Below are positions 1 to 64,000 of a stretch of DNA of 64,000 nt, in pieces. The position numbers and the translations under genes are program-made. A model generated the notes under the pieces. The model did no database searches. It saw nothing but the letters and a program-made list of their open reading frames with translations, and was not told the origin of the DNA. The DNA is from Thermococcus bergensis (GTDB lineage Archaea > Methanobacteriota_B > Thermococci > Thermococcales > Thermococcaceae): positions 1 to 64,000 of the forward strand of contig NZ_JABFNK010000001.1 in NCBI RefSeq assembly GCF_020386975.1, read 5' to 3'. Numbering within the stretch: the first letter of the stretch is position 1; every line of letters begins with the position of its first letter.

Positions 1-493
1 CCCCATATTTTCAACGAAGTTAAAGAACCCAAATGTTGAACCCACCTTTTCCATAAACCGAAAGCTCGGTAATAAAGGCAGTATGGGCGGGAAAAATTGA
101 AGAGCTTAACACTCCCTGAAGAAAATCCTTATCCGAGGAGCGCTGAGGAGTTGTGGCAAATATTACAAAAGGTACGCAATACCTGAAGAAAAAGATTCCA
201 AATGCTATGAACGGTTTTCTTCTACCGGTTTTATCGGAAAGGTTATCCAAAGGGGTACTGGGCTATGCCTGGATGTCAAATTGAAAGCAACACTCAAAAG
301 CCCGACAAGAAAAAGTGATCCTCCCAGGGGCTTTCATGTATACACCGAGGTATGGATAGGCTATTCCCCAGCTTACATTGGCTAAGAACATTGAAATTGC
401 AAGAAGAAGGAGGTTTCTTTTCTTTCTCTTCCGAATGGAGATTTTTGCAGCTCGCTCCTTAATGATTTGAAGCAGAGACTGCTCTCTTTTCAT
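1..493 (-). pseudogene. MFS transporter, N-terminal part, frameshifted and running off the window
   Basis: The start ATG at 493 follows a strong GGGGGGTGA ribosome site and overlaps the stop of the upstream PP-loop gene (ATGA). The reading frame gives a basic N-terminus and one membrane segment ending near YLGVYMK, then loses frame near position 330. The next frame reads GGSLFLVGLLSVAFNLTS, and a third frame reads a loop with YLSDKTGRRKPFIAFGIF. That is the D-x-x-G-R-R-K/R loop between helices 2 and 3 of major facilitator transporters. At least two frameshifts are therefore present within 500 bases. The substrate cannot be told. The gene is either decayed or poorly sequenced at the edge of the window. 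Confidence 0.7.
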
Positions 494-1251
494 GCTCTCA
501 CCCCCCTCAATTTTTTGAGGATGTCTCTGATGAGGGCATTTGCTATCTCCTTGTCTATCGCTCCCGCTCTGAGCTCCCTTAACACTCTCTGAATGCCGAA
601 GCGTTTTAAAATCGGCGCACTTTTGGTAGCGTTTTTCCACAAGGAACATCCAAAGCCTAATGCGTATTTTCTGCCGAGGAGGCTTATTGCTTCTCTTTTA
701 TCAAGGGCTAAAAAGGCAGGTAGGTTTAGCTTTATCAGGTCTTCCTCTTTGTAAATCGAAATGCTTCCGAAGCTCAGCAGGTCCCCTGAAGCAACTATTT
801 TTTATCCCGTTTTTTCCTTGCGTAGTCCTTAACTGCTTCCATTATCATTGAATGACATTTACCGCAGATAGGAGCCTTCTTTTTTATCTGCGCGCTTATA
901 GTCTCCATGTATTCCGGGATTTCAACAAAAAACTGCTCCGTACTCCTGAGCTCTGAAGAGTATTACGTCCCTCATTTGAGGGAGCTTTACCATAACCGGG
1001 ACTACTTCAAATCCCGCCCATCGAAGGATTAAAAGCGAGGCAGTGCTGTCGCTTCCCATTGAAAATGCGAGGGCGATTTTTTCCCTGATTTTTTCTCTAT
1101 TAAATTCTTTCCCGTAAAGTCTGTAATGGACTAGGCTTTTTAACCTTTCATAGGCTTCTTCACTAATCTCTCCCCTAACCCGCTCGAGGGCTTCAAGGCT
1201 TTGATGCAAACGATAAGTCTTAACAAAGTCGTCTTTCACTGTCTCTATCAT
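490..1251 (-). pseudogene. PP-loop superfamily ATPase (tRNA-thiolation/QueC type), two frameshifts
   Basis: The first frame starts at ATG 1251 and carries the ATP-binding PP-loop region (IALAFSMGSDSTASLLILRW; the usual SGGSDS has M in place of one G). It ends early at FRAQEYGAVFC because a run of six T (coding strand) near 926-931 shifts the frame. Removing one T gives AVFVEIPEYMETISAQIKKK followed by a CGKCHSMIM zinc-like motif. A second shift occurs in an A6 run near 801-806. The last frame (KIVASGDLLSFGSISIYK to ILKKLRG) runs to the TGA at 490-492, overlapping the MFS start. The family joins ATP to a substrate for sulfur or nitrogen transfer. The 870-bp IS sits 37 bases upstream of the start, beside the TATA-like TTTAAAAG. 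Confidence 0.75.
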
Positions 1252-1297
1252 TGTGAGTGGGTTTGAAATTGGGCTTTTAAAGGGTTTCTATGGGAGA

Positions 1298-2167
1298 GGG
1301 CGTGTTTATAGTAACCTTTATTAGGGTTTTTGCTGAATTCTTTCGGGTGGTTGTCGTGATCCCCAGATGGGATCACAGACTCAAAGACCCTGAAAGCGTG
1401 GCATTCGCAATTCTTGACGTTTTAGCAGACTTCGAATCAGAAGGAAAGCTGAAGAACCTGCCAAAATCCAAAAAATTTCCAGTAAAAAACAATACTGGCA
1501 ATACTCCTCTTTAAACAATACTACAACCTACCCCTCAGAGACGCCCAGCACTACGGCAGAAAATTCTTCGGAGCAAACATTCACTACTCAACCCTCCACA
1601 ACTGGGAGAAAAAGCTGAACCTCGAAGAACTGACAAACCACCTCCTGAAAAAACTCCAGAAATTACCCTACGCCAGCACTCAAGCAGACTCAACCATTAT
1701 TACAAATAAAAAAAGGGCAGGATAGAAGTTCAGGCAATAACGAGAATCCTGCCGGGTTTACTGTATCCGGTTGCTGTGAAGATCACAACTTCTGAGAACG
1801 AGCTGATTGAACTCCTGCCGGGGGGTTCTGGGAATTTTTATGCTGATGGGGCTTATGATTCAAAGAAAGTTCTGAACACTGTGGTGGAAAAGGGTTATCG
1901 GCCGATTGTTAAGAAAACTAAGAACGCTCCAGGTGGTTTTGGTAGTAAGAAGAGAGACAGAGTGTTTTCTGAAGAAGAGTACAGGCATAGGAATCCTCAT
2001 GAGGGGTTCTGGGGTGCGTTTACAACGTGGTTTGGCAGTAGGATCCCCTGTTTTCTGAAAAAGACTACTGTAACCCGAATCCTGCTTGGGGTAATGTGTT
2101 ATGGTCTGAAAATCCTCCTCAGAGTCAAATACTGTTTAAATAACAGGGGGTGAAACTAAACACGCCC
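1298..2167 (+). mobile_element. 870-bp insertion sequence, copy 1 (DDE transposase, family unresolved)
   Basis: The ends are inverted repeats (GGGCGTGTTTA at the left, TAAACACGCCC at the right). The element is flanked by the 10-bp direct repeat CTATGGGAGA (1288-1297 and 2168-2177), a clear target-site duplication. A second copy lies at 49702-50570 in the opposite orientation and is 869 bp long. The one-base difference is an A6 (1484-1489) here against A5 there. Confidence 0.9.
1302..2153 (+). pseudogene. DDE transposase of the 870-bp IS, broken
   Basis: The N-terminal frame ends at about 1514 because of the extra A in the run at 1484-1489. The sister copy at 50.4 kb reads through this point (VKTILAILLFKQYYNLPLRD). 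In both copies the middle frame ends after TIITNKKRAG, and the C-terminal half continues only after a -1 shift at A7 (1708-1714). Probable catalytic residues are the D of QADSTII, the D of YADGAYDS and the E of NPHEGFWGAF. The C-terminal pattern resembles IS5/IS4-superfamily enzymes, but I cannot fix the family. This copy is inactive if the A6 run is real. Confidence 0.7.
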
Positions 2168-2178
2168 CTATGGGAGAG

Positions 2179-2212
2179 GATACTGTTAGGATAACGGGGC
2201 ATACCTCCTGAA
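2179..2212 (-). repeat. Relic of an IS6-family element end
   Basis: The 34 bases beginning GATACTGTTAGGATAAC and ending ACCTCCTGAA match the 3' terminus (reverse complement) of the IS6 copies at 18.7 and 46.5 kb, with about two single-base losses. No further IS6 sequence follows. It lies one base from the target duplication of the 870-bp IS, so the two elements once met here. Confidence 0.65.
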
Positions 2213-2263
2213 TGAACTGTAAAGATTAAATCCAGAAAGTTCAATTGAATTAGGGTGGTAGAT

Positions 2264-3020
2264 ATGTTTGCGGAGATAGTTACTGTGGGAGATGAACTGC
2301 TGACGGGCAACACTGTCGACAGCAATTCCGCATTTATAGCCCAAAAGCTCACGGAAAGAGGCTACTGGGTGAAGAGAATAACAACTGTGGGGGATGACGT
2401 TGAAGATATAAAAACTGTAATCAGAGAGTCGCTATCCCGAAAGCCAGAAGTTTTAATAATCGCTGGAGGATTAGGCCCCACGCACGACGATGTTACAATG
2501 CTTGCCCTTGCCAAGGCCCTTGACATTGAGCTTGAATTGAGAGAGGATGCACTCAAGAGAATTGAACAGTTTTACTTGGAGCTCTATGAGAAAGGCCTCG
2601 TAGATGATCCGAAAATCAATGACGCACGTAAAAAGATGGCATATCTTCCAAAGGGGGCTGAGATGCTCAACAACTCTGTCGGGGCTGCACCGGGAGCGTT
2701 TTTTGGTTCATGAAAAAACAAAAATATTTGTCCTTCCGGGAATGCCAAAGGAAATGAAGGCAATGCTTGAGGAAGAAGTGCTCCCCAGACTTGGAAAGAA
2801 AACATTTGTTCAGAGAAAGCTACTTGCAGAGATAACGGACGAATCAAAGCTCGCTCCAATATTAAATGAGACGTTGGGCAAGTTCAAGGTGAGGATACAC
2901 TCTTCCCCAAAGGGCTTTGGAAAATACATCGGAATAATTATCTTTGGAGAGTCGGAAGAGGAGGTTGAAAAGGCAAAGAAATTTATGGAGGAAAAGGGAA
3001 TAATGTTTGAAGAAGTCTAA
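2264..3020 (+). pseudogene. CinA-like molybdopterin-binding-domain protein, one frameshift
   Basis: The ATG at 2264 follows GGGTGGT. The first frame (FAEIVTVGDELLTGNTVDSN, then AGGLGPTHDD) is the CinA/MoaB-type MoCF domain, typical of the roughly 250-residue archaeal CinA-related proteins linked to NMN deamidase or ADP-ribose chemistry. At 2699-2704 a run of six T moves the frame into a stop (GAFFGS). With five T the sequence reads GAFLVHEKTKIFVLPGMPKE and continues to the stop at 3018-3020. The rest is uninterrupted, so a single indel, either mutation or sequencing error, inactivates the gene. It converges on and just overlaps pyk. Confidence 0.8.
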
Positions 3021-4444
3021 GGAATCTGGAAGATACGCATTGTATTTGTTCCTACGGTTTTTCCTATTGGTTTTCCTTCCGTTAGGAGCACTGTATCATC
3101 CTCTTTAGCTATTCCCAATCCCTTTACCAGCATTATTATGTCCTTTTCAGTGAAGCCCTCGTCCATGTGGGATGGGTAGACTCCGTATGAAAAGGCCAAG
3201 TTATTGCAGACCTTTTCATTGCTTGAGAAAGCGAGGATCCACTGCTTGGGTTTGAAGCGAGATATTAACCTTGGGGTTAACCCCGTTTTTGTGGGGGTTA
3301 AGATGTATTTTATGTCTATGGCACAGAGAGCATCTATGACGCTGCGGGTTATTGCCTCTTTTATAGTGCTTTTTTGCGGCAGTGATTCAATCCAACTGCG
3401 CAGTCTGGAATATCCTAGGGATTCTCTGTATTCTTCTGTTGCTTTAGCTATCTTTGCCATCATCTCAACTGCTTCAACGGGATATTTTCCTATGGCCGTT
3501 TCCTCTGAAAGCATTACGGCATCTGTACCGTCAAGTATTGCGTTCGCGACATCTGTTACTTCTGCCCTTCTGGGTATCTTTTCAGTGGTCATTGAGACAA
3601 GCATTTGGGTGGCGGTTATTACTGGCTTTGCAGCTAGATTTGCCTTTTTTATGAGTTGCTTTTGCATTATGGGGAGCTTTTCAATTGGCATCTCAACACC
3701 GAGGTCGCCCCTTGCTACCATTATTCCATCCGCTGCGTTTAGGATCTCATCAAAGTTTCTCACAGCATCCGGTCTCTCTATCTTTGCAATAATGAAGAGC
3801 TCTGCGTTTTTCTTTGCAAGAAAGCTCTTCACCTTGAGCACGTCATACACAGAGCCTACGAAGGACAAACCTATGGCGTCTATTCCATGTTCAATTGCAA
3901 ACTCTATTATCTCGAGGTCCCTTGGAGTTATCGCTTCAATTGGAAGGTTGGCTTTTGGAATGTTTATTCCCTTGTGGGAGAACAATATTCCTCCGTTAAC
4001 CACTACACATTCGACGTCATTGCCCTTAACTTCTTCAACCCTCAGCATTATGTAGCCATCGCTTAGGTATATGGTATCACCCTTTGAAACCAGCTTTGGA
4101 AAGTCTTTAAACTCGACAGGAATGGTCGTTTCGTCGCCTTCAACATCTCTTGTTGTGAGAACGACTTTTTCTCCCTTTCTTAGAGTTATAGAGTCCCCCT
4201 TCAGCTTTCCGACCCTCATTTTTAGTCCTGGCAGATCGCCTAAAATTGCCACTCTCCTCCCTAATTTCTCGGCAGCATCTCTCACCAACTCGATAGTCTT
4301 TGTATGCTCCTCAAAAGTTCCATGGGAGAAGTTTATTCTCGCGACACTCATTCCAGCTTCTATCATCTTTTCTATAGTGCTCCTTTGCCTGGATGCAGGC
4401 CCTATTGTGGCGATTATCTTTGTTTTATGAGACGGAAGTTGCAT
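3017..4444 (-). CDS. pyk: Pyruvate kinase
   Basis: This enzyme transfers phosphate from phosphoenolpyruvate to ADP, the last step of glycolysis, in the cytoplasm. The N-terminus has the K-T-K-I-x-A-T-I-G-P-A signature and ARINFSHG. The barrel carries the active-site Lys region (FIIAKIERPDAVRNFDEI), and MVARGDLGVE and ATQMLVSM are diagnostic. The length of about 475 residues is normal. I place the start at ATG 4444 because GGTGA lies 6 bases upstream; the alternative ATG at 4456 overlaps that ribosome site. It may connect functionally to the nearby PTS, since a PTS consumes phosphoenolpyruvate. Confidence 0.95.
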   Translation of the reverse strand: MQLPSHKTKIIATIGPASRQRSTIEKMIEAGMSVARINFSHGTFEEHTKTIELVRDAAEKLGRRVAILGDLPGLKMRVGKLKGDSITLRKGEKVVLTTRDVEGDETTIPVEFKDFPKLVSKGDTIYLSDGYIMLRVEEVKGNDVECVVVNGGILFSHKGINIPKANLPIEAITPRDLEIIEFAIEHGIDAIGLSFVGSVYDVLKVKSFLAKKNAELFIIAKIERPDAVRNFDEILNAADGIMVARGDLGVEMPIEKLPIMQKQLIKKANLAAKPVITATQMLVSMTTEKIPRRAEVTDVANAILDGTDAVMLSEETAIGKYPVEAVEMMAKIAKATEEYRESLGYSRLRSWIESLPQKSTIKEAITRSVIDALCAIDIKYILTPTKTGLTPRLISRFKPKQWILAFSSNEKVCNNLAFSYGVYPSHMDEGFTEKDIIMLVKGLGIAKEDDTVLLTEGKPIGKTVGTNTMRIFQIP

Positions 4445-4499
4445 TTCTCTCACCATTTTCCTTTTTTCTTCAGGATTAATTAAGTTTTCTGAGATTCGA

Positions 4500-4515
4500 A
4501 AGGTATTTTAAATCC
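4500..4515 (+). promoter_or_regulatory. TATA box for the small gene at 4533
   Basis: GGTATTTTAAATCC lies about 26 bases before the ATG at 4533, which has no ribosome site. The spacing fits a leaderless archaeal transcript. Confidence 0.5.
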
Positions 4516-4532
4516 TTCCCCTATCTTTTTCC

Positions 4533-4733
4533 ATGAGGAGAAAACTAATAGTTGCAATCCCTCCCGAGGAGCTTCTTAAAATCAAGGAAAATTCCAAAGC
4601 TAAAATAAGAGTAGAAATCCAAGAGGCAGAGCCGTTTTTTGGGATGCCCAGGTGGGAGATAGTGGTTGATGGGAGCAGTGAAGAAATCGAGAAATTTATG
4701 AATGCATTGATGAGGTCAAGGGCAGGGGGATAG
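4533..4733 (+). CDS. Small conserved-looking protein, 66 residues, unknown function
   Basis: The ORF begins MRRKLIVAIPPEELLKI and alternates strand-like and helix-like stretches (KIRVEIQEA, WEIVVDGSSEEIEKFM). It is charged, soluble and lacks cysteines. It has its own TATA-like promoter and appears leaderless. It sits between pyk and a radical SAM gene, both on the other strand. I do not recognise the family. Codon use matches its neighbours, so it is probably a real gene. Confidence 0.6.
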   Translation: MRRKLIVAIPPEELLKIKENSKAKIRVEIQEAEPFFGMPRWEIVVDGSSEEIEKFMNALMRSRAGG

Positions 4734-4754
4734 TGAATCCTGAAGATTTTCTGT

Positions 4755-5801
4755 TTATCCCACCAGCGCGTTTTTTAATCCAAACTCCTTCACAAATTCT
4801 GCCGCTTTAAACATCTCATCGTTTGTGAGCCTTCTATCGATTTCGGGGTATTCGTGGGCTTTATACTCCGGCCGATACTGGAACATCACGTTAACCCTAA
4901 CACTCTTACCGAGATTTTCGCTGATCCACTTTAAAATCGGCTTTGTGCAGCACTCCAGGTGTCCTGGCATTACGAGATGCCTTATCAGGAACTCGGCTTT
5001 GTAGTGCTGTTTAGCCAGTAAAAAGTTCCTCGTAACGGTTTCCCAGTATCTGGGAGCTCTTGAGTATTTGAGGGCATCCTCGTTATTACCCCATTTGAAA
5101 TCCGCCAGATAAACATCTACAATTCCATCCAAAAGCTTCATGCTTTTTTCGCTCATATACATGTTTGAGTTCCAGACCACTGGAATGGGAACTTTGACGT
5201 ACTTTAGAGTCTCAAGGATAAAAGGAAGGTTAGGAGTTGGCTCACCACCGACGAAGTTAACGTTTTTAGCCCCTTCGGCATATGCCACGGCTACCTTGGT
5301 GGCCATATCCTCTGGAGAATACCTCAAGCCCACGCGGTACTGGCTTATATCCCAGTTCTGGCAGAAGACACATCTAAAGTTGCATCCGGAAAAGAAGACT
5401 GTATAAGACGGCACAAGCTCTGGCTCCTCCCCTATGTGGAGAAAATCACTCGCAATTAGGCTTTCCTTAACCCTGCAGTAGCCGATTTCTTCAAAGCGAT
5501 TCGCATGGCACTTAAACTCGCACAGCTCACAGCTTTCAAGCATTCTACGGGCTATTATGGCTTTCAAGTCGAGGAGGCTCTTTTCGGGGCTCTCTTTTAG
5601 ATCATTTTCCCTCAGCTTTTCCATGCCCTCCTCGTGGATTTCCCACAAACTCTCAAGTGCATCATCCTCTCTGAAGCTGACCTCTACCTGCTTTGCATAG
5701 AAGAAGTTTGGCTTTTCTTCTCCGCTTAAGATCGAAAAGTAATGGGGCAGCGCTTCTCTTGCTTTTCTGATTTCTTCAATCTCAACCCTCCTGAACCACA
5801 T
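4755..5801 (-). CDS. Radical SAM protein, PflX-like (pyruvate formate-lyase activase homologue)
   Basis: The 348-residue protein has the radical SAM cluster motif CxxxCxxC (SGCNFRCVFCQNWDISQY, near residue 137) and the following G-G-E-P-T motif (NFVGGEPTPN). An N-terminal cysteine cluster (CELCEFKCHAN, then GYCRV) is typical of the COG1313/PflX group. Such proteins use S-adenosylmethionine and a 4Fe-4S cluster to start radical chemistry; the substrate of this group is not established. The start at ATG 5801 has no clear ribosome site. An IS982 copy begins 30 bases upstream and probably separates the gene from its original promoter. Confidence 0.85.
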   Translation of the reverse strand: MWFRRVEIEEIRKAREALPHYFSILSGEEKPNFFYAKQVEVSFREDDALESLWEIHEEGMEKLRENDLKESPEKSLLDLKAIIARRMLESCELCEFKCHANRFEEIGYCRVKESLIASDFLHIGEEPELVPSYTVFFSGCNFRCVFCQNWDISQYRVGLRYSPEDMATKVAVAYAEGAKNVNFVGGEPTPNLPFILETLKYVKVPIPVVWNSNMYMSEKSMKLLDGIVDVYLADFKWGNNEDALKYSRAPRYWETVTRNFLLAKQHYKAEFLIRHLVMPGHLECCTKPILKWISENLGKSVRVNVMFQYRPEYKAHEYPEIDRRLTNDEMFKAAEFVKEFGLKNALVG

Positions 5802-5830
5802 GATATGAAATGGTACGTGGAATATTATAA

Positions 5831-6762
5831 ACCCTAGTTCCCATTAGATCGTTAGAGTTATAAGCACTTAAGTCTTTTGGTTGATTGGTGGTTGTTATGA
5901 ACTTTCAGCAGGAAATCCTGATCATAAAATCCGAAATCTATCCGATAATCAGCAAACACTACCCGAAAAACACTCACAGGGAAATAATCAGCCTCTACGA
6001 CCTAATAACCTTCGCAATACTAGCACACTTGCACTTTAACGGAGTTTACAAGCACGCTTACAGAGTCCTAATCGAAGAAATGAAGCTGTTCCCAAAAATC
6101 AGGTACAACAAACTAACAGAACGCTTGAACAGGCACGAAAAACTCCTGCTCCTAGCGCAGGAAGAATTATTCAAAAAACACGCCAGAGAATACGTTAGAA
6201 TACTGGACTCAAAGCCCATTCAGACCAAGGAGTTGGCCAGAAAAAACAGGAAGGAGAAGAAGGGTTCTTCAGAAATCATCTCTGAAAAGCCCGCAGTTGG
6301 GTTTGTTCCCTCTAAAAAAAGTTTTACTATGGGTACAAGCTGACCTGTTACTCTGATGGAAATTTGCTGGCTTTACTGTCTGTTGATCCGGCGAATAAGC
6401 ATGATGTGAGTGTTGTCAGGGAAAAGTTCTGGGTGATTGTTGAGGAGTTTTCTGGCTGTTTTCTGTTTTTGGATAAGGGTTACGTTAGTAGAGAACTTCA
6501 GGAGGAATTCCTGAAGTTTGGCGTTGTTTACACGCCGGTGAAGCGGGAGAATCAGGTTAGTAATCTGGAGGAGAAGAAGTTTTACAAGTACTTGTCTGAC
6601 TTTCGCAGGAGGATTGAGACTTTGTTTTCGAAGTTTTCTGAGTTTCTTCTGAGGCCGAGCAGGAGTGTTAGTTTGAGGGGGTTAGCTGTCAGGATTTTAG
6701 GGGCGATTCTGGCCGTGAATCTGGACAGATTATACAACTTCACAGGTGGTGGGAACTAGGGT
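5831..6762 (+). mobile_element. IS982-family element, copy 1 (932 bp)
   Basis: Inverted termini are ACCCTAGTTCCCA and TGGGAACTAGGGT. Flanking direct repeat TTATAA (5825-5830 and 6763-6768). Two further copies of exactly the same length occur at 56506-57437 and 62800-63731. Confidence 0.9.
5897..6759 (+). CDS. IS982-type transposase, two frames joined by a -1 shift
   Basis: The ATG at 5897 follows GGTGG. The first frame (MNFQQEILIIKSEIYPII) ends with a stop at about 6343, and the second resumes before LLALLSVDPANKHDVSVV. A -1 slip at the A7 run 6314-6320 joins them as SKKKFYYGYKLTCYSDGN. Probable DDE residues are the D of ILDSKPI, the D of FLFLDKGYVS and the E of RRRIETLFSKF. All three copies in the window have the same A7, so this is either programmed slippage or an ancestral lesion that spread. 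Total length would be about 287 residues. Confidence 0.75.
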
Positions 6763-6978
6763 TTATAAAGTTTAAACCTTTTGAATTTTGGAATGGTTAG
6801 CTTTCGATTGTGTTGCCTCTTTCTCAAAAATTCTTCGGATAATTATGCTAAACAAAAAAGCTTATTTGGGGAGTAATTGTTAAATAAAGCTGTTTTCTTG
6901 CTTTACGTCAATTAAACTATTTTATGAACCCAAAACCTTTATTAAAATTCAAACGTTAATGAACTTTGGTGGTCTTCT

Positions 6979-7269
6979 ATGAACGGTTGGTGGGGACGAA
7001 TCCTAAGAGTTGATCTAACAAACAACAAAGTTTGGGTGCAGGAATATTCTCCGGAAGTTGCGAAGAATTTTATTGGTGGTAGAGGTTTAGCAGCATGGAT
7101 TCTCTGGAACGAAGCCAAAAACGTGGATCCTCTTGGCCCAAAGAACAAGCTTGTATTTGCCACCGGTCCTTTCAACGGTCTTCCAACCCCAAGCGGCGGA
7201 AAGATGGTTATAGCTGCTAAGAGCCCCCTAACAGGCGGTTATGGTGATGGGAACCTTGGATCACTGTAA
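6979..7269 (+). pseudogene. Aldehyde:ferredoxin oxidoreductase family, N-terminal fragment only
   Basis: The first 92 residues ([51 protein letters not shown]) match the N-terminal domain of tungsten aldehyde:ferredoxin oxidoreductases, which are about 600-630 residues long and bind tungstopterin plus a 4Fe-4S cluster. The frame stops three codons after GDGNLGS. From there the DNA codes, in another frame, for the end of a DeoR-type regulator. The start ATG at 6979 has a GGTGGT ribosome site. The fragment lacks the cofactor-binding C-terminal domains and cannot be an active enzyme. Confidence 0.85.
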
Positions 7270-7685
7270 TCACGAATTCCCCCCTTATAGTTAGAGAACT
7301 TTCCATGCGGAAAAGTATAGAAGTAATTCTCACGGGAGGAACACTTAAGAAAGGAACACTTGCTCTGGTTGGTCCAATAGCAGAAAATACACTGTCTATG
7401 TTACATGCAGATATTGCCTTTGTCGGAGCTAATGGGATTACGCTAGATGCCATAACCACTACAAACCTGCTAGAAGCTGAAATCAAGAGACTAATGATCA
7501 AAATTGCTTCAACATCATACATTGTGGCTGATCATTCAAAGTTTGGCAGGACTGCCTTTGTGAGATTTGCAGAACCAAACGAAATCACTGGAATAATAAC
7601 GGACTCTGGAATTGATCCCAAGTGGGTTACAGCATTCAAGGAGAGAAAAATTCAACTTATAACACCAGGAGGTGTGGGTAAGTGA
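7263..7685 (+). pseudogene. DeoR/GlpR-type sugar regulator, effector domain only
   Basis: From about 7263 the frame reads [13 protein letters not shown], then VILTGGTLKKGTLALVGPIA, and DIAFVGANGITLDAITTTN. This is the sugar-phosphate-binding C-terminal domain of DeoR-family regulators. The N-terminal winged-helix DNA-binding domain (about 110 residues) is missing and is replaced by the oxidoreductase fragment. An internal ATG at 7305 could still yield a 126-residue effector domain. The stop TGA overlaps the GTG start of the fructose-1-phosphate kinase gene, so it was the first gene of the PTS operon and presumably its fructose-1-phosphate-responsive repressor. Confidence 0.8.
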
Positions 7686-8623
7686 TACTTTCTGTTGCTA
7701 TGAATCCTGCTGTTGATAGGACTCTTTTTGTTGAAGAACTAAAACTTGGGGTGACCAATAGGGCTATAGATGTCAGTAAAAACATTGGGGGGAAAGGCAT
7801 TAACGTAGCCAAAAATGCCCGAGCACTTGGATCAGAAGTCACAGTTGTCGGATTTATCGGAGAGAAAAGCAAACCTGTGTTTGAAGATTATCTTCTATCT
7901 TTGAGGGTAAGTCATGATTTTGTGGTTATTCCCAAGGCAGACGTTCGGGAAAACATAAAGATAATAGAAACCAGCACTGGGAGGCTTACTGAGATTAACG
8001 AAAGCGGGCCTGAAGTTAGTGAGCAACTCTTTGAGGTCTTGAAACAGAGAATTTTCCAATATTCCAAACAGGCAGACGTCACGGTATTGTCTGGCTCTAT
8101 CCCGAGGGGATTACCGGTTTCTGCTTACAAGGAGATTATTACAGAAATTCGGGATAACACAAAAGTTATCCTCGATGCAAGTGGAGATGTCCTAAAACAA
8201 GGGATCGAAGCATCCCCATTTATGGTAAAGCCCAACCTTCAAGAATTTTCCCAGTTACTCGGACAGAATTTTGAAGATATTAGCGAAATTATAGCCGCAG
8301 CTAGAAAAGTGATCAATGAATATGGAATAAACATCGTCTGCGTTTCTATGGGGGCGAGGGGAAGTGTTACAGTAACTCCAGAGAGTGCATATTATGCAGA
8401 GCCACTCCCTATTGAGGACGCAAAGACCCCTGTTGGTGCTGGAGATGCTTTGGTAGCAGGTTTTGCTCATGGCTTTGAAAAAGGCCTCGATATCGTTGAT
8501 ACAATCAAAATTGCAGTAGCTACCGCATCCGCTTCATTAATACTGGAAGATACAGGCCCAATTGATTTGGAAGTTTTTCGAGCATTGCTTCCGAAGGTAA
8601 AGATTAGAGAGATGGAGGGATAA
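7682..8623 (+). CDS. fruK: 1-phosphofructokinase (PfkB family)
   Basis: The 313-residue protein begins ILSVAMNPAVDRTLFVEELK and has both PfkB signatures: IGGKGINVAKNARALGSE near residue 38 and TPVGAGDALVAGFAHGFEKG near residue 250, with catalytic D in GAGD. It phosphorylates fructose 1-phosphate, the product of a fructose PTS, to fructose 1,6-bisphosphate. The start is GTG 7682, overlapping the regulator stop (GTGA) with GGAGGTGTGG upstream. EIIA begins 3 bases downstream, so the genes are translationally linked. A tagatose-6-phosphate kinase activity cannot be excluded from sequence alone, but the context favours FruK. Confidence 0.9.
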   Translation: MILSVAMNPAVDRTLFVEELKLGVTNRAIDVSKNIGGKGINVAKNARALGSEVTVVGFIGEKSKPVFEDYLLSLRVSHDFVVIPKADVRENIKIIETSTGRLTEINESGPEVSEQLFEVLKQRIFQYSKQADVTVLSGSIPRGLPVSAYKEIITEIRDNTKVILDASGDVLKQGIEASPFMVKPNLQEFSQLLGQNFEDISEIIAAARKVINEYGINIVCVSMGARGSVTVTPESAYYAEPLPIEDAKTPVGAGDALVAGFAHGFEKGLDIVDTIKIAVATASASLILEDTGPIDLEVFRALLPKVKIREMEG

Positions 8624-8626
8624 ACG

Positions 8627-9088
8627 ATGACAGATGTTAAAGGGTTAATTCGTGAAGAATTCATTAAAATGGAACTTGAAGGGAAAAACAAAAGAGAAGT
8701 TATACTGGAACTCATTGATTTACTTTACAAACAAGGTGCTGTTAAAGATAAAGAGAAGTTCTTTGAAGATGTATGGGCAAGGGAACAGATAACACCAACT
8801 GGAGTCGGGTTCGGTATTGCAATACCCCACGCTAAGAGTTCTGCCGTAGTGTCTCCCGTGGTAGCCATTGGGAAATCGAGTAGGGGAGTTGATTTTGAAG
8901 CGATAGATGGTAAGCCTGTACACTTAGTGTTCTTGATAGGGGTTCCCGAGAAGGCACCGGATCTCCACCTGAGCATACTTAGTTCCCTCTCCAGGAGACT
9001 GGTTCATGAAGAGTTTAGAGAAGCCCTGATGAGAGCAAAAAGTCCTCACGAAATTGTGGAGATCCTGAGCAGGAATATTGAGGGATAA
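8627..9088 (+). CDS. fruA: PTS fructose-type EIIA component
   Basis: The 153-residue protein matches the PTS EIIA type-2 (fructose/mannitol) domain. The phosphorylated histidine is in TPTGVGFGIAIPHAKSSAV, about residue 66. It accepts phosphate from HPr and passes it to the EIIB cysteine. The ATG is 3 bases after the fruK stop, with GGAGGGAT as ribosome site. In many bacteria EIIA is fused to EIIBC; here it is separate. Confidence 0.9.
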   Translation: MTDVKGLIREEFIKMELEGKNKREVILELIDLLYKQGAVKDKEKFFEDVWAREQITPTGVGFGIAIPHAKSSAVVSPVVAIGKSSRGVDFEAIDGKPVHLVFLIGVPEKAPDLHLSILSSLSRRLVHEEFREALMRAKSPHEIVEILSRNIEG

Positions 9089-9132
9089 TGCGGATTTTTT
9101 AATCCAATTGAGGTGTTTGGGGGTGAGTTGAA

Positions 9133-10560
9133 ATGCCCGACGAAGAAAATCGAAAAATAAAAATTGTGGCAACGACGGCCTGCCCCACCGGAATAGCCCA
9201 CACCTACATGGCAGCAGAGGCTCTGGAAAAAGCCGCAAAGGAACTTGGTGTGGAAATAAAAGTTGAGACACAGGGGGCAAAAGGTATTGAGGGCCAGCTT
9301 TCAGAGAAGGACATTGAAGAAGCGGATGCCGTGATAGTGGCTGCCGCAACGAAAGTTGACCTTTCCAGATTCAGAGGCAAACCGATAGTGGAAGTCCCAC
9401 TTCAGGAAGCCATAAAGAATGCAAAAGACGTCTTGTTGAAAGCCATCGAGCTTGCAAAGAAAGAGTCCACCCACAGAAAAGAGCAGCGCATAGAATCCCC
9501 TAAAAAGGTTAGAGAAAGCCGCGACGTAGTTCCAGTAGCCTCGGTAAGTGGCGCATACAAACACCTGCTAACAGGAGTTTCCTTCATGATACCCTTCGTT
9601 GTGGCGGGCGGTGTGTTGATAGCACTCTCGTTCGTTTTTGGTATCCATGCATTTGAGAAAGAAGGAACACTAGCTTGGGCACTCATGAAAATCGGTGGCG
9701 GTTCAGCGTTTAAGCTGATGGTTCCTATACTAGCGGGATACATTGCATACTCAATTGCAGATAAACCTGGTCTGGCTCCAGGAATGGTTGGTGGACTGCT
9801 GGCAGCCGATATGGGAGCAGGGTTCCTTGGAGGTATTGTAGCAGGATACATAGCAGGATACCTTGTTAACTACATGAAGAAAGTAAAAGTCCCTGACCTT
9901 CTGAGCGGAATCTACACCATCTTCGTGATTCCAGTGGTTTCAGTACTTGTTGTAGGCCTCCTGATGGTGTATGTAATTGGCAACCCAATAGCTTCCGTCA
10001 CTGAGAGCTTAAGAGACTGGCTCTCAACTGTAAGTACTGCTGGTGCTATAACTCTTGGATTGATACTTGGAGCCATGATGGCCTTTGATATGGGAGGTCC
10101 TGTTAACAAAGCTGCCTATACGTTTGCAGTTGGTCTTCTTGGAGAAGGTATCTACACACCAATGGCAGCAGTTATGGCAGCTGGTATGACACCTCCTCTC
10201 GGTCTTGCACTCGCTACAACCTTAAAGAAAGAGCTGTTTACAGAGGATGAAATTGAAGCAGGAAGAGCCGCTTGGATCTTGGGGATATCCTTCATTACAG
10301 AAGGTGCAATCCCATTCGCCGCTGCAGACCCGTTCAGAGTTATTCCTTCTATAATGGCAGGGTCTGCAATTACTGGAGCACTCTCAATGGCATTACACCT
10401 TGAACTAAGAGCACCTCACGGAGGAATATTCGCAATAATTATGCCAAACGTTGTCAATAATCCAATCGCTTACCTTGGAGTGATAGCAATTGGAACCGTA
10501 ATCACGGCACTTGTAGTTATTGCGGTCAAAAAATACACCCGCAAAGGGGTAGTCGCGTGA
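9133..10560 (+). CDS. PTS fructose-type EIIBC permease
   Basis: Residues 1-110 form the EIIB domain with the phosphocysteine loop TTACPTGIAHTYMAAEAL. After a charged linker, residues 140-470 form the EIIC membrane domain, with about nine hydrophobic segments and the conserved stretch AFDMGGPVNKAAYTF. The protein imports fructose (or a related hexose) across the cytoplasmic membrane and phosphorylates it. ATG 9133 follows GGGGGTGAG. A T-rich stretch after the stop (10560-10576) could reduce read-through to HPr and EI. Such permeases are common in bacteria and some haloarchaea. Confidence 0.92.
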   Translation: MPDEENRKIKIVATTACPTGIAHTYMAAEALEKAAKELGVEIKVETQGAKGIEGQLSEKDIEEADAVIVAAATKVDLSRFRGKPIVEVPLQEAIKNAKDVLLKAIELAKKESTHRKEQRIESPKKVRESRDVVPVASVSGAYKHLLTGVSFMIPFVVAGGVLIALSFVFGIHAFEKEGTLAWALMKIGGGSAFKLMVPILAGYIAYSIADKPGLAPGMVGGLLAADMGAGFLGGIVAGYIAGYLVNYMKKVKVPDLLSGIYTIFVIPVVSVLVVGLLMVYVIGNPIASVTESLRDWLSTVSTAGAITLGLILGAMMAFDMGGPVNKAAYTFAVGLLGEGIYTPMAAVMAAGMTPPLGLALATTLKKELFTEDEIEAGRAAWILGISFITEGAIPFAAADPFRVIPSIMAGSAITGALSMALHLELRAPHGGIFAIIMPNVVNNPIAYLGVIAIGTVITALVVIAVKKYTRKGVVA

Positions 10561-10600
10561 TTTTTCTTTTTCTCTACTTTTGTTACGGGAGGTGAGCAGC

Positions 10601-10867
10601 ATGGAAATTAGAAAAAAAATCGTTGTCAAAAATCCAGAAGGGCTTCATGCCCGTCCAGCGTCTGAGCTGGTTAAAGCCCTTTTGGGAGTTTCCAGCGAAG
10701 TTTATATCGTGTACAAAGGTACAAAAGCGAATGCAAAGAGTATCTTAAACATCCTGAGCTTGGGAGTTAACCCTGGTGCCGAAGTTGAGGTCGTAGCAAC
10801 TGGAGAAGACGCCGAAAAAGCTATAAAAATTGTGGAGGAGATTCTCTATGGAGAAGAAAGCCAATAG
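10601..10867 (+). CDS. ptsH: PTS phosphocarrier protein HPr
   Basis: The 88-residue protein has the active histidine in NPEGLHARPASELVKAL (about residue 16) and the regulatory-type serine in KANAKSILNILSLGV (about residue 47). HPr carries phosphate from EI to EIIA. I choose ATG 10601, which has GGGAGGTGAG 5 bases upstream. The 3' end overlaps EI by 20 bases. I see no HPr kinase gene in the window, so whether the serine is used is unknown. Confidence 0.95.
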   Translation: MEIRKKIVVKNPEGLHARPASELVKALLGVSSEVYIVYKGTKANAKSILNILSLGVNPGAEVEVVATGEDAEKAIKIVEEILYGEESQ

Positions 10868-12449
10868 AGTACTCCAAATTCCAAAGAACAATATAGTATC
10901 TGAAGGGTATGGACTGGGCAAGCTTAGGGTAATAAGGAGAAAAAGAATAACAGAAAAACAGTTTATCAGCTTGGAGGATCTCAAACTTGCTGCAAAGACT
11001 ATATCCTTGGAGCTAGATAAAATTATACGTGACATCTCCTTGCCAGAAGAGGTGCGAGAAATTTCGCAGGTTCATAAACTTCTTCTTGAAGACCCATTTC
11101 TCTGGAAAAAACTGGAAGACGCGAGCGTTGATGGAAAAATAAAGATTGAAGATTATGAACATATCCGGGACGAAATAATTTCCCTGTTGTTAAGTACTGG
11201 TAATCCTCTCATACAGGAGAGGGTTGACGATATCAAAGACCTATTTAGAAATCTTCTCGAATCCTCTGAAAGATTTGATGACCTAAAGGATAGTGTGGTG
11301 TACAGTGAGGAATTTTTCCCTTCCGATATCATAAAATTAAGCACTCTCGGTGTTAAAGCTCTTCTCTCCGCTCGGGGCTCTCATACAACTCATGCGGCTA
11401 TTCTCGCTCGGGCGTTTGAAATTCCCCACATAATCCGGCTTTCTGACCTATCGGAGTATGAAGGAAAAACAGTTTTTGTTGATGCCGTAAACGGTATGAT
11501 TGTTATAGATCCTGATGACACAAGTCTCCAGGAATTTAAAAAGATAATACAAAAATACACAATAGAAAAGGAGGAAATAGAAAAATACGGTAAACTTAAG
11601 TTCGAAAATGTAAAGGTGATGGCAAATATCGGAGTACCCCAAGAAATAGAGATTGCCAAAAAGAAAGGAGCAGATGGAATTGGACTTTTTAGAACCGAAT
11701 TCTTATTTGTTGGACGTGATAATCCCCCCTCTGAAGAGGAGCAGTATCTCGTCTATAAGAAGGCCATAGAAACATTTTATCCCGAAGAAGTTGTGATTAG
11801 ATTGTTAGATGTAGGAGGAGACAAAAAACTTGAGTACCTCCCAATAGAGAGCAGAGAAAATCCATTTTTGGGATTAAGAGGAATTCGCCTACTTTTAAAG
11901 CATAAGGAGATCTTGAAAACACAATTGAGGGCACTTCTCAGAGCATCGGCCCACGGTAACCTCTCTATCTTAGTTCCAATGGTTACCTTACCCGAAGATG
12001 TCAAAGAACTACTCGAAGTCATTCAAGAAACAAAAGAAGAGCTTTTGACCGAAGGAAAAGAAATTGGATCCTTCAAACTGGGTATTATGGTAGAGGTGCC
12101 CTCAGTAATATGGCTTATCGACGAAATTGCCCCATACATTGATTTTGTAAGCATAGGCACAAACGATCTGACGCAATATATCTTTGCGGCAGATAGAAAC
12201 GATCCTTTAGTGGCCAGATACTACCAAGATGAACACAAAGTAATATTTGAGATTATCGCTACTATAACCAAAAAAGCTAAGAACTTTAACTTGCCAGTTA
12301 GCGTCTGCGGAGAACTGGCAGGAAAAGAAAATGCCGTAGACAAGTTACTACAATTGGGCGTTTCAAAACTCTCAGTTTCATCTTTCAGTATACCGTTCAT
12401 AAAAAAGAGAATCTATGAAATTCAAGAAAAGATAAAACACGAAGGTTAG
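10848..12449 (+). CDS. ptsI: PTS enzyme I (phosphoenolpyruvate-protein phosphotransferase)
   Basis: The 533-residue protein has the swivelling-domain histidine motif (ARGSHTTHAAILARAFEIP, about residue 185) and the C-terminal barrel with GIGLFRTEFLF, RLLDVGGDKKLEYLP and SVCGELAGKENAV (active-site Cys). It takes phosphate from phosphoenolpyruvate and loads HPr. ATG 10848 is preceded by GGAGGAG and lies inside the end of ptsH. PEP synthase and pyruvate phosphate dikinase share the domains, but the order of domains and the length fit EI. The operon is complete: EI, HPr, EIIA, EIIBC and FruK. Confidence 0.93.
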   Translation: MEKKANRVLQIPKNNIVSEGYGLGKLRVIRRKRITEKQFISLEDLKLAAKTISLELDKIIRDISLPEEVREISQVHKLLLEDPFLWKKLEDASVDGKIKIEDYEHIRDEIISLLLSTGNPLIQERVDDIKDLFRNLLESSERFDDLKDSVVYSEEFFPSDIIKLSTLGVKALLSARGSHTTHAAILARAFEIPHIIRLSDLSEYEGKTVFVDAVNGMIVIDPDDTSLQEFKKIIQKYTIEKEEIEKYGKLKFENVKVMANIGVPQEIEIAKKKGADGIGLFRTEFLFVGRDNPPSEEEQYLVYKKAIETFYPEEVVIRLLDVGGDKKLEYLPIESRENPFLGLRGIRLLLKHKEILKTQLRALLRASAHGNLSILVPMVTLPEDVKELLEVIQETKEELLTEGKEIGSFKLGIMVEVPSVIWLIDEIAPYIDFVSIGTNDLTQYIFAADRNDPLVARYYQDEHKVIFEIIATITKKAKNFNLPVSVCGELAGKENAVDKLLQLGVSKLSVSSFSIPFIKKRIYEIQEKIKHEG

Positions 12450-12459
12450 GGCTTTATAC

Positions 12460-12485
12460 AGCTTAAACCTTTTTTCTCTTAAACT
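12460..12485 (+). terminator. T-rich transcription stop after the PTS operon
   Basis: AAACCTTTTTTCTCTTAAAC follows ptsI by about 15 bases. Archaeal RNA polymerase terminates at such T-rich runs on the coding strand. Confidence 0.4.
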
Positions 12486-12593
12486 TTAAACCTGGCTTTT
12501 CCGATGTTTAATTTTATTTCCACATAAATCCTTTCAAAGCAACAAAGTATATAAAGCAACTATTGGAACAAAAATCTGAAAGAGGTGCCCAAG

Positions 12594-12974
12594 ATGGTGG
12601 ATAAAAAGAAAAAACGTCCCATTGATGAATTTCCATGGCAGGAGTATGATAAGGAAGAATTTAAGGAGAAATACCCTCACCTAGCTAAGGAACTTGAAGA
12701 AGAACCCGGCCTTGTTATCGAAGGCTATAGAGTGGAAGAGGAAGAAGAGGAAGAATTGATGGATTTTTCCGGGTACAACCCGACAGTTATTGACTTTATA
12801 AGGAGATGCGAGACCGATGAGGAAGCTTTGGAAATTATTAACTGGATGGAAGAGCATGGCGAGATAACCCCCGAGCTGGCCAAAGAACTCAGAATAAAGC
12901 TCGTGAAAGAAGGTGTAAGAAGTTTTGGAAGCAAAAAAGAATGGGGATGGTACGAAAAGCACGGAAGACGTTAG
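12594..12974 (+). CDS. Archaeal conserved protein, probable DUF2095 family
   Basis: The acidic protein of 126 residues contains [20 protein letters not shown] and [18 protein letters not shown], which I recall as features of the archaeal DUF2095 family. An acidic run (EEEEEEEL) separates the halves. The start ATG 12594 has GAGGTG upstream. Function is unknown. It ends convergently with AMP phosphorylase, with a 4-base overlap. Confidence 0.7.
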
Positions 12975-14482
12975 ATATTTCCAATTCTCTGGAGCACCAT
13001 ACCCTCTATTCTTATTGGCTCCATTCTCCTTGCCTGAATTATTGCCTGGTCAAGCCTAACTTCGCTCTCTGCGTGTATTGTAAAGAGTGGGTCCCCTTCC
13101 TTAACTTTTTCTCCAACTTTAACGTGGAACAAAATTCCGGCCCCTTTGTCTTCCGGTGCCCCAGCAGCCCTTGCTATTGTCGTTATCGCTTTGTTGTCGA
13201 TCTTTGTTACGTATCCAGAGGTTTGAGCTACGAAGGTGTAGGTTTTGTCACCTATTGGAATGTCCTCGGGCTTTATATTTGGATCTCCGCCCTGTTCGGC
13301 TATTATCTCCTTCAGCTTTTCGTATGCTTTTCCGCTTTCGAGGATTTCTTTTGCCATCTTTTTACCCATCCCTGCCGGTGCCACTCCACCCATCTCAAGC
13401 AGAATTCCTGCCAAGCCTGTGGCCTTCTCCACCAGGCTTCCCGGACCTTTACCTGTCATTAAGGTCTCTAGGGCCTCTTTGGCCTCAAGTGCAGGGCCAA
13501 CGGTATGTCCTATAGGCTGACCACCATAAGTAATTGCCGCTTCCACGTATTGCCCAAGCCTCTTTCCAAGCTCTATGAAGTCTTTTGCAAGAGACCTCGC
13601 TTCTTCTATGGTCTCGACCTTTACCCCCTCTCCCGTTGGTATGTCTATGAGAACGTATTGGGAACCCATGGCGTACTTCTTTGACATTATGCTCGCAAGC
13701 ATAAGCCCCCTTGGGTCAATGCTTAGGGCCCTTTCGGCTTTAATCGTTAGGTCGTCAGCGGGGGCTAAGTTAAGGGCTCCACCCCACACTAAACAGGCAC
13801 CTATCTTTTCCACAATCCTCTTTATTTCATCCAATGAGAAAGTCACTGGAGCGAGGACTTCTACCACGTCAGCGGTTCCAGCGGCGCTTGTTATCGCCCT
13901 TGATGAGGTTTTTGGAATTGTCAATCCGGCTGCAGCAACAATTGGAACCACAAGCACGTTTGTTTTGTTTCCAGGAACCCCACCTATGCTGTGGACGTCC
14001 ATAATTGGTTTTCTATCTATATCCAGCATGTCTCCAGTCTCTGCCATTGCTACTGTGAGCCAGGCAATCTCGTCCATATCAAGCCCATTTATCTCGAGCG
14101 CAGTCACAAAAGAACTTATCTCTATGTCCCTGAGCTTCCTGTCGACAATGTCTTTCACAATAGATTCTATTTCAACCTTCTTAAGCTTTTGACCGTTCAT
14201 CTTTTTCTTAACATATCTCACGCTTTCTGGAGTTCCTGCGGGAACTACGTTTACCATTTCTCCTTCAGAAAAGGAATAAGTGCCCATTATGTCCTTTATA
14301 ATCCCTATTTCTCCCGGCTGAACCATGTTGCTTATAACCACATCTCCGTATATTGTTCTTTTTGCGGTTTCTATTTTAATTAGGTCCTCTGGATGAAGCT
14401 TTGCTTTCTTAGCGTCTTCCTCGTTGATTACTACCATAAATCTCCCGGTCTCTACATCCAAAATCTTCACTTTCGCCCTCAT
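12971..14482 (-). CDS. deoA: AMP phosphorylase
   Basis: The 503-residue protein has an archaeal N-terminal domain of about 85 residues, followed by the thymidine/pyrimidine phosphorylase fold ([40 protein letters not shown]). Archaeal members with this extra domain convert nucleoside 5'-monophosphate plus phosphate to base and ribose 1,5-bisphosphate, feeding the isomerase and type III RuBisCO route. ATG 14482 follows GGGGGGTGA. An IS6 copy lies 75 bases upstream of the start. Confidence 0.93.
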
Positions 14483-14556
14483 GTTTTCACCCCCCGAATG
14501 AGCGGGGATTTAACAATATTACCCGAGAATACTTAAGTTTTTCCTTAAGGCCAAAA

Positions 14557-15335
14557 GACACTGTCAGGATAAGCAGTGGGACGTTAGGTTTAAGTTTCTG
14601 ATACCTCTTCAGAAAAGGGGAGAGAAATGAGGACTGAAACCATTATTTACTTACTGGTTTCAGTCTTAAAAACCTTTCGCCGGAACAAAATCCCAGCAAA
14701 AAAGAAAACCAGGGCAATAAACCTGTACCTGCACGGACTAAGTTACAGACAGGTAGGAACAATCCTCGAAATCAGCCACACAACAGTCTGGGAAACAGTC
14801 CAAAAATTCGCGAAAGCAGTTTACCAGCCGAAAATCCTCGCAGTCAAAAAACAGAGAAACTTCATCGCAATTGACGAGACAGTGATAAAGATCAACGGCC
14901 AGAAGAGATTTCTCTGGGCTGCAATCGACGTTGAGAGCAAAGAAATCCTAGCAGTATGGATTACAAGCGTTAGGAACTGGTGGATTGCCAGGGACTTCAT
15001 TCTAGTTGTTTTGAAATCCTGCGAGGGACAGCCAATTTTCCTGGTTGACAAAGGGCCGTGGTATAAATCAGCGTTTAAATCTCTCGGGCTGGATTATCTG
15101 CATGTGACTTTCGGGCCGAGGAACTGTGTTGAGCGCTGGTTTAGGACTGTTAAAGAGAGAACAAAGCGTTTCTGGAATAACTTCAGGGCTAGAGACTGGA
15201 GGAGGGTTCACAGGTTTGTTTTTCTGTTTTCATTCTGGTATAATTTTGTTAGAATTCATTCTCGGTTTGGTGGACCGCCTGGTGATGTGACTGAATGGCT
15301 TCAGGAGGTGATACCCCAGTTATCCTGACAGTATC
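14557..15335 (+). mobile_element. IS6-family element, copy A (779 bp)
   Basis: Ends are GACACTGTCAGGATAA and TTATCCTGACAGTATC. The 9-bp direct repeat AGGCCAAAA flanks the element (14548-14556 and 15336-15344). Its transposase is identical in sequence to that of copy D at 50877-51655. Confidence 0.92.
14627..15328 (+). CDS. IS6-family transposase, copy A
   Basis: The 233-residue transposase has an N-terminal helix-turn-helix (LHGLSYRQVGTILEISHTTV). It has a DDE core: D in FIAIDETVIKI, D in IFLVDKGPWYKSA and E in RNCVERWFRTVKERTKRFW. The frame is intact, so it may be active. IS6 enzymes move by replicative transposition, which explains neighbouring deletions and cointegrates. Confidence 0.93.
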   Translation: MRTETIIYLLVSVLKTFRRNKIPAKKKTRAINLYLHGLSYRQVGTILEISHTTVWETVQKFAKAVYQPKILAVKKQRNFIAIDETVIKINGQKRFLWAAIDVESKEILAVWITSVRNWWIARDFILVVLKSCEGQPIFLVDKGPWYKSAFKSLGLDYLHVTFGPRNCVERWFRTVKERTKRFWNNFRARDWRRVHRFVFLFSFWYNFVRIHSRFGGPPGDVTEWLQEVIPQLS

Positions 15336-15365
15336 AGGCCAAAAGAATTTAAAGGGCAGAAAAGG

Positions 15366-15608
15366 TCATAGGTTTCGTATTTCCTCTTCCAGAGATTCCT
15401 CAAGAGCTTTTTCCCATTCCTCAACATCGAAATCGACTAATTCTGACTCTAGTTCTTCTTTTAGGTGGGTGACTCTCCTCTTTAAAGTATTCCTCGTTTC
15501 TGGGTCATAAACAGCGCGAGTTGAAGCTCTCCTCTCCGCTATATAGAGCGCTGCCAGTATTATATTTGTAGCTAGGAGAATAACAACCAAAAAAGTAAGT
15601 GGGCTCAT
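15366..15608 (-). CDS. Single-pass membrane protein with charged tail, partner of the MinD-like ATPase
   Basis: The 80-residue protein has one N-terminal hydrophobic helix (LTFLVVILLATNIILAALYI) followed by a strongly charged, probably coiled-coil tail. Its start overlaps the end of the MinD-like gene by 4 bases (ATGA type), so the two are co-translated. A role as membrane anchor or regulator of the ATPase is inferred from this linkage only. I do not recognise the family. IS6 copy A ends 30 bases beyond its stop. Confidence 0.65.
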   Translation of the reverse strand: MSPLTFLVVILLATNIILAALYIAERRASTRAVYDPETRNTLKRRVTHLKEELESELVDFDVEEWEKALEESLEEEIRNL

Positions 15609-16387
15609 CTCCTTTCTCCCCCAAACAGAGCTTTAAATACCCTCTTTATCGGATTTTCCGGTTCCGGAGGTGCATACCTAACCCCTGCAAGCTTCGCAGC
15701 GAGCTGCTTATAAGCTATCGCTCCCGGGGACGTTGGATTTTTGATAACAAGGGGGATTCCATAGGCACTGGCCCTTTTTACTTCTGGGTCTTCGGGTATT
15801 ACTGCAAGCACCGGAACTTCCAAGATGGCCTCGATTTCCTCTCTGGTTAGTTCTGTTTTTTCATTTGTTACCCTGTTTAGAACAGTTCCCAAGGGGAGAG
15901 TTCCAAGTTTTTCTGCTACAAGTTTCGTTTTAAGGGAGTCGGTAATCGCAGAAATCTCCGGATTTGTTACCAAAATAAGTTCCTTTCCTATAAGCAGGGC
16001 GGTAATTGAAGTCATCTCAAGACCTGCAGGGGCATCGATTAAAACAAAATCTGCCATTGATGATATCTCTCTTATGAGCTCCTTCAGCTTTTCCGGGTTC
16101 TTTACCTTCTTTATTTTCTCAAGGCTTAGCCCACCTGGAATGACTTTAACACCTGCTGGCCCTTCGTAGACGGCATCTCTAAGATCCGCCTCTCCTGATA
16201 GAACATCGTGGAGCGTTATCGGAATATCTTCCATACCGAGAATTAAGCTCAGGTTTGCCATAGTAATATCTGCATCAATTACTATGACTTCCTTTCCAAA
16301 CTGTGCCAACGCGACACCAACATTTGCTAGTGTTGTGGTTTTACCTGTGCCACCTTTTCCAGAGGCAAAAACAATAGACCTTCCCAA
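15605..16387 (-). CDS. MinD/ParA-family ATPase
   Basis: The 260-residue protein has the deviant Walker A motif FASGKGGTGKTTTLANVGVAL, a switch region DADITMANLSLILG and Walker B VLIDAPAGL. Its C-terminus (NPIKRVFKALFGG) could form the amphipathic helix with which MinD proteins bind membranes. These ATPases position cellular machinery; archaeal paralogues act on polarity, motility and chemosensory arrays. The start is TTG 16387, supported by GGAGGGAT upstream. It forms a two-gene operon with the membrane protein that follows. Confidence 0.88.
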   Translation of the reverse strand: MGRSIVFASGKGGTGKTTTLANVGVALAQFGKEVIVIDADITMANLSLILGMEDIPITLHDVLSGEADLRDAVYEGPAGVKVIPGGLSLEKIKKVKNPEKLKELIREISSMADFVLIDAPAGLEMTSITALLIGKELILVTNPEISAITDSLKTKLVAEKLGTLPLGTVLNRVTNEKTELTREEIEAILEVPVLAVIPEDPEVKRASAYGIPLVIKNPTSPGAIAYKQLAAKLAGVRYAPPEPENPIKRVFKALFGGERR

Positions 16388-16529
16388 TTTAATCCCTCCG
16401 TGTCTTTTAATTAAATGTACGAAATTCGTAATTAATGTATCTAACCTATATACTGATGTCTAACTTTTTATATTTAACTCAATTTGTCCTTAAAAAGAAT
16501 TAAAGGACGGTTAAAAAAGTAAAAAGGGT

Positions 16530-17327
16530 CTACTCTTGTTCCTCTTCTAATTTCTTCTTTGCGACTTCAGCAGTATCAGAAAGGCTCCTGAACAGCTTCA
16601 ACATTTCCATCGGGAGTGTTAGTACTATAACGTTGCTCTTATCGCTTGCTACGTCACTTATTGTTTGCAGGGTTCTAAGCTGGAGCGCCATTGGATGCTC
16701 AGAGATAATCTCTGCAGCTTCTCTAAGCTTCTCGGCAGCCTGTCTTTCTGCCTCAGCAAGTGTAATCCTTGCTCTCCTTTCTCTCTCTGCCTCTGCCTGT
16801 CTTGCCATAGCTCTTTGCATTCCCGCTGGAAGCTCGACATCTTTTATCTCCACTGCTGTAACTTTTATTCCCCATGGGTCTGTTGCTTCGTCGATTATCC
16901 TCTGCAGTTCTCTGTTGAGCTTTTCTCTCTCGCTGAGGAGCTCATCCAGATGTGCTTGGCCAATTACACTTCTCAGGGTCGTCTGGGAAATTTGGGACGT
17001 TGCCATTATGAAGTTCTTAACCTGAGTAACAGCCTTTACCGGGTCAACAACTCTAAAGTAAACCACTGCGTTAACCCTTACCGGAACGTTGTCCTTTGTT
17101 ATTGTTTCTTGAACTGGAACATCCAAAACTTGAGTTCTTAAATCAACTATCACGGCTTTTTCGAATATTGGGATTATGAAGAACAATCCTGGGCCCCTTG
17201 CTCCAACAACCCTACCAAGCCTGAAGATTACTGCTCTTTCGTATTCCTTTACTATCTTTATAGCTGAGGACAAAAACACCAAAATAAAAACTAAAATAAC
17301 AACATACACAATCCACTCAAAGGCCAT
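16530..17327 (-). CDS. Stomatin/prohibitin-like (SPFH) membrane protein
   Basis: The 265-residue protein has an N-terminal hydrophobic anchor ([19 protein letters not shown]), an SPFH domain ([40 protein letters not shown]) and a helical C-terminus rich in A/E/R. It is the equivalent of Pyrococcus p-stomatin, which forms membrane oligomers. It follows nfeD by one base, so both are in one operon. In Pyrococcus the NfeD protease cleaves the C-terminal part of stomatin; the hydrophobic patch near [13 protein letters not shown] is the likely target here. Confidence 0.92.
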
Positions 17328-17328
17328 T

Positions 17329-18684
17329 CTACTTCACCTCATCAGTATTTTCCCTTTCATCCTTTTTCTCTTTTTCCCTAACCACGATAAGTTTGAGTCC
17401 ATCCATTTCAACAACCTTAACCTTCTCGCCGATATGTATTAGTTCACCATCCCTGCTTCTTGCCTTCCAAAGCTCTCCTCTGACTCTTACCAACCCCTCT
17501 GGGGCTAAAGGTTCCACAACTTCACCCGAGAGACCTATCATCTCTTCCTTCCCGGTTTGTGCCTTCCTTCTATGAGCCTTTATCACAGCTGCCATTCCAA
17601 AGGCAAAGAACAAGGCGAGCAGTACACCTATTGTCACTATTATCAACCTAATCTGGGAATAAACTTCCCTTGAAACAAGATAGTCCACTCCCCCACCCCC
17701 ACTGAAGAGCATTATGCTGCCCAAAACAAACGTTATAAAGCCAGCAACTGTAAAGAGACCGAAAGTAGGCGTTAGGGCTTCTGCTATAAAGAATATCACC
17801 GCAAGGATTATCAGCAGCAAACCCGCACTCCTGTAGCCGAAGTACCCGAGGCCTATTATAGCCAGGACAATCATTATTGCTCCAGCCGTTTCTGGAACGT
17901 GCCACCCCGGACTCAAGAATCCCAAAACAAGAGCCCATATGCCGAGTGTTAAGAGAACGTAGGCAACTGCTGGGTCGGTGATGTATGTTATCACCCTATC
18001 CTTTAAACTCGGTTCTAGATATCTAACTTCAGCCCCTTTAAGATCTAAAGTAACGTACTCGCCCCTTACGGGGACCTTGGTTTTCATACCATCTGCTTTT
18101 TCCAAGAGCTCATTTACATCGTTTGCAATAACCTCAATAACTCCATACTTTAGGGCTTCTTCGGGATCTATGGCCAAATCCTCCGTTATGAACTTTTCTG
18201 CTATTGTTTCATTTCTTCCACTGGCCTTTGCAAGGCTCTTTATGTAGGAGATGTAAAAGTTAACGACCTTTGGAGGAGCCTCTATAATGCTTCCATTTTG
18301 GGAATAGCCTAAAATAGGTCTGCACGCACCGATGCTTGTTCCGGGTGCCATGGCTATTAAATGTGAACCCAGGGCAATATATGTTCCAGCGGAGGCCGCC
18401 ATAGCTCCAGGTGGATAAACGTAGGTTATAACAGGAACATCAGCAGATTTTATTCTCTCGATTATGTTTTGCATCGCATCCGCTCTACCACCGGGAGTGT
18501 CAAGAAGAATTATTATGGCATTCGCATTTGCCTTCTCAGCCTCGCTTATGTACCTGTCGAACTGATCGTATGTGTAGGGAGTTATCTCACCTTTTATTTG
18601 AGCAACGTAAACGGTTTTTGCTTCAGCTAGCGCTGGGCCCAAGAATATGAGCAGAAGCAGAGAGATAAAAATGATTTTTCTCAT
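17329..18684 (-). CDS. NfeD-family membrane serine protease
   Basis: The 451-residue protein has a signal peptide ([21 protein letters not shown]), a ClpP-like protease domain with catalytic Ser in [20 protein letters not shown], four to five membrane helices from about residue 230, and a C-terminal soluble OB-like domain ([18 protein letters not shown]). In Pyrococcus horikoshii the homologue uses a Ser-Lys dyad to cut stomatin. I prefer ATG 18684, with GGTGGTGG upstream. IS6 copy B begins about 60 bases upstream and may displace or replace the promoter. Confidence 0.92.
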
Positions 18685-18743
18685 AACCACCACCTTGTGT
18701 AGATATTGTTCTCCAACTTAATTAAGTTTTCTCAAGAAAAGTT

Positions 18744-19524
18744 GATACTGTTAGGATAAGCTGTGGGGTGTCAGGTTTAAGTTACTGGCAATACTTCAGA
18801 AAAAGAAGGGGGAACATGAAGTCTGAAACCATTATTTACTGGGTGGTTTCAGCCTTAAAACCCTTTCGTCGCAACAAAATCCCACCAGAAAAGAAAATCA
18901 GGGGAGTAGAATTATACCTGCGAGGCCTCAGTTACCGGCAAACCGCCAGAATCCTCAAAATCAGTCACGTAACAGTCTGGGAGGCCGTCCAAAAACTCGC
19001 AGAAGCAGTTTACAAGCCAAAAATCCTCGCAGTCAAAAAACAGCGAAACTTCATCGCAGTTGACGAAACAGTAATAAAAATCAACGGAAAGAAAAGATTC
19101 CTCTGGGCTGCAATTGACGTTGAGAGCAAGGAAGTTTTGGCAGTCTGGATTACGACTGTTAGAAACTGGTGGGTTGCCAGGGATTTCATCCTGGTTGTTT
19201 TAAAGTCGTGTGAAGGGCAGCCTGTCTTTCTGGTTGACAGGGCTAGCTGGTATAAGTCTGCTTTTAAGAGTCTGGGGTTGGGTTATCTGCATGTGACTTT
19301 CGGGCCGAGGAACAGTGTTGAGCGCTGGTTTAGGACGTTGAAGGAAAGAACAAAGCGTTTCTGGAATAATTTCAGGAGTGAGGACTGGAGAAGGGTTCAT
19401 AGGTTTGTTTTTCTGTTTGCCTTCTGGTACAATTTTGTCAGAATTCATTCTAGTTTTGGTGGTCCGCCTGGTGATTTTGCTGAGTGGCTTCAGGAGGTGA
19501 TGCCCCAGTTATCCTAACAGTATC
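18744..19524 (+). mobile_element. IS6-family element, copy B (781 bp)
   Basis: Termini GATACTGTTAGGATAA and TTATCCTAACAGTATC. A 7-bp direct repeat AAAAGTT flanks it; the longer duplication seen in other copies is imperfect here. It separates two divergent genes, nfeD and the gene at 19567. It is nearly identical to copy C at 46520-47300 and clearly distinct from copies A and D. Confidence 0.9.
18816..19517 (+). CDS. IS6-family transposase, copy B
   Basis: The 233-residue transposase (MKSETIIYWVVSALKPFRRN) has its start at ATG 18816 after GGGGGAAC. The DDE residues are in FIAVDETVIKI, FLVDRASWYKSA and RNSVERWFRTLKERTKRFW. The frame is intact. It differs from copy A by many substitutions, so the genome holds two IS6 subtypes. 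Confidence 0.93.
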   Translation: MKSETIIYWVVSALKPFRRNKIPPEKKIRGVELYLRGLSYRQTARILKISHVTVWEAVQKLAEAVYKPKILAVKKQRNFIAVDETVIKINGKKRFLWAAIDVESKEVLAVWITTVRNWWVARDFILVVLKSCEGQPVFLVDRASWYKSAFKSLGLGYLHVTFGPRNSVERWFRTLKERTKRFWNNFRSEDWRRVHRFVFLFAFWYNFVRIHSSFGGPPGDFAEWLQEVMPQLS

Positions 19525-19566
19525 AAAAGTTAATAAGAATGGAACCCAAAAATCCTATGGGAGAGC

Positions 19567-19854
19567 ATGAAGGAAGAGATAAAGAAGTTCAAGCTGTCTA
19601 AGGGGAATGAAAAAATCAAGGCCGCGTGGAGTTTAATTAGACAGGTGGCCAAATACTCCAATGCTGAGCCTTACTGGGATTTCTTAAGAGAAAACTTTGG
19701 AATAAGGGAGAAAGACGTTAAGGAAATCATGCGTTTTCTGGAAGAGGTAGGAGAACTTGAAATCCACCGCTCCTCAGATGGGAAGAGGCTCTATGTCTCA
19801 ACGCTAAAAGATATAAAGGAAAACCCTGTTAAGCTGGACAGATGGTTAAAGTGA
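19567..19854 (+). CDS. Small protein, possible winged-helix, 95 residues
   Basis: The protein is soluble and helical, with a pattern that could be a winged helix (AEPYWDFLRENFGIREKDVKEI, then EVGELEIHRSSDGKRLYVS). The ATG at 19567 has GGGAGAGC upstream. It overlaps the glycosylase gene by 13 bases and appears to be the first gene of a four-gene run to 21361. I do not recognise the family; a DNA-linked role is suggested by its neighbours only. Copy B of IS6 ends 42 bases upstream. Confidence 0.65.
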   Translation: MKEEIKKFKLSKGNEKIKAAWSLIRQVAKYSNAEPYWDFLRENFGIREKDVKEIMRFLEEVGELEIHRSSDGKRLYVSTLKDIKENPVKLDRWLK

Positions 19855-20702
19855 TTGACCTCAAGAAGGTAGCCCACGAGATGATAAAAAACGGTACCTG
19901 GAAGTTCGAAAACGGAATATTCAAACAGGCATTAGATAATGGCATAGTGGGTTTTGACGGAGAGAACTTCTATTTTCCGGAGCATTTCTCAGAAAAAGAA
20001 CGAAAAGGTGCCAAAAAGAAGCTTGAATTCGTTCTAGGCCTGGACACTGACCTCGAGAAGTTTTACTCAGAGATAGGAGACTCAAAATTTTCGTTCTTAA
20101 TTGAGGAGTTTTATGGGTTAACTATCCCGAGGGCACCGAGCAAATATCAAGCCCTCGTAGAGGTAATAGCCCAGCAGCAGGTGAGTTTTGAATTTGCCAT
20201 GAGAACAATTAACAGCCTCGTGAAGCTCGCGGGGAAGAAGATCGAAGACCTCTACGTATTCCCAAAGCCCGAGGACATCTTAAACCTAAGTGACGAAGAG
20301 CTCAAAGAGACCAAGCTCGGCTATAGAGGGGCTTACATAAAATCTCTCACGGAAGAACACGTCAAGGGGAATTTGCGGTTAGACCTTGAGGAGCTAAGTG
20401 AGGAAGAAGCCATAAAATACCTCACGAAATTCAGGGGTATCGGGAAATGGAGTGCCGAGCTTTTCTTGGCCTATGGTCTCGGGAAAAACACGTATCCCGC
20501 TGGAGATTTGGGACTGAGAAGGGGAATAGCAAAGATATTTAACCTGAATCCCAAAGAGGTAAAGGAGAAAGACGTCAGGGAAATCATCGAGCCGTATGGA
20601 AAATGGAAGTCCCTGCTCGCGTTTTATATTCTCTGTTATGACAGAAAGACCGAGATGATGAAAAATGCCAGTAGAAATAAAGGTGGAAGGAAAAAAGTTT
20701 AA
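19842..20702 (+). CDS. HhH-GPD DNA glycosylase, AlkA-like
   Basis: The protein of about 286 residues has an N-terminal AlkA-like domain and the helix-hairpin-helix GPD domain. LTKFRGIGKWSAELFLAYGL is the hairpin, and YPAGDLGLRRGIAKIF contains the catalytic Asp. No Lys is evident at the bifunctional position, so it is probably a monofunctional glycosylase that removes alkylated or deaminated bases. The start is ATG 19842 or GTG 19851. It lies in a run with two coiled-coil genes and converges on a repair-type helicase. Confidence 0.85.
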   Translation: MVKVIDLKKVAHEMIKNGTWKFENGIFKQALDNGIVGFDGENFYFPEHFSEKERKGAKKKLEFVLGLDTDLEKFYSEIGDSKFSFLIEEFYGLTIPRAPSKYQALVEVIAQQQVSFEFAMRTINSLVKLAGKKIEDLYVFPKPEDILNLSDEELKETKLGYRGAYIKSLTEEHVKGNLRLDLEELSEEEAIKYLTKFRGIGKWSAELFLAYGLGKNTYPAGDLGLRRGIAKIFNLNPKEVKEKDVREIIEPYGKWKSLLAFYILCYDRKTEMMKNASRNKGGRKKV

Positions 20703-20988
20703 AGAGCTGAAAAAACTAGATCTCCTGGAGCTTATAGAAAAAAACCTTTCCAAAGTCGAGAAAACTCTGCAGGCTGAGAGGGAGGCGTTTCTCATCGAGA
20801 AAAAGGCGAGGCTTGAAGAAAAGCTGAGGGAAATCGAAGATGAGTTGGAAGACCTCAGGGCTTTCTATGAAAAGGCTTTGAGGGATAAAGAGCTGATGAC
20901 AAGCGTTAGGGAAAAGCTGAGAAGGGAAAACGAAGAGCTTAAAAAAGAGCTGGAGGAGAGAAGGCGTGAAATTGATAATAAGGCCTAA
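20665..20988 (+). CDS. Coiled-coil protein, 107 residues
   Basis: After a short N-terminal part (MPVEIKVEGKKFKELKKLD) the protein is almost entirely a charged coiled coil, from about residue 28 to the end. It overlaps the glycosylase gene by 38 bases and the next gene by 23 bases, so the three are translated together. No enzymatic motif is visible. It may pair with the following coiled-coil protein as a structural or adaptor subunit. Confidence 0.7.
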   Translation: MPVEIKVEGKKFKELKKLDLLELIEKNLSKVEKTLQAEREAFLIEKKARLEEKLREIEDELEDLRAFYEKALRDKELMTSVREKLRRENEELKKELEERRREIDNKA

Positions 20989-21361
20989 AAAAGGCCTCGG
21001 AAAAATTGAAGTTGAGCTCCCGGATAAGCTTGTAGAAGAAATAAACAGGCTCAGCGAGCGCTATGCTGTGGATGAGAAAAGAGTTCTTGAGATAATCATT
21101 TCCAAAAGCTTCAGAGAGCCAAAAGGCAATGTAGAGGTTCTTGAAAACGAAGTTAGGGAACTTGAGAAAAAAGTAGCAAAGCTGGAAAAGGAGTGGGCGC
21201 CGCTGAGGTACAAAGCCTATGGGGTCAGCGAAGACAACAAGCTCTTAGCAATCGAGCTCAACGCCCTTCTCGCAGAAAACTCCCAGTTAAAGCGCTTTTT
21301 AGGAAAAAAGATTGAGCGAAATTTGGAACTGAGAAAGCTTATTCAGTACTATCTCCGCTGA
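20966..21361 (+). CDS. Coiled-coil protein with N-terminal ribbon-helix-helix-like segment, 131 residues
   Basis: The start is GTG 20966 with GGAGGAGAG upstream. The first 50 residues (KIEVELPDKLVEEINRLSER, then VDEKRVLEIIISKSF) look like a ribbon-helix-helix unit. A long coiled coil follows. It could therefore bind DNA as a dimer, an inference from pattern only. Its 3' end overlaps the helicase gene (opposite strand) by 23 bases. Confidence 0.65.
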   Translation: MKLIIRPKKGLGKIEVELPDKLVEEINRLSERYAVDEKRVLEIIISKSFREPKGNVEVLENEVRELEKKVAKLEKEWAPLRYKAYGVSEDNKLLAIELNALLAENSQLKRFLGKKIERNLELRKLIQYYLR

Positions 21362-24026
21362 GGAGTTTTTCCCAAATCTTTATTGCCTGCCATTTGTCGA
21401 GGAACTCGTTGAAAGTGCCGCACTTTGGTGAGTAGACACACAAAGGACAGCCGTCTTCGCACTTACACTTCTTCATCTGTTCAAGGCTCTTCTCCATGAG
21501 CTTCTCGGCGTTGTCATAGAGAATCTCTGCCAGTCCGAAGCCGCCTTCGTTTCCATCGTAGATGAACACTATGGGCTTGCCCACAAAGGGGGGATTTGGA
21601 AAGCTTTCGTAACTGTAGCCGCCGAGCTCCCTGCTGTCCACGTATGTGAAAATTGGGGCTATTTTAATCATGTTGTGCTCTATTGCATGAAGCCCGCTCC
21701 CGATTCCATCTTTGCTGTCCACAAGTTTCTTTATTGCAAAGGCAAGCATATCATCTTCAATCTTTGAATTCTTTAGGCTCTCTCTGATGTAGTTTCTTAG
21801 GTAGTGACTCGTTGCGCCCAAAAGTTCGGGGAAAAGAGACCTTCTGTCCAAACGCTCGTAAAGACTAAAGGCAATATCTTCATAACCCTTTTCCACAGCA
21901 ATCTTGAAGAACTCCCTAAACTCCTCGTTTGCAATCTCTCTAATGCTCTCAGGAAACACAAGCCAGATACCGTCAGTTTCAAACTCCCACGTGAAAGGCT
22001 CATCAAACTCAACCTTCGCAAACTTTTCCCAGTTAAGAATGCTCCACTCCTCATCGACCTCAGCATTCTCTTTGAGCTCCAGCATTGGAGAGTAAATCTC
22101 TCCTTTCAGAATTCCCTCTTCCTTGAGCTTCAACAGCTCTTGGAGGTAGAGAGGAGTATCTTTTCCTTTGACGGCAAACCCCCAGTAGTGGTGCTTAACC
22201 CTCAGCCGGCCGATATAAATTTCTACCCCTTTGTACTCCTTCCTGCTGTAGATATCGAGGATCTCTACGTCTTCTCTCTTTGAAGGGAATGTGTCAACTT
22301 CCCAGAACCTGTTGAGCGGAGAGGCGAAGATAAAGTGGAACTTTCCAAGAGTGAGCTTGTCCCTTGTGATGTACAGCTCCCCCCTCGAGAAATATGCCAT
22401 CCCTGGTAAAAGGGAGCGGTAGTATTCGGGTTTGTCAACCTCCTCTATTACGTAGCCCTTAAGCTTGAGCCAGTTTATAAACCGGATTAAGTCTCTTACG
22501 CTGGACTTTTCCAAAAGTTTGTACCTTATCCATGGCTCGTCGAGAAGGAGGAAATAGCTCTCATCACTTGCCGCTCTTATAGAGGAGTAAGTAAATGCCG
22601 GCCGCAAGATGCGGATTTCCCTTTTACCCGTAATTGGATTGTCGTAGAGCTTTGCTTTTTTCTCATTCACGAGCTCCATAGCAAGTTGTTTCTCAAACTC
22701 GTTCAGATCGTCCCAGTCAAGGATCTTGAGCTCACTCAAAAGATAGTGGAGGTGTTTCTTCACAACGAGCCGGTTTTTGAGGTTTATGGGCATGTACTCA
22801 ATTATTCCTTTTTCGAGCTTTTCCACCAGCTCGTCCACGTGCTCCTTGTAATAATAGTCGAGACCGTTTTTCCTCAAAACAATGGCATTTATAGCTTCCC
22901 TCTCTCTTTTTCTTCCTGCCCTTCCGAAGCGCTGGATAAGGGAGAACAGACCGTCGGGAGGTATTCCATAGTTTACAACAGCGTCGAGATCCCCTATGTC
23001 AATGCCGAGCTCCAGAGCGTTTGTCGTCAAAAGCACGAGAAGTTTTCCTTCTTTAAAGTCCCTCTCGATTTCCCATCGGATGTTCTTTGGGAGGGTGCCT
23101 TTATAGGTCGTAGTCTTGTACACAGCCGGAGATGTTAAAAGGAACCTCATGAGCTTCTCAGTCCCTTTTCTTGAATCAAAGAAAACAAGAGTTTTAATGC
23201 CGTTCTCAGCTAGCTTTTCGACGATTGCCCTTAAAAGCTGCATCTCATTTAACCTTCTTGGCTCGAACATGACGAGATACCGTTTTGGGAAGGGATTCGT
23301 GGACGTTGTGATAGCTTCAAAGGGCTTTCCAAAGAAGGTTTCCGCGAACTCTTTTGGATTCCTCAGTGTTGCTGAGAGGGCTATTATCTGCAGTTTTCTC
23401 CCATACCTCTCCAGCGCCTTCAGGAGCCTTTTAAAAACATAAGCGGCATTAGTTCCAAAGACTCCCCTGTAAATGTGGAGCTCATCCACCACGAGGTATC
23501 TCACGTTCTTCAAAAGCCAGTCATAATCCTTTTTGTTTCGTAAGATGTTGTAGTGCAGCATATCCGGGGTTGTGAAAACGACCCTCGGCTTTTCCCTGAT
23601 GAGGTTTCTCCTCTCACTCCACTCCACATCTCCAGTCAGAATCCTCGCGCTAACAGTCTTTCCCGTAATCTGAAAAAAGTGGAAGTTCTCAACGCTGAAC
23701 TTTTCATACTGGTTATTTATCAATGCCCTTGTTGGATAAACGAGCAGATACGTGTCCTGAGGGTTTGAAAGATAGTTGTCAAATATCGCCAGTCTAAAAA
23801 TTTCGCTTTTGCCGGAGGCAGTTGGAGTCGTTACCACGATGTTTTTCCTCAAGTAGAGGGCTTTTAGGGCATCTACCTGATGCTTATAGAGCTTAAATCC
23901 CATTTCTTCAACTAACTTGTTCACTTCGGGATTTTTGAACTCAAAATAACCATATCTACCCCTCTTGGGTCTGAATTCTTTAAGGGTTACAACCTCACTC
24001 TCAAGATCTTTAAAAATCTCCATCAT
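21339..24026 (-). CDS. Superfamily 2 DEAD/H helicase with C-terminal DUF1998/cysteine domain (MrfA/Hrq1-like)
   Basis: This large protein of about 895 residues has helicase motifs I (TTPTASGKSEIFRLA), II (VVDELHIYRG), III (LSATL) and VI (QRFGRAGRKRE). The C-terminal part ends in a four-cysteine cluster, CKCEDGCPLCVYSPKCG, as in YprA/MrfA and Hrq1 helicases, which are linked to repair of mitomycin or crosslink damage. The nearest in-frame starts are ATG 24026 and 24023; GTG 24041 is possible. No strong ribosome site is visible, so the message may be leaderless. The gene is intact and converges on the coiled-coil/glycosylase operon. Confidence 0.9.
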   Translation of the reverse strand: MMEIFKDLESEVVTLKEFRPKRGRYGYFEFKNPEVNKLVEEMGFKLYKHQVDALKALYLRKNIVVTTPTASGKSEIFRLAIFDNYLSNPQDTYLLVYPTRALINNQYEKFSVENFHFFQITGKTVSARILTGDVEWSERRNLIREKPRVVFTTPDMLHYNILRNKKDYDWLLKNVRYLVVDELHIYRGVFGTNAAYVFKRLLKALERYGRKLQIIALSATLRNPKEFAETFFGKPFEAITTSTNPFPKRYLVMFEPRRLNEMQLLRAIVEKLAENGIKTLVFFDSRKGTEKLMRFLLTSPAVYKTTTYKGTLPKNIRWEIERDFKEGKLLVLLTTNALELGIDIGDLDAVVNYGIPPDGLFSLIQRFGRAGRKREREAINAIVLRKNGLDYYYKEHVDELVEKLEKGIIEYMPINLKNRLVVKKHLHYLLSELKILDWDDLNEFEKQLAMELVNEKKAKLYDNPITGKREIRILRPAFTYSSIRAASDESYFLLLDEPWIRYKLLEKSSVRDLIRFINWLKLKGYVIEEVDKPEYYRSLLPGMAYFSRGELYITRDKLTLGKFHFIFASPLNRFWEVDTFPSKREDVEILDIYSRKEYKGVEIYIGRLRVKHHYWGFAVKGKDTPLYLQELLKLKEEGILKGEIYSPMLELKENAEVDEEWSILNWEKFAKVEFDEPFTWEFETDGIWLVFPESIREIANEEFREFFKIAVEKGYEDIAFSLYERLDRRSLFPELLGATSHYLRNYIRESLKNSKIEDDMLAFAIKKLVDSKDGIGSGLHAIEHNMIKIAPIFTYVDSRELGGYSYESFPNPPFVGKPIVFIYDGNEGGFGLAEILYDNAEKLMEKSLEQMKKCKCEDGCPLCVYSPKCGTFNEFLDKWQAIKIWEKLLSGDSTE

Positions 24027-24186
24027 GACCAACTTCTGCACGAGGGTTAAAGTGTTTTTCTATTTGTACTGCCGTTGGCCATTGTGAGAGGCAAGTTTTT
24101 GGGGTGCAAGGATAAAATAAAAATAGAAGAGCAATCCAGAATGAGTCTCTGGATTTATTCATATGTGCATTATCCTAATCCTGTTA

Positions 24187-24297
24187 TCAAAGGAGTCTTC
24201 TCTGGAAGTTCACTGCCTCGTATCTCGCGTATTCTCTCTGAACTTCAGGTTTTCTCTCATTCTCCCAAAACCTTCTCAAACCTTCGAAACTAAACAT
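24187..24297 (-). CDS. Possible small protein, 36 residues
   Basis: In the 400-base gap between the helicase and ABCE1, a minus-strand ORF begins MFSFEGLRRFWENERKPEV and ends QRRLL. The ATG at 24297 has GGTGATG 6 bases upstream. The sequence is charged and helical. It may be a real micro-protein or the start of a gene cut short by mutation. The rest of the gap shows only the ABCE1 promoter region. Confidence 0.35.
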   Translation of the reverse strand: MFSFEGLRRFWENERKPEVQREYARYEAVNFQRRLL

Positions 24298-24384
24298 CAC
24301 TACATCACCAATAATTAATAGAATGCTCAAACTACAAGGAGATATTGGTCAAAAATGGGCAGTTCAAAAAATATAGAGGCTGGT

Positions 24385-24402
24385 TTCAACAACTTTTTAA
24401 AG
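24385..24402 (+). promoter_or_regulatory. Probable TATA region of the ABCE1 gene
   Basis: CAACTTTTTAAAGACC lies about 40 bases before the ATG at 24434, leaving room for a short leader with the GGTGAGG ribosome site. Confidence 0.4.
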
Positions 24403-24433
24403 ACCTTTCAAAAAGGGTATTGCGGTGAGGCTC

Positions 24434-26209
24434 ATGAGGATCGCGGTCATCGATTACGACAAGTGTAATCCTGACAAGTGCGGTCATTTCCTTTGTGAGA
24501 GAGTTTGTCCAGTGAATAGAATGGGTGGAGAAGCTATAATCATCGACGAAGACAACTACAAACCGGTGATACAAGAAGCCAGCTGTACCGGATGTGGAAT
24601 ATGTGTCCATAAATGTCCTTTCAATGCTATAACGATAGTTAACCTCCCGGAAGAGCTGAAGGAAGGATGTGTGCACAGATATGGGATTAACGGTTTTGCT
24701 CTCTACAGGTTGCCGGTGCTAAAAGAGGGCATGGTAGTAGGTATCTTGGGTCCAAACGGTACTGGTAAGACAACTGCCGTTAGAATCCTTGCGGGAGAAA
24801 TGATTCCCAACCTTTGCGGTTCCAACGACAGCTGGGATAACGTCATAAGGGCTTTCAGAGGAAATGAGCTCCAGAACTACTTTGAAAAGCTCAAAGAGGG
24901 CAACATAAAGAAGGTAGTTAAACCCCAGTACGTTGACTTAATCCCCAAGGTCGTTAAAGGGAAGGTAAGAGACCTCCTTCAAAAGGCAGATGAAAAAGGG
25001 GTACTGGACAAGCTCGTTGAAGAGCTTGAGCTTTCAAATATCCTAGACAGGGAAATTCAACATTTGAGCGGTGGTGAATTGCAAAGGGTTGCGATAGCGG
25101 CAGCCATGGCAAGGGATGCGAACTTCTACTTCTTTGACGAACCCTCATCATACCTCGATATAAGGCAGAGACTCAAAGTGGCAAGGGCAATTAGAAAACT
25201 CGCAGAGGAAGGAAAATCCGTTATGGTCGTTGAGCACGATCTGGCTGTTCTTGACTATTTGAGCGACATCATCCACATAGTCTATGGTAAGCCCGGAGCA
25301 TATGGTATTTTTTCAATGCCAAAGGGAACGAGAGTCGGCATAAACGCTTTTCTGGAGGGGTATCTCCCAGAAGAGAACGTAAGATTCAGGCCCTACCAGA
25401 TAAGATTCACAAAGCTCAGCGAAAGGCAGAGCCAAGCTGGAGATGTTCTTGTAGAGTATCCAAGACTAGTTAAAGACTATGGAAGCTTTAGGCTTGAAGC
25501 AGAGGGGGGAGAGCTGTACAAGGGAGAAGTTGTAAGCATAGTGGGGCCTAACGGTATAGGTAAGACAACTTTCGTAAAAATGCTGGCTGGAGTTGAAGAA
25601 CCAACGGAAGGGAAAGTAGAATGGGAGCTCAAAGTAAGCTACAAGCCCCAGTATATAAAAGTCGACTATGAGGGAACAGTTTATGAACTTTTGAGCAAGA
25701 TAGACGCTGTAAAGCTCATGAGCAACTTCTATAAAACCGAGCTTCTCAATCCTCTGGGAATCCCAGACCTCTACGATAGAGCTGTAAATGACCTAAGCGG
25801 TGGTGAGCTGCAGAGAGTAGCAATAGCAGCCTGTTTGCTAAGAGATGCCGATTTATACCTCCTTGACGAGCCCTCCGCTTATCTCGACGTTGAACAAAGG
25901 CTGGCAGTCTCGAGGGCCATAAGGCACCTGATGGAGAAGAACGAGAAGACCGCGCTTGTAGTTGAGCACGATGTTCTTATGATTGACTACATAAGCGACC
26001 GCATAATGGTGTTCGAGGGCGAGCCGGGTAAATACGGTAAGGCTCTGCCACCTATGGGCATGAGAGAAGGAATGAACAGATTCTTAGCTAATGTAGGCAT
26101 AACCTTTAGGAGAGACCCGGACACCGGAAGGCCAAGGGCAAACAAAGAAGGAAGTGTCAAAGACAGGGAGCAGAAGGAAATAGGGGAGTACTACTACGTA
26201 AGTGAATAA
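24434..26209 (+). CDS. ABCE1/Rli1 ribosome-recycling ATPase
   Basis: The protein of about 591 residues begins with two 4Fe-4S cysteine motifs (CNPDKCGHFLCERVCPVN, and CTGCGICVHKCPFNAI). Two ABC ATPase domains follow, with Walker A GILGPNGTGKTTAV and VGPNGIGKTTFVK, signatures HLSGGELQRVAIAAAMA and DLSGGELQRVAIAACLL, and Walker B FFDEPSSYLD and LLDEPSAYLD. It splits ribosomes after termination together with aRF1/aPelota. I choose ATG 24434 because GGTGAGG lies 5 bases upstream. The gene is essential in archaea and is intact here. Confidence 0.96.
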   Translation: MRIAVIDYDKCNPDKCGHFLCERVCPVNRMGGEAIIIDEDNYKPVIQEASCTGCGICVHKCPFNAITIVNLPEELKEGCVHRYGINGFALYRLPVLKEGMVVGILGPNGTGKTTAVRILAGEMIPNLCGSNDSWDNVIRAFRGNELQNYFEKLKEGNIKKVVKPQYVDLIPKVVKGKVRDLLQKADEKGVLDKLVEELELSNILDREIQHLSGGELQRVAIAAAMARDANFYFFDEPSSYLDIRQRLKVARAIRKLAEEGKSVMVVEHDLAVLDYLSDIIHIVYGKPGAYGIFSMPKGTRVGINAFLEGYLPEENVRFRPYQIRFTKLSERQSQAGDVLVEYPRLVKDYGSFRLEAEGGELYKGEVVSIVGPNGIGKTTFVKMLAGVEEPTEGKVEWELKVSYKPQYIKVDYEGTVYELLSKIDAVKLMSNFYKTELLNPLGIPDLYDRAVNDLSGGELQRVAIAACLLRDADLYLLDEPSAYLDVEQRLAVSRAIRHLMEKNEKTALVVEHDVLMIDYISDRIMVFEGEPGKYGKALPPMGMREGMNRFLANVGITFRRDPDTGRPRANKEGSVKDREQKEIGEYYYVSE

Positions 26210-26692
26210 CTGGATATCCTCCATATCACGTTTGGATTCTCTCTTTTTGGTTTTTCTGCTTTCTGAAGGATTAATTTTGAGTTTAAGGCTCTAGGAATGC
26301 TCTGGAAGTCTTTAGTAACTAAAAGTTACTATCAGACAAGGAGTTATGGTATTTTGGAGATTTTGTAACGAAATTTTTTCGGAATTTTGAAGAGAACCGT
26401 CTGGGAGCTCCTTGAGTACTCTCCCCTCGTGGAAATTTGACCTTTTTCGTTTTAAAGTGTTTTTGTGGACTTATTTTTGGTTTAAGCTTTTGTTTTTGTT
26501 CTGGAAGTCTCGTGAACAGGAATGAACATTAGAAATTCTGGGAGTTTTGGAGGGTTTGAGCAGTTTTATCTCTCCATATTATGCTGGAATTACAGACTTC
26601 TGGAGGCGTTGTTATTACCCCTTCATCGAAAGCCTTAAATATTTCGAGCTCTCTAATAGGCTTATAGAGGAATTCAAGCAAAAATCGCCCCT
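26210..26692 (+). promoter_or_regulatory. CRISPR leader (no protein-coding gene)
   Basis: About 480 bases without a plausible ORF, with long T-rich and purine-rich blocks, directly precede the first intact repeat. The array decays at the opposite end, so this side is the leader. CCTTAAATATTTCGAG at about 26632-26647 is a fitting TATA element for crRNA transcription toward the repeats. A T-rich stretch at 26236-26258 may terminate the ABCE1 transcript. Confidence 0.7.
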
Positions 26693-27185
26693 GTTCCAAT
26701 AAGACTTTAGAAGAATTGAAAGTCGCTGACGTAATCTTAGTTCTCGAAGACCTCAGGAGGGGGGTTCCAATAAGACTTTAGAAGAATTGAAAGCCTTTTT
26801 TCATCGTTTAGGCAATGATTTAATCATTATGTTCCAATAAGACTTTAGAAGAATTGAAAGAATTTTGTTCTCATTCTCTTCTGCGGTCTTTTTTCCCTGT
26901 TCCAATAAGACTTTAGAAGAATTGAAAGCTAAATAAGGAGCTCCATCTTCAACTTCTGGAGGATCATGTTCCAATAAGACTTTAGAAGAATTGAAAGTAT
27001 GTGGCTTTTGTCCCCTTTGACCTGGATATTTTGAAGGTTCCAATAAGACTTTAGAAGAATTGAAAGTGTATGGGTTACAAAGGACGTTGCTGATGAGGTC
27101 GTGCGTTCCAATAAGACTTTAAAAGAGTTGAAATGCTGAAATGTAAGGCACCTTAACCCAAACCACGGCCTGTTCCAAAAAGACT
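26693..27185 (+). CRISPR. CRISPR array, 30-bp repeat, seven spacers
   Basis: Six identical 30-bp repeats (begin GTTCCAATAAGAC, end GAAGAATTGAAAG) start at 26693, 26764, 26831, 26899, 26968 and 27037. A seventh at 27105 is degenerate (TTTAAAAGAG in its middle), and an eighth at 27172 is cut to 14 bases. Spacers are 37-41 bp. The repeat type is that of Thermococcales. The decay marks the trailer end, so new spacers enter at 26693. No cas genes occur in the window, so processing and interference must be supplied from elsewhere. Confidence 0.97.
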
Positions 27186-27334
27186 CCTGACATCCTCTAC
27201 CTTCTCACCAGTTATGAAATATGAATGACGAAGTGATATTCTCCCCTTACCTGAACCCCCGACATCTCGAAAACGCTGGGTTTTTAAACTCTCACCCTTC
27301 TACTTTACCATATATCAAAGGGGAGGGTGAGAGA

Positions 27335-27796
27335 ATGGACAAAGTTTATCTCACATGGTGGCAGGTTGATAGGGCAATCTTCTCACTTGCTGACAGCTTA
27401 AGAGAATACAAACCCGACGTCATCGTTGGGATCTCAAGGGGAGGCCTTATTCCAGCAGTAAGGCTTAGCCACATCCTCGGAGATGTGGAGTTCAAGGTAA
27501 TCGACGTAAAGTTCTACAAGGACATAGGAGAGAGAGGAGAAAAGCCTGTGATAACAATCCCCCTCCATGGAGACCTCGAAGGAAAGAAGGTTGTAATAGT
27601 AGACGACGTCAGCGATACCGGAAAGACTCTCCAAGTCGTTATTGAGGAAGTAAAAAACAGGGGCGCCAAGGACATTAAGGTGGCCTGTTTGGCTATGAAA
27701 CCCTGGACTTCAGTTGTTCCAGACTTCTACGTTTTCAGAACAGACAAGTGGATAGTTTTCCCCTGGGAAGAATTCCCAGTGGTGGTTAGGGAATGA
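27335..27796 (+). CDS. Purine-type phosphoribosyltransferase
   Basis: The 153-residue protein has the PRPP-binding motif [18 protein letters not shown] and the loop [14 protein letters not shown], as in xanthine/hypoxanthine-guanine phosphoribosyltransferases. It would salvage purine bases to nucleotides. I choose ATG 27335 with GGAGGGTGAG upstream; an upstream in-frame extension crosses promoter-like sequence and is unlikely. It overlaps the next gene by 4 bases (ATGA). The exact base is not decided by sequence. Confidence 0.88.
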
Positions 27797-28350
27797 GGGC
27801 CTTCATAGCGATTGATGTTAACGATAAAGTAAGACAAAAGCTCGTAGGAGCTCAGGAAAAAATAGAAAAAACAAAATCCGCAAAAATCAAATACGTTGAG
27901 CCGGAAAACCTTCACCTTACTCTAAAATTTTTGGGTGAAATAACGGAGGAGCAAGCAGAGGATATTAAAAAACTCCTGGAGCAGATAGCCAAAAAGCACA
28001 GGAAGCACATCGTAAGAGTTAAGGGCATAGGGGTGTTCCCGAGTTACAATTATGTCAGGGTTATCTGGGCTGGACTAGAAAACGATGAAGAGATAAAGAG
28101 GATGGCAAAAGAGATAGACGATGCACTTTTCAAACTTGGTTTTAAGAGAGAAAAGGATTTTGTTTCCCACATAACAATCGGAAGAGTAAAGTTTGTGAAG
28201 GACAAGGTTGAGCTCATGCTGGCGTTGAAAGAACTCGCTAACGAGGATTTTGGAGAGTTTGAGGTCAACGCAATAGAGCTCAAGAAGAGCACCCTAACGC
28301 CAAAGGGCCCGATTTATGAGACAATCGCAAGATTTGAGCTGCAGGATTAG
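27793..28350 (+). CDS. thpR: RNA 2',3'-cyclic phosphodiesterase (2'-5' RNA ligase family)
   Basis: The 185-residue protein has the two H-x-T/S motifs of the 2H phosphoesterase family: [11 protein letters not shown] near residue 40 and [11 protein letters not shown] near residue 122. The family opens 2',3'-cyclic phosphates on RNA and can join tRNA halves in vitro. It is translationally coupled to the phosphoribosyltransferase and precedes the CCA-adding enzyme by 11 bases, so a tRNA-related role is plausible. Confidence 0.92.
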
Positions 28351-28361
28351 GTGAAGCATTG

Positions 28362-29711
28362 ATGGAACTCCTGAAAGAAGTTCTAGAGAAGATAAAGCCC
28401 TCAGAAGAGGAAAGGGCTGTAGTAAATGCAGTAACGAAGGAAATAGTTGATATTGCAGAGGAAGAGATAGAGAAAAGAAAGCTTGACGTTACTCCTCGTT
28501 TGGTGGGCTCAATAGCGAAGGACACCTATCTCTCTGGAGACCACGATGTTGATCTTTTCTTGGCGTTTCCTCTCGAAGTCCCTCTTGAGGAGTTAAGGAA
28601 AGCAGGTTTGGAACTTGGAAAAGCCATTGGCAAGAGGCTTGGGAGCTATGAAATAGCCTACGCCGAACATCCATACGTGAGAGCCCTCTACAGGGGCTTT
28701 GAAGTTGACATCGTTCCCTGCTACAATGTGAAAAGCTGGAGAGAAGTAAAGACGGCAGTTGACAGGTCACTGCTCCACACAGAGTGGGTGATAAGTCACT
28801 TAAACGGGAAAAACGATGAGGTGAGACTTCTCAAAAAGTTCTTGAAGGGGATAAACGCCTACGGCAGTGAAGTTTACGTTAGAGGCTTCTCCGGCTATTT
28901 AACGGAGCTTTTGATAATAAAGTACGACTCCTTCATGAACCTTCTTGAAAACGTCGAATTCCTGGGAAAGAGCAAGATAATAGACCTTGAAGGCTGGCTA
29001 AAGAAAGAACCGGAGATAGCTTACAAAACTGTGGAAAGGGAAAAGGAAAGGCCGCTAGTCGTCATAGATCCCGTTGACCCGAGAAGAAACGTTGCCTCCG
29101 CTCTTAGCTGGGAAAAGTTTGGAGTGTTTTATTTTAAAGCCATGGAGTTCATAGAAAGCCCCAGAATTGAGTTTTTCTTCCCATCAAGAGCAAAAGCTGA
29201 AGATTACAAATCCCTGATCAGAGAAAAGGGTACAAACCTTGTTACCCTTCTCTTCCCGAAGCCTGAGCTTGTGGACGATGTTCTCCTTCCTCAGCTTGAG
29301 AGAAGCGCAAAGGGGCTTGAAAAGAGCCTGCGGAGAGAAGGCTTTGAGGTTTTTGACTCAAACTGGGGATACGCTGAGAAGGCGTTCATTATGCTTGAAG
29401 TCGATAGAGTAGAAAGGCCTAGGGTAATCTTAAAACCCGGCCCGGAACTCTTGAGCGAGAGGGCACTCGACTTTTATGCAAAGAACCAGAAGGTCTGGAT
29501 ACGGGGAAAGCAGCTGTACTCGGAGAAAAGGGTTAAGGAAAGCATAGTGGACGTTATCGAAGAGCTTCTCGCCAAAAATCAAGTCGCTCTTGGCAGAAAT
29601 CTAAGGGAGCCAATAAAAAATGCGGAGATTTTAATAAACCTCGTCCCTCCGGAGCTTGAGGAAGAAGCTTACCTCTTCCTCAGCAAAGAAAAATGGAACA
29701 TAAAGGGCTAA
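28362..29711 (+). CDS. cca: Archaeal (class I) CCA tRNA nucleotidyltransferase
   Basis: The 449-residue protein has the nucleotidyltransferase signature GSIAKDTYLSGDHDVDLFLAF near residue 48, with the catalytic aspartates DVD. It adds CCA to tRNA 3' ends. ATG 28362 has GGTGA 7 bases upstream. Length is as expected for the archaeal enzyme. It ends convergently with the GH57 gene, with a 4-base overlap. Confidence 0.95.
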   Translation: MELLKEVLEKIKPSEEERAVVNAVTKEIVDIAEEEIEKRKLDVTPRLVGSIAKDTYLSGDHDVDLFLAFPLEVPLEELRKAGLELGKAIGKRLGSYEIAYAEHPYVRALYRGFEVDIVPCYNVKSWREVKTAVDRSLLHTEWVISHLNGKNDEVRLLKKFLKGINAYGSEVYVRGFSGYLTELLIIKYDSFMNLLENVEFLGKSKIIDLEGWLKKEPEIAYKTVEREKERPLVVIDPVDPRRNVASALSWEKFGVFYFKAMEFIESPRIEFFFPSRAKAEDYKSLIREKGTNLVTLLFPKPELVDDVLLPQLERSAKGLEKSLRREGFEVFDSNWGYAEKAFIMLEVDRVERPRVILKPGPELLSERALDFYAKNQKVWIRGKQLYSEKRVKESIVDVIEELLAKNQVALGRNLREPIKNAEILINLVPPELEEEAYLFLSKEKWNIKG

Positions 29712-31507
29712 AGTTTAGCCCTATGCTCGCACCATTCCCTGTTTTCCCAGTTTCCGTGCATTTCTCCGGGGATGTGTCCAGTATCTGCAACAGCTTTTCT
29801 CAAATCGTAGAGAACTTCTATTGCACTTTTGATATCTTCTGGGAGGTCTTCCTTCCCAACGAAGAGAGCAGCCCTCGTTACCACGTTGTAATCACAGTTT
29901 GGAACTTCACTCTTTAAGCTCTCAAACCACGCTTGTTCACTCGTCTCCCACCCTTCAAGCCCGGGCATCTTGAAAAGCTCGTAATCATAGTAAAGCTGCG
30001 GGAATGCAAGGAGCTTCATATATTCGAGGAGAATGTAGTTTGCCCTCTCGTGCATGTTCTCTTCGATATAAACTTTCATAAGCTCTATCAAAGCTTTGCT
30101 GATTGCGGAGACGTTTCCAAAAGTTACTCTCGTGTCGATGTTCTCCCAGAAGCGCGGGCAGGAGTGGTTGGCGAGCAGCATGATATAGTATATCCTTCCC
30201 AATCTTAAGGCCAGCGTTGGGTCGAGGTCTTTAATGGGTCCCATAACGTACTCAACCGTTGTGTCCATCTCGAAGTACTCATAGTGCTCCCTGAAGAATA
30301 TCCTCGCATATCTAACCAGGAATTCTTTTATAGCATCGATCTCCGCCTCTGGGAGATACTTGCGGATTAAGTCAACAACACCAAATCGTATGCTCCTGTT
30401 GAGCTCTCTGAAAAGCTTTGTGAAGGCATATTTCCAGAGCTGTGAAACCTTATTTCCTTTATAAAGACGGTTAATGACTTTACCGTCTTCTCTTCTCATA
30501 CCAAGCCATCTCATGTCGCTCGTCCTTCCATCTATGCTTAGGTCATAATAGTCGCTCCAGCTTGAATAGTCCTTGACATTGATTCTGAAGTTCTCTGTGC
30601 ATTCTCCCTCAAGCTTTTTGAATTCTTCCCGCTTCTTCTTTCTAATGAACTCCACCGCATTTATCGCTTCAACCCCTTTTTCCTCAAGTCTTGCGACCCA
30701 GCCGAGGAACTTGTCCAGCTGCTGTGGGTTGCTCAGCAAGGCCTCAAGGTCGCTTGCAAGGTAAACCAAATATGGAATCCCTGCATTCTCTTTGAAGACA
30801 TCCACTCTTCCTTCCACAACGGCCCTCACAAGACCGTCAACGTCCAGTGTGTTGAAGGCAAAAGCATCACTTAGCTGGTGATCCCGTCCAAAGACATACG
30901 CTGTTTTATCATCACATTTGTAGGTGTTGCAGGAGAACTTCGCTTGGGGGAGGTGAAGACCCACAAACTGCCGTTCGTCCAAAAGGAATAGTATTTCCTT
31001 CTGCGTGGATTCGGCAACGATTTTAGCTGCTTCTCTCGTTATAACGTTCTCTGGAAGCCAGTAACCAACGACATCTCTATCTTTGATAAAGGGCTCGTAG
31101 AAGTCGAAGGAGATTCTCGCAAGGATTTCCTGTTCAAAGGTGCTGAGATGGGGCACTATTGGGTGAAAGGGTGTTGTCACAACTGGCTCTACCTTGTTCA
31201 TGAGCAGATCGACTATTTCCCCATATATCTTTGGTTTGTATCTTAGAATCATGTAGAGAGTGAACGGCTCAAAATCAACGCTCACAGACCCGGATTTTAG
31301 AGAGCCTAAAGCGTCGCTCGTGTATTCATAGGCTTTGATAACGGTTCTTGTCCAGTTTCTGGACTTTACCTCTACGTCCCTTATCTTCAGAGACACGGGG
31401 CTCAATCGTTCGGAGTATTTTATCGGATCCCACCCCGAGCCATCGTGTATGTATATAACATCCCCGGGCTGGTAAGCATGAAAGTGATATCCAAACTTCT
31501 GGTACAT
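29708..31507 (-). CDS. Glycoside hydrolase family 57-like protein
   Basis: The 599-residue protein begins YQKFGYHFHAYQPGD, the N-terminal H-x-H motif of GH57, and has TTPFHPIVPHL and the nucleophile region GYWLPENVI. GH57 proteins act on alpha-glucans (amylase, branching enzyme, 4-alpha-glucanotransferase). This member is shorter than branching enzymes and its specificity is not evident. No signal peptide is present, so it is cytoplasmic. ATG 31507 has GGGTGAC upstream. Confidence 0.85.
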   Translation of the reverse strand: MYQKFGYHFHAYQPGDVIYIHDGSGWDPIKYSERLSPVSLKIRDVEVKSRNWTRTVIKAYEYTSDALGSLKSGSVSVDFEPFTLYMILRYKPKIYGEIVDLLMNKVEPVVTTPFHPIVPHLSTFEQEILARISFDFYEPFIKDRDVVGYWLPENVITREAAKIVAESTQKEILFLLDERQFVGLHLPQAKFSCNTYKCDDKTAYVFGRDHQLSDAFAFNTLDVDGLVRAVVEGRVDVFKENAGIPYLVYLASDLEALLSNPQQLDKFLGWVARLEEKGVEAINAVEFIRKKKREEFKKLEGECTENFRINVKDYSSWSDYYDLSIDGRTSDMRWLGMRREDGKVINRLYKGNKVSQLWKYAFTKLFRELNRSIRFGVVDLIRKYLPEAEIDAIKEFLVRYARIFFREHYEYFEMDTTVEYVMGPIKDLDPTLALRLGRIYYIMLLANHSCPRFWENIDTRVTFGNVSAISKALIELMKVYIEENMHERANYILLEYMKLLAFPQLYYDYELFKMPGLEGWETSEQAWFESLKSEVPNCDYNVVTRAALFVGKEDLPEDIKSAIEVLYDLRKAVADTGHIPGEMHGNWENREWCEHRAKL

Positions 31508-31562
31508 TATGTCACCCTAAAAGTTTAAAGTCAAGGAGAGTATTAAGAGTTGCGGTGGTTTG

Positions 31563-31847
31563 ATGGAAAAGCTGAAACCGTATCTAGAGGACATAAACCG
31601 AAAAGCGGGTTATGCTGAAGAGCTTTATGGGATTAGAATAAGGTATGTTCCTCTTATAGTGGAGAAAAGAACGATCGTATTTGATAGACAAAGCTTTAAA
31701 ATCAAGGTTTTGGAAGAGGATAGATGTCTTTCCCCGGAGGAAGCTGAGACGCTGGAGGAGAAGATTCTGGAGAACATCAAGAAAGGGATGATAGAGCTCT
31801 ACCTGACGCTCACTTTTGGAGAGGATGTTGGACTCGGGGAAAGCTAA
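31563..31847 (+). CDS. Uncharacterised small protein, 94 residues
   Basis: The ORF reads MEKLKPYLEDINRKAGYAEE, with a strand-rich middle (IRIRYVPLIVEKRTIVFDRQ) and a helical end (EEAETLEEKILENIKKGM). It starts at ATG 31563 and converges on the MoaD-like gene with a 4-base overlap. I do not recognise the family. The compact alpha/beta pattern and good codon use argue that it is real. Confidence 0.6.
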   Translation: MEKLKPYLEDINRKAGYAEELYGIRIRYVPLIVEKRTIVFDRQSFKIKVLEEDRCLSPEEAETLEEKILENIKKGMIELYLTLTFGEDVGLGES

Positions 31848-32065
31848 CCCCCATAAACCACGGGAAGGACTTTCAATGTATCCCCATCGCTTAGTGGATG
31901 GTCTTTTGAGACTTTTCTTTCGTTGAGGATTAAATGATGCTCCGAAGCGCTTATTCTCAGAGTATTGAGAACATCAGCAACAGTAGCTCCGTCTCTGACT
32001 TCCAGTTCAATCTCTGCACCATGTTTTAGGGCAAGCTCGCCATAGAGCCTAACCCGTATCTTCAC
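31844..32065 (-). CDS. MoaD/ThiS-family ubiquitin-like sulfur carrier
   Basis: The 73-residue protein has a beta-grasp pattern and ends in Gly-Gly (LKVLPVVYGG), the residue pair activated by E1-like enzymes for sulfur transfer or protein conjugation (SAMP). The start is GTG 32065 with GGAGGAG upstream, inside the end of the preceding gene. Whether it serves molybdopterin synthesis, tRNA thiolation or protein tagging cannot be decided. A molybdopterin/tungstopterin enzyme is encoded at 41-43 kb. Confidence 0.85.
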   Translation of the reverse strand: MKIRVRLYGELALKHGAEIELEVRDGATVADVLNTLRISASEHHLILNERKVSKDHPLSDGDTLKVLPVVYGG

Positions 32066-32375
32066 GTTTGAGCTCCTCCAAAAACTGCTTTAGCTTTTCA
32101 TATATCTCTTCAGGGGCTTCTTTTAAGGGTGAAGCCTTTATTTTGGGCTTTTCCAGTCCAATAATCAGTTTTTCAAAGAATTCGATGGCATTTTCTAGTG
32201 CCTCCTCCTCGGTGGCTCCAGGGGGGATGTCGTTGTCGAAGTAATACCAGCTATCGTTTTCCTTATCGTATAGAGCTAAACTTGGGAACCATTCCCCACA
32301 TTCTCCCCCTATGCTGAGCTCAATCATGAGCTTGTCGTTTTCGAGAAAACCCTGCCTAAGCTTCTCACGCCACAT
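32049..32375 (-). CDS. Uncharacterised protein, 108 residues
   Basis: I choose ATG 32375 (MWREKLRQGFLENDKLMIEL) because GGTGGAG lies 5 bases upstream; a longer ORF to 32426 begins inside the upstream gene. The protein contains GECGEWFPSLALYDKENDSW and a helical C-terminus. It overlaps the MoaD-like gene by 17 bases and so is probably co-translated with it. I do not recognise the family. Confidence 0.65.
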   Translation of the reverse strand: MWREKLRQGFLENDKLMIELSIGGECGEWFPSLALYDKENDSWYYFDNDIPPGATEEEALENAIEFFEKLIIGLEKPKIKASPLKEAPEEIYEKLKQFLEELKREDTG

Positions 32376-32419
32376 ATACTCCACCAGGAAAAAGGTGAGA
32401 AAAGAGAGTTTAAAAACTT

Positions 32420-32752
32420 TTAACACTTTTCAAACTCGACCTTTGTTGGAGTTGGATTGGCCAAGTTATCGGAAACCGGGCAGCGTTCCTCAACTTGCTC
32501 AAGCCACTTCTTGAGGGTTTCTTCATCAGCGTCTGTCTTTACTTTAACTTTGACTTTGATCTCTTTATATCCTGCTCTCTCGTTACCCTGTCCATAGAGC
32601 TTTCCGGGGTTGAAGACACCTTCAACCTCAACTTTCAGGTCTTCAATGTTTATTCCCATATCCTTGGCTACAAGAGTTGCGACAATATTGAAACATCCTG
32701 CAAGGGCTGCGAGAACGTAGTCTATTGGACTCGGGGCTTCCGTTCTGCCTAC
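32420..32752 (-). pseudogene. OsmC-family protein, N-terminus removed by the IS607 element
   Basis: The frame reads VGRTEAPSPIDYVLAALAGC, then FNIVATLVAKDMGINIEDLK and so on to VEERCPVSDNLANPTPT. This is the conserved core of OsmC/Ohr-type peroxide-resistance proteins, with both usual cysteines (AGC and RCP). The first 45-50 residues, including the N-terminal strands, are absent. The frame is cut exactly where the TnpB gene ends. The missing part is not on the other side of the element, which instead carries the end of EndoQ. A residual product could start at ATG 32659 but would lack one active cysteine. Confidence 0.85.
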
Positions 32753-33930
32753 CAGTAAAGTGCGTGTAGGGTGTTAATTTCGTAACGGGTAGGCTTCCCT
32801 CCTCCCGTCTTCATCGGAGGGCTTTCGGGGGGAACGGGAACTCCCCACATCTTCAGGGCTTTCAAACGAATATTCCACGAGCCGACCACATCACGGTCAG
32901 CCTCAAAACCACAATTCGAGCACTTTAAAACCCTGTGCCCATTCGGGACTAGCTTCCCCCCACATATCGGACACAGGGATGAAGAGTAAGCAGGATCAAC
33001 AAAAACGACACTCACACCCTTTAACTTGGCTTTATACTCGATAATGGATTGAAGCTTTCTAAAACTCCACCTGTGCAAGCGACCATTCAACTCAGCAGAG
33101 TATCTGACTGAGTCTCTAATATTAGTCAAATCCTCAAGGGCAATACAACCATAATTCTCTGCCAGTTCAACAATCTTGGTTGCTAACTTGTGATACAAGT
33201 CATTTAGTCTGTTCCTTTCTCTTTCGCCATACTTTTCCAAAAGCTCTTTTCTCTTTTTACCCGTTTTTAGCTTCTTCTGAATTCTCCTCCTCTTCAAGAA
33301 ATAACCCGTTCTAATTTCCCTCTCGTGAGTAATGATCTGGATAAAGTTCCCATCTGGAAGGCTGAGGGTTACATTATTCTCGTTCAAGTCCACACCAACG
33401 ACGGCTTTTGACTCTCTGACTTCAACTTCCTTTGAGAACACCACGTGGAGAAAAACTCCTTTTGGATTTTTAACCAGCCAGGCTTGTCCTATTTTCCACT
33501 CCCTAAACTTCTCGTGGTACTTTGCACGATAAAACTCCAGTTCCAGCCTTCTACTTGGAGTTGAGAGTTTAATAAATCCTCCTTCAATGTCGAGTTTGAA
33601 GAGGTGATCATCAAGCATTATCACTTTTTTCTTGAAAACAGGCTTTCCATTAGCTTTTCCTTTTCTCTTCCTCTTCCTGTAACTCTTGTAGATTGAGGTA
33701 GCCATTTGGCAGGCCGTGTAAATGTAGTGGCTTGGGAGTTCTGGGTACTGCTCCCGAAGGCTTTTGTACGTCTCTTTCTTCAACCGGTAGAAGCTCGTAA
33801 TGTTGTTCTCAAAAACATAATCAAGGAGTAAATTTACAATATCAGAATAAAGGGAGAAGAGGTCTTCTAACCCTTCAGGTTCTGTTTTGAGTTTGAATTT
33901 TGCCGTGAGTTTAATAGTCTCTGAGGGCAT
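32749..33930 (-). CDS. tnpB: TnpB, RNA-guided nuclease of an IS607-type element
   Basis: The 393-residue protein has the RuvC residues D (VVGVDLNENNVTLSL), E (CIALEDLTNIRD) and D (GFEADRDVVGSWNIRL). It also has the zinc ribbon CPICGGKLVPNG with LKCSNCG. All are intact, so it is likely an active nuclease guided by an RNA from the element's right end. The stop codon lies at the element border, so the guide scaffold must be encoded within the 3' part of this gene, and the guide would read into the OsmC remnant. It overlaps tnpA by 20 bases. Confidence 0.92.
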   Translation of the reverse strand: MPSETIKLTAKFKLKTEPEGLEDLFSLYSDIVNLLLDYVFENNITSFYRLKKETYKSLREQYPELPSHYIYTACQMATSIYKSYRKRKRKGKANGKPVFKKKVIMLDDHLFKLDIEGGFIKLSTPSRRLELEFYRAKYHEKFREWKIGQAWLVKNPKGVFLHVVFSKEVEVRESKAVVGVDLNENNVTLSLPDGNFIQIITHEREIRTGYFLKRRRIQKKLKTGKKRKELLEKYGERERNRLNDLYHKLATKIVELAENYGCIALEDLTNIRDSVRYSAELNGRLHRWSFRKLQSIIEYKAKLKGVSVVFVDPAYSSSLCPICGGKLVPNGHRVLKCSNCGFEADRDVVGSWNIRLKALKMWGVPVPPESPPMKTGGGKPTRYEINTLHALYW

Positions 33931-34591
33931 TCTTTACCGCCTCGACAAGGCGTTTTTTCTTGTGAGAACGGGCACCATAGAGTTTTCCAGCAAAGGAAGT
34001 AACAATTGCTAACAAGTCCTCAACAAGTTCCTTTTCTGGCGTTTTCTCTTCATCATCAAAGATTACTTCAACCTCAACCCCGTGAGAGTTAAAGTATTGC
34101 TCAAGGTATTTGAATCCAAAGCGGGTGAGCCTGTCTTTGTACGTTATAACGACTTTTGTTATTTCCCCACTTTCAACGAGTTTGAAGAGTTGTTTCAGTC
34201 CTTTTCTATTCTCGTTTAGTCCTGAAGAAATGTCTGTGATGATTTTTGCAACTTGGTAGCCTTTTGATGCGCAGTAGTTTTTGAGGTATTCGACTTGTCT
34301 CTCAAGGTCTTGTTTTTGGTCTCGGCTTGAGACTCTGGCGTAAATTACAACCTTGTCGGGGATTTTGCCTTCGAGGAGTCTTTTAATCTCGCTTTCCGGG
34401 ATGCGGTATTCTTTTCCAACCCTGTATGCTTTAATCTCTTCCGTCTTGATTTTCCTGATTAATGTTGGCTTGCTAATGCCAAGGAGCTGTGCCGCTTTTC
34501 CCGTCCTATAAAGCTTCATACTGCACACCCTTATTACAAACAATGACACAAAATATATAAACTTTACGATTTTAACCATTTAGAAAACAGC
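32750..34591 (-). mobile_element. IS607-type element with TnpA and TnpB
   Basis: The element carries a serine-recombinase TnpA with a MerR-like N-terminus and an intact TnpB. Its left border lies in the truncated EndoQ gene at GGTGGAGGG (34592-34600) and its right border in the truncated OsmC gene next to GGTAGG. IS607 elements insert at GG without target duplication, which fits. Because the two flanks are different genes, insertion was accompanied or followed by a deletion. Confidence 0.85.
33911..34519 (-). CDS. tnpA: IS607-family serine recombinase TnpA
   Basis: The protein of about 202 residues starts at ATG 34519 after GGGTGTG. Residues 1-45 are a MerR-type helix-turn-helix (MKLYRTGKAAQLLGISKPTL). 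The catalytic domain follows, with the nucleophile serine in VVIYARVSSRDQKQDLERQ and the arginines in TYKDRLTRFGF. It cuts and joins DNA through a covalent serine link. The frame is intact. Confidence 0.93.
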   Translation of the reverse strand: MKLYRTGKAAQLLGISKPTLIRKIKTEEIKAYRVGKEYRIPESEIKRLLEGKIPDKVVIYARVSSRDQKQDLERQVEYLKNYCASKGYQVAKIITDISSGLNENRKGLKQLFKLVESGEITKVVITYKDRLTRFGFKYLEQYFNSHGVEVEVIFDDEEKTPEKELVEDLLAIVTSFAGKLYGARSHKKKRLVEAVKNALRDY

Positions 34592-35716
34592 CCCTCCACC
34601 CGGGATTACGATAAGCTTTTCATTCCTGAAAGCCCAGATTGCCTTGGCTATGTCATCTCCAACCAGTTTGGCAATGCTCCTTATTGGAACGTCAACCAAA
34701 ACGGAAATTTCACTGCCGAACTCCCTAAGCAGTCTTTCCCATACACTTTTGACGGCTTTGGTTTCGACTCCCTTGTTGAGAACCATGGCAATTATTTCTG
34801 CAAGAGGTGCCAGATGGAGGTAGGGAGGTCTATCCTCCGGTCGTTCATTCGTATCAGCCAGCTCAAGTATCCTATCGTGTACTCCCTTCTTTATAACCCC
34901 TCCGCAGACCTCGCATCTCCAGTTTAACCTCTTCGCATCTTCGAGACGGTATTTGGTATAACATTTCGAACATGCAGTTAGGTGATACTTTCCAAGCCTC
35001 GGGTCAAGTCCAGCGTTTAGGACTATTTTCCTCCCGCCCCGCTTTAGAATGGCCTTTTTAACTTCATCAAACGTCGCATCCTCAATCTCAAAGCGGTTGA
35101 ACTCCCTCCCAAGTCTGTGAGGCATTGGAGAATGAGCATCGCTATTGCTCAGGTAGGTGAGTTTGTGGTGTGCTTTGATTCTATCCGCCATCTCAGAATC
35201 GGCAGAAAGCCCAAGTTCAAGGAAGTGGACCTTAGCGTCGCCATATGCCTCTTTGAGGCTGTTGTACTCCTTATAAAGGGCTGTCCATGGGGTAAATGAG
35301 TGGGCCGGGCCTATCAAAACGTCGAGTTCGTTAGCAAGGTCGGCTATCTCAGCCGCGCTTAGGTTCACATGAGATCTCCCCTCACTTTCAATATCTTTTG
35401 AATATGGTTTGAGCCTTTCCCTCATTTCTCTCACGGCATCAATTGAGGGAAAAATTAGCAAGTGGTGCACCCTTCTGTTGTCTTCAACCTCAGCCGTAAG
35501 GAGAAACCTCACACCTTTTATCTCGTAGCTTCCCCCATCTACTTTTTGAGCAGACCTTAAAAGTTCTTTCTCCCATTGAGGGTTTAAAATGTCTCCAGTC
35601 CCTACGATTCCGAGACCTTTGAGCTTTGCGTTCTCAGCCAGAAGAGGGAATGTCATTAACTTTGAGACTGCCTTGGAATAGCGGGAGTGGATGTGCAGAT
35701 CAGCATCAACTATCAT
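34580..35716 (-). CDS. Endonuclease Q-like PHP protein, C-terminus truncated
   Basis: The 378-residue protein has a PHP domain (DADLHIHSRYSKAVSK, GTGDILNP, IGPAHSFTPW, SNSDAHSP) and a four-cysteine zinc site (CSKCYTKY, RCEVCGG). This is the arrangement of archaeal EndoQ, which nicks DNA 5' to deaminated bases. The native protein, as I recall it, has about 45 more residues with a PCNA-binding motif. Here it ends at VIPGGGAVF exactly at the IS607 border. The catalytic core is complete, so a nuclease uncoupled from PCNA is possible. ATG 35716 has GAGGTG upstream. Confidence 0.85.
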   Translation of the reverse strand: MIVDADLHIHSRYSKAVSKLMTFPLLAENAKLKGLGIVGTGDILNPQWEKELLRSAQKVDGGSYEIKGVRFLLTAEVEDNRRVHHLLIFPSIDAVREMRERLKPYSKDIESEGRSHVNLSAAEIADLANELDVLIGPAHSFTPWTALYKEYNSLKEAYGDAKVHFLELGLSADSEMADRIKAHHKLTYLSNSDAHSPMPHRLGREFNRFEIEDATFDEVKKAILKRGGRKIVLNAGLDPRLGKYHLTACSKCYTKYRLEDAKRLNWRCEVCGGVIKKGVHDRILELADTNERPEDRPPYLHLAPLAEIIAMVLNKGVETKAVKSVWERLLREFGSEISVLVDVPIRSIAKLVGDDIAKAIWAFRNEKLIVIPGGGAVF

Positions 35717-35743
35717 AAAAGCACCTCAAAAGAAAAGGAAAAA

Positions 35744-36529
35744 TCAAAGGTAGCCTCTATCTTCTTCCTCATGGCCTGGTTGTGGAAGCTGCTGCTCAAA
35801 CATCGCCCTCTGCATTTCTTGGACTTTTCTAAGAATCTCTTCGGTTTCTTTTGCCCTCTCATCGAGAGCGCTCATGTCTATCTCTAAATTGAGAACCTGC
35901 GCAACGACGCTTAGGACTGCTTTGGCAGCTTTCGCATCCACTATGTAACCAAGGCTTTCTCCAAGGAAGCATGCCCCTCTCATTCCCCTGAGCTTTCCTA
36001 TGCCCAAGAGCAAACCTGCTGCTCCAACTATTGCTCCTCCTTCGTCTTCCCTAAACACAACAGGTAGGTGTTTGTATTTCTCCTTTGTTTCCAAATCGGT
36101 GAAAGAGGCTAAAACCCTTGGCTCCCCTTCAAGCTCTGGAACCTGGTAACCGCCCATGGTGATTATCTCCCTCGTTCCAAACTGCTCTACAAAGTCGAGC
36201 ATCTTTCCAACAACTTCAAAGTGTCCATAGCTGTCGGTTGGAGGTACTTGAGTGTCTCCGGTGATTATTATCAAATCTCTGTGCTCATCATCGGGACTCT
36301 TCCAGTAATAGAACTCATTTCTCATCAAATCCACTGTCGAATCTTTTTTCACTATGACTTGGTGCATGAAGTGAGGAGAGTAAAGCTCAGCGAATTTCTT
36401 TGCCTTAAGTTCTTGAATTAAATGTTCTGCAGCCAGCTTACCAACTAAACCAATTCCCGGGAGACCTTCAATAAAGACCGGGTCGTATATGTCGGGCTTT
36501 TCATAAACAACTATCATCGTTTCCTTCAT
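35744..36529 (-). CDS. PAC2-family protein, proteasome assembly chaperone-like
   Basis: The 261-residue protein has the PAC2 pattern: [20 protein letters not shown] near residue 20, [10 protein letters not shown] near residue 121 and [16 protein letters not shown] near residue 165. Archaeal members (PbaB type) assist proteasome assembly. ATG 36529 follows GGGGTGA and overlaps the nop10 stop (ATGA), so it is the last gene of the operon beginning at aIF2-alpha or further upstream. Confidence 0.88.
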
Positions 36530-36705
36530 TTTTTCACCCCGATACCAAGTAGTTCCCTCTTAAGTCTCCTCCTATATTCTCCATATGGATCCTCCGGGGA
36601 AAACTTAGGAGGATGAGCTGATTTAGTTTTTTCTCCACAAACCGGGCAAATATCCTTTAGTGTGTATCTGCCACATTTTGGACATTTTTTAATTCTGAAC
36701 CTCAT
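36526..36705 (-). CDS. nop10: Nop10, H/ACA ribonucleoprotein subunit
   Basis: The 59-residue ORF reads [20 protein letters not shown] and contains [20 protein letters not shown]. This is the zinc ribbon and linker of archaeal Nop10, which binds Cbf5 in pseudouridylation complexes. The start overlaps the end of the aIF2-alpha gene by 4 bases and the stop overlaps the PAC2 start. The gene order aIF2-alpha, nop10, PAC2 is typical of Thermococcales. Confidence 0.95.
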
Positions 36706-37529
36706 GCCTCTCTCCTCTTTATCTTCCTTATCTTCTTTTCCTTCCTTATGAGAGAGGCCTCCCCACCAGCTTGTTTTATGACCTGAAGTATCTCCGAGGC
36801 TATCTTCTCTAGCACTTCTTCGGCTTTATAGTAGTCCGGAGCGGTGATATCTATCCTGTACCTCGGTGCACCGAGATAACTAAACTTAACCTCTATTCCC
36901 TGCTCTTCATTCGCCCTGTCTCTGGCTCTTATAAGGGCTTCTTTTATGATTTCAATACCGTTAGGAGTCGGCACACTTATTTCAAACTCCGCATCTATTG
37001 TGACGGTTGGAATTTCAACATAGTTCTTAATTATCTCATCGAGAACCGGCAACCATTCTTCTGGGATGAGGTCTTTAAGAACTTCAATTCCGTTCTGGGC
37101 GGCATCTTCAAAAGCGGCATAAACCTCCCCATACTCTAATTCAAGGGGCACCCAAACTTCCTTCCATGCTGTTTCGAAGTCCTTACCGAGTTTTTCAGCC
37201 GCCATCTTTAAGAGGTTCTCCGCTTTTTGGGCCCTCTTGAACTCCTGAAGCTTCGCTTTCCTCTCTTGCTGCTTGACTCTCTTAAGGCTCAGGTCTATGT
37301 GGCCCTTGCTCGGGTCAACACGTATTACCTTTGCAACTATCTTCTGGCCTTCTTTGAGGTAGTCCCTAATATTTCTCACAAAAGTTGGAGCAACTTCGCT
37401 TATGTGCATAAAACCTTCTTTTCCAGGATACTCGTCAAGGGTCAAGAATGCACCATAATTGTGGATGCTCTTAACAGTGGCCACAACAAACTCTCCTTCT
37501 TCCGGAAATTCTCTAGCTCTCCTCGGCAT
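36702..37529 (-). CDS. Translation initiation factor aIF2, alpha subunit
   Basis: The 275-residue protein has an N-terminal S1/OB domain ([38 protein letters not shown]), a helical domain and the C-terminal alpha/beta domain ([20 protein letters not shown]). It stabilises initiator tRNA binding in the aIF2 ternary complex. I choose ATG 37529, with GGTGA 5 bases upstream, rather than the in-frame start at 37538. Confidence 0.95.
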
Positions 37530-37609
37530 TTTCACCATCTCCCAAAAATTTTACCTAATAAAGGTTGGTTGTATGAGGTTTTTAAGGTTTTGGAGAAAAA
37601 TAAGAAAGA

Positions 37610-37807
37610 TCACTCAAGAACTTCTAGAATCTTCGCCTTTATGACTCCCTTTCCACCGGCTGGTTCAACAAGAGTTGAACCGCAAACCAAACAGCGTACT
37701 TTTGTAGCCGGGTGGCTGAAAACGATTTGCTCGTTTCCACAGTCAATGCACTTAACCTTGAGGAATCTTGACCTTGGCATTGGGATTAATTTCTCAGGTA
37801 TTGCCAT
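37610..37807 (-). CDS. rps27e: Ribosomal protein S27e
   Basis: The 65-residue protein has the zinc ribbon with [14 protein letters not shown] and [13 protein letters not shown], typical of archaeal S27e in the small subunit. It lies 11 bases after the L44e gene and precedes aIF2-alpha, the usual archaeal order. Confidence 0.97.
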
Positions 37808-37818
37808 TTTTTCTCACC

Positions 37819-38097
37819 TCACACGAGTTCGAACTTCTTTACTCTAAATCCTTCGCCTCTTGTGTGTGCCTTTCCGCACTCTGTGCACACAAACCTAAGG
37901 TCAAGCTTCTTCACTGGCTTTTCTCTTCCAGCCGGGTTTGGCCTTGGGAAACCTTTGTAACCCTTGAGGATTCTTCTGAATCTTCTCTGACCTGCACTAA
38001 GCTCACTTCTTGGCCTCTTCTTCACTTTTTCTACCTTGTGAACTGTGTGCTTCTTACAAAACGGGCAGTATGTCCTCATCTGCTTTGGATATTTCAT
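37819..38097 (-). CDS. rpl44e: Ribosomal protein L44e
   Basis: The protein of about 92 residues starts [20 protein letters not shown] and has a second CxxC in [13 protein letters not shown] choose ATG 38097 because GGGAGGTGG lies just upstream; the longer ORF to 38151 has no support. It is the first gene of the ribosomal/aIF2 operon. The large-subunit protein lies near the E site. Confidence 0.96.
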
Positions 38098-38214
38098 TTT
38101 TCCACCTCCCGAACACGCCCGGTAGGTTCCTTTACGGACACCCCCGAGCATGAACCCATGACAGTTCGAGAACCCCTAATATAAAACCCTTTAAAACATT
38201 TTTGGAAGCTCAGA

Positions 38215-38230
38215 AAAATTTTTAAATACA
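38215..38230 (+). promoter_or_regulatory. TATA box of the ferritin-like gene
   Basis: AAAAATTTTTAAATAC lies about 35-45 bases before the ATG at 38261 and is a good archaeal BRE/TATA match. Confidence 0.5.
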
Positions 38231-38260
38231 AAATGTTACTAAAAATCAGGGGTGGGAGCA

Positions 38261-38827
38261 ATGATGCTGGAAGAGTTTCTCTATGAAATTAAGGAAGTAG
38301 AAGAAAGAGAGCTGGAAGCCTACAAAAAACTTCTTAAAAAACTGAAAGACCCAGAATACGCAGACTTAAGAAACTTTCTTCTAAGATTAACCATAGATGA
38401 AGTGCTGCACAAACACATCTCCGAAGCCCTTGAAAAAGCTTACCAAGAAGTTAAAGAGCTTATAAAGGAATATACACCTGAAGAAGAAACAGAATTGGGA
38501 ACAGCCGTCCTCTTCCCGGGAATACCAACTATAATTCTTCCAACGGAAGTGAACGCCATTGGGACAAGAATTCCCTCAGATGAACTTTTAGAGGAATATT
38601 TCGGAGAATTCCCCGGAGAACCTGTAGTACCAGCGGAGCTCATGGAAGAGATTAGAGAGAAACTAAAGAATTACATAGAGAAGGAAGAGACACTCATAGA
38701 GAAGTACGAAAAACTTTCGGAGAAAGCCAAACACCCAGTGCTAAGGGGAATCGCAAAGGACATCAAAAACAATGAGGAACAGCACAAAAAGATGCTTGAA
38801 AAGCTCCTGGAGCACTACAAAAGCTGA
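38261..38827 (+). CDS. Ferritin-like helical-bundle protein
   Basis: The protein of about 188 residues is mostly helical, with an E-rich first helix (EFLYEIKEVEERELEAYKKL), a histidine-bearing second helix (LTIDEVLHKHISEALEKA) and a C-terminal helix (IAKDIKNNEEQHKKMLEKLL). The two E-x6-Y/E-x2-H-like patterns resemble rubrerythrin/ferritin-like folds, so metal binding is possible. ATG 38261 or 38264 is the start. It ends convergently with the LysO gene with a short overlap. The function is not known. Confidence 0.7.
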   Translation: MMLEEFLYEIKEVEERELEAYKKLLKKLKDPEYADLRNFLLRLTIDEVLHKHISEALEKAYQEVKELIKEYTPEEETELGTAVLFPGIPTIILPTEVNAIGTRIPSDELLEEYFGEFPGEPVVPAELMEEIREKLKNYIEKEETLIEKYEKLSEKAKHPVLRGIAKDIKNNEEQHKKMLEKLLEHYKS

Positions 38828-39402
38828 AGGATTAATGGAATTAAGAAAGGCGCTATAGCAGTTAAAATGAACCCATGAACAAACGCCAGAAGGGTTATCT
38901 CCGTTCCCCCAAATTTTACCATCAGGGGAAGAGTCGTATCCATTGTTGTTGCGCCTCCCATGACTATTGCCTTCTCTTTTGGAATCCTCTTTATTGCCAA
39001 GGGATAGAAAATAATCGTTAGAATCTCCCTCGTTAAGTTTGCCAGAAATCCAATTATCCCATATACTGGGGAATAATTCGCCAAAAGAGGGCCGGTTAGA
39101 GAGTACCACCCGAAACCTGCGGAGATGGCTAATCCCCATTTTGGAGAAACTTTTAAAAGAAAGGAAGCTAACAAACCGCCCATTAATGAACCTACAACGG
39201 TTGATGTCGGTAGTAAAATAGCCATTTTGCCGAGCCTTTTAAGTTCTTCCCTCAATCCCCTGCTCTTTCCGATATCGATGCCTATTATGAATATTAAGAG
39301 ATATAGCATAAGCTCATAGAGGTTGCCAAATTCTAAGCTCGTGTACTTCCCAACAAGCATGCCAAGGAGGAGAGATGAGATTACCAGATAAAGAACGCTC
39401 AC
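38815..39402 (-). CDS. LysO-type amino-acid exporter, C-terminal half (separate gene)
   Basis: The 195-residue membrane protein has about six hydrophobic segments and the DUF340/LysO motifs AISAGFGWYSLTGPLLANY and KAIVMGGATTMDTTLPLMV. LysO exports lysine and toxic analogues in bacteria. The start GTG overlaps the end of the N-terminal-half gene by 4 bases. Together the two encode one LysO-length protein. In bacteria the two halves are usually fused. Confidence 0.82.
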   Translation of the reverse strand: MSVLYLVISSLLLGMLVGKYTSLEFGNLYELMLYLLIFIIGIDIGKSRGLREELKRLGKMAILLPTSTVVGSLMGGLLASFLLKVSPKWGLAISAGFGWYSLTGPLLANYSPVYGIIGFLANLTREILTIIFYPLAIKRIPKEKAIVMGGATTMDTTLPLMVKFGGTEITLLAFVHGFILTAIAPFLIPLILQLL

Positions 39403-39638
39403 TCCCTCACCCCCAGCAGAGCTATGAGAAGGCTTCCGAGTATTGTGAACGAGGCAAACACAAGTGAAGAAATAAGGAGCTTGGGGGCGTCTATCTCCAC
39501 TCTGCCCGCTTCAACTCCCATGAAAAAGATCAAAAGCAGTAGGGCAACGCTCATTGGCCTGTCCATGCTGAACTTTATTCTATCCCTTAGCAGATAACCC
39601 ACAAAGATACCCAGTATAAGAGGTATGAAGATGTTCAT
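39399..39638 (-). CDS. LysO-type amino-acid exporter, N-terminal half (separate gene)
   Basis: The 79-residue protein has three hydrophobic segments with GILGIFVGYLLRD-like and LLLIFFMGVEAGR sequences. This is the first half of LysO (the DUF340 N-terminal unit). It is translationally coupled to the second half, so the subunits would be made together. The split is clean, without signs of decay, and is probably normal for this lineage. Confidence 0.78.
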   Translation of the reverse strand: MNIFIPLILGIFVGYLLRDRIKFSMDRPMSVALLLLIFFMGVEAGRVEIDAPKLLISSLVFASFTILGSLLIALLGVRE

Positions 39639-39671
39639 GTCTTAACCTAAAGTACATAAATATTAATAAAA

Positions 39672-40511
39672 TTACCGGACGCATTCGAGGGCTTTTTCGT
39701 AATCCTCTTTGCTCAATCTCCAGCCCATTGCACCGAAGTTTTCTTTGATGTGTTCTTTGTTTGTAGCTTTCGGAATCGCAACGACGTTTTCCTTCCAGAT
39801 TAGCCAGTTCAGCGCAACCTGAGCCGCTGTTTTGCCGTACCTTTTCCCTATCTCTGCCAGACAGCTGTTTCTTGCTAGGCTTCCCTTCTCTAGTGGAGTG
39901 TATGCCATCAACGTGATGCCTTCTTTTCTCATGTACTCCAGCAAGCCGCTTTCCTCTGGTCTGCGGTCTTTTAGGGAGTATTTCACCTGGTTTACCACGA
40001 TTTCATGCTTTCTCATAACTTCCTGGCTCCTCTTGAGAAGTTCAAGGTCGAAGTTGCTGACTCCTATATACCTGATTAACCCCTCATCAACGAGCTCCTC
40101 GAGGGCATGGAGGGTTTCTTCTATTTTCCTAAAGTCCTCAGTAGGCCAGTGAAGAAGGTAAAGGTCTATGTAGGTCCCCAACCTCTTTGCGCTTGCCCTT
40201 GCCGCTTTTTTGGCACTCTCGTATCCAAAATGTGTGGGCCAGATTTTGCTCACTATGAAGATGTCCTCCCTCTCAAATCCTTCTATGGCTTTTCCAACGA
40301 GCTCCTCGCTGTGCCCGGAGGCGTAGAATTCCGCCGTGTCTATGAGGTTTATCCCAAGCTCAAGCCCGTATCTGAGGGCTTCTATGTGTTCCTTATCCTT
40401 TGAGTAATCCGGAGTCTCCCAGCCTCCCACTCCCCAAGTTCCCATTCCAATAGCCGTAACCTTGTCATCTCCGATTCTTTTTAGGTCATTAAACGGCTTA
40501 ACCCGTTTCAT
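39672..40511 (-). CDS. Aldo/keto reductase
   Basis: The 279-residue protein has the AKR signatures: D and Y of NLIDTAEFYASGHSEELVGK, K of FIVSKIWPTHFG, H of YLLHWPTEDF, and YIGVSNFD. It reduces aldehydes or ketones with NAD(P)H. I place the start at ATG 40511 with GGAGGCG upstream, inside the end of the preceding MIP18-like gene, so it is co-translated with the Fe-S-assembly-type pair. Confidence 0.92.
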   Translation of the reverse strand: MKRVKPFNDLKRIGDDKVTAIGMGTWGVGGWETPDYSKDKEHIEALRYGLELGINLIDTAEFYASGHSEELVGKAIEGFEREDIFIVSKIWPTHFGYESAKKAARASAKRLGTYIDLYLLHWPTEDFRKIEETLHALEELVDEGLIRYIGVSNFDLELLKRSQEVMRKHEIVVNQVKYSLKDRRPEESGLLEYMRKEGITLMAYTPLEKGSLARNSCLAEIGKRYGKTAAQVALNWLIWKENVVAIPKATNKEHIKENFGAMGWRLSKEDYEKALECVR

Positions 40512-40857
40512 CTTTCCACGCCTCCAGCAGGAGTCCAATTTCGTTATATACCTCAATGCTCCTAAAACCCTTTTTCTTCAATACTTCAATGATATCCCCA
40601 ACAATTTTTCTCTGCACGTTCATCGCTATCGCCTGGCAAAAATGGCACTCTGGAGTAGTTTTGGCAAACAAAAGCCACACCATGACTTTTTCGTTCTCCA
40701 CAGTTAAACCGTACAGCAGCCCTTCGTCCACAATGTTAAGCTCCGTTTCAGGGTCTTTAACATTCCTGAGTTCCTTAACAACTTCCTCAACTTCAGGGGG
40801 GAGATCCTTTATTTTTCCGGGTTTTTGTTTTTCTTTGAGGAAATCCAGAAATCCCAT
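40498..40857 (-). CDS. MIP18/DUF59-family protein 1
   Basis: The protein of about 119 residues has the DUF59 pattern LRNVKDPETELNIVDEGLLY and a conserved-cysteine region ECHFCQAIAMNVQ. Members help deliver Fe-S clusters. The start is ATG 40857, or GTG 40866 overlapping the upstream gene. It stands next to a paralogue and upstream of an aldo/keto reductase. Confidence 0.82.
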   Translation of the reverse strand: MGFLDFLKEKQKPGKIKDLPPEVEEVVKELRNVKDPETELNIVDEGLLYGLTVENEKVMVWLLFAKTTPECHFCQAIAMNVQRKIVGDIIEVLKKKGFRSIEVYNEIGLLLEAWKDETG

Positions 40858-40862
40858 TATCC

Positions 40863-41183
40863 TCACTTCTTCTCAAATTTTGCCAGAAGGTTGTTTTTCA
40901 TGTCATATATGTAAACCCTCGAAAACTTCACAAGGGCAAAACGCTCCATTATGTCCCCTATTATCTTGGAATGGGCTATTGCAGCGCCTCCGATCATATT
41001 GTAGTAGGAATTGCTCTCCACAGCCAGCCACAGCTTAAGAGTGTCATCGCCAACTTCAAGCCCTGCCAGAAGCCCAGCGTCGAGTATATTCATAGTGCTT
41101 ATTGGGTCAATAACCGTGCTCAACTCCTCAAGAACTTCCCTATATTCCGGAGGGTACTCCCTATCATTTCTATAAACTTTCAT
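40863..41183 (-). CDS. MIP18/DUF59-family protein 2
   Basis: The 106-residue protein repeats the DUF59 layout (LSTVIDPISTMNILDAGLLAG) but lacks the cysteine motif of its neighbour: the equivalent region reads SNSYYNMIGGAAIAHSKIIGD. It is thus a diverged paralogue, possibly a heteromeric partner. It overlaps the next gene by 4 bases at its 3' end and follows the molybdopterin oxidoreductase gene on the same strand after a 59-base gap. Confidence 0.78.
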   Translation of the reverse strand: MKVYRNDREYPPEYREVLEELSTVIDPISTMNILDAGLLAGLEVGDDTLKLWLAVESNSYYNMIGGAAIAHSKIIGDIMERFALVKFSRVYIYDMKNNLLAKFEKK

Positions 41184-41242
41184 TTTTCCTCACCGCTTAA
41201 GAATTGGAGGGAATACATAAAAACATTTTTGGACAAATTTGG

Positions 41243-43150
41243 TTAGACCTTCCTTACCTCAACCCACGTGGAGTGAAATGCGGAAGCGTTTCCATAACCT
41301 TCAACGGTCTCATCCGTTGTGAGGAAGTTTACATTCCAGCCGAGCAGTCTAACCCAGAAGGCCTTGTAAAGAACCACGACACCTTCAGGAACATCTTTGC
41401 TAATCTTTGCCACCGTTCTTATTTTTCCGTGTTCGTTGAATACCTCCACTTCATCGTTTTCCTTAATCCCCCTTGCCTCAGCATCCCTGGGGTTGATGTA
41501 CAGGCAGGGGTCGATTATGTTGTATGTGTTGTGGTACTGGCTTGTTATCGTTAGCTTCCAAGTTGGACTCAGAAGCTGGAGTCCTTTTCTTTTCAGGGGC
41601 TTGTACTCAGGGAAAGGCGAAAGGCCCCTTTCAAGGGCTCTCTGGGAGTGGAACTCTATTTTCCCACTTGGGGTGTCATATTTTCTCTCTTTTGCTTCAA
41701 CTTTTACAAAACCTTTCTTTTTAAGCTCATCCAAGCTTAAACCGTTTATCTCCAGGACCTTCTTTATCACTTCCTCATCGCTCTCGTAAAGGTAGGGATT
41801 CTTTATGTCAAGGGCTTTAGCCAGCATTCTGGTCACTTCACTGTTGCTCTTCCCATAGAGCCTCGTCACTGGCTCGTTTAAGGCAACGTAGCGGTGGTAG
41901 TATGAATCGGCAATGTCGAGCCTCTCAAAGAATGTATTCGCAGGTAAGACCACATGAGAGTAAAGGGCGGTGTCGGTTAAAAAGATGTCATGAGTCACGA
42001 CAAATACGTCATTTTCCATTATGGCCTTTCTTAATCTGCTTTGATTTGGAAGCGAAGCCAACGGGTTGGAGTTGTATATGTAGAGAAACTTTATTTCTCC
42101 CCGCTCTATATATTCGGCAAGCTTCACCTGGGGTATACTCTTGGCAGGCTTTGTCCTTAAAAAAGCTCCCTCTGCATAGCTTTTGTCGATTGTTTTCATA
42201 TCGTAGATAAAGCCAAACTTATGTCCCACAAGGGCTGGGAGAACAGAGATAGCCCTCACGGCTTCTCCACCATTGAGGGAGCGCTGAAAACCATACCCGA
42301 TATGGATGACTCCTTTCTTCTCGGAATACTCAAAGGCAAACTCCTCTATTCTATCCTTCTCAATTCCAGTTTCCTCGCTTACGAAATCAAGGTTTATCTT
42401 TTTGAGGGATTCCATAAACTCTTCAAACCCGTATACGTTTTCTCTGACGAAGTCCTTATCGTAGAGTTCGTTTTCCACGATTATCTTTGCAATCCCCAGG
42501 GCAAAAAGAGCATCCGTGTTTGGTCTTATCTGGAAAAACTTTTCGCTCCTTTTTGCGGTCTCTGTTTTAACAACATCAACAACCCATTTTTCAAGGCTGT
42601 ACTTTTTCGCAAGCATGAATCCATGGAGATTAGTCCAGAATGCGTTTATCCCCCAGTACACGATAAGCTTTTGGTTCTTGAGCTCCTCCGGATCCATTCC
42701 CACGGCAGTCCCATAGACGTCCCTCAAAGCCTCCTGACCAGCCCTGTCGCATATTCCATAATCAAGCATTGCAGTGTTGAGGTAATGGAAAAGCCTCAGC
42801 GGAAAAGCGTAGTTAACAACCCCTCTATCGCCAGCATAGTTGTAAACAAGGACGCTCTCGCTTCCGTATTCATCTATGGTTTCCTTCAGTTTATCCGCAA
42901 CGGCTTTGATAGCCTCTTCCCACTCAGCTTCCCTGAATTCATCCTTTAGTGTTTCTCTCATTAACGGCTTTTTTAACCGCTCTTCGCTGTGGAACCACTT
43001 CGGAAGAAGAGCTCCCTTTGGACATAAAAAGCCCCTCGTTACTGGGTGCTCAGGATTCCCTCTAACGAATAGCTTTCCCTCTCTGAGCTCGCTTATGATT
43101 GCGCAGGTGTCGTAGCAGTCTCTCATGCAAACGCTGAACATGGAAAACAC
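41243..43150 (-). CDS. Molybdopterin (tungstopterin) oxidoreductase, Fe-S N-terminus
   Basis: The 635-residue protein begins with the 4Fe-4S cysteines CMRDCYDTC and, after 27 residues, GFLCPKGALLP. The molybdopterin domains follow (KLIVYWGINAFWTNLHGFM, FLYIYNSNPLASLPNQSRL, VVLPANTFFERLDIADSYY) and the dinucleotide-binding C-terminal domain begins near ITSQYHNTYN. The length is like short formate dehydrogenase or polysulfide/thiosulfate reductase catalytic subunits. No twin-Arg signal is seen, so it is cytoplasmic. The substrate is unclear. It lies one base downstream of the gins51 gene. Confidence 0.88.
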   Translation of the reverse strand: MFSMFSVCMRDCYDTCAIISELREGKLFVRGNPEHPVTRGFLCPKGALLPKWFHSEERLKKPLMRETLKDEFREAEWEEAIKAVADKLKETIDEYGSESVLVYNYAGDRGVVNYAFPLRLFHYLNTAMLDYGICDRAGQEALRDVYGTAVGMDPEELKNQKLIVYWGINAFWTNLHGFMLAKKYSLEKWVVDVVKTETAKRSEKFFQIRPNTDALFALGIAKIIVENELYDKDFVRENVYGFEEFMESLKKINLDFVSEETGIEKDRIEEFAFEYSEKKGVIHIGYGFQRSLNGGEAVRAISVLPALVGHKFGFIYDMKTIDKSYAEGAFLRTKPAKSIPQVKLAEYIERGEIKFLYIYNSNPLASLPNQSRLRKAIMENDVFVVTHDIFLTDTALYSHVVLPANTFFERLDIADSYYHRYVALNEPVTRLYGKSNSEVTRMLAKALDIKNPYLYESDEEVIKKVLEINGLSLDELKKKGFVKVEAKERKYDTPSGKIEFHSQRALERGLSPFPEYKPLKRKGLQLLSPTWKLTITSQYHNTYNIIDPCLYINPRDAEARGIKENDEVEVFNEHGKIRTVAKISKDVPEGVVVLYKAFWVRLLGWNVNFLTTDETVEGYGNASAFHSTWVEVRKV

Positions 43151-43714
43151 CTAATGGGAAATGCTCACCCTTCTAGCCGCTTCTCTCTGAACTAGAACAT
43201 GCCCAAGGGTTCTCGGAAGAGTAACTAGATCTCCTGCCTTGAAGGGTCCATATTCCCTCAAGCGTTCGTCCATGACCTTTGGAATATCTTCGAGAATAAG
43301 ATAAGCTTCCCAAATCTGCTTCCCGCTCTCGGGAATTTTTTCTTCAACTTCTTCCTCAACAACTTCAAATTCTTCTTCCATAGGTATCTGCTCTCTGTTT
43401 ACAAACGCTAGAAGCAGAGAGAAGATTTTCCTCTCTTCACCTGCAAGATTGTGGGGCCTTCCCTCAAAGACCATGTCAACTATTTTATGGAGCCTCACAC
43501 GGAGTATTTCTTTGATAAGCTTTTCCGCAACATTCATCTCTGCAAGGTATAGCTTTTCTTCGAGTTCTTCCCCCCTCTCCTTGGAAGACTCTGCCCTAAG
43601 CTTTAATGCCTTTACAAGGCTGTCAAACTCTTTGTAAAATTCATCGTCTAGGGAAATCAGTTCGTTTGAAGATAGCTCCATTTCCAGAAGTTCCCTGAGC
43701 TTTGCAAGATCCAA
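43151..43714 (-). CDS. GINS complex subunit Gins51 (Gins15)
   Basis: The protein of about 187 residues reads LDLAKLRELLEMELSSNELI and LVTLPRTLGHVLVQREAARR (C-terminal B domain), as in archaeal Gins51. GINS joins MCM and GAN/RecJ in the replicative helicase. I favour TTG 43714 because GGTGG is 4-5 bases upstream; GTG 43723 lies on the ribosome site itself. The order Gins51, PCNA, TFS is conserved in Thermococcales. Confidence 0.9.
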   Translation of the reverse strand: MDLAKLRELLEMELSSNELISLDDEFYKEFDSLVKALKLRAESSKERGEELEEKLYLAEMNVAEKLIKEILRVRLHKIVDMVFEGRPHNLAGEERKIFSLLLAFVNREQIPMEEEFEVVEEEVEEKIPESGKQIWEAYLILEDIPKVMDERLREYGPFKAGDLVTLPRTLGHVLVQREAARRVSISH

Positions 43715-43745
43715 TTTAACCACCTAAAAAAATAGTATGAGGAGG

Positions 43746-44495
43746 TCACTCCTCAACTCTCGGAGCAAGTAAGAACGTAAGCCTTCCTTCGTCTCTGATT
43801 GGATAGTCCATCTGGAGGGGCATTTCGTTTCCGAATCTGAGAACGACTTCGTCGGCTTTTCCAATTCCCTTGACCATATCTGCGAGGTAGCTGACACCAT
43901 AGGCGCTCTTAGTTTCTTCCTCAACTTCAAGGTCGAGCAGGCCTTCGTCTTCCAGTGTGAGCTTTATCTCAACTTCTTGAGTCTCGCCCTCTGCCCTCAT
44001 AATGAACTCATTTGGCTTGGCAATGAACTTTATGGAGTCGCTAACAAGGGAAGCATCTTTAACTGCCTCTTTTAGGACCTCACCTAGAACAACAGCTTTT
44101 ACAGTGAATGGAAGCTCAGGAAGCTCGAGCTCGAGCTCTTCAACTTCAATGAGGGGAAGTCTGAATGTCCTTTTTGCGGTTCCTTCGAGTGTTACCTCAA
44201 GGAAGTTCTCCTCACCTTTCTTGAGAATGAGTATATCTTTGCTCTTTCCTCTCTTGAGAATTTTCTTGAAGTGATCCATATTAATGCCAATTGTTTCCTC
44301 TGCCTCGACCTCATATTTGGTAAAGATTCCAGCTGGGAGGTTAAGGTCAATTAAAACAACTCTGCTTGGATCCATAGCTCTCATTGATATGCCTTCTTCT
44401 GTAACTTTAAAGGCAGCTTCATCAATTAAATTGCTTGCCGTGTCTATCAAGCTTGCAAAATCCTTTGCCCCATCAAAAACTACCTCGAATGGCAT
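43746..44495 (-). CDS. pcn: PCNA sliding clamp
   Basis: The 249-residue protein reads MPFEVVFDGAKDFASLIDTA, has the linker region ELELPELPFTVKAVV and ends with TFLLAPRVEE, matching Thermococcales PCNA. It forms a trimeric ring that tethers polymerases, FEN1, ligase and other PIP-box proteins. ATG 44495 has GAGGGAT upstream. It lies between Gins51 and a small gene downstream of TFS. Confidence 0.97.
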   Translation of the reverse strand: MPFEVVFDGAKDFASLIDTASNLIDEAAFKVTEEGISMRAMDPSRVVLIDLNLPAGIFTKYEVEAEETIGINMDHFKKILKRGKSKDILILKKGEENFLEVTLEGTAKRTFRLPLIEVEELELELPELPFTVKAVVLGEVLKEAVKDASLVSDSIKFIAKPNEFIMRAEGETQEVEIKLTLEDEGLLDLEVEEETKSAYGVSYLADMVKGIGKADEVVLRFGNEMPLQMDYPIRDEGRLTFLLAPRVEE

Positions 44496-44497
44496 GT

Positions 44498-44668
44498 TTA
44501 TCCCTCCATATCGTTGAGAATTTTAGCCATCAACCTTATTCTTTCTTTACCTCTCCATAAATAAGTTTTTCCATTGTTCACATCGGGTATCCTTCTATAT
44601 GCTTCATCCAACTCCTTTAAAGCTTTTTCTACAAGACGTTTAAGCACCTCTAGTTCAAGCTTCTCCAT
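44498..44668 (-). CDS. Small helical protein between TFS and PCNA, 56 residues
   Basis: I place the start at ATG 44668 (MEKLELEVLKRLVEKALKEL) because GGTGA lies 6 bases upstream; the longer ORF overlaps TFS. The protein is helical, with a positively charged end (KTYLWRGKERIRLM). It sits inside the TFS-PCNA-Gins51 operon with 2 bases to pcn. I do not recognise a function. Confidence 0.6.
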   Translation of the reverse strand: MEKLELEVLKRLVEKALKELDEAYRRIPDVNNGKTYLWRGKERIRLMAKILNDMEG

Positions 44669-44679
44669 TTGTTTCACCG

Positions 44680-45006
44680 CTACTCGTAGCTCCTCCATGT
44701 GTGGCCACACTTTGTACAGCGGTAGAAGATCGTTGAAGGTTCATCTCCCGCCCTTGTTTGCATTTCCCACCAGTAGGCTTCATCGTTACCGCACTTCGGA
44801 CAGGTTATTTTTACCTTTGGAAGTGTAGCTACGTCCTGCTCAATAACAGGTATGTCCTCCCTTTCGTGTTTAACTTTTTGCGTTATCCTGTATCTGCTAG
44901 CAGCTTCTGGATCAAGTGGCTCCTCATACCCGCACTTCCTGCACACAAAAACTCCCTTTTTCTTATCCGGTAACATTATGCTCCCACACTTTGGACAGAA
45001 TTTCAT
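44680..45006 (-). CDS. Transcription factor S (TFS/TFIIS-like)
   Basis: The 108-residue protein has an N-terminal zinc ribbon (MKFCPKCGSIMLP, FVCRKCGYEE) and a C-terminal ribbon (KITCPKCGNDEAYWW, YRCTKCGHTWRSYE) with the catalytic Asp-Glu hairpin RAGDEPST. It stimulates RNA cleavage by arrested RNA polymerase. It is first in the operon with the small gene, PCNA and Gins51. Confidence 0.97.
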   Translation of the reverse strand: MKFCPKCGSIMLPDKKKGVFVCRKCGYEEPLDPEAASRYRITQKVKHEREDIPVIEQDVATLPKVKITCPKCGNDEAYWWEMQTRAGDEPSTIFYRCTKCGHTWRSYE

Positions 45007-46519
45007 TTTTCTCTCACCTCCAGCCTAGGCAAAGTTGTTGGCATTGAAATAAAAGTTTTGCCATTATCAAAAAGTCCCCAAATTCAACTAACAACAACAT
45101 GACATAACAAATAATAAAGTCCGGAAAAACTAAAGATAAAAGTCAGTGCAGTATCTTTTTCGCCATTAGGGAGATCAAGAGCAATGCAACAATTAAAGCC
45201 GGACCGCAAATGCTCTTTGCTCCAGTTTTAGTTGTAGTTTGGCTTTCAACTAAATTTACATGGAAACTCTTTGTCTCTTTTGGCCCTATTGTTATAAGAG
45301 TGCTGTATTCTTGGTATCCGTCTTTAAGTACTTTCAGTTCATAAGTTCCAGGAAGGATCGAGTAATCTTTAATTGGAGTCGTTCCTATTAGAGTCCCATT
45401 CAAGTAGACATTGGCTCCGGGAGGCTCAGATAAAACTTCAAGAATTGCTTTTACTGGGGAGAGCGTTACAGTAATGTTTTTGCTCTCTCCGGGTTCTACA
45501 GTCACTGCAATAGTCTGGCTTTCATAGTTTTCTTTAACTATCTCCAACTCATAAGTTCCGGGAACAAGTGGGTATTCTTCAATTGGAGTTGTGCCAATTA
45601 ACGTGCCGTTTAAATAGACATCAGCTCCTAAGGGACTTGAAGAAACTGTGAGGACACCATTTAGTAGTGTGAGGGTCGCTGTTATACTCGTCATTTGTCC
45701 GGGTTTTACTGTTACTTTCTCAGAGTACGGGTTATACCCTTCTTTTTTAATCTCTACAGTGTATTCATCGGGATAAAGATCCAGAACCAATGGTGTAGTG
45801 CCTTTATAGGAGCCGTTGACATATACCTCTGCTCCGGGAGGTTCCGAGGACACTTTTAGAGTCCCATTCAATATTTCAAGATTAGCATTTACAATTTTTG
45901 TTTCTCCGCCGCTGACTGAAATGGTTGTTTTATAGTCCTTGTACCCCTCTTTAGATACTTGTAGTGCATAAGTTCCGGGGGCAAGTTGATAGTTTTCAAT
46001 TGGAGTCGTGCCAATTAAAGTGCCATTCAGGTATACATATGCCCCCTCAGGAGTTGAATAAACAGTTAAATGCGCAATTGGAGTTAACTCGATGTTCATC
46101 GATAAATTACTTCCGGGGGATATTGTTACACTCTCTGTATAGGGGAAATAGCCAGCTTTTCTTAGTTCTATTTTGTATGTACCCGGAAAGAGTGTTAACG
46201 TCTGAGGAACCTCCCCAAGATATTTATCATTTACATAAAGGGTCGCATTTTCTGGAATTGAAGTTACGTGCAGTTCTCCAAAAATTGTGGGGTACACTTT
46301 TATCTTATTTACCCCACTCATAATACCAATCACTAGGGATTTGAAGTCAGGTGATATTTCCATTAGCTTCGACGGAGAGCCAATCCCCGTTTCTTCACTG
46401 AAAGAGAGCTCTATACCTGCTACTTTAGAGCCTTTAATATCAAAGATATAGACCCTCCTTGTGTCCCTCACTGCAATATACTTATTGTCTTTGCTTATTG
46501 CAATTGCTCTTCCTCCTAG

Positions 46520-47300
46520 GATACTGTTAGGATAAGCTGTGGGGTGTCAGGTTTAAGTTACTGGCAGTACTTTAGAAAAAGAAGGGGGAACATGAAGTCT
46601 GAAACCATTATTTACTGGGTGGTTTCAGCCTTAAAACCCTTTCGTCGCAACAAAATCCCACCAGAAAAGAAAATCAGGGGAGTAGAATTATACCTGCGAG
46701 GCCTCAGTTACCGGCAAACCGCCAGAATACTCAAAATCAGTCACGTAACAGTCTGGGAGGCAGTCCAAAAACTCGCAGAAGCAGTTTACAAGCCAAAAAT
46801 CCTCGCAGTCAAAAAACAGCGAAACTTCATCGCAGTTGACGAAACAGTAATAAAAATCAACGGGAAGAAAAGATACCTCTGGGCTGCAATTGACGTTGAG
46901 AGCAAGGAAGTTTTAGCAGTCTGGATTACGACTGTTAGAAACTGGTGGGTTGCCAGGGATTTCATTCTGGTTGTTTTAAAGTCGTGTGAAGGGCAGCCTG
47001 TCTTTCTGGTTGACAGGGCGAGCTGGTATAAGTCTGCTTTTAAGAGTTTGAGGTTGGGTTATCTGCATGTGACTTTCGGGCCGAGGAACAGTGTTGAGCG
47101 CTGGTTTAGGACGTTGAAGGAGAGGACGAAGCGTTTCTGGAATAATTTCAGGGGTAAAGACTGGAGGAGGGTTCATAGGTTTGTTTTTCTGTTTGCCTTC
47201 TGGTATAATTTTGTCAGAATTCATTCTAGTTTTGGTGATCCGCCTGGTGATGTTACTGAATGGCTTCAGGAGGTGATGCCCCAGTTATCCTAACAGTATC
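46520..47300 (+). mobile_element. IS6-family element, copy C (781 bp)
   Basis: Termini match copy B. The 8-bp direct repeat CCTCCTAG flanks it (46512-46519, 47301-47308). The element is oriented opposite to the gene it interrupts. Confidence 0.93.
46592..47293 (+). CDS. IS6-family transposase, copy C
   Basis: The 233-residue transposase is nearly identical to copy B, differing at a handful of residues (RYLWA for RFLWA, LRLGY for LGLGY, FRGKDW for FRSEDW, FGDPPGDVTEW for FGGPPGDFAEW). The DDE motifs are intact. The few differences from copy B suggest recent spread. Confidence 0.92.
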   Translation: MKSETIIYWVVSALKPFRRNKIPPEKKIRGVELYLRGLSYRQTARILKISHVTVWEAVQKLAEAVYKPKILAVKKQRNFIAVDETVIKINGKKRYLWAAIDVESKEVLAVWITTVRNWWVARDFILVVLKSCEGQPVFLVDRASWYKSAFKSLRLGYLHVTFGPRNSVERWFRTLKERTKRFWNNFRGKDWRRVHRFVFLFAFWYNFVRIHSSFGDPPGDVTEWLQEVMPQLS

Positions 47301-48078
47301 CCTCCTAGCTCGTTATTGGAATAAAGAACATCTCCCCGATTGTTCAAAAGAAGCCATTCTCTGTCTAATCCTACTGCCAAGTATTTCCCGTCGTCTGATA
47401 TGTCAACACTAAGCACAAATGAATCGCTGACCTTCTTTTTCCACAGAAGGTTTCCATCTCTTGAAAACAAGTACACATAACCCCCGTCGTGCTCAATCAG
47501 AGCTGCAGCTGCTATGTATCTGCCATCTGAAGTTATTGCAACATAGAAACCACGAGTTTTGAATGGATCAGATTCATAATGCCAAAGCAATTTGCCGTCT
47601 CTTGAGAGAAGATGTACTCCGTTTAACGCTCCAACAGCAATGTACTCTGCATCGGGTGTCATGTCCACAGATCTAACAGTCGTGGGTATATGGTATTCCC
47701 ACAGCACCTGTTTGTCATTGGACATAAATATAACTTCGGGTCCTGCTACCGCTATATACTTGCCATCAGCAGAAAGTTGGGTTGGCGTTCACTGGCTCAA
47801 CAATGCTTAGAAAGACTACCAAAATCACCAACAAGGAAAGTATATGTCTCATTCTCAGACCCCCCAAATATTTCCAAGAGAGTTATTACGAATATAGTAT
47901 ACATTAGTAGTTATCACTTTTTCCATAGTTAAATAAATTTCGATTAAAATGCCCGGCTACTAAAACGTTAAATACTCCCGCAGCAATTGCCATAGGATAC
48001 GCAAAGAAGAGTCAAAGGTCGAATCATCTAAGTGCCCCGGGCTGTGAGAGGGGAGTGCTTAAAGTTGGAGGGAGTAAA

Positions 48079-48675
48079 ATGGGTTTTGAGCGTTATTTTC
48101 ATCGATATGGAAAGGCAACTTTCACACTCTTCCTGATAAATGTGATGGTTTATGTAATAGAGGCAATTATGAGCGGAAATCTGCTGAGCATAAACATTAA
48201 GGTGCTTGCAAAACTCGGTCAATGGAATTATGCAGTGCTCAACGGAGCTTGGTGGCAACTCCTTACGGCTATGTTCGTCCATGCTGGATTGATCCATATA
48301 GGTTTTAATATGTATTTCCTTCTGAGAATTGGGCACCAACTGGAAGGGATTATCGGACCAAAGAGACTCGTAATGGTTTACCTTATCTCGGGCTTTGTTG
48401 GAAACATACTTTCCCTATTCCTCCTGCCTCCAAATTCCGTTAGTGCCGGAGCTAGCGGAGCTCTCTTTGGTATAGTAGGGACACTGATAGGCATAACTGG
48501 AGTTGTTGGCAACAACATGCAACAAGCTTTGCTTAATGCCCTTTTACTGTTCCTGATAAACAGCTTCCTTCCAAGCGTCAACGCCTACGCCCATCTGGGA
48601 GGACTGGCTACGGGAATATTAATTGGCTATTATTATGGAAAAAAGCTTAGAAACATGTGGTGGTCGTATTACTAG
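48079..48675 (+). CDS. Rhomboid-family intramembrane serine protease
   Basis: The 198-residue protein has six or so membrane helices, the catalytic Ser in SAGASGALFGIVG and the catalytic His in NAYAHLGGLATG. The loop LTAMFVHAGLIHIGFNMYFL is the usual H-x(n)-H-x-x-x-N motif. It cleaves single-pass membrane proteins. I choose ATG 48079 with GGAGGGAG upstream; the longer ORF from 48055 is not supported. Confidence 0.92.
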   Translation: MGFERYFHRYGKATFTLFLINVMVYVIEAIMSGNLLSINIKVLAKLGQWNYAVLNGAWWQLLTAMFVHAGLIHIGFNMYFLLRIGHQLEGIIGPKRLVMVYLISGFVGNILSLFLLPPNSVSAGASGALFGIVGTLIGITGVVGNNMQQALLNALLLFLINSFLPSVNAYAHLGGLATGILIGYYYGKKLRNMWWSYY

Positions 48676-48982
48676 GGGTGGACACAGAGGGGAAAGCAAA
48701 GGGGAAAGGGTTTTTAAGACCATGTCAAAACTCAAAGATGATAGTAACCGATGATGAGTGTCAAAAAGACCCAATTTTTTGCATACTTTTTCCCCAAAAT
48801 TTTAAAGATAGGAAAGGATAAAATATGCACTATTTCTTAGTTTTTCATACTATTATCCCAGTTGTTGCTCCAAGATGACTACAATAATTATACATCATCG
48901 GTTGTATTGTATGAAAGACCGATATGTTTATTAATAATTTTGTTGATAATATTAAACAGTAAGTTCATACTGGGTAGTGTCC
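48676..48982. repeat. Gene-free stretch with an 11-bp inverted repeat before the recombinase
   Basis: AACCGATGATG (48746-48756) and CATCATCGGTT (48893-48903) are exact inverted copies about 136 bases apart, in an AT-rich region with no ORF. The right arm lies 80 bases before the recombinase start. It may be a regulator or recombinase site at the edge of the island. The AT-rich GATAATATTAAAC at 48945-48957 is a possible promoter for the recombinase. Confidence 0.4.
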
Positions 48983-49701
48983 ATGAGGAGGAAGGTGTTT
49001 TCCCATCAAAAGGATTCACTTGAATCCTTCACTGATACAGATGCTGTGATCATAATGCTAAGTGACTTCGACGAATATAAAGAAGAGCTGGTCAAACAAA
49101 GACAAAATGGCCAATTGACCGTTGGAGCTTTCCAAAATAAGTCATCAGCCATAAACGTTTTCATCGAATATTTACTCAAAACCAAAAACCCAGAACAAAC
49201 AACTAATGGTGAAATAAAGATCACAGCACGTGATGTATATGTTGCGTTTAATGAATACATTAAAGAACGACGTCCAGCACGTCATACCCTCCAAACCTAT
49301 CTTTACTACACTCGTAAAGCCCTTGAACACATCTTGCTCAAGAAATACAATCTTCTTCTCTCGAAGACGCTTGGAATTGAAGTCTTTGACATTGACTTTT
49401 ACTTAACACAGCTCTCGAAATCCACCTTACGATCAAAAGGAAGTCAACTAAAGGCATTTAAAAAGAAAGAAGAGAGTAAAGTCATTAGTGACGAAAGAGT
49501 TAAAGATGCCCTAAAATGGCTTGCAATTCTCAGGCAGGAAAGAGATAGTATGGCAGTTGAAAAACTGCGATTAGCAACTCTGATCGTATTATTGACCGGA
49601 GCAAGAGGCACAGAAGTAAATGACTTACAATTTGAGGTGCGAGTCAATGAGGAAGTTTTAAAACAAATTGATCTCCGAAAAGGCATTATATACTTCCACA
49701 G

Positions 49702-50570
49702 GGGCGTGTTTAGTTTCACCCCCTGTTATTTAAACAGTATTTGACTCTGAGGAGGATTTTCAGACCATAACACATTACCCCAAGCAGGATTCGGGTTACA
49801 GTAGTCTTTTTCAGAAAACAGGGGATCCTACTGCCAAACCACGTTGTAAACGCACCCCAGAACCCCTCATGAGGATTCCTACGCCTGTACTCTTCTTCAG
49901 AAAACACTCTGTCTCTCTTCTTACTACCAAAACCACCTGGAGCGTTCTTAGTTTTCTTAACAATCGGCCGATAACCCTTTTCCACCACAGTGTTCAGAAC
50001 TTTCTTTGAATCATAAGCCCCATCAGCATAAAAATTCCCAGAACCCCCCGGCAGGAGTTCAATCAGCTCGTTCTCAGAAGTTGTGATCTTCACAGCAACC
50101 GGATACAGTAAACCCGGCAGGATTCTCGTTATTGCCTGAACTTCTATCCTGCCCTTTTTTTATTTGTAATAATGGTTGAGTCTGCTTGAGTGCTGGCGTA
50201 GGGTAATTTCTGGAGTTTTTTCAGGAGGTGGTTTGTCAGTTCTTCGAGGTTCAGCTTTTTCTCCCAGTTGTGGAGGGTTGAGTAGTGAATGTTTGCTCCG
50301 AAGAATTTTCTGCCGTAGTGCTGGGCGTCTCTGAGGGGTAGGTTGTAGTATTGTTTAAAGAGGAGTATTGCCAGTATTGTTTTTACTGGAAATTTTTTGG
50401 ATTTTGGCAGGTTCTTCAGCTTTCCTTCTGATTCGAAGTCTGCTAAAACGTCAAGAATTGCGAATGCCACGCTTTCAGGGTCTTTGAGTCTGTGATCCCA
50501 TCTGGGGATCACGACAACCACCCGAAAGAATTCAGCAAAAACCCTAATAAAGGTTACTATAAACACGCCC
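49702..50570 (-). mobile_element. 869-bp insertion sequence, copy 2, inside the recombinase
   Basis: Same termini as copy 1 (GGGCGTGTTTA...). The 10-bp direct repeat ACTTCCACAG flanks it (49692-49701 and 50571-50580). Removing the element and one repeat restores the recombinase frame exactly. Confidence 0.93.
49716..50566 (-). CDS. DDE transposase of the 870-bp IS, copy 2, two frames joined by a -1 shift
   Basis: The upstream frame reads without the lesion of copy 1 (VKTILAILLFKQYYNLPLRD) to TIITNKKRAG and a stop. The downstream frame (VKITTSENELIELLPGG and on) runs to 49716. They join after a -1 slip at A7 (50155-50161, minus strand), giving KGRIEVQAITRILPGLLYPV. The C-terminal half is almost identical to copy 1 (YRRRNP for YRHRNP). 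If slippage occurs, this copy could be active. Confidence 0.7.
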
Positions 50571-50876
50571 ACTTCCACAGAAAGAAATTAAAGGCAGACG
50601 ACGACAAAAACTTTACCCCAGTTTTCATTCACCCATTACTAATCGAAGAGCTCAAAATATTCAAGAAGAAACACATTCTTGATCCAACACAACCGATTTT
50701 CGGGTACTACTCTTTAGATAAAACATTCAAGAATTTTTATACTCCCAATAGAGCCTTTAAAAAACGAACTCAGCTAGAAAACCTCTACAGAAAATATGAG
50801 TGGCTCAGAAATTATGAACCTCAAAAGCCTATTATCACGGTAAAAATGTTCCGAAAATATTTTGATAGTTATCTTC

Positions 50877-51655
50877 GATACTGTCAGGATAACTGGGGTA
50901 TCACCTCCTGAAGCCATTCAGTCACATCACCAGGCGGTCCACCAAACCGAGAATGAATTCTAACAAAATTATACCAGAATGAAAACAGAAAAACAAACCT
51001 GTGAACCCTCCTCCAGTCTCTAGCCCTGAAGTTATTCCAGAAACGCTTTGTTCTCTCTTTAACAGTCCTAAACCAGCGCTCAACACAGTTCCTCGGCCCG
51101 AAAGTCACATGCAGATAATCCAGCCCGAGAGATTTAAACGCTGATTTATACCACGGCCCTTTGTCAACCAGGAAAATTGGCTGTCCCTCGCAGGATTTCA
51201 AAACAACTAGAATGAAGTCCCTGGCAATCCACCAGTTCCTAACGCTTGTAATCCATACTGCTAGGATTTCTTTGCTCTCAACGTCGATTGCAGCCCAGAG
51301 AAATCTCTTCTGGCCGTTGATCTTTATCACTGTCTCGTCAATTGCGATGAAGTTTCTCTGTTTTTTGACTGCGAGGATTTTCGGCTGGTAAACTGCTTTC
51401 GCGAATTTTTGGACTGTTTCCCAGACTGTTGTGTGGCTGATTTCGAGGATTGTTCCTACCTGTCTGTAACTTAGTCCGTGCAGGTACAGGTTTATTGCCC
51501 TGGTTTTCTTTTTTGCTGGGATTTTGTTCCGGCGAAAGGTTTTTAAGACTGAAACCAGTAAGTAAATAATGGTTTCAGTCCTCATTTCTCTCCCCTTTTC
51601 TGAAGAGGTATCAGAAACTTAAACCTAACGTCCCACTGCTTATCCTGACAGTGTC
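50877..51655 (-). mobile_element. IS6-family element, copy D (779 bp), inside the recombinase
   Basis: Termini as in copy A; 9-bp direct repeat GTTATCTTC (50868-50876 and 51656-51664). Confidence 0.93.
50884..51585 (-). CDS. IS6-family transposase, copy D
   Basis: This 233-residue transposase is identical in protein sequence to copy A at 14.6 kb, 36 kb away and on the opposite strand. All DDE motifs are present. Identity between copies implies recent movement, later than the arrival of the island whose recombinase it breaks. Confidence 0.93.
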   Translation of the reverse strand: MRTETIIYLLVSVLKTFRRNKIPAKKKTRAINLYLHGLSYRQVGTILEISHTTVWETVQKFAKAVYQPKILAVKKQRNFIAIDETVIKINGQKRFLWAAIDVESKEILAVWITSVRNWWIARDFILVVLKSCEGQPIFLVDKGPWYKSAFKSLGLDYLHVTFGPRNCVERWFRTVKERTKRFWNNFRARDWRRVHRFVFLFSFWYNFVRIHSRFGGPPGDVTEWLQEVIPQLS

Positions 51656-52069
51656 GTTATCTTCAAGATAAAATCTTTGAACTCACAGGAGAAAGAACTG
51701 TTACCACACTATTTGGCAAAGGACTTTGAAGCATTGGACAAAATGAGGAGATATAAAAATTACCTCCTCGGACGAGCTGAAGGAGTGGACTTTCTGCACT
51801 ATATCTCAATAACAGAGGACAAGAGGTACTCTTCCAAGCTCAAAAAACTCAATAAGATGCTCATTGACGGGCTTATTGACAAACTAATGCCCGAACTATT
51901 ATATGTGCTTAGTGAGGAGACAAGAACAAAAATATTATCCAATAATAGCGAAGTTTGGAAGTTTTCGGAGAGCTTATCTGATTCTCCACTTTATAGCCAC
52001 TATGGATAAGGTTGATCTATGTTCACTAACTCTCCACATGCTCCCTTAACAATCTTTTCTCCATTTTGC

Positions 52070-52090
52070 CGAAAAGTATTTAAGGATTAA
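52070..52090 (+). promoter_or_regulatory. BRE/TATA promoter of the island operon
   Basis: CCGAAAAGTATTTAAGGATT lies about 35-50 bases before the ATG at 52120, with a GGTGAT ribosome site between. It is the only good promoter I see before the kinase genes, so the five genes to 56416, and probably more, may share one transcript. Confidence 0.55.
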
Positions 52091-52119
52091 AAACAAACAT
52101 TAATAGTCATGGTGATACT

Positions 52120-52854
52120 ATGACGAACAATGATGTTGAACTTTCTCGACTCTGCGGAATAATAGAAAGGGAGTCCAAAAAACTTCGAGAATCCTTAACT
52201 ATCAGAAATGAACTTGAGAAAGAAGTTCTTCTAAACACGTTAAACGTCATTGAAGGAGTTCTCGCGAAAATAAGTGCACTAAAAACAGACGACTTGGACT
52301 TCAGGGCTAACCAAGTGGCTTTACAAGCGGACATCTCAAATTTAAGAACTGCCTTGGAGAAGAGCAACATTTACGGCCGAGAATACTTAAAACGGCAAGC
52401 CCAGTATCTTGCCGATAAACTCGATGCTTTACTTGTGAAAGTAAAGCCAAAAGGATTTCTTCCCAAATTAGCCGAATTCATAGCAAAACACCCACAGTTT
52501 TCAGAAAACTGGGCTGTTGCGATGTGCTACCTCGGAGCTATGGAAGTTGCATTGAACGGATTTTTAAGGAAATTCAATGTGGATTTGGAGGAATTAGGCG
52601 TCCAAAAACATGGAACATACGACTACACATTTGCTGATAAGTATTATGGGTTTGTCAGGTATTTACACATGCATAACATTCATGTTCCTAAGCTAGAGGC
52701 AGAACTTCCTAGAATATTCTACAGTATACGAAACAAAGTAGTGCATGAGGGGTACTCTCCCAGTGATGAGGACTTAGAATTCATAATAGAATACTCTGAA
52801 AGAGTTGTTGACCTAATAGAAGCTGCTGAGAAGAAGCTAAATGGGGTGTTGTAA
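52120..52854 (+). CDS. HEPN-type protein with RxxxxH motif, 244 residues
   Basis: Residues 1-115 are helical with heptad-like spacing (ERESKKLRESLTIRNELEKE). Residues 120-244 form a helical domain with NWAVAMCYLGAMEVALNGFL and FYSIRNKVVHEGYSPSDED. The latter contains R-N-K-V-V-H (about 204-209), the R-x4-6-H catalytic motif of HEPN ribonucleases. HEPN proteins cut RNA in toxin-antitoxin, abortive-infection and CRISPR systems. It is the first gene of the island operon and shares a TAATG junction with the next. RNase activity is an inference from the motif. Confidence 0.7.
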   Translation: MTNNDVELSRLCGIIERESKKLRESLTIRNELEKEVLLNTLNVIEGVLAKISALKTDDLDFRANQVALQADISNLRTALEKSNIYGREYLKRQAQYLADKLDALLVKVKPKGFLPKLAEFIAKHPQFSENWAVAMCYLGAMEVALNGFLRKFNVDLEELGVQKHGTYDYTFADKYYGFVRYLHMHNIHVPKLEAELPRIFYSIRNKVVHEGYSPSDEDLEFIIEYSERVVDLIEAAEKKLNGVL

Positions 52855-53378
52855 TGAAGTACCTTTTTATTGTTGATTATGAAGACGACGCAGAAAGAAA
52901 GCGAATTGATTACCTTTTGGAGAAATGGCAAGAACGTGCGAGGATCTTAAAGCCTAGAGGTCTAACTTTTATCATTGACACCGAAGATGTAAGTGAATTC
53001 GCAGAAGAACTTCTCTCAAAGCTAAGTCCAGACTCTTCCAAAAAGGTAAAAGTCTTTTCACTGCATGAAAGAGATTTACAAGCCAATATTCAACCTAACG
53101 AGCTGGTTCTCGAATATCATAGCAAAGAATCCGCAGAGGTCGTTAAAAAACTCTTAGAATACATATTCTCCAAGAACAATATTCGTTATTACTCCTCAGA
53201 TATTCGCTCTGCGAAGTACTTTACTCTGACCAGAAAGGGCCGTGTGGACATTGAATTAACTCTCAAGCCTAAAGGCAGTGAAACCAAGATAAAGTTAGTG
53301 CTTTCGGGTTATGGGGATGCTGTAGACTATATCGGTAAAAAACTGGGGGAGGAAATTGAATCCCTCGTGGGGGTATGA
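52854..53378 (+). CDS. Unknown protein, 174 residues, island operon gene 2
   Basis: The N-terminal third is alpha/beta (KYLFIVDYEDDAERKRIDYL, GLTFIIDTEDVSEFAEELL) and the C-terminal part strand-rich (KYFTLTRKGRVDIELTLKP, TKIKLVLSGYGDAVDYIG). I see no catalytic motif and do not recognise the family. The start overlaps the stop of the HEPN gene by one base, so a complex or an antitoxin/regulator role for the HEPN protein is possible. Confidence 0.65.
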   Translation: MKYLFIVDYEDDAERKRIDYLLEKWQERARILKPRGLTFIIDTEDVSEFAEELLSKLSPDSSKKVKVFSLHERDLQANIQPNELVLEYHSKESAEVVKKLLEYIFSKNNIRYYSSDIRSAKYFTLTRKGRVDIELTLKPKGSETKIKLVLSGYGDAVDYIGKKLGEEIESLVGV

Positions 53379-53381
53379 AAG

Positions 53382-55217
53382 GTGGGGATCTTCGATGATG
53401 GAGATGTGGAATGTGTTAAAAACCTATTAAAGCCTGCCGAAAGGGTCCTGAAGCAGGGCAGAGACATCTTGGTAGAAGACTTTGCCCAAAGGGAGCGCTT
53501 ATGGTATGAAGTGAAAAGAGCATATGACAGCTACTTGGACGGCTTCTGTGGGGGTTTTCTGAAGGATCTAGATAACGCATTCAGGGCCAAGTTTGAAGCG
53601 GCTTTGGCAATACTCGCGTGGAGTTTTGAACAAAATGGTGAAGCATTTTATCCCGCAAAGAAGAGGTTCACAGAGGAAGAGCTTCAAGTGGTCGATGAAA
53701 TCTTGAAGTACAACATATTTGAGATAATGACGAAGGACGACATCCTGACGAAGCTTTACAGAAGGGATTCTGAGGTTCTGGAGTTGCTGAAGACTTATTA
53801 CCTCGGAATGGACAAATGGGTTGAGGAGCAACTTAACAATCCCAACATAAAACTTCCCCTAAGGTATTACTTTAAGAGAACCTGGGAGAGATACAAGGGA
53901 AAACTTAACGATGCAATTAACGAGGCCAACAAATATGACTGGTTTAGGACGTTGCTCGAAGAATGGGAGAAAGACAAGAGAGAAAGTGTTGATACGGTGA
54001 GGTCAATTTATGAACAAAAGGTTCAGGAACTTAGGAAACATATTGAAGAGCTTACAAAAGCGTTTGAATATGAGAAGGAAAGAATAGTTCAAGAAATTTC
54101 GCGTGCAAGCATGGAAGAGATAGAAAGACTGGAAAGGGAAAAGCAGGAACTAATTGAGCGTTTTGAAAAAGAAAAGGAGGAACTTGTCAAAAAACTTACT
54201 GAATTGAAAGATAAGGAGCTTCAAGAAAAGCTTCAGGAAGAACTTGAAAAGGCCAGAGAGAATATGCTAAGGGAAGTAAAAAGGTTAGAGGAGGAGATAC
54301 AGCGCAGGAGCATCGAGTTAAAACAGAAAGAGATGGAGCTCAAGAAAAAGGAGCTTGAACTGGCGGAAAAAGATCAGGAACTGCGCAAGAAGATAGATGA
54401 AGTTCTCAAAGCCTCGGAGAATCTTGAAAAAGGATCCCGCCTTGTTATCAGGGAGGATGCTAGGATACAGGAGCTGAACTTTTTGGGGAGGTTGAAGAGC
54501 AAGTTCAAGAATGAAATAAAACTTCTAGGCAAAACTTACAAGATAGAGGAACTTAACGAAAAAATTGGTGAAGATGTGTCCAAGTTCGCATCAAAACTCG
54601 ATGAAAAAACCCTAAAGAACTTGCCGGAGAACAGGTATTTGGAAGTCAAGATAAAGGAGAAGAAACTTCTTGGGAGCAAAGAAAAGCTCTTCTTAAAGGC
54701 TTATTACCTAACGAGGGTTGATAAGCTTGCAGATTATGGGTTTGATACTGATCCATTAGAGCTCGCAGATATAAACGCTTATCTAGTTGATGCAAGGGAT
54801 TCTTCAAAGAACGAGCGCACAATCCTAGTTATTGCAACGCCTCTAGGCTTCGAAGAAAGAATAAAAAAATACGTCAATTCTGACCAGTTCCACCAAAACT
54901 TCTACTCTGAGAACGTCTCGTTGCTTTTGCTTGACGTTGAGACAGGAGAGGTCATCTACAATCCGAATGACAAGTATGCAAAGGCTCTCGCTCCGCTGGT
55001 ACGCATGGAGCTCGATGAAGAAGTCTATGCCAAAGTAAAGGAATGCATACGAGGGAAACTCTCCGAAAGAGACTATTTGCCCTTTGAAGAAGTGAAAGAC
55101 TGTGGGGATGAAGCTTACGTTAAGAAGGCGTTTTATGAAGTTGCCAATGAAGAGAATGGTGTTGTTAAGTATATCGATGGTTTTGGACTAGTATTAATGA
55201 AGGGGGTTAGAAAATGA
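53382..55217 (+). CDS. Large coiled-coil protein, 611 residues, island operon gene 3
   Basis: The start is GTG 53382 with GGGGGT upstream. Residues 1-200 are helical and globular. Residues about 205-345 form a long charged coiled coil (EEIERLEREKQELIERFEKE, EMELKKKELELAEKDQELRK). Residues 365-611 form a C-terminal domain with strands (ENRYLEVKIKEKKLLGSKEK, FGLVLMKGVRK). No nucleotide-binding motif is visible. The shape suggests a scaffold or sensor. It overlaps the next gene by 4 bases. I do not recognise the family. Confidence 0.65.
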   Translation: MGIFDDGDVECVKNLLKPAERVLKQGRDILVEDFAQRERLWYEVKRAYDSYLDGFCGGFLKDLDNAFRAKFEAALAILAWSFEQNGEAFYPAKKRFTEEELQVVDEILKYNIFEIMTKDDILTKLYRRDSEVLELLKTYYLGMDKWVEEQLNNPNIKLPLRYYFKRTWERYKGKLNDAINEANKYDWFRTLLEEWEKDKRESVDTVRSIYEQKVQELRKHIEELTKAFEYEKERIVQEISRASMEEIERLEREKQELIERFEKEKEELVKKLTELKDKELQEKLQEELEKARENMLREVKRLEEEIQRRSIELKQKEMELKKKELELAEKDQELRKKIDEVLKASENLEKGSRLVIREDARIQELNFLGRLKSKFKNEIKLLGKTYKIEELNEKIGEDVSKFASKLDEKTLKNLPENRYLEVKIKEKKLLGSKEKLFLKAYYLTRVDKLADYGFDTDPLELADINAYLVDARDSSKNERTILVIATPLGFEERIKKYVNSDQFHQNFYSENVSLLLLDVETGEVIYNPNDKYAKALAPLVRMELDEEVYAKVKECIRGKLSERDYLPFEEVKDCGDEAYVKKAFYEVANEENGVVKYIDGFGLVLMKGVRK

Positions 55218-55804
55218 AAATATTGGATAGGTTTAGGAAAAACCCTGTCGAAAAACTCTCCCTAAGGGAGCTCCAAGAGGAAGAGATAAGGCTAAGAAAC
55301 CGCTTGGAAAGAATGAAGAAGGAAATAAACAACATAGAGAGGAAGAAAAAGCAACTCTTCCAGGAAGGAGTCGGAGCAGATGTCTTAAAGAAGAAGATGC
55401 TTGCTCAGGAAATTAAAAGCCTCGACCTTGAAGAAAAGCTCAAGCTCAGGGACTTTACAACGGCTCAGAGGCAGTACACGTTAGTTAAGAACCTCATCAT
55501 TGTAAAGAAGTACGAGAAGGAGTTAAGAAAAATAGGTATATGGGACAAGTTAGCCAAAATTGCGCCCGAGCAACTTGAGACTGCCTTGGTAAAGATAAAC
55601 CTCGATGGAAAGGAATTCGATGAGATGGTCAACAGCCTCAACAGAGTCTTTGAAATGGAAGTTGCTGAGTTTGAGGCTACAGAGGATCAGACAGAAAAAG
55701 AGCTTCTTCAAGCCTGGGCGATGGTTGAAGCTGGGGAGGCAGACATAGAGGAGGCGTTTGAAAAGGTTAAGGAAAAAGAGTCAAAGGAGCTGGAGGAGTT
55801 GTGA
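55214..55804 (+). CDS. Helical protein A of a paralogous pair, 196 residues
   Basis: The protein begins MKILDRFRKNPVEKLSLREL and forms two long helices (EEIRLRNRLERMKKEINNIE, then LDLEEKLKLRDFTTAQRQYT) followed by an acidic C-terminal part ending KELEEL. It resembles the next gene in layout: a short F/KNP start, a helical hairpin and the same end. The long-hairpin shape recalls ESCRT-III/PspA-type filament proteins, but that is a shape comparison only. It is coupled to genes on both sides. Confidence 0.6.
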   Translation: MKILDRFRKNPVEKLSLRELQEEEIRLRNRLERMKKEINNIERKKKQLFQEGVGADVLKKKMLAQEIKSLDLEEKLKLRDFTTAQRQYTLVKNLIIVKKYEKELRKIGIWDKLAKIAPEQLETALVKINLDGKEFDEMVNSLNRVFEMEVAEFEATEDQTEKELLQAWAMVEAGEADIEEAFEKVKEKESKELEEL

Positions 55805-56416
55805 ATGGCTTTCTTTTCCAGATTTTTTGGCAAGAAAAATCCGCTTGACATTCCATTGAACCAGTTGAAGGAAACCCATGTTAAGTTGGACATGCAGATA
55901 AGAAAAATAGAGGCAGAGATGCTTGAAATTGACAGGCAAATTGCACTTCTTTTTGAGCAGGCAAAGAAAGCCAAAAGCAAGGCTGAAGAACTGACCATAG
56001 CCACCAAAATAAAGACCCTCAACCAGAGGAAGAAGAATCTGCAGAACACTCATTTTCAATTGAACAAGCAGATGATGCTCGTGAGCAACCTTATGATAAT
56101 CAAGGAGAATGAGGCTATCTTGAAGAACACCCCTACGTGGAAGATTCTGCATGAAATGTCTCCTGAAGAGCTGGAGCAACGTTTGACCGAAATGCAACTG
56201 GACACTCAAAATTTGAATGAGAATTTAAACCAGATGCTCGGCTACACCGATCAGGCTCTCTCTACTGGAGTTGAATTCGAGACCGATGAAGAGCTTGCGG
56301 AGATTTTGGATACGATTAGGGCTGTTAAGGAGGGTGAGCTTGAGCCTGACGTGGCCGCAGAGAAGGTAACTGGAGAGGAGAGAAAAAAGAAGCATCTGGA
56401 GCTTGAGGAGCTTTGA
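55805..56416 (+). CDS. Helical protein B of a paralogous pair, 203 residues
   Basis: The protein begins MAFFSRFFGKKNPLDIPLNQ, has two long helices (HVKLDMQIRKIEAEMLEIDR, TIATKIKTLNQRKKNLQNTH) and an acidic tail ending HLELEEL, like protein A. The start immediately follows the stop of protein A. The pair most likely arose by duplication and probably forms a heteromer. The shared LEEL end could be a docking tail for a helical partner such as the MIT-like protein at 63870. Function unknown. Confidence 0.6.
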   Translation: MAFFSRFFGKKNPLDIPLNQLKETHVKLDMQIRKIEAEMLEIDRQIALLFEQAKKAKSKAEELTIATKIKTLNQRKKNLQNTHFQLNKQMMLVSNLMIIKENEAILKNTPTWKILHEMSPEELEQRLTEMQLDTQNLNENLNQMLGYTDQALSTGVEFETDEELAEILDTIRAVKEGELEPDVAAEKVTGEERKKKHLELEEL

Positions 56417-56455
56417 TTTTAGCTTATTTTCATAACTATGGTGGGAGGTGATATA

Positions 56456-56505
56456 GTGTCTATGGTAACAAAGAGAGATATCCTTTACTTGATATTAATA
56501 TTTTT
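56456..56505 (+). pseudogene. First codons of membrane kinase 1, cut off by IS982 copy 2
   Basis: GTG 56456 (or ATG 56462) with GGAGGTGAT upstream starts the frame TKRDILYLILIF. It continues across the IS (one TATTTTT copy removed) into IVTSWTYGFLFSGDELDIVG of the kinase gene at 57438. This is the original start of kinase 1 and lies 39 bases after protein B. Confidence 0.75.
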
Positions 56506-57437
56506 ACCCTAGTTCCCACCACCTGTGAAGTTGTATAATCTGTCCAGATTCACGGCCAGAATCGCCCCTAAAATCCTGACAGCTAACCCCCTCAAACTAA
56601 CACTCCTGCTCGGCCTCAGAAGAAACTCAGAAAACTTCGAAAACAAAGTCTCAATCCTCCTGCGAAAGTCAGACAAGTACTTGTAAAACTTCTTCTCCTC
56701 CAGATTACTAACCTGATTCTCCCGCTTCACCGGCGTGTAAACAACGCCAAACTTCAGGAATTCCTCCTGAAGTTCTCTACTAACGTAACCCTTATCCAAA
56801 AACAGAAAACAGCCAGAAAACTCCTCAACAATCACCCAGAACTTTTCCCTGACAACACTCACATCATGCTTATTCGCCGGATCAACGGACAGCAAAGCCA
56901 GCAAATTTCCATCAGAGTAACAGGTCAGCTTGTACCCATAGTAAAACTTTTTTTAGAGGGAACAAACCCAACTGCGGGCTTTTCAGAGATGACTTCTGAA
57001 GAACCCTCCTTATCCTTCCTGTTTTTTCTGGCCAACTCCTTGGTCTGAATGGGCTTTGAGTCCAGTATTCTAACGTATTCTCTGGCGTGTTTTTTGAATA
57101 ATTCTTCCTGCGCTAGGAGCAGGAGTTTTTCGTGCCTGTTCAAGCGTTCTGTTAGTTTGTTGTACCTGATTTTGGGGAACAGCTTCATTTCTTCGATTAG
57201 GACTCTGTAAGCGTGCTTGTAAACTCCGTTAAAGTGCAAGTGTGCTAGTATTGCGAAGGTTATTAGGTCGTAGAGGCTGATTATTTCCCTGTGAGTGTTT
57301 TTCGGGTAGTGTTTGCTGATTATCGGATAGATTTCGGATTTTATGATCAGGATTTCCTGCTGAAAGTTCATAACAACCACCAATCAACCAAAAGACTTAA
57401 GTGCTTATAACTCTAACGATCTAATGGGAACTAGGGT
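56506..57437 (-). mobile_element. IS982-family element, copy 2 (932 bp), inside kinase 1
   Basis: Termini as in copy 1; 7-bp direct repeat TATTTTT (56499-56505 and 57438-57444). Confidence 0.92.
56509..57371 (-). CDS. IS982-type transposase, copy 2, two frames joined by a -1 shift
   Basis: Same layout as copy 1, with A7 at 56948-56954 (minus strand) between the frames. The only clear differences are KDKEGSSEV for KEKKGSSEI. DDE residues are intact. Confidence 0.75.
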
Positions 57438-59518
57438 TATTTTTTATTGTTACAAGCTGGACTTATGGGTTTCTCTTTTCAGGTGATGAGTTAGACATAG
57501 TAGGTGCATTGTATGCTATTGGACTCCCCAGTTCGGGAGTCCTTGCAATAATGTATATCTATTCTAAAAAGCTTGAGAGAGCATCAAAAGCATTACTTCT
57601 AATGTCTTTAATAGCCATGACGGTTGGATTAGTCCAGTTATGGAGAGCGATTTCAATTTACAGAGAACTAGGAGCTGTCTATCTTAACATTGAAAATGCG
57701 GTAAAAGGAACAATAGCAGCTGTTACTGGTAATTACCCAAAGATGGACGAAGTATATTGGGGAACTGAATGGATAATACTAAAATTTGCAGCAATGTTCT
57801 TAGGGCTTCCCCTTGTTTACGGAGTGTTTCTATTCTTCCCGATTCTTTTATTACCTAAAAATTCCATATTAAGGAAGATATCGTTGTTATTTGCCTTTAC
57901 CTTTGGTCTAATACTTCAAGGATACTTAATCTTTGTTTCTAAGATTGCAGAAACAGCAGACATGTTACCTTTTTATCTTTCTTTGATATTAATTACATCA
58001 TGGGAAGTTCCTCTAATATTTGAAAAAGTTAAAAGGCTGAATAAACCAGAAATTCTTGCCGGAATCACTTTATTATACCTTGGGGTTTTTGGACTTTATT
58101 ATCTATATTACAGCGCTTTAACAGGCGATATCGGTTGGGCTCCTAACGAGTACATTCCTATAAGCTTCTCAGGATACATAACGGGCTTGTTCCTACCATA
58201 TCAGGCTTTTTTACTTTCTAATTATATCCAGAAAAAAGTACCCACTAATAAACTTGCGGTTTTATTATCCCTTCCTGCTCTTATACAGATTTTTTTAATA
58301 GCTATTATAGCTATTTATGATGGAGTAGAAGTTGATATCCCATTTTGGTATGAGATGTTGCTTTCGCCATATCTCATCCCAATTGCATTTCCTTTCCTCT
58401 CTGAGGAACTTCGTACAATTTTTGAATTTGAAGTAGAAAAACCAAAACTGATTTACGGTCCATCAATTGATGCTCTCCGTGAATTATATGAAAGGGTAGA
58501 ATACATTGGAGAAGGAGGATTCGCATATGTTTTCAAGGCTATCCGAAAGAGAGATGGTAAGACAGTTGCTGTAAAAATTCCAAAAACACTAAATCCAGCT
58601 ATGGGAAGAATGTTCATTAAAGAAGTTGGCAACTGGCTTCACCTTATACATCCTAACATAGTCCGTTTATACGAGGTAAACATTATTCCGGTTCCGTACA
58701 TCGAGATGGAGTACTGTGAGGACTCCCTCGAAAGGGAGAAGAAGCCGATGGAGGCAGAGAAGGCGGCCTGGCTGGTCTTCAACGCGGCCGAAGGTCTGAA
58801 GTACGCACACTCCAAGAGGATACTCCACAGGGATTTGAAGCCAAGCAACATCCTCCTGAAGAACGGAATTCCCAAGATTTCCGACTGGGGGCTGAGCAAG
58901 TTTATTGGAGAGGAAAGTACCACTACAATGGCTTTTACACCATATTATGCCTCTCCCGAGCAGATAGCTCCGGAGACCTTCGGCGAGGTTGACGAGAGGA
59001 GCGACATCTGGCAGTTAGGCGTCGTCTTCTACGAACTCCTAACGGGCAAGCGCCCCTTCGACGGCGGCTCCCTTTCGAGCTTAGCCCAGGCGATAACCAC
59101 GAAGGAGCCGCCGAGGCCGAGCGAGCTGAACCCCGACGCTAGGCCCTTCGACAACATCGTCCTCAAGATGCTCGCCAAGAGGAAAGAGGAGCGCTATGGG
59201 AGCGTCGAGGAGCTCCAGAGAGACCTGGCAAAGATCCTCGGCATTAGCTACCAGAGGAAGCTTGAGAGGAGCGTATCCTCAAAGGACTTCTCCCGTTCGG
59301 CCTTCTACGCCGGCGAGCTCGCGCTGATGCACCTCAAGCTCGGCAACTATAAAGATGCCCTCAAGTACCTCAACGACCTGAAGGTCTATTCCAAGAGCAG
59401 GGAGCTTGACGGCCTGATAAAACAGGTCGAGCTGGCGATGGAGGAAGGTGTCAAGCTCGGCGAGGACTTCCTTGCCCACGCCGAAGTCCTGATCCACGAG
59501 ATAAAGATGGGGCGGTGA
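57438..59518 (+). CDS. Membrane-bound Ser/Thr protein kinase 1, 5' end displaced by IS982
   Basis: About nine to ten membrane helices (for example AAMFLGLPLVYGVFLFFPIL and LAVLLSLPALIQIFLIAIIA) precede a Hanks-type kinase domain. The domain has the Gly loop GEGGFAYVFKA near 58508, Lys in VAVKIPK, HRDLKPSNILL near 58828, DWG in place of DFG, APE-like ASPEQ, and DIWQLGVVFYELLTGKRPF. The C-terminal 85 residues are a helical module (ALMHLKLGNYKDALKYLNDL, then VKLGEDFLAHAEVLIHEIK) that resembles those of the TIR protein and kinase 2. The remaining frame can start at TTG 57509. From about 58700 the codons become GC-rich, unlike the AT-rich first half. Confidence 0.85.
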
Positions 59519-59533
59519 ACTGGGGGCGAAATC

Positions 59534-60244
59534 TTGGGAGAAAAATTTGACGTTTTCATAAGCTATTACTCAAAAACCGGGAGGGATTTCGCAAAAGCCC
59601 TGAAGAAGGCCTTACAGGAAAATGGCTGGAGAGCATTCTTTGCAGAAAGCGACATACTAACGGGACAGGTGTGGGAAGACAGAATAAGGAGGGCCATCTC
59701 CGATGCCGATTATTTCATTTTGCTGCATACCACTGGAACAGAAATGAGAGAATGGGTAAGGGGGGAGTACCGACAGGCCCTAAGCCTTGGAAAGACAATA
59801 ATCCCATGTATTCAGATCTTAGGGGATGACACTCTTGGGAAGATATACAGAGATATCGAGACTGCATTTCCGGGAATATCCAAGATACAGGCCATAACAT
59901 GGAAATTTCCCAGTGATCTAACATCAAAGGTCATCTGGGAGTTGAAAAGGCTCCGGGAAGAAAAAGAACAGCTTGAATATCGGTTGAGCATCGATCCATA
60001 TCCACGGGAGAGTACGCCTGTCCTGCAGAGAGCTAGAACCGTTGGAACGCCTCTTTCTCAGGGCGATGTTCATCTTCTCAAACTGAAGGGCTGTGCTGGC
60101 AGACATGAAAGGGAACTGGAGAGCGTCATAGATCAGGTAAAGTTCGCAATTAGAGATGGAGCTAAGTTGAGAGAGGACTCTATTGCCGAAATTGAAATTC
60201 TGATTAACGAGATAGAACTCGACGGTGAGTGCATAAAAGCATAA
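59534..60244 (+). CDS. TIR-domain protein with shared C-terminal helical module
   Basis: Residues 4-130 form a TIR domain (FDVFISYYSKTGRDFAKALK, AESDILTGQVWEDRIRRAIS). Glu48 in the WEDRI motif occupies the position of the catalytic Glu of NAD-cleaving TIR enzymes such as SARM1. Residues about 190-230 (LESVIDQVKFAIRDGAKLRE, IAEIEILINEIE) resemble the C-terminal module of kinase 1. The start is TTG 59534 after CTGGGGGCG. It lies 15 bases downstream of kinase 1 and so is in the same operon. NADase or signalling activity is inferred from the family. Confidence 0.82.
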   Translation: MGEKFDVFISYYSKTGRDFAKALKKALQENGWRAFFAESDILTGQVWEDRIRRAISDADYFILLHTTGTEMREWVRGEYRQALSLGKTIIPCIQILGDDTLGKIYRDIETAFPGISKIQAITWKFPSDLTSKVIWELKRLREEKEQLEYRLSIDPYPRESTPVLQRARTVGTPLSQGDVHLLKLKGCAGRHERELESVIDQVKFAIRDGAKLREDSIAEIEILINEIELDGECIKA

Positions 60245-60339
60245 TGCAGGTGGTGGCGATGTTCTCAAAGTCTGGCTTCACGGAGAAGGCCAAGGAAGTA
60301 GCGGAGAGGTTGGGAGTCCATCTGGTTGATGGGGGGTGA
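60244..60339 (+). pseudogene. Remnant of a nuclease-like (Mrr/restriction-fold) gene, 31 residues
   Basis: The ORF overlaps the TIR stop (TAATG) and reads AMFSKSGFTEKAKEVAERLG, then VHLVDGG. This pattern (F-S-x-x-G-F-T-x-x-A-x-x-x-A-x-x-x-G-V-x-L-x-D) is the C-terminal part of restriction-endonuclease-fold (Mrr-cat-like) domains. It is the only part present, so it is a leftover of a gene once joined here. It ends in the 13-bp segment GGTGAACTGGGGG that also ends kinase 1. Confidence 0.5.
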
Positions 60340-60354
60340 ACTGGGGGTGTTGTG

Positions 60355-62832
60355 ATGTCCTACTGGGCTAAGACGTATGGTAAGGGAAAGGCTAAGGGAG
60401 TAGCCGTTGATGAGAACGGGGACATTATCGTTGTCGGGCAGAAAGAAAAGGACGCGTTCGTTGCTCGACTTGATAAAGACGGGAACGTGAAGTGGTTCAG
60501 GACATATGGAGGAGATAAGTGGGACATCTTCAACGATGTGAAGATAGCTCCCAATGGGGACATTATTGTTGCTGGCTCCAGTTGGAGTTTTAGCGCTAGT
60601 GATAAGGATGTTTGGATTTTGAGACTAGATAGCGAGGGTAACATTAAATGGCAGAAGACTTATGGAGGAAGCAATGCTGATGTGGCTAATGCAGTTGCTA
60701 TCGCTCCAAACGAGGATATTATCGTGGCAGGCTACACTGAAAGTTTTGGGGCTGGTGATTGGGATGTTTGGGTTCTCAGGCTCGATGCTGATGGTAACGT
60801 TAAGTGGCAGAAGACCTATGGGGGAAAATGGAGGGATGAGGCTACTGGGGTTGCCATCGCTGACAACGGGGACATTATTGTTGCAGGATATACTTCCAGC
60901 TTTGGCGCTGGTTTAGCTGATGTTTGGGTTCTCAGGCTTGACGAGAATGGTAATGTTAAGTGGCAGAAGACTTACGGAGGAAGCCGTTGGGACCAGTCTA
61001 CTGGGGTTGCCATCGCTGACAACGGAGAAATTATTGTGGCTGGTTATACTGAGAGCTTCGGTGCTGGTTGGAGAAATGTTTGGGTTCTCAGGCTCGATGC
61101 TGATGGTAACGTTAAGTGGCAGAAGACCTACGGGGGAAGAGATGGGGAGGGGGCTCACGCAATTGCCATCGCTGACAACGGGGACATTATTGTTGCAGGA
61201 TATACTTCCAGCTTTGGCGCTGGTTTAGCTGATGTTTGGGTTCTCAGGCTTGACGAGAATGGTAATGTTAAGTGGCAGAAGACTTACGGAGGAAGAGACT
61301 GGGATCGGGCTTGGTCGGTTGCCTTAGCTGACAACGGGGACATTATTGTAGCTGGATACTATGGAGCAACTACTCTTGATGGTTCTGGGGGCAATGTTTG
61401 GGTTCTCCGCCTTCCTTCGGATGGAAACCTTCCGGATTGCGACTTCTGCAGAGACTCGAGTGCCCAGATAACCAACACAAACGTGGAGGTAAGCAATACG
61501 AACTGCGAAGTCCTTAGCGGTGTTAGAAAGTATCAGTTTGAGATCGGACTAATCAGAAAAAGACAGGAGTGGCGTACTGAACAAGCTCCCCTCGCTGTCA
61601 AAAATTCGAGTGCTCAAGTTGAAACCATCTACATGGAGCCAGAAACTCAGTACTACCGCTCTACTCATGAAACTATAATGAAAATACCCACTTCTGAAAC
61701 ACACCAAAAAACTGAACCTAACAAACTAGTAGCCAAAATTAAAATCCCACCAAGAGTTCCAATAGCCCCACTCGGTGAAGGCTTCCCTTCAGCTCTCCTC
61801 TCCCGCTACGAGCCCCTCGAATTCTTGGGTGAGGGCGGCTTCGCCAAAGTCTTCAAAGCAAGGAGAAAGTCTGACGGCCAAACTGTCGCCCTAAAAATCC
61901 CAAGAATTGATGAGAGAACGAGCTCGCTCTTTCTAAAAGAAATAGCCGCTTGGTATTACCTAAACCATCCCAACATTGTAAAGCTCTACAAAGCGGATAT
62001 ATTCCCAATTCCATACCTCGAGATGGAATACGTTGAAGGAGCTAAGATTGACGACAAAATTGTTCGGGACTTGGACAAATACCCCAAACCAGTTGACGAA
62101 AATACCGCTTTAAAACTCATCGTAGGCATTGCTGAGGGTTTGAAACATGCTCACTCGAAAGGAATCTGGCATCTCGATTTAAAACCCCTTAATGTACTCC
62201 TCAAACGTGACTTGACTCCCAAGATAACCGATTGGGGCTTAGCGAAAATAAGTACAAGGAGCTCTCTTTCAACCAACAGTGGCTACTCACCCCTTTACGC
62301 AGCTCCAGAACAGCTTGACGAGGAGACTTATGGGGTTCCAGATCATAGAACCGACATTTATGGCCTTGGTATTATCTTCTACGAACTGTTAACTGGCAAG
62401 CTTCCTTACGAGGGGTATTCACCAGGAGCAGTCGTTGGTAAGATTCTAGCAAAGGACATCAAGCCCACACCCCCATCGAAGATTAACCCTGCTTTAGCCA
62501 AGTACGATGGAATCTTTGAGAAGCTTTTGGCAAAAAGAAAGGAGGATCGCTACCAGTCCATTGAGGAATTCCTACAAGCTTTAAACGCTCTGGAAGCCCT
62601 CCACAAGGAGCGTGAAGAATTAAAGAAAAGCCTCAAAGAGACCAAGCAGACGCTAAAAAAGAGTCGCTCAAAGGGGGAGATCCAGAAGCTCACAAGAGAG
62701 GCCGTTGAAAAAACTGCAAAAATTGCGCTTTTGAGTGCTAGGCTCAATGATAAGGCCGAGCTCTTAAATGCTCTCGAGGATTTGAAGTTTTACACAAAGA
62801 CCCTAGTTCCCACCATCTGTGAAGTTGTATAA
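60355..62832 (+). CDS. Seven-bladed propeller-Ser/Thr kinase fusion (kinase 2), 3' end cut by IS982
   Basis: Residues 1-360 contain seven blades of about 52 residues, each with the pattern DENGDIIVAGYTxSFGAG, VWVLRLDxDGNVKW and QKTYGG. A linker of about 120 residues follows, then a Hanks-type kinase (residues about 483-750). The kinase has Gly loop GEGGFAKVFKA, Lys in VALKIP, HLDLKPLNVLL (Leu replaces Arg of HRD), DWG for DFG, and DIYGLGIIFYELLTGKLPY. A coiled coil (KSLKETKQTLKKSRSKGEIQ) leads to the C-terminal module, which IS982 interrupts after DLKFYTK. The IS adds LVPTICEVV. ATG 60355 has GGGGGTG upstream. No signal peptide, so cytoplasmic. Confidence 0.85.
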   Translation: MSYWAKTYGKGKAKGVAVDENGDIIVVGQKEKDAFVARLDKDGNVKWFRTYGGDKWDIFNDVKIAPNGDIIVAGSSWSFSASDKDVWILRLDSEGNIKWQKTYGGSNADVANAVAIAPNEDIIVAGYTESFGAGDWDVWVLRLDADGNVKWQKTYGGKWRDEATGVAIADNGDIIVAGYTSSFGAGLADVWVLRLDENGNVKWQKTYGGSRWDQSTGVAIADNGEIIVAGYTESFGAGWRNVWVLRLDADGNVKWQKTYGGRDGEGAHAIAIADNGDIIVAGYTSSFGAGLADVWVLRLDENGNVKWQKTYGGRDWDRAWSVALADNGDIIVAGYYGATTLDGSGGNVWVLRLPSDGNLPDCDFCRDSSAQITNTNVEVSNTNCEVLSGVRKYQFEIGLIRKRQEWRTEQAPLAVKNSSAQVETIYMEPETQYYRSTHETIMKIPTSETHQKTEPNKLVAKIKIPPRVPIAPLGEGFPSALLSRYEPLEFLGEGGFAKVFKARRKSDGQTVALKIPRIDERTSSLFLKEIAAWYYLNHPNIVKLYKADIFPIPYLEMEYVEGAKIDDKIVRDLDKYPKPVDENTALKLIVGIAEGLKHAHSKGIWHLDLKPLNVLLKRDLTPKITDWGLAKISTRSSLSTNSGYSPLYAAPEQLDEETYGVPDHRTDIYGLGIIFYELLTGKLPYEGYSPGAVVGKILAKDIKPTPPSKINPALAKYDGIFEKLLAKRKEDRYQSIEEFLQALNALEALHKEREELKKSLKETKQTLKKSRSKGEIQKLTREAVEKTAKIALLSARLNDKAELLNALEDLKFYTKTLVPTICEVV
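60851..61296 (+). repeat. Near-identical propeller-blade repeats in DNA
   Basis: About 133 bases at 60851-60983 recur without a visible mismatch at 61163-61295, exactly 312 bases (two blades) apart. Other blades are also very similar. This indicates recent duplication or gene conversion of blades. Confidence 0.9.
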
Positions 62833-63731
62833 TCTGTCCAGATTCACGGCCAGAATCGCCCCTAAAATCCTGACAACCAACCCCCTCAAACTAACACTCC
62901 TGCTCGGCTTCAGAAGAAACTCAGAAAACTTCGAAAACAAAGTCTCAATCCTCCTGCGAAAGTCAGACAAGTACTTGTAAAACTTCTTCTCCTCCAGATT
63001 ACTAACCTGATTCTCCCGCTTCACCGGCGTGTAAACAACGCCAAACTTCAGGAATTCCTCCTGAAGTTCTCTACTAACGTAACCCTTATCCAAAAACAGA
63101 AAACAGCCAGAAAACTCCTCAACAATCACCCAGAACTTTTCCCTGACAACACTCACATCATGCTTATTCGCCGGATCAACAGACAGTAAAGCCAGCAAAT
63201 TTCCATCAGAGTAACAGGTCAGCTTGTACCCATAGTAAAACTTTTTTTAGAGGGAACAAACCCAACTGCGGGCTTTTCAGAGATGATTTCTGAAGAACCC
63301 TTCTTCTCCTTCCTGTTTTTTCTGGCCAACTCCTTGGTCTGAATGGGCTTTGAGTCCAGTATTCTAACGTATTCTCTGGCGTGTTTTTTGAATAATTCTT
63401 CCTGCGCTAGGAGCAGGAGTTTTTCGTGCCTGTTCAAGCGTTCTGTTAGTTTGTTGTACCTGATTTTTGGGAACAGCTTCATTTCTTCGATTAGGACTCT
63501 GTAAGCGTGCTTGTAAACTCCGTTAAAGTGCAAGTGTGCTAGTATTGCGAAGGTTATCAGGTCGTAGAGGCTGATTACTTCCCTGCGAGTGTTTTTCGGG
63601 TAGTGTTTGCTGATTATCGGATAGATTTCGGATTTTATGATCAGGATTTCCTGCTGAAAGTTCATAACAACCACCAATCAACCAAAAGACTTAAGTGCTT
63701 ATAACTCTAACGATCTAATGGGAACTAGGGT
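62800..63731 (-). mobile_element. IS982-family element, copy 3 (932 bp), inside kinase 2
   Basis: Termini as in copies 1 and 2; 7-bp direct repeat CACAAAG (62793-62799 and 63732-63738). Removing it restores the kinase 2 frame. Confidence 0.93.
62803..63665 (-). CDS. IS982-type transposase, copy 3, two frames joined by a -1 shift
   Basis: A7 at 63242-63248 (minus strand) joins the frames as in the other copies. It differs from copy 1 at a few residues (LLKPSRS for LLRPSRS, GLVVRIL for GLAVRIL, NTRREVI for NTHREII). DDE residues are intact. Confidence 0.75.
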
Positions 63732-63738
63732 CACAAAG

Positions 63739-63867
63739 GAGAACCTCGACGAGCTGTTGAATGCTATCTCTCAAGTTGAGGTTATGATTAAGGAAGCTAT
63801 TCCCCTTAGCGATGAATTTGTTGAAGGGCTTAAAGTTTTGCTCCCCAGAATTGAGAAGGAGGTTTAA
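63739..63867 (+). pseudogene. 3' end of kinase 2 downstream of IS982
   Basis: The frame continues from kinase 2 as ENLDELLNAISQVEVMIKEA, then IPLSDEFVEGLKVLLPRIEK, and stops at 63867. It is the second half of the C-terminal helical module, comparable with GVKLGEDFLAHAEVLIHEIK of kinase 1. It cannot be translated with the kinase while the IS is present. Confidence 0.75.
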
Positions 63868-63869
63868 AA

Positions 63870-64000
63870 ATGCCCGTAGATTTGTCCGGTCCGCTGTTGA
63901 GTGAATTTGAAAAAACAAAGAAAGAATTCGACAATGCCGTTTCCAAGGGGGATATGGAGACCGCAAAGAAAAAGGCCTTGAAATGTGCCAGCTTATTAAG
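63870..64000 (+). CDS. Start of a helical (MIT-like) protein, runs off the window
   Basis: ATG 63870 lies 2 bases after the kinase 2 stop, with GGAGG upstream. The visible 43 residues read MPVDLSGPLLSEFEKTKKEF, then DNAVSKGDMETAKKKALKCA. The paired-helix pattern with A-x-x-x-G-D at the turn resembles MIT or TPR-like bundles such as those at the N-terminus of Vps4-type ATPases. The remainder is outside the window, so the function is open. Confidence 0.5.
   Translation, partial: MPVDLSGPLLSEFEKTKKEFDNAVSKGDMETAKKKALKCASLL

Follow-up and report, generated by a model that had tools for sequence, protein, structure and literature searches.

The 64,000-nucleotide stretch of Thermococcus bergensis DNA studied here (the window, which is the beginning of a 291-kb Thermococcales contig) encodes two adjoining small helical proteins, IIIa and IIIb, followed by a membrane kinase gene and, at the far end, by a gene that continues past the window (Table 1). 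A 2021 review described the Thermococcales as being without ESCRT-III and their vesicle route as unknown (PMC10117752). The locus raises the question whether IIIa and IIIb are ESCRT-III subunits and what role they would play in these cells. The evidence presented below indicates that they are very probably an ESCRT-III-family subunit pair, belonging to an ESCRT system of Thermococcales that is of the euryarchaeal type published as 'Main'.

Table 1. Location of the genes discussed in the text (coordinates without prefix refer to the window)
Feature	Protein	Location	Strand	Basis or remark
Protein with HEPN-type Rx4H motif (RNKVVH, residue 204), 244 aa	P0005	52120..52854	+	motif found by eye and by script
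Probable arCOG08177-type protein, 174 aa	P0004	52854..53378	+	gene order, co-occurrence with IIIb; putative assignment
Protein with helical, coiled-coil and C-terminal domain regions, probable winged-helix (wH) partner of arCOG09748 type, 611 aa	P0003	53382..55217	+	region layout, position
IIIa, ESCRT-III-like subunit, 196 aa	P0001	55214..55804	+	paralogy with IIIb, AF2 model, Foldseek, charge
IIIb, ESCRT-III-like subunit, 203 aa	P0002	55805..56416	+	Snf7 matches, AF2 model, Foldseek, charge
Membrane Ser/Thr kinase (multi-pass), gene interrupted by IS		56440..59518	+	Pkinase 1.9e-46; intact 713-aa copy in twin contig L004
TIR-domain protein with ESCRT-kinase C-terminal module	P0007	59534..60244	+	TIR_2 3.9e-16; kinase-tail HMM E=1.6e-9
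Delta-60 beta-propeller + Ser/Thr kinase	P0008	60352..62832	+	C-terminal module interrupted by IS, rest read beyond the IS
Vps4-type AAA ATPase, first 43 codons of 393 aa	P0010	63870..64000, continues past the window (complete: L002:1371-2552)	+	AAA, Vps4_C
IIIc, third small helical ESCRT-III-like protein		L002:8883-9452		downstream of Vps4; strongest Snf7 match
Pentapeptide-repeat channel genes		L057:9130-10254, L050:2501-3634, L056:16991-18103		directly ahead of Vps4

The initial annotation described IIIa and IIIb as paralogues, and this was borne out. In the window the ATG of IIIb immediately follows the TGA of IIIa, and in most loci that were read the stop and start overlap by 4 bases. The two proteins share 32% identity across their length. 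Profile-profile comparison of their ortholog families gave a probability of 98.7% (E=2.4e-16, 185 columns), with a score of 104.8 as opposed to 13.7 for the reversed profile and none of 150 column shuffles scoring as high. Judged by these profiles, homology of the two families is beyond reasonable doubt. Of 94 genomes of the Thermococcales, 39 contain IIIb, with IIIa adjoining in all of them except G020. When genome contigs were searched with P0002, the sole match was a near-identical twin contig (L004).

The F/K-rich start with KNP, which had been noticed in the two proteins, proved to be conserved, in IIIb as M-x-x-[FLI]-S-[RK]-FFGxKNP (invariant M1, S5, F7, F8, G9, N12 and P13) and in IIIa as MxIxDxFxRKN. 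The common ELEEL end, on the other hand, is real in the two proteins of the window but is not a conserved signature: among 18 orthologs of each protein, LEEL stands at the end of only three in the case of IIIb and one in that of IIIa. A more loosely defined acidic end (EE plus hydrophobic residue) occurs in 10 of 18 IIIb and 13 of 18 IIIa orthologs and is absent from some IIIb orthologs. Since the tail is not conserved, the interpretation of LEEL as a MIT-binding MIM motif was dropped.

Structure prediction of each protein and comparison with ESCRT-III and CdvB, proposed earlier as a check, favoured the ESCRT-III reading. In the AF2 models, which were built from an alignment of just the two window proteins with each other, IIIb (pLDDT 75) and IIIa (pLDDT 77) consist of a short N-terminal helix, a 36- and then a 43-residue helix, and shorter helices. 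The two long helices expected from the sequence were thus predicted in both proteins (residues 18-53 and 59-101 in IIIb, 17-52 and 57-99 in IIIa; pLDDT of the IIIb hairpin about 82-92), and both models have the helix order of ESCRT-III, a long alpha1-alpha2 hairpin followed by short helices. In a Foldseek search of 350,542 PDB chains the first match of both models was a CdvB2 filament (probability 0.94 and 0.97, TM about 0.4, E-values of 0.26 and 0.38, which are not significant). Chains of the ESCRT-III superfamily (CdvB, CdvB2, Asgard ESCRT-IIIB, CHMP, Vipp1) made up 13 of the 50 matches listed for IIIb and 24 of the 50 listed for IIIa; those of IIIa include CdvB, CHMP1B, CHMP2A/3, CHMP3 and Vipp1. 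Helical hairpins draw chance matches, and no E-value for IIIa or IIIb was below 0.001. Because of these E-values the fold matches support the ESCRT-III identity without proving it.

A basic N-terminal half followed by an acidic C-terminal half is the ESCRT-III charge pattern. The net charge of IIIa is +11 in residues 1-105 and -15 after, that of IIIb +7 in the N-terminal and -15 in the C-terminal half. Splitting at residue 105 gave a basic N-half (+4 to +13) and an acidic C-half (-9 to -21) for all IIIa, IIIb and IIIc orthologs examined. The 11-residue N-terminal segment is conserved and hydrophobic/basic; its hydrophobic moment is not above that of shuffled sequences (median shuffle fraction 0.13-0.25). 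Its position corresponds to that of the amphipathic helices by which CdvB proteins are membrane-associated (PMC12818579).

The initial annotation regarded the likeness to ESCRT-III as one of shape and not of recognized sequence. This has to be revised: weak but repeated similarity to the Snf7 family was found, so the likeness is not merely of shape. With the Pfam Snf7 profile, matches at E<=1 were obtained for 12 of 18 IIIb orthologs, the best of them (1e-3) remaining below the curated cut-off, and the IIIb of genome G056 aligned to profile positions 4-169 of 171. All nine IIIc members tested matched, the best with 4.5e-6, and none of the 18 IIIa orthologs did. When 115 whole genomes were scanned with this profile, 17 matches were obtained at E<=1e-3, of which 15 were in IIIc (11) or IIIb (4; G085, G056, G020 and G042). 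No match exceeded the Pfam curated cut-off, and the Sulfolobus acidocaldarius control likewise remained below it. IIIb and IIIc are similar at the profile level (hhalign E=2e-4, none of 150 shuffles as good), and the likeness between IIIa and IIIc is weaker. Pfam/NCBIfam searches with P0001 and P0002 themselves gave no significant family match, and sequence searches of the PDB with the IIIb and IIIc profiles and with P0002 and P0011 found no ESCRT-III chain. The best PDB sequence match of IIIb, the trypanosome surface helix bundle ISG65, was judged to be a chance match. The C-terminus of IIIc has a conserved RLxxI, which looks MIM1-like by eye.

The gene at the end of the window, for which a MIT-like helical start had been suggested, was completed from the genome sequence. 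It encodes a Vps4-type ATPase with a single AAA domain (1.1e-39, 136 bits) and a Vps4_C domain (1.1e-8, 35.4 bits, curated cut-off 21.3). The MIT part of the suggestion fared less well. The first ~75 residues have a conserved helical pattern of three segments, but Pfam MIT did not match this N-terminus. Comparison with four solved MIT domains (three archaeal ones and human VPS4B) by hhalign gave an in-register alignment of 51 columns (P=0.004, probability 8%); 1 of 150 shuffles was as good, and reversed profiles scored lower. This weakly supports a MIT-like domain, the presence of which we consider likely. Pfam MIT matches across the Thermococcales were discarded as mostly noise, bacterial controls matching as well, and PDB matches to profiles of the MIT region were at chance level.

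Gene order was read from 20 genome stretches. The usual order is P0004 - P0003 - IIIa - IIIb - kinase(s) - Vps4 - PP2C - further kinases - IIIc; in some genomes a second Vps4 adjoins IIIc, which then lies directly upstream of it. P0003 overlaps IIIa by 4 bp. Among the 94 genomes 37 have both IIIb and Vps4 (counted as strong matches of the Vps4 search), two have IIIb only, two Vps4 only and 53 neither (Fisher p=2.6e-21). IIIb and P0004 occur together in 38 genomes, each alone in one, and are both missing from 54. In G020 IIIb is fused to the N-domain of a P0003-type (wH-type) protein (E=1e-37), which indicates a physical link between IIIb and this protein. The kinases carry signal or TM segments and propeller or PEGA domains that face outward, and the PP2C phosphatase is membrane-located. 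Genome G076, which lacks the system, contains remnants of it (L062), a 37-residue Vps4 start and a kinase tail, which look like a recent loss. Upstream of the ESCRT genes lies the gene of P0005, a helical protein without a Pfam match that is also found in G089. The gene at 48977-52009 is broken by transposase insertions; its intact 455-aa form (L004:227-1594) looks integrase-like and had no Pfam match.

These genes match a published type. In the catalogue of Makarova et al. (2024, mBio, PMC10936438), the Thermococcales are among the named members of the 'Main' euryarchaeal ESCRT system, which comprises Vps4, ESCRT-III, arCOG09748 (helical, coiled-coil, central and wH regions), arCOG08177 (Cas2-like plus TBP-fold), kinases and phosphatases, the membrane kinases carrying a C-terminal helical PCI-like module. 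The locus has the combination that characterizes 'Main', with Vps4, ESCRT-III-like genes, kinase and phosphatase together. It also shares the protein with N-helical, coiled-coil, central and C-terminal regions, the small partner, and Ser/Thr kinases of the membrane that have extracellular domains and end in a helical module. P0003 and P0004 are probably arCOG09748 and arCOG08177, respectively, by layout, size and position. According to the same source, in most archaeal systems the ESCRT-III gene is upstream of Vps4 and the wH protein often further upstream, and the position of IIIa and IIIb fits this statement. The main text of that paper describes no TIR protein, ion channel or fusion of ESCRT-III to a wH-type N-domain.

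IIIa and IIIb resemble Sulfolobus CdvB, CdvB1 and CdvB2 (PMC12818579) in their best PDB fold matches, in the short N-terminal segment before the alpha1-alpha2 hairpin and in having a cognate Vps4. They differ from CdvB in that no CdvA was recognized in the locus, the subunits are without a C-terminal winged helix, FtsZ is present and sequence similarity is low. Vipp1/PspA has a hairpin of the same superfamily and is among the fold matches of IIIa; PspA_IM30 was not among the Pfam matches listed for IIIa and IIIb orthologs. PspA systems are not known to have a Vps4 partner.

The window contains three 0.93-kb IS copies (5830-6761, 56507-57438 and 62801-63731; 98.6-99.4% identical). The second splits the membrane kinase gene behind IIIb, which is intact in the twin contig, and the third interrupts the C-terminal module of the kinase with the propeller, whose gene immediately precedes Vps4. 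Regulation of the ESCRT system may be impaired in this strain.

The C-terminal module ends most kinases of the ESCRT loci and also a few small proteins. An HMM of this ~80-residue C-terminus was made from 40 kinase tails and matched two TIR proteins that it did not include, P0007 in the window and a diverged one in the ESCRT operon of G019 (L082, E=1.9e-19). TIR proteins were found in 3 of the 39 operon-bearing genomes, representing two lineages. The WVRGE stretch resembles the catalytic-Glu region of active TIRs. In three operons (G030, G046 and G022) a pentapeptide-repeat/Ion_trans_2 (two-TM) channel is encoded just before Vps4, and in G057 an ORF of equal size occupies this position. That an immune-type TIR protein is linked to the ESCRT system by a tail which the kinases also have appears to be previously unreported; the features new here are the TIRs with the kinase module, the fusion of IIIb to the wH-type N-domain and the ion channels of some operons. 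The pattern suggests that variable output modules are attached to a constant ESCRT core. Tentatively, the ESCRT operon of some Thermococcales could be a signalling platform, the kinase module acting as a docking tag that brings TIR, and possibly channel, effectors to the ESCRT/Vps4 assembly.

Such effectors would also suit a different explanation, compatible with the ESCRT-III identity, in which the whole system is an antiviral or abortive-infection device whose ESCRT polymers and kinases gate TIR, HEPN and ion channel effectors. Besides the TIR proteins with kinase tails in two separate operons and the channels in several, the HEPN-type motif of P0005, the sensor-like kinases and the patchy occurrence of the system (39 of 94 genomes) agree with it. 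However, the constant core occurs without effectors, and the low number of TIR-containing operons and the few channels indicate that the effectors are accessory, which leaves defence as the main function unlikely. An accessory, Cdv-like machine for cell division would accord with the kinship to CdvB and CdvC, which divide Sulfolobus cells (PMC12818579). But FtsZ is present in 94 of 94 genomes and IIIb is absent from 55 of the 94, so division is an improbable role, and we consider this explanation extremely unlikely.

The identity of the pair itself would be different if IIIa and IIIb were generic coiled-coil adaptors of a kinase/wH complex, like the steadiness-box or CdvA-like hairpins of other archaeal ESCRT loci, and IIIc the sole true ESCRT-III. 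The Snf7 similarity, strongest in IIIc and not detected in IIIa, and the unspecific hairpin fold match speak for such adaptors, but the IIIb alignment over nearly the whole Snf7 profile, the resemblance of the IIIb and IIIc profiles and the ESCRT-III-like charge pattern speak against them. Moreover, nine genomes have IIIb without IIIc, some of them near-complete and with Vps4 (e.g. G018), and with adaptors in place of ESCRT-III the substrate of Vps4 would be missing there. An adaptor function is thus quite unlikely. The reading of IIIa and IIIb as filament-type, membrane-remodelling components was largely right in view of the Vps4 gene in the same operon, the Snf7 similarity and the CdvB2 fold matches, and filament-forming proteins of the ESCRT-III kind are what the sequences and models most likely represent. 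The results named earlier as counting against this reading, folds unlike ESCRT-III/PspA or a terminal protein lacking a MIT or ATPase domain, were not obtained.

By analogy with ESCRT biology the system may work as follows. Through translational coupling IIIa and IIIb would be made at about the same level, and their acidic C-terminal half would keep them closed. Using the short segment at the N-terminus together with the basic alpha1-alpha2 hairpin, they would co-polymerize at the inner face of the membrane, the polymer probably being nucleated by the wH-type protein, and Vps4 would take it apart. The membrane kinase may recruit IIIa and IIIb, as was suggested earlier. The kinases with signal or TM segments and outward domains (beta-propeller or PEGA), opposed by the membrane PP2C phosphatase, argue for signal-controlled assembly. 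The system is likely to serve membrane remodelling under the control of signals, for repair, cargo sorting or the release of vesicles, and not cell division.

In about 40% of the sampled Thermococcales genomes, two or three ESCRT-III-like proteins are thus accompanied by a Vps4, kinases and a phosphatase of their own. Their hosts have FtsZ and, in some cases, genetic tools, so that an ESCRT system dispensable for division can be tested for functions in vesicle release, membrane repair and defence, and phospho-control of ESCRT becomes open to study outside eukaryotes. If the TIR link holds, ESCRT and TIR signalling would be joined in archaea, and a signalling platform of the kind proposed would amount to an immune or damage response that is linked to ESCRT in archaea and has an NAD-consuming output.
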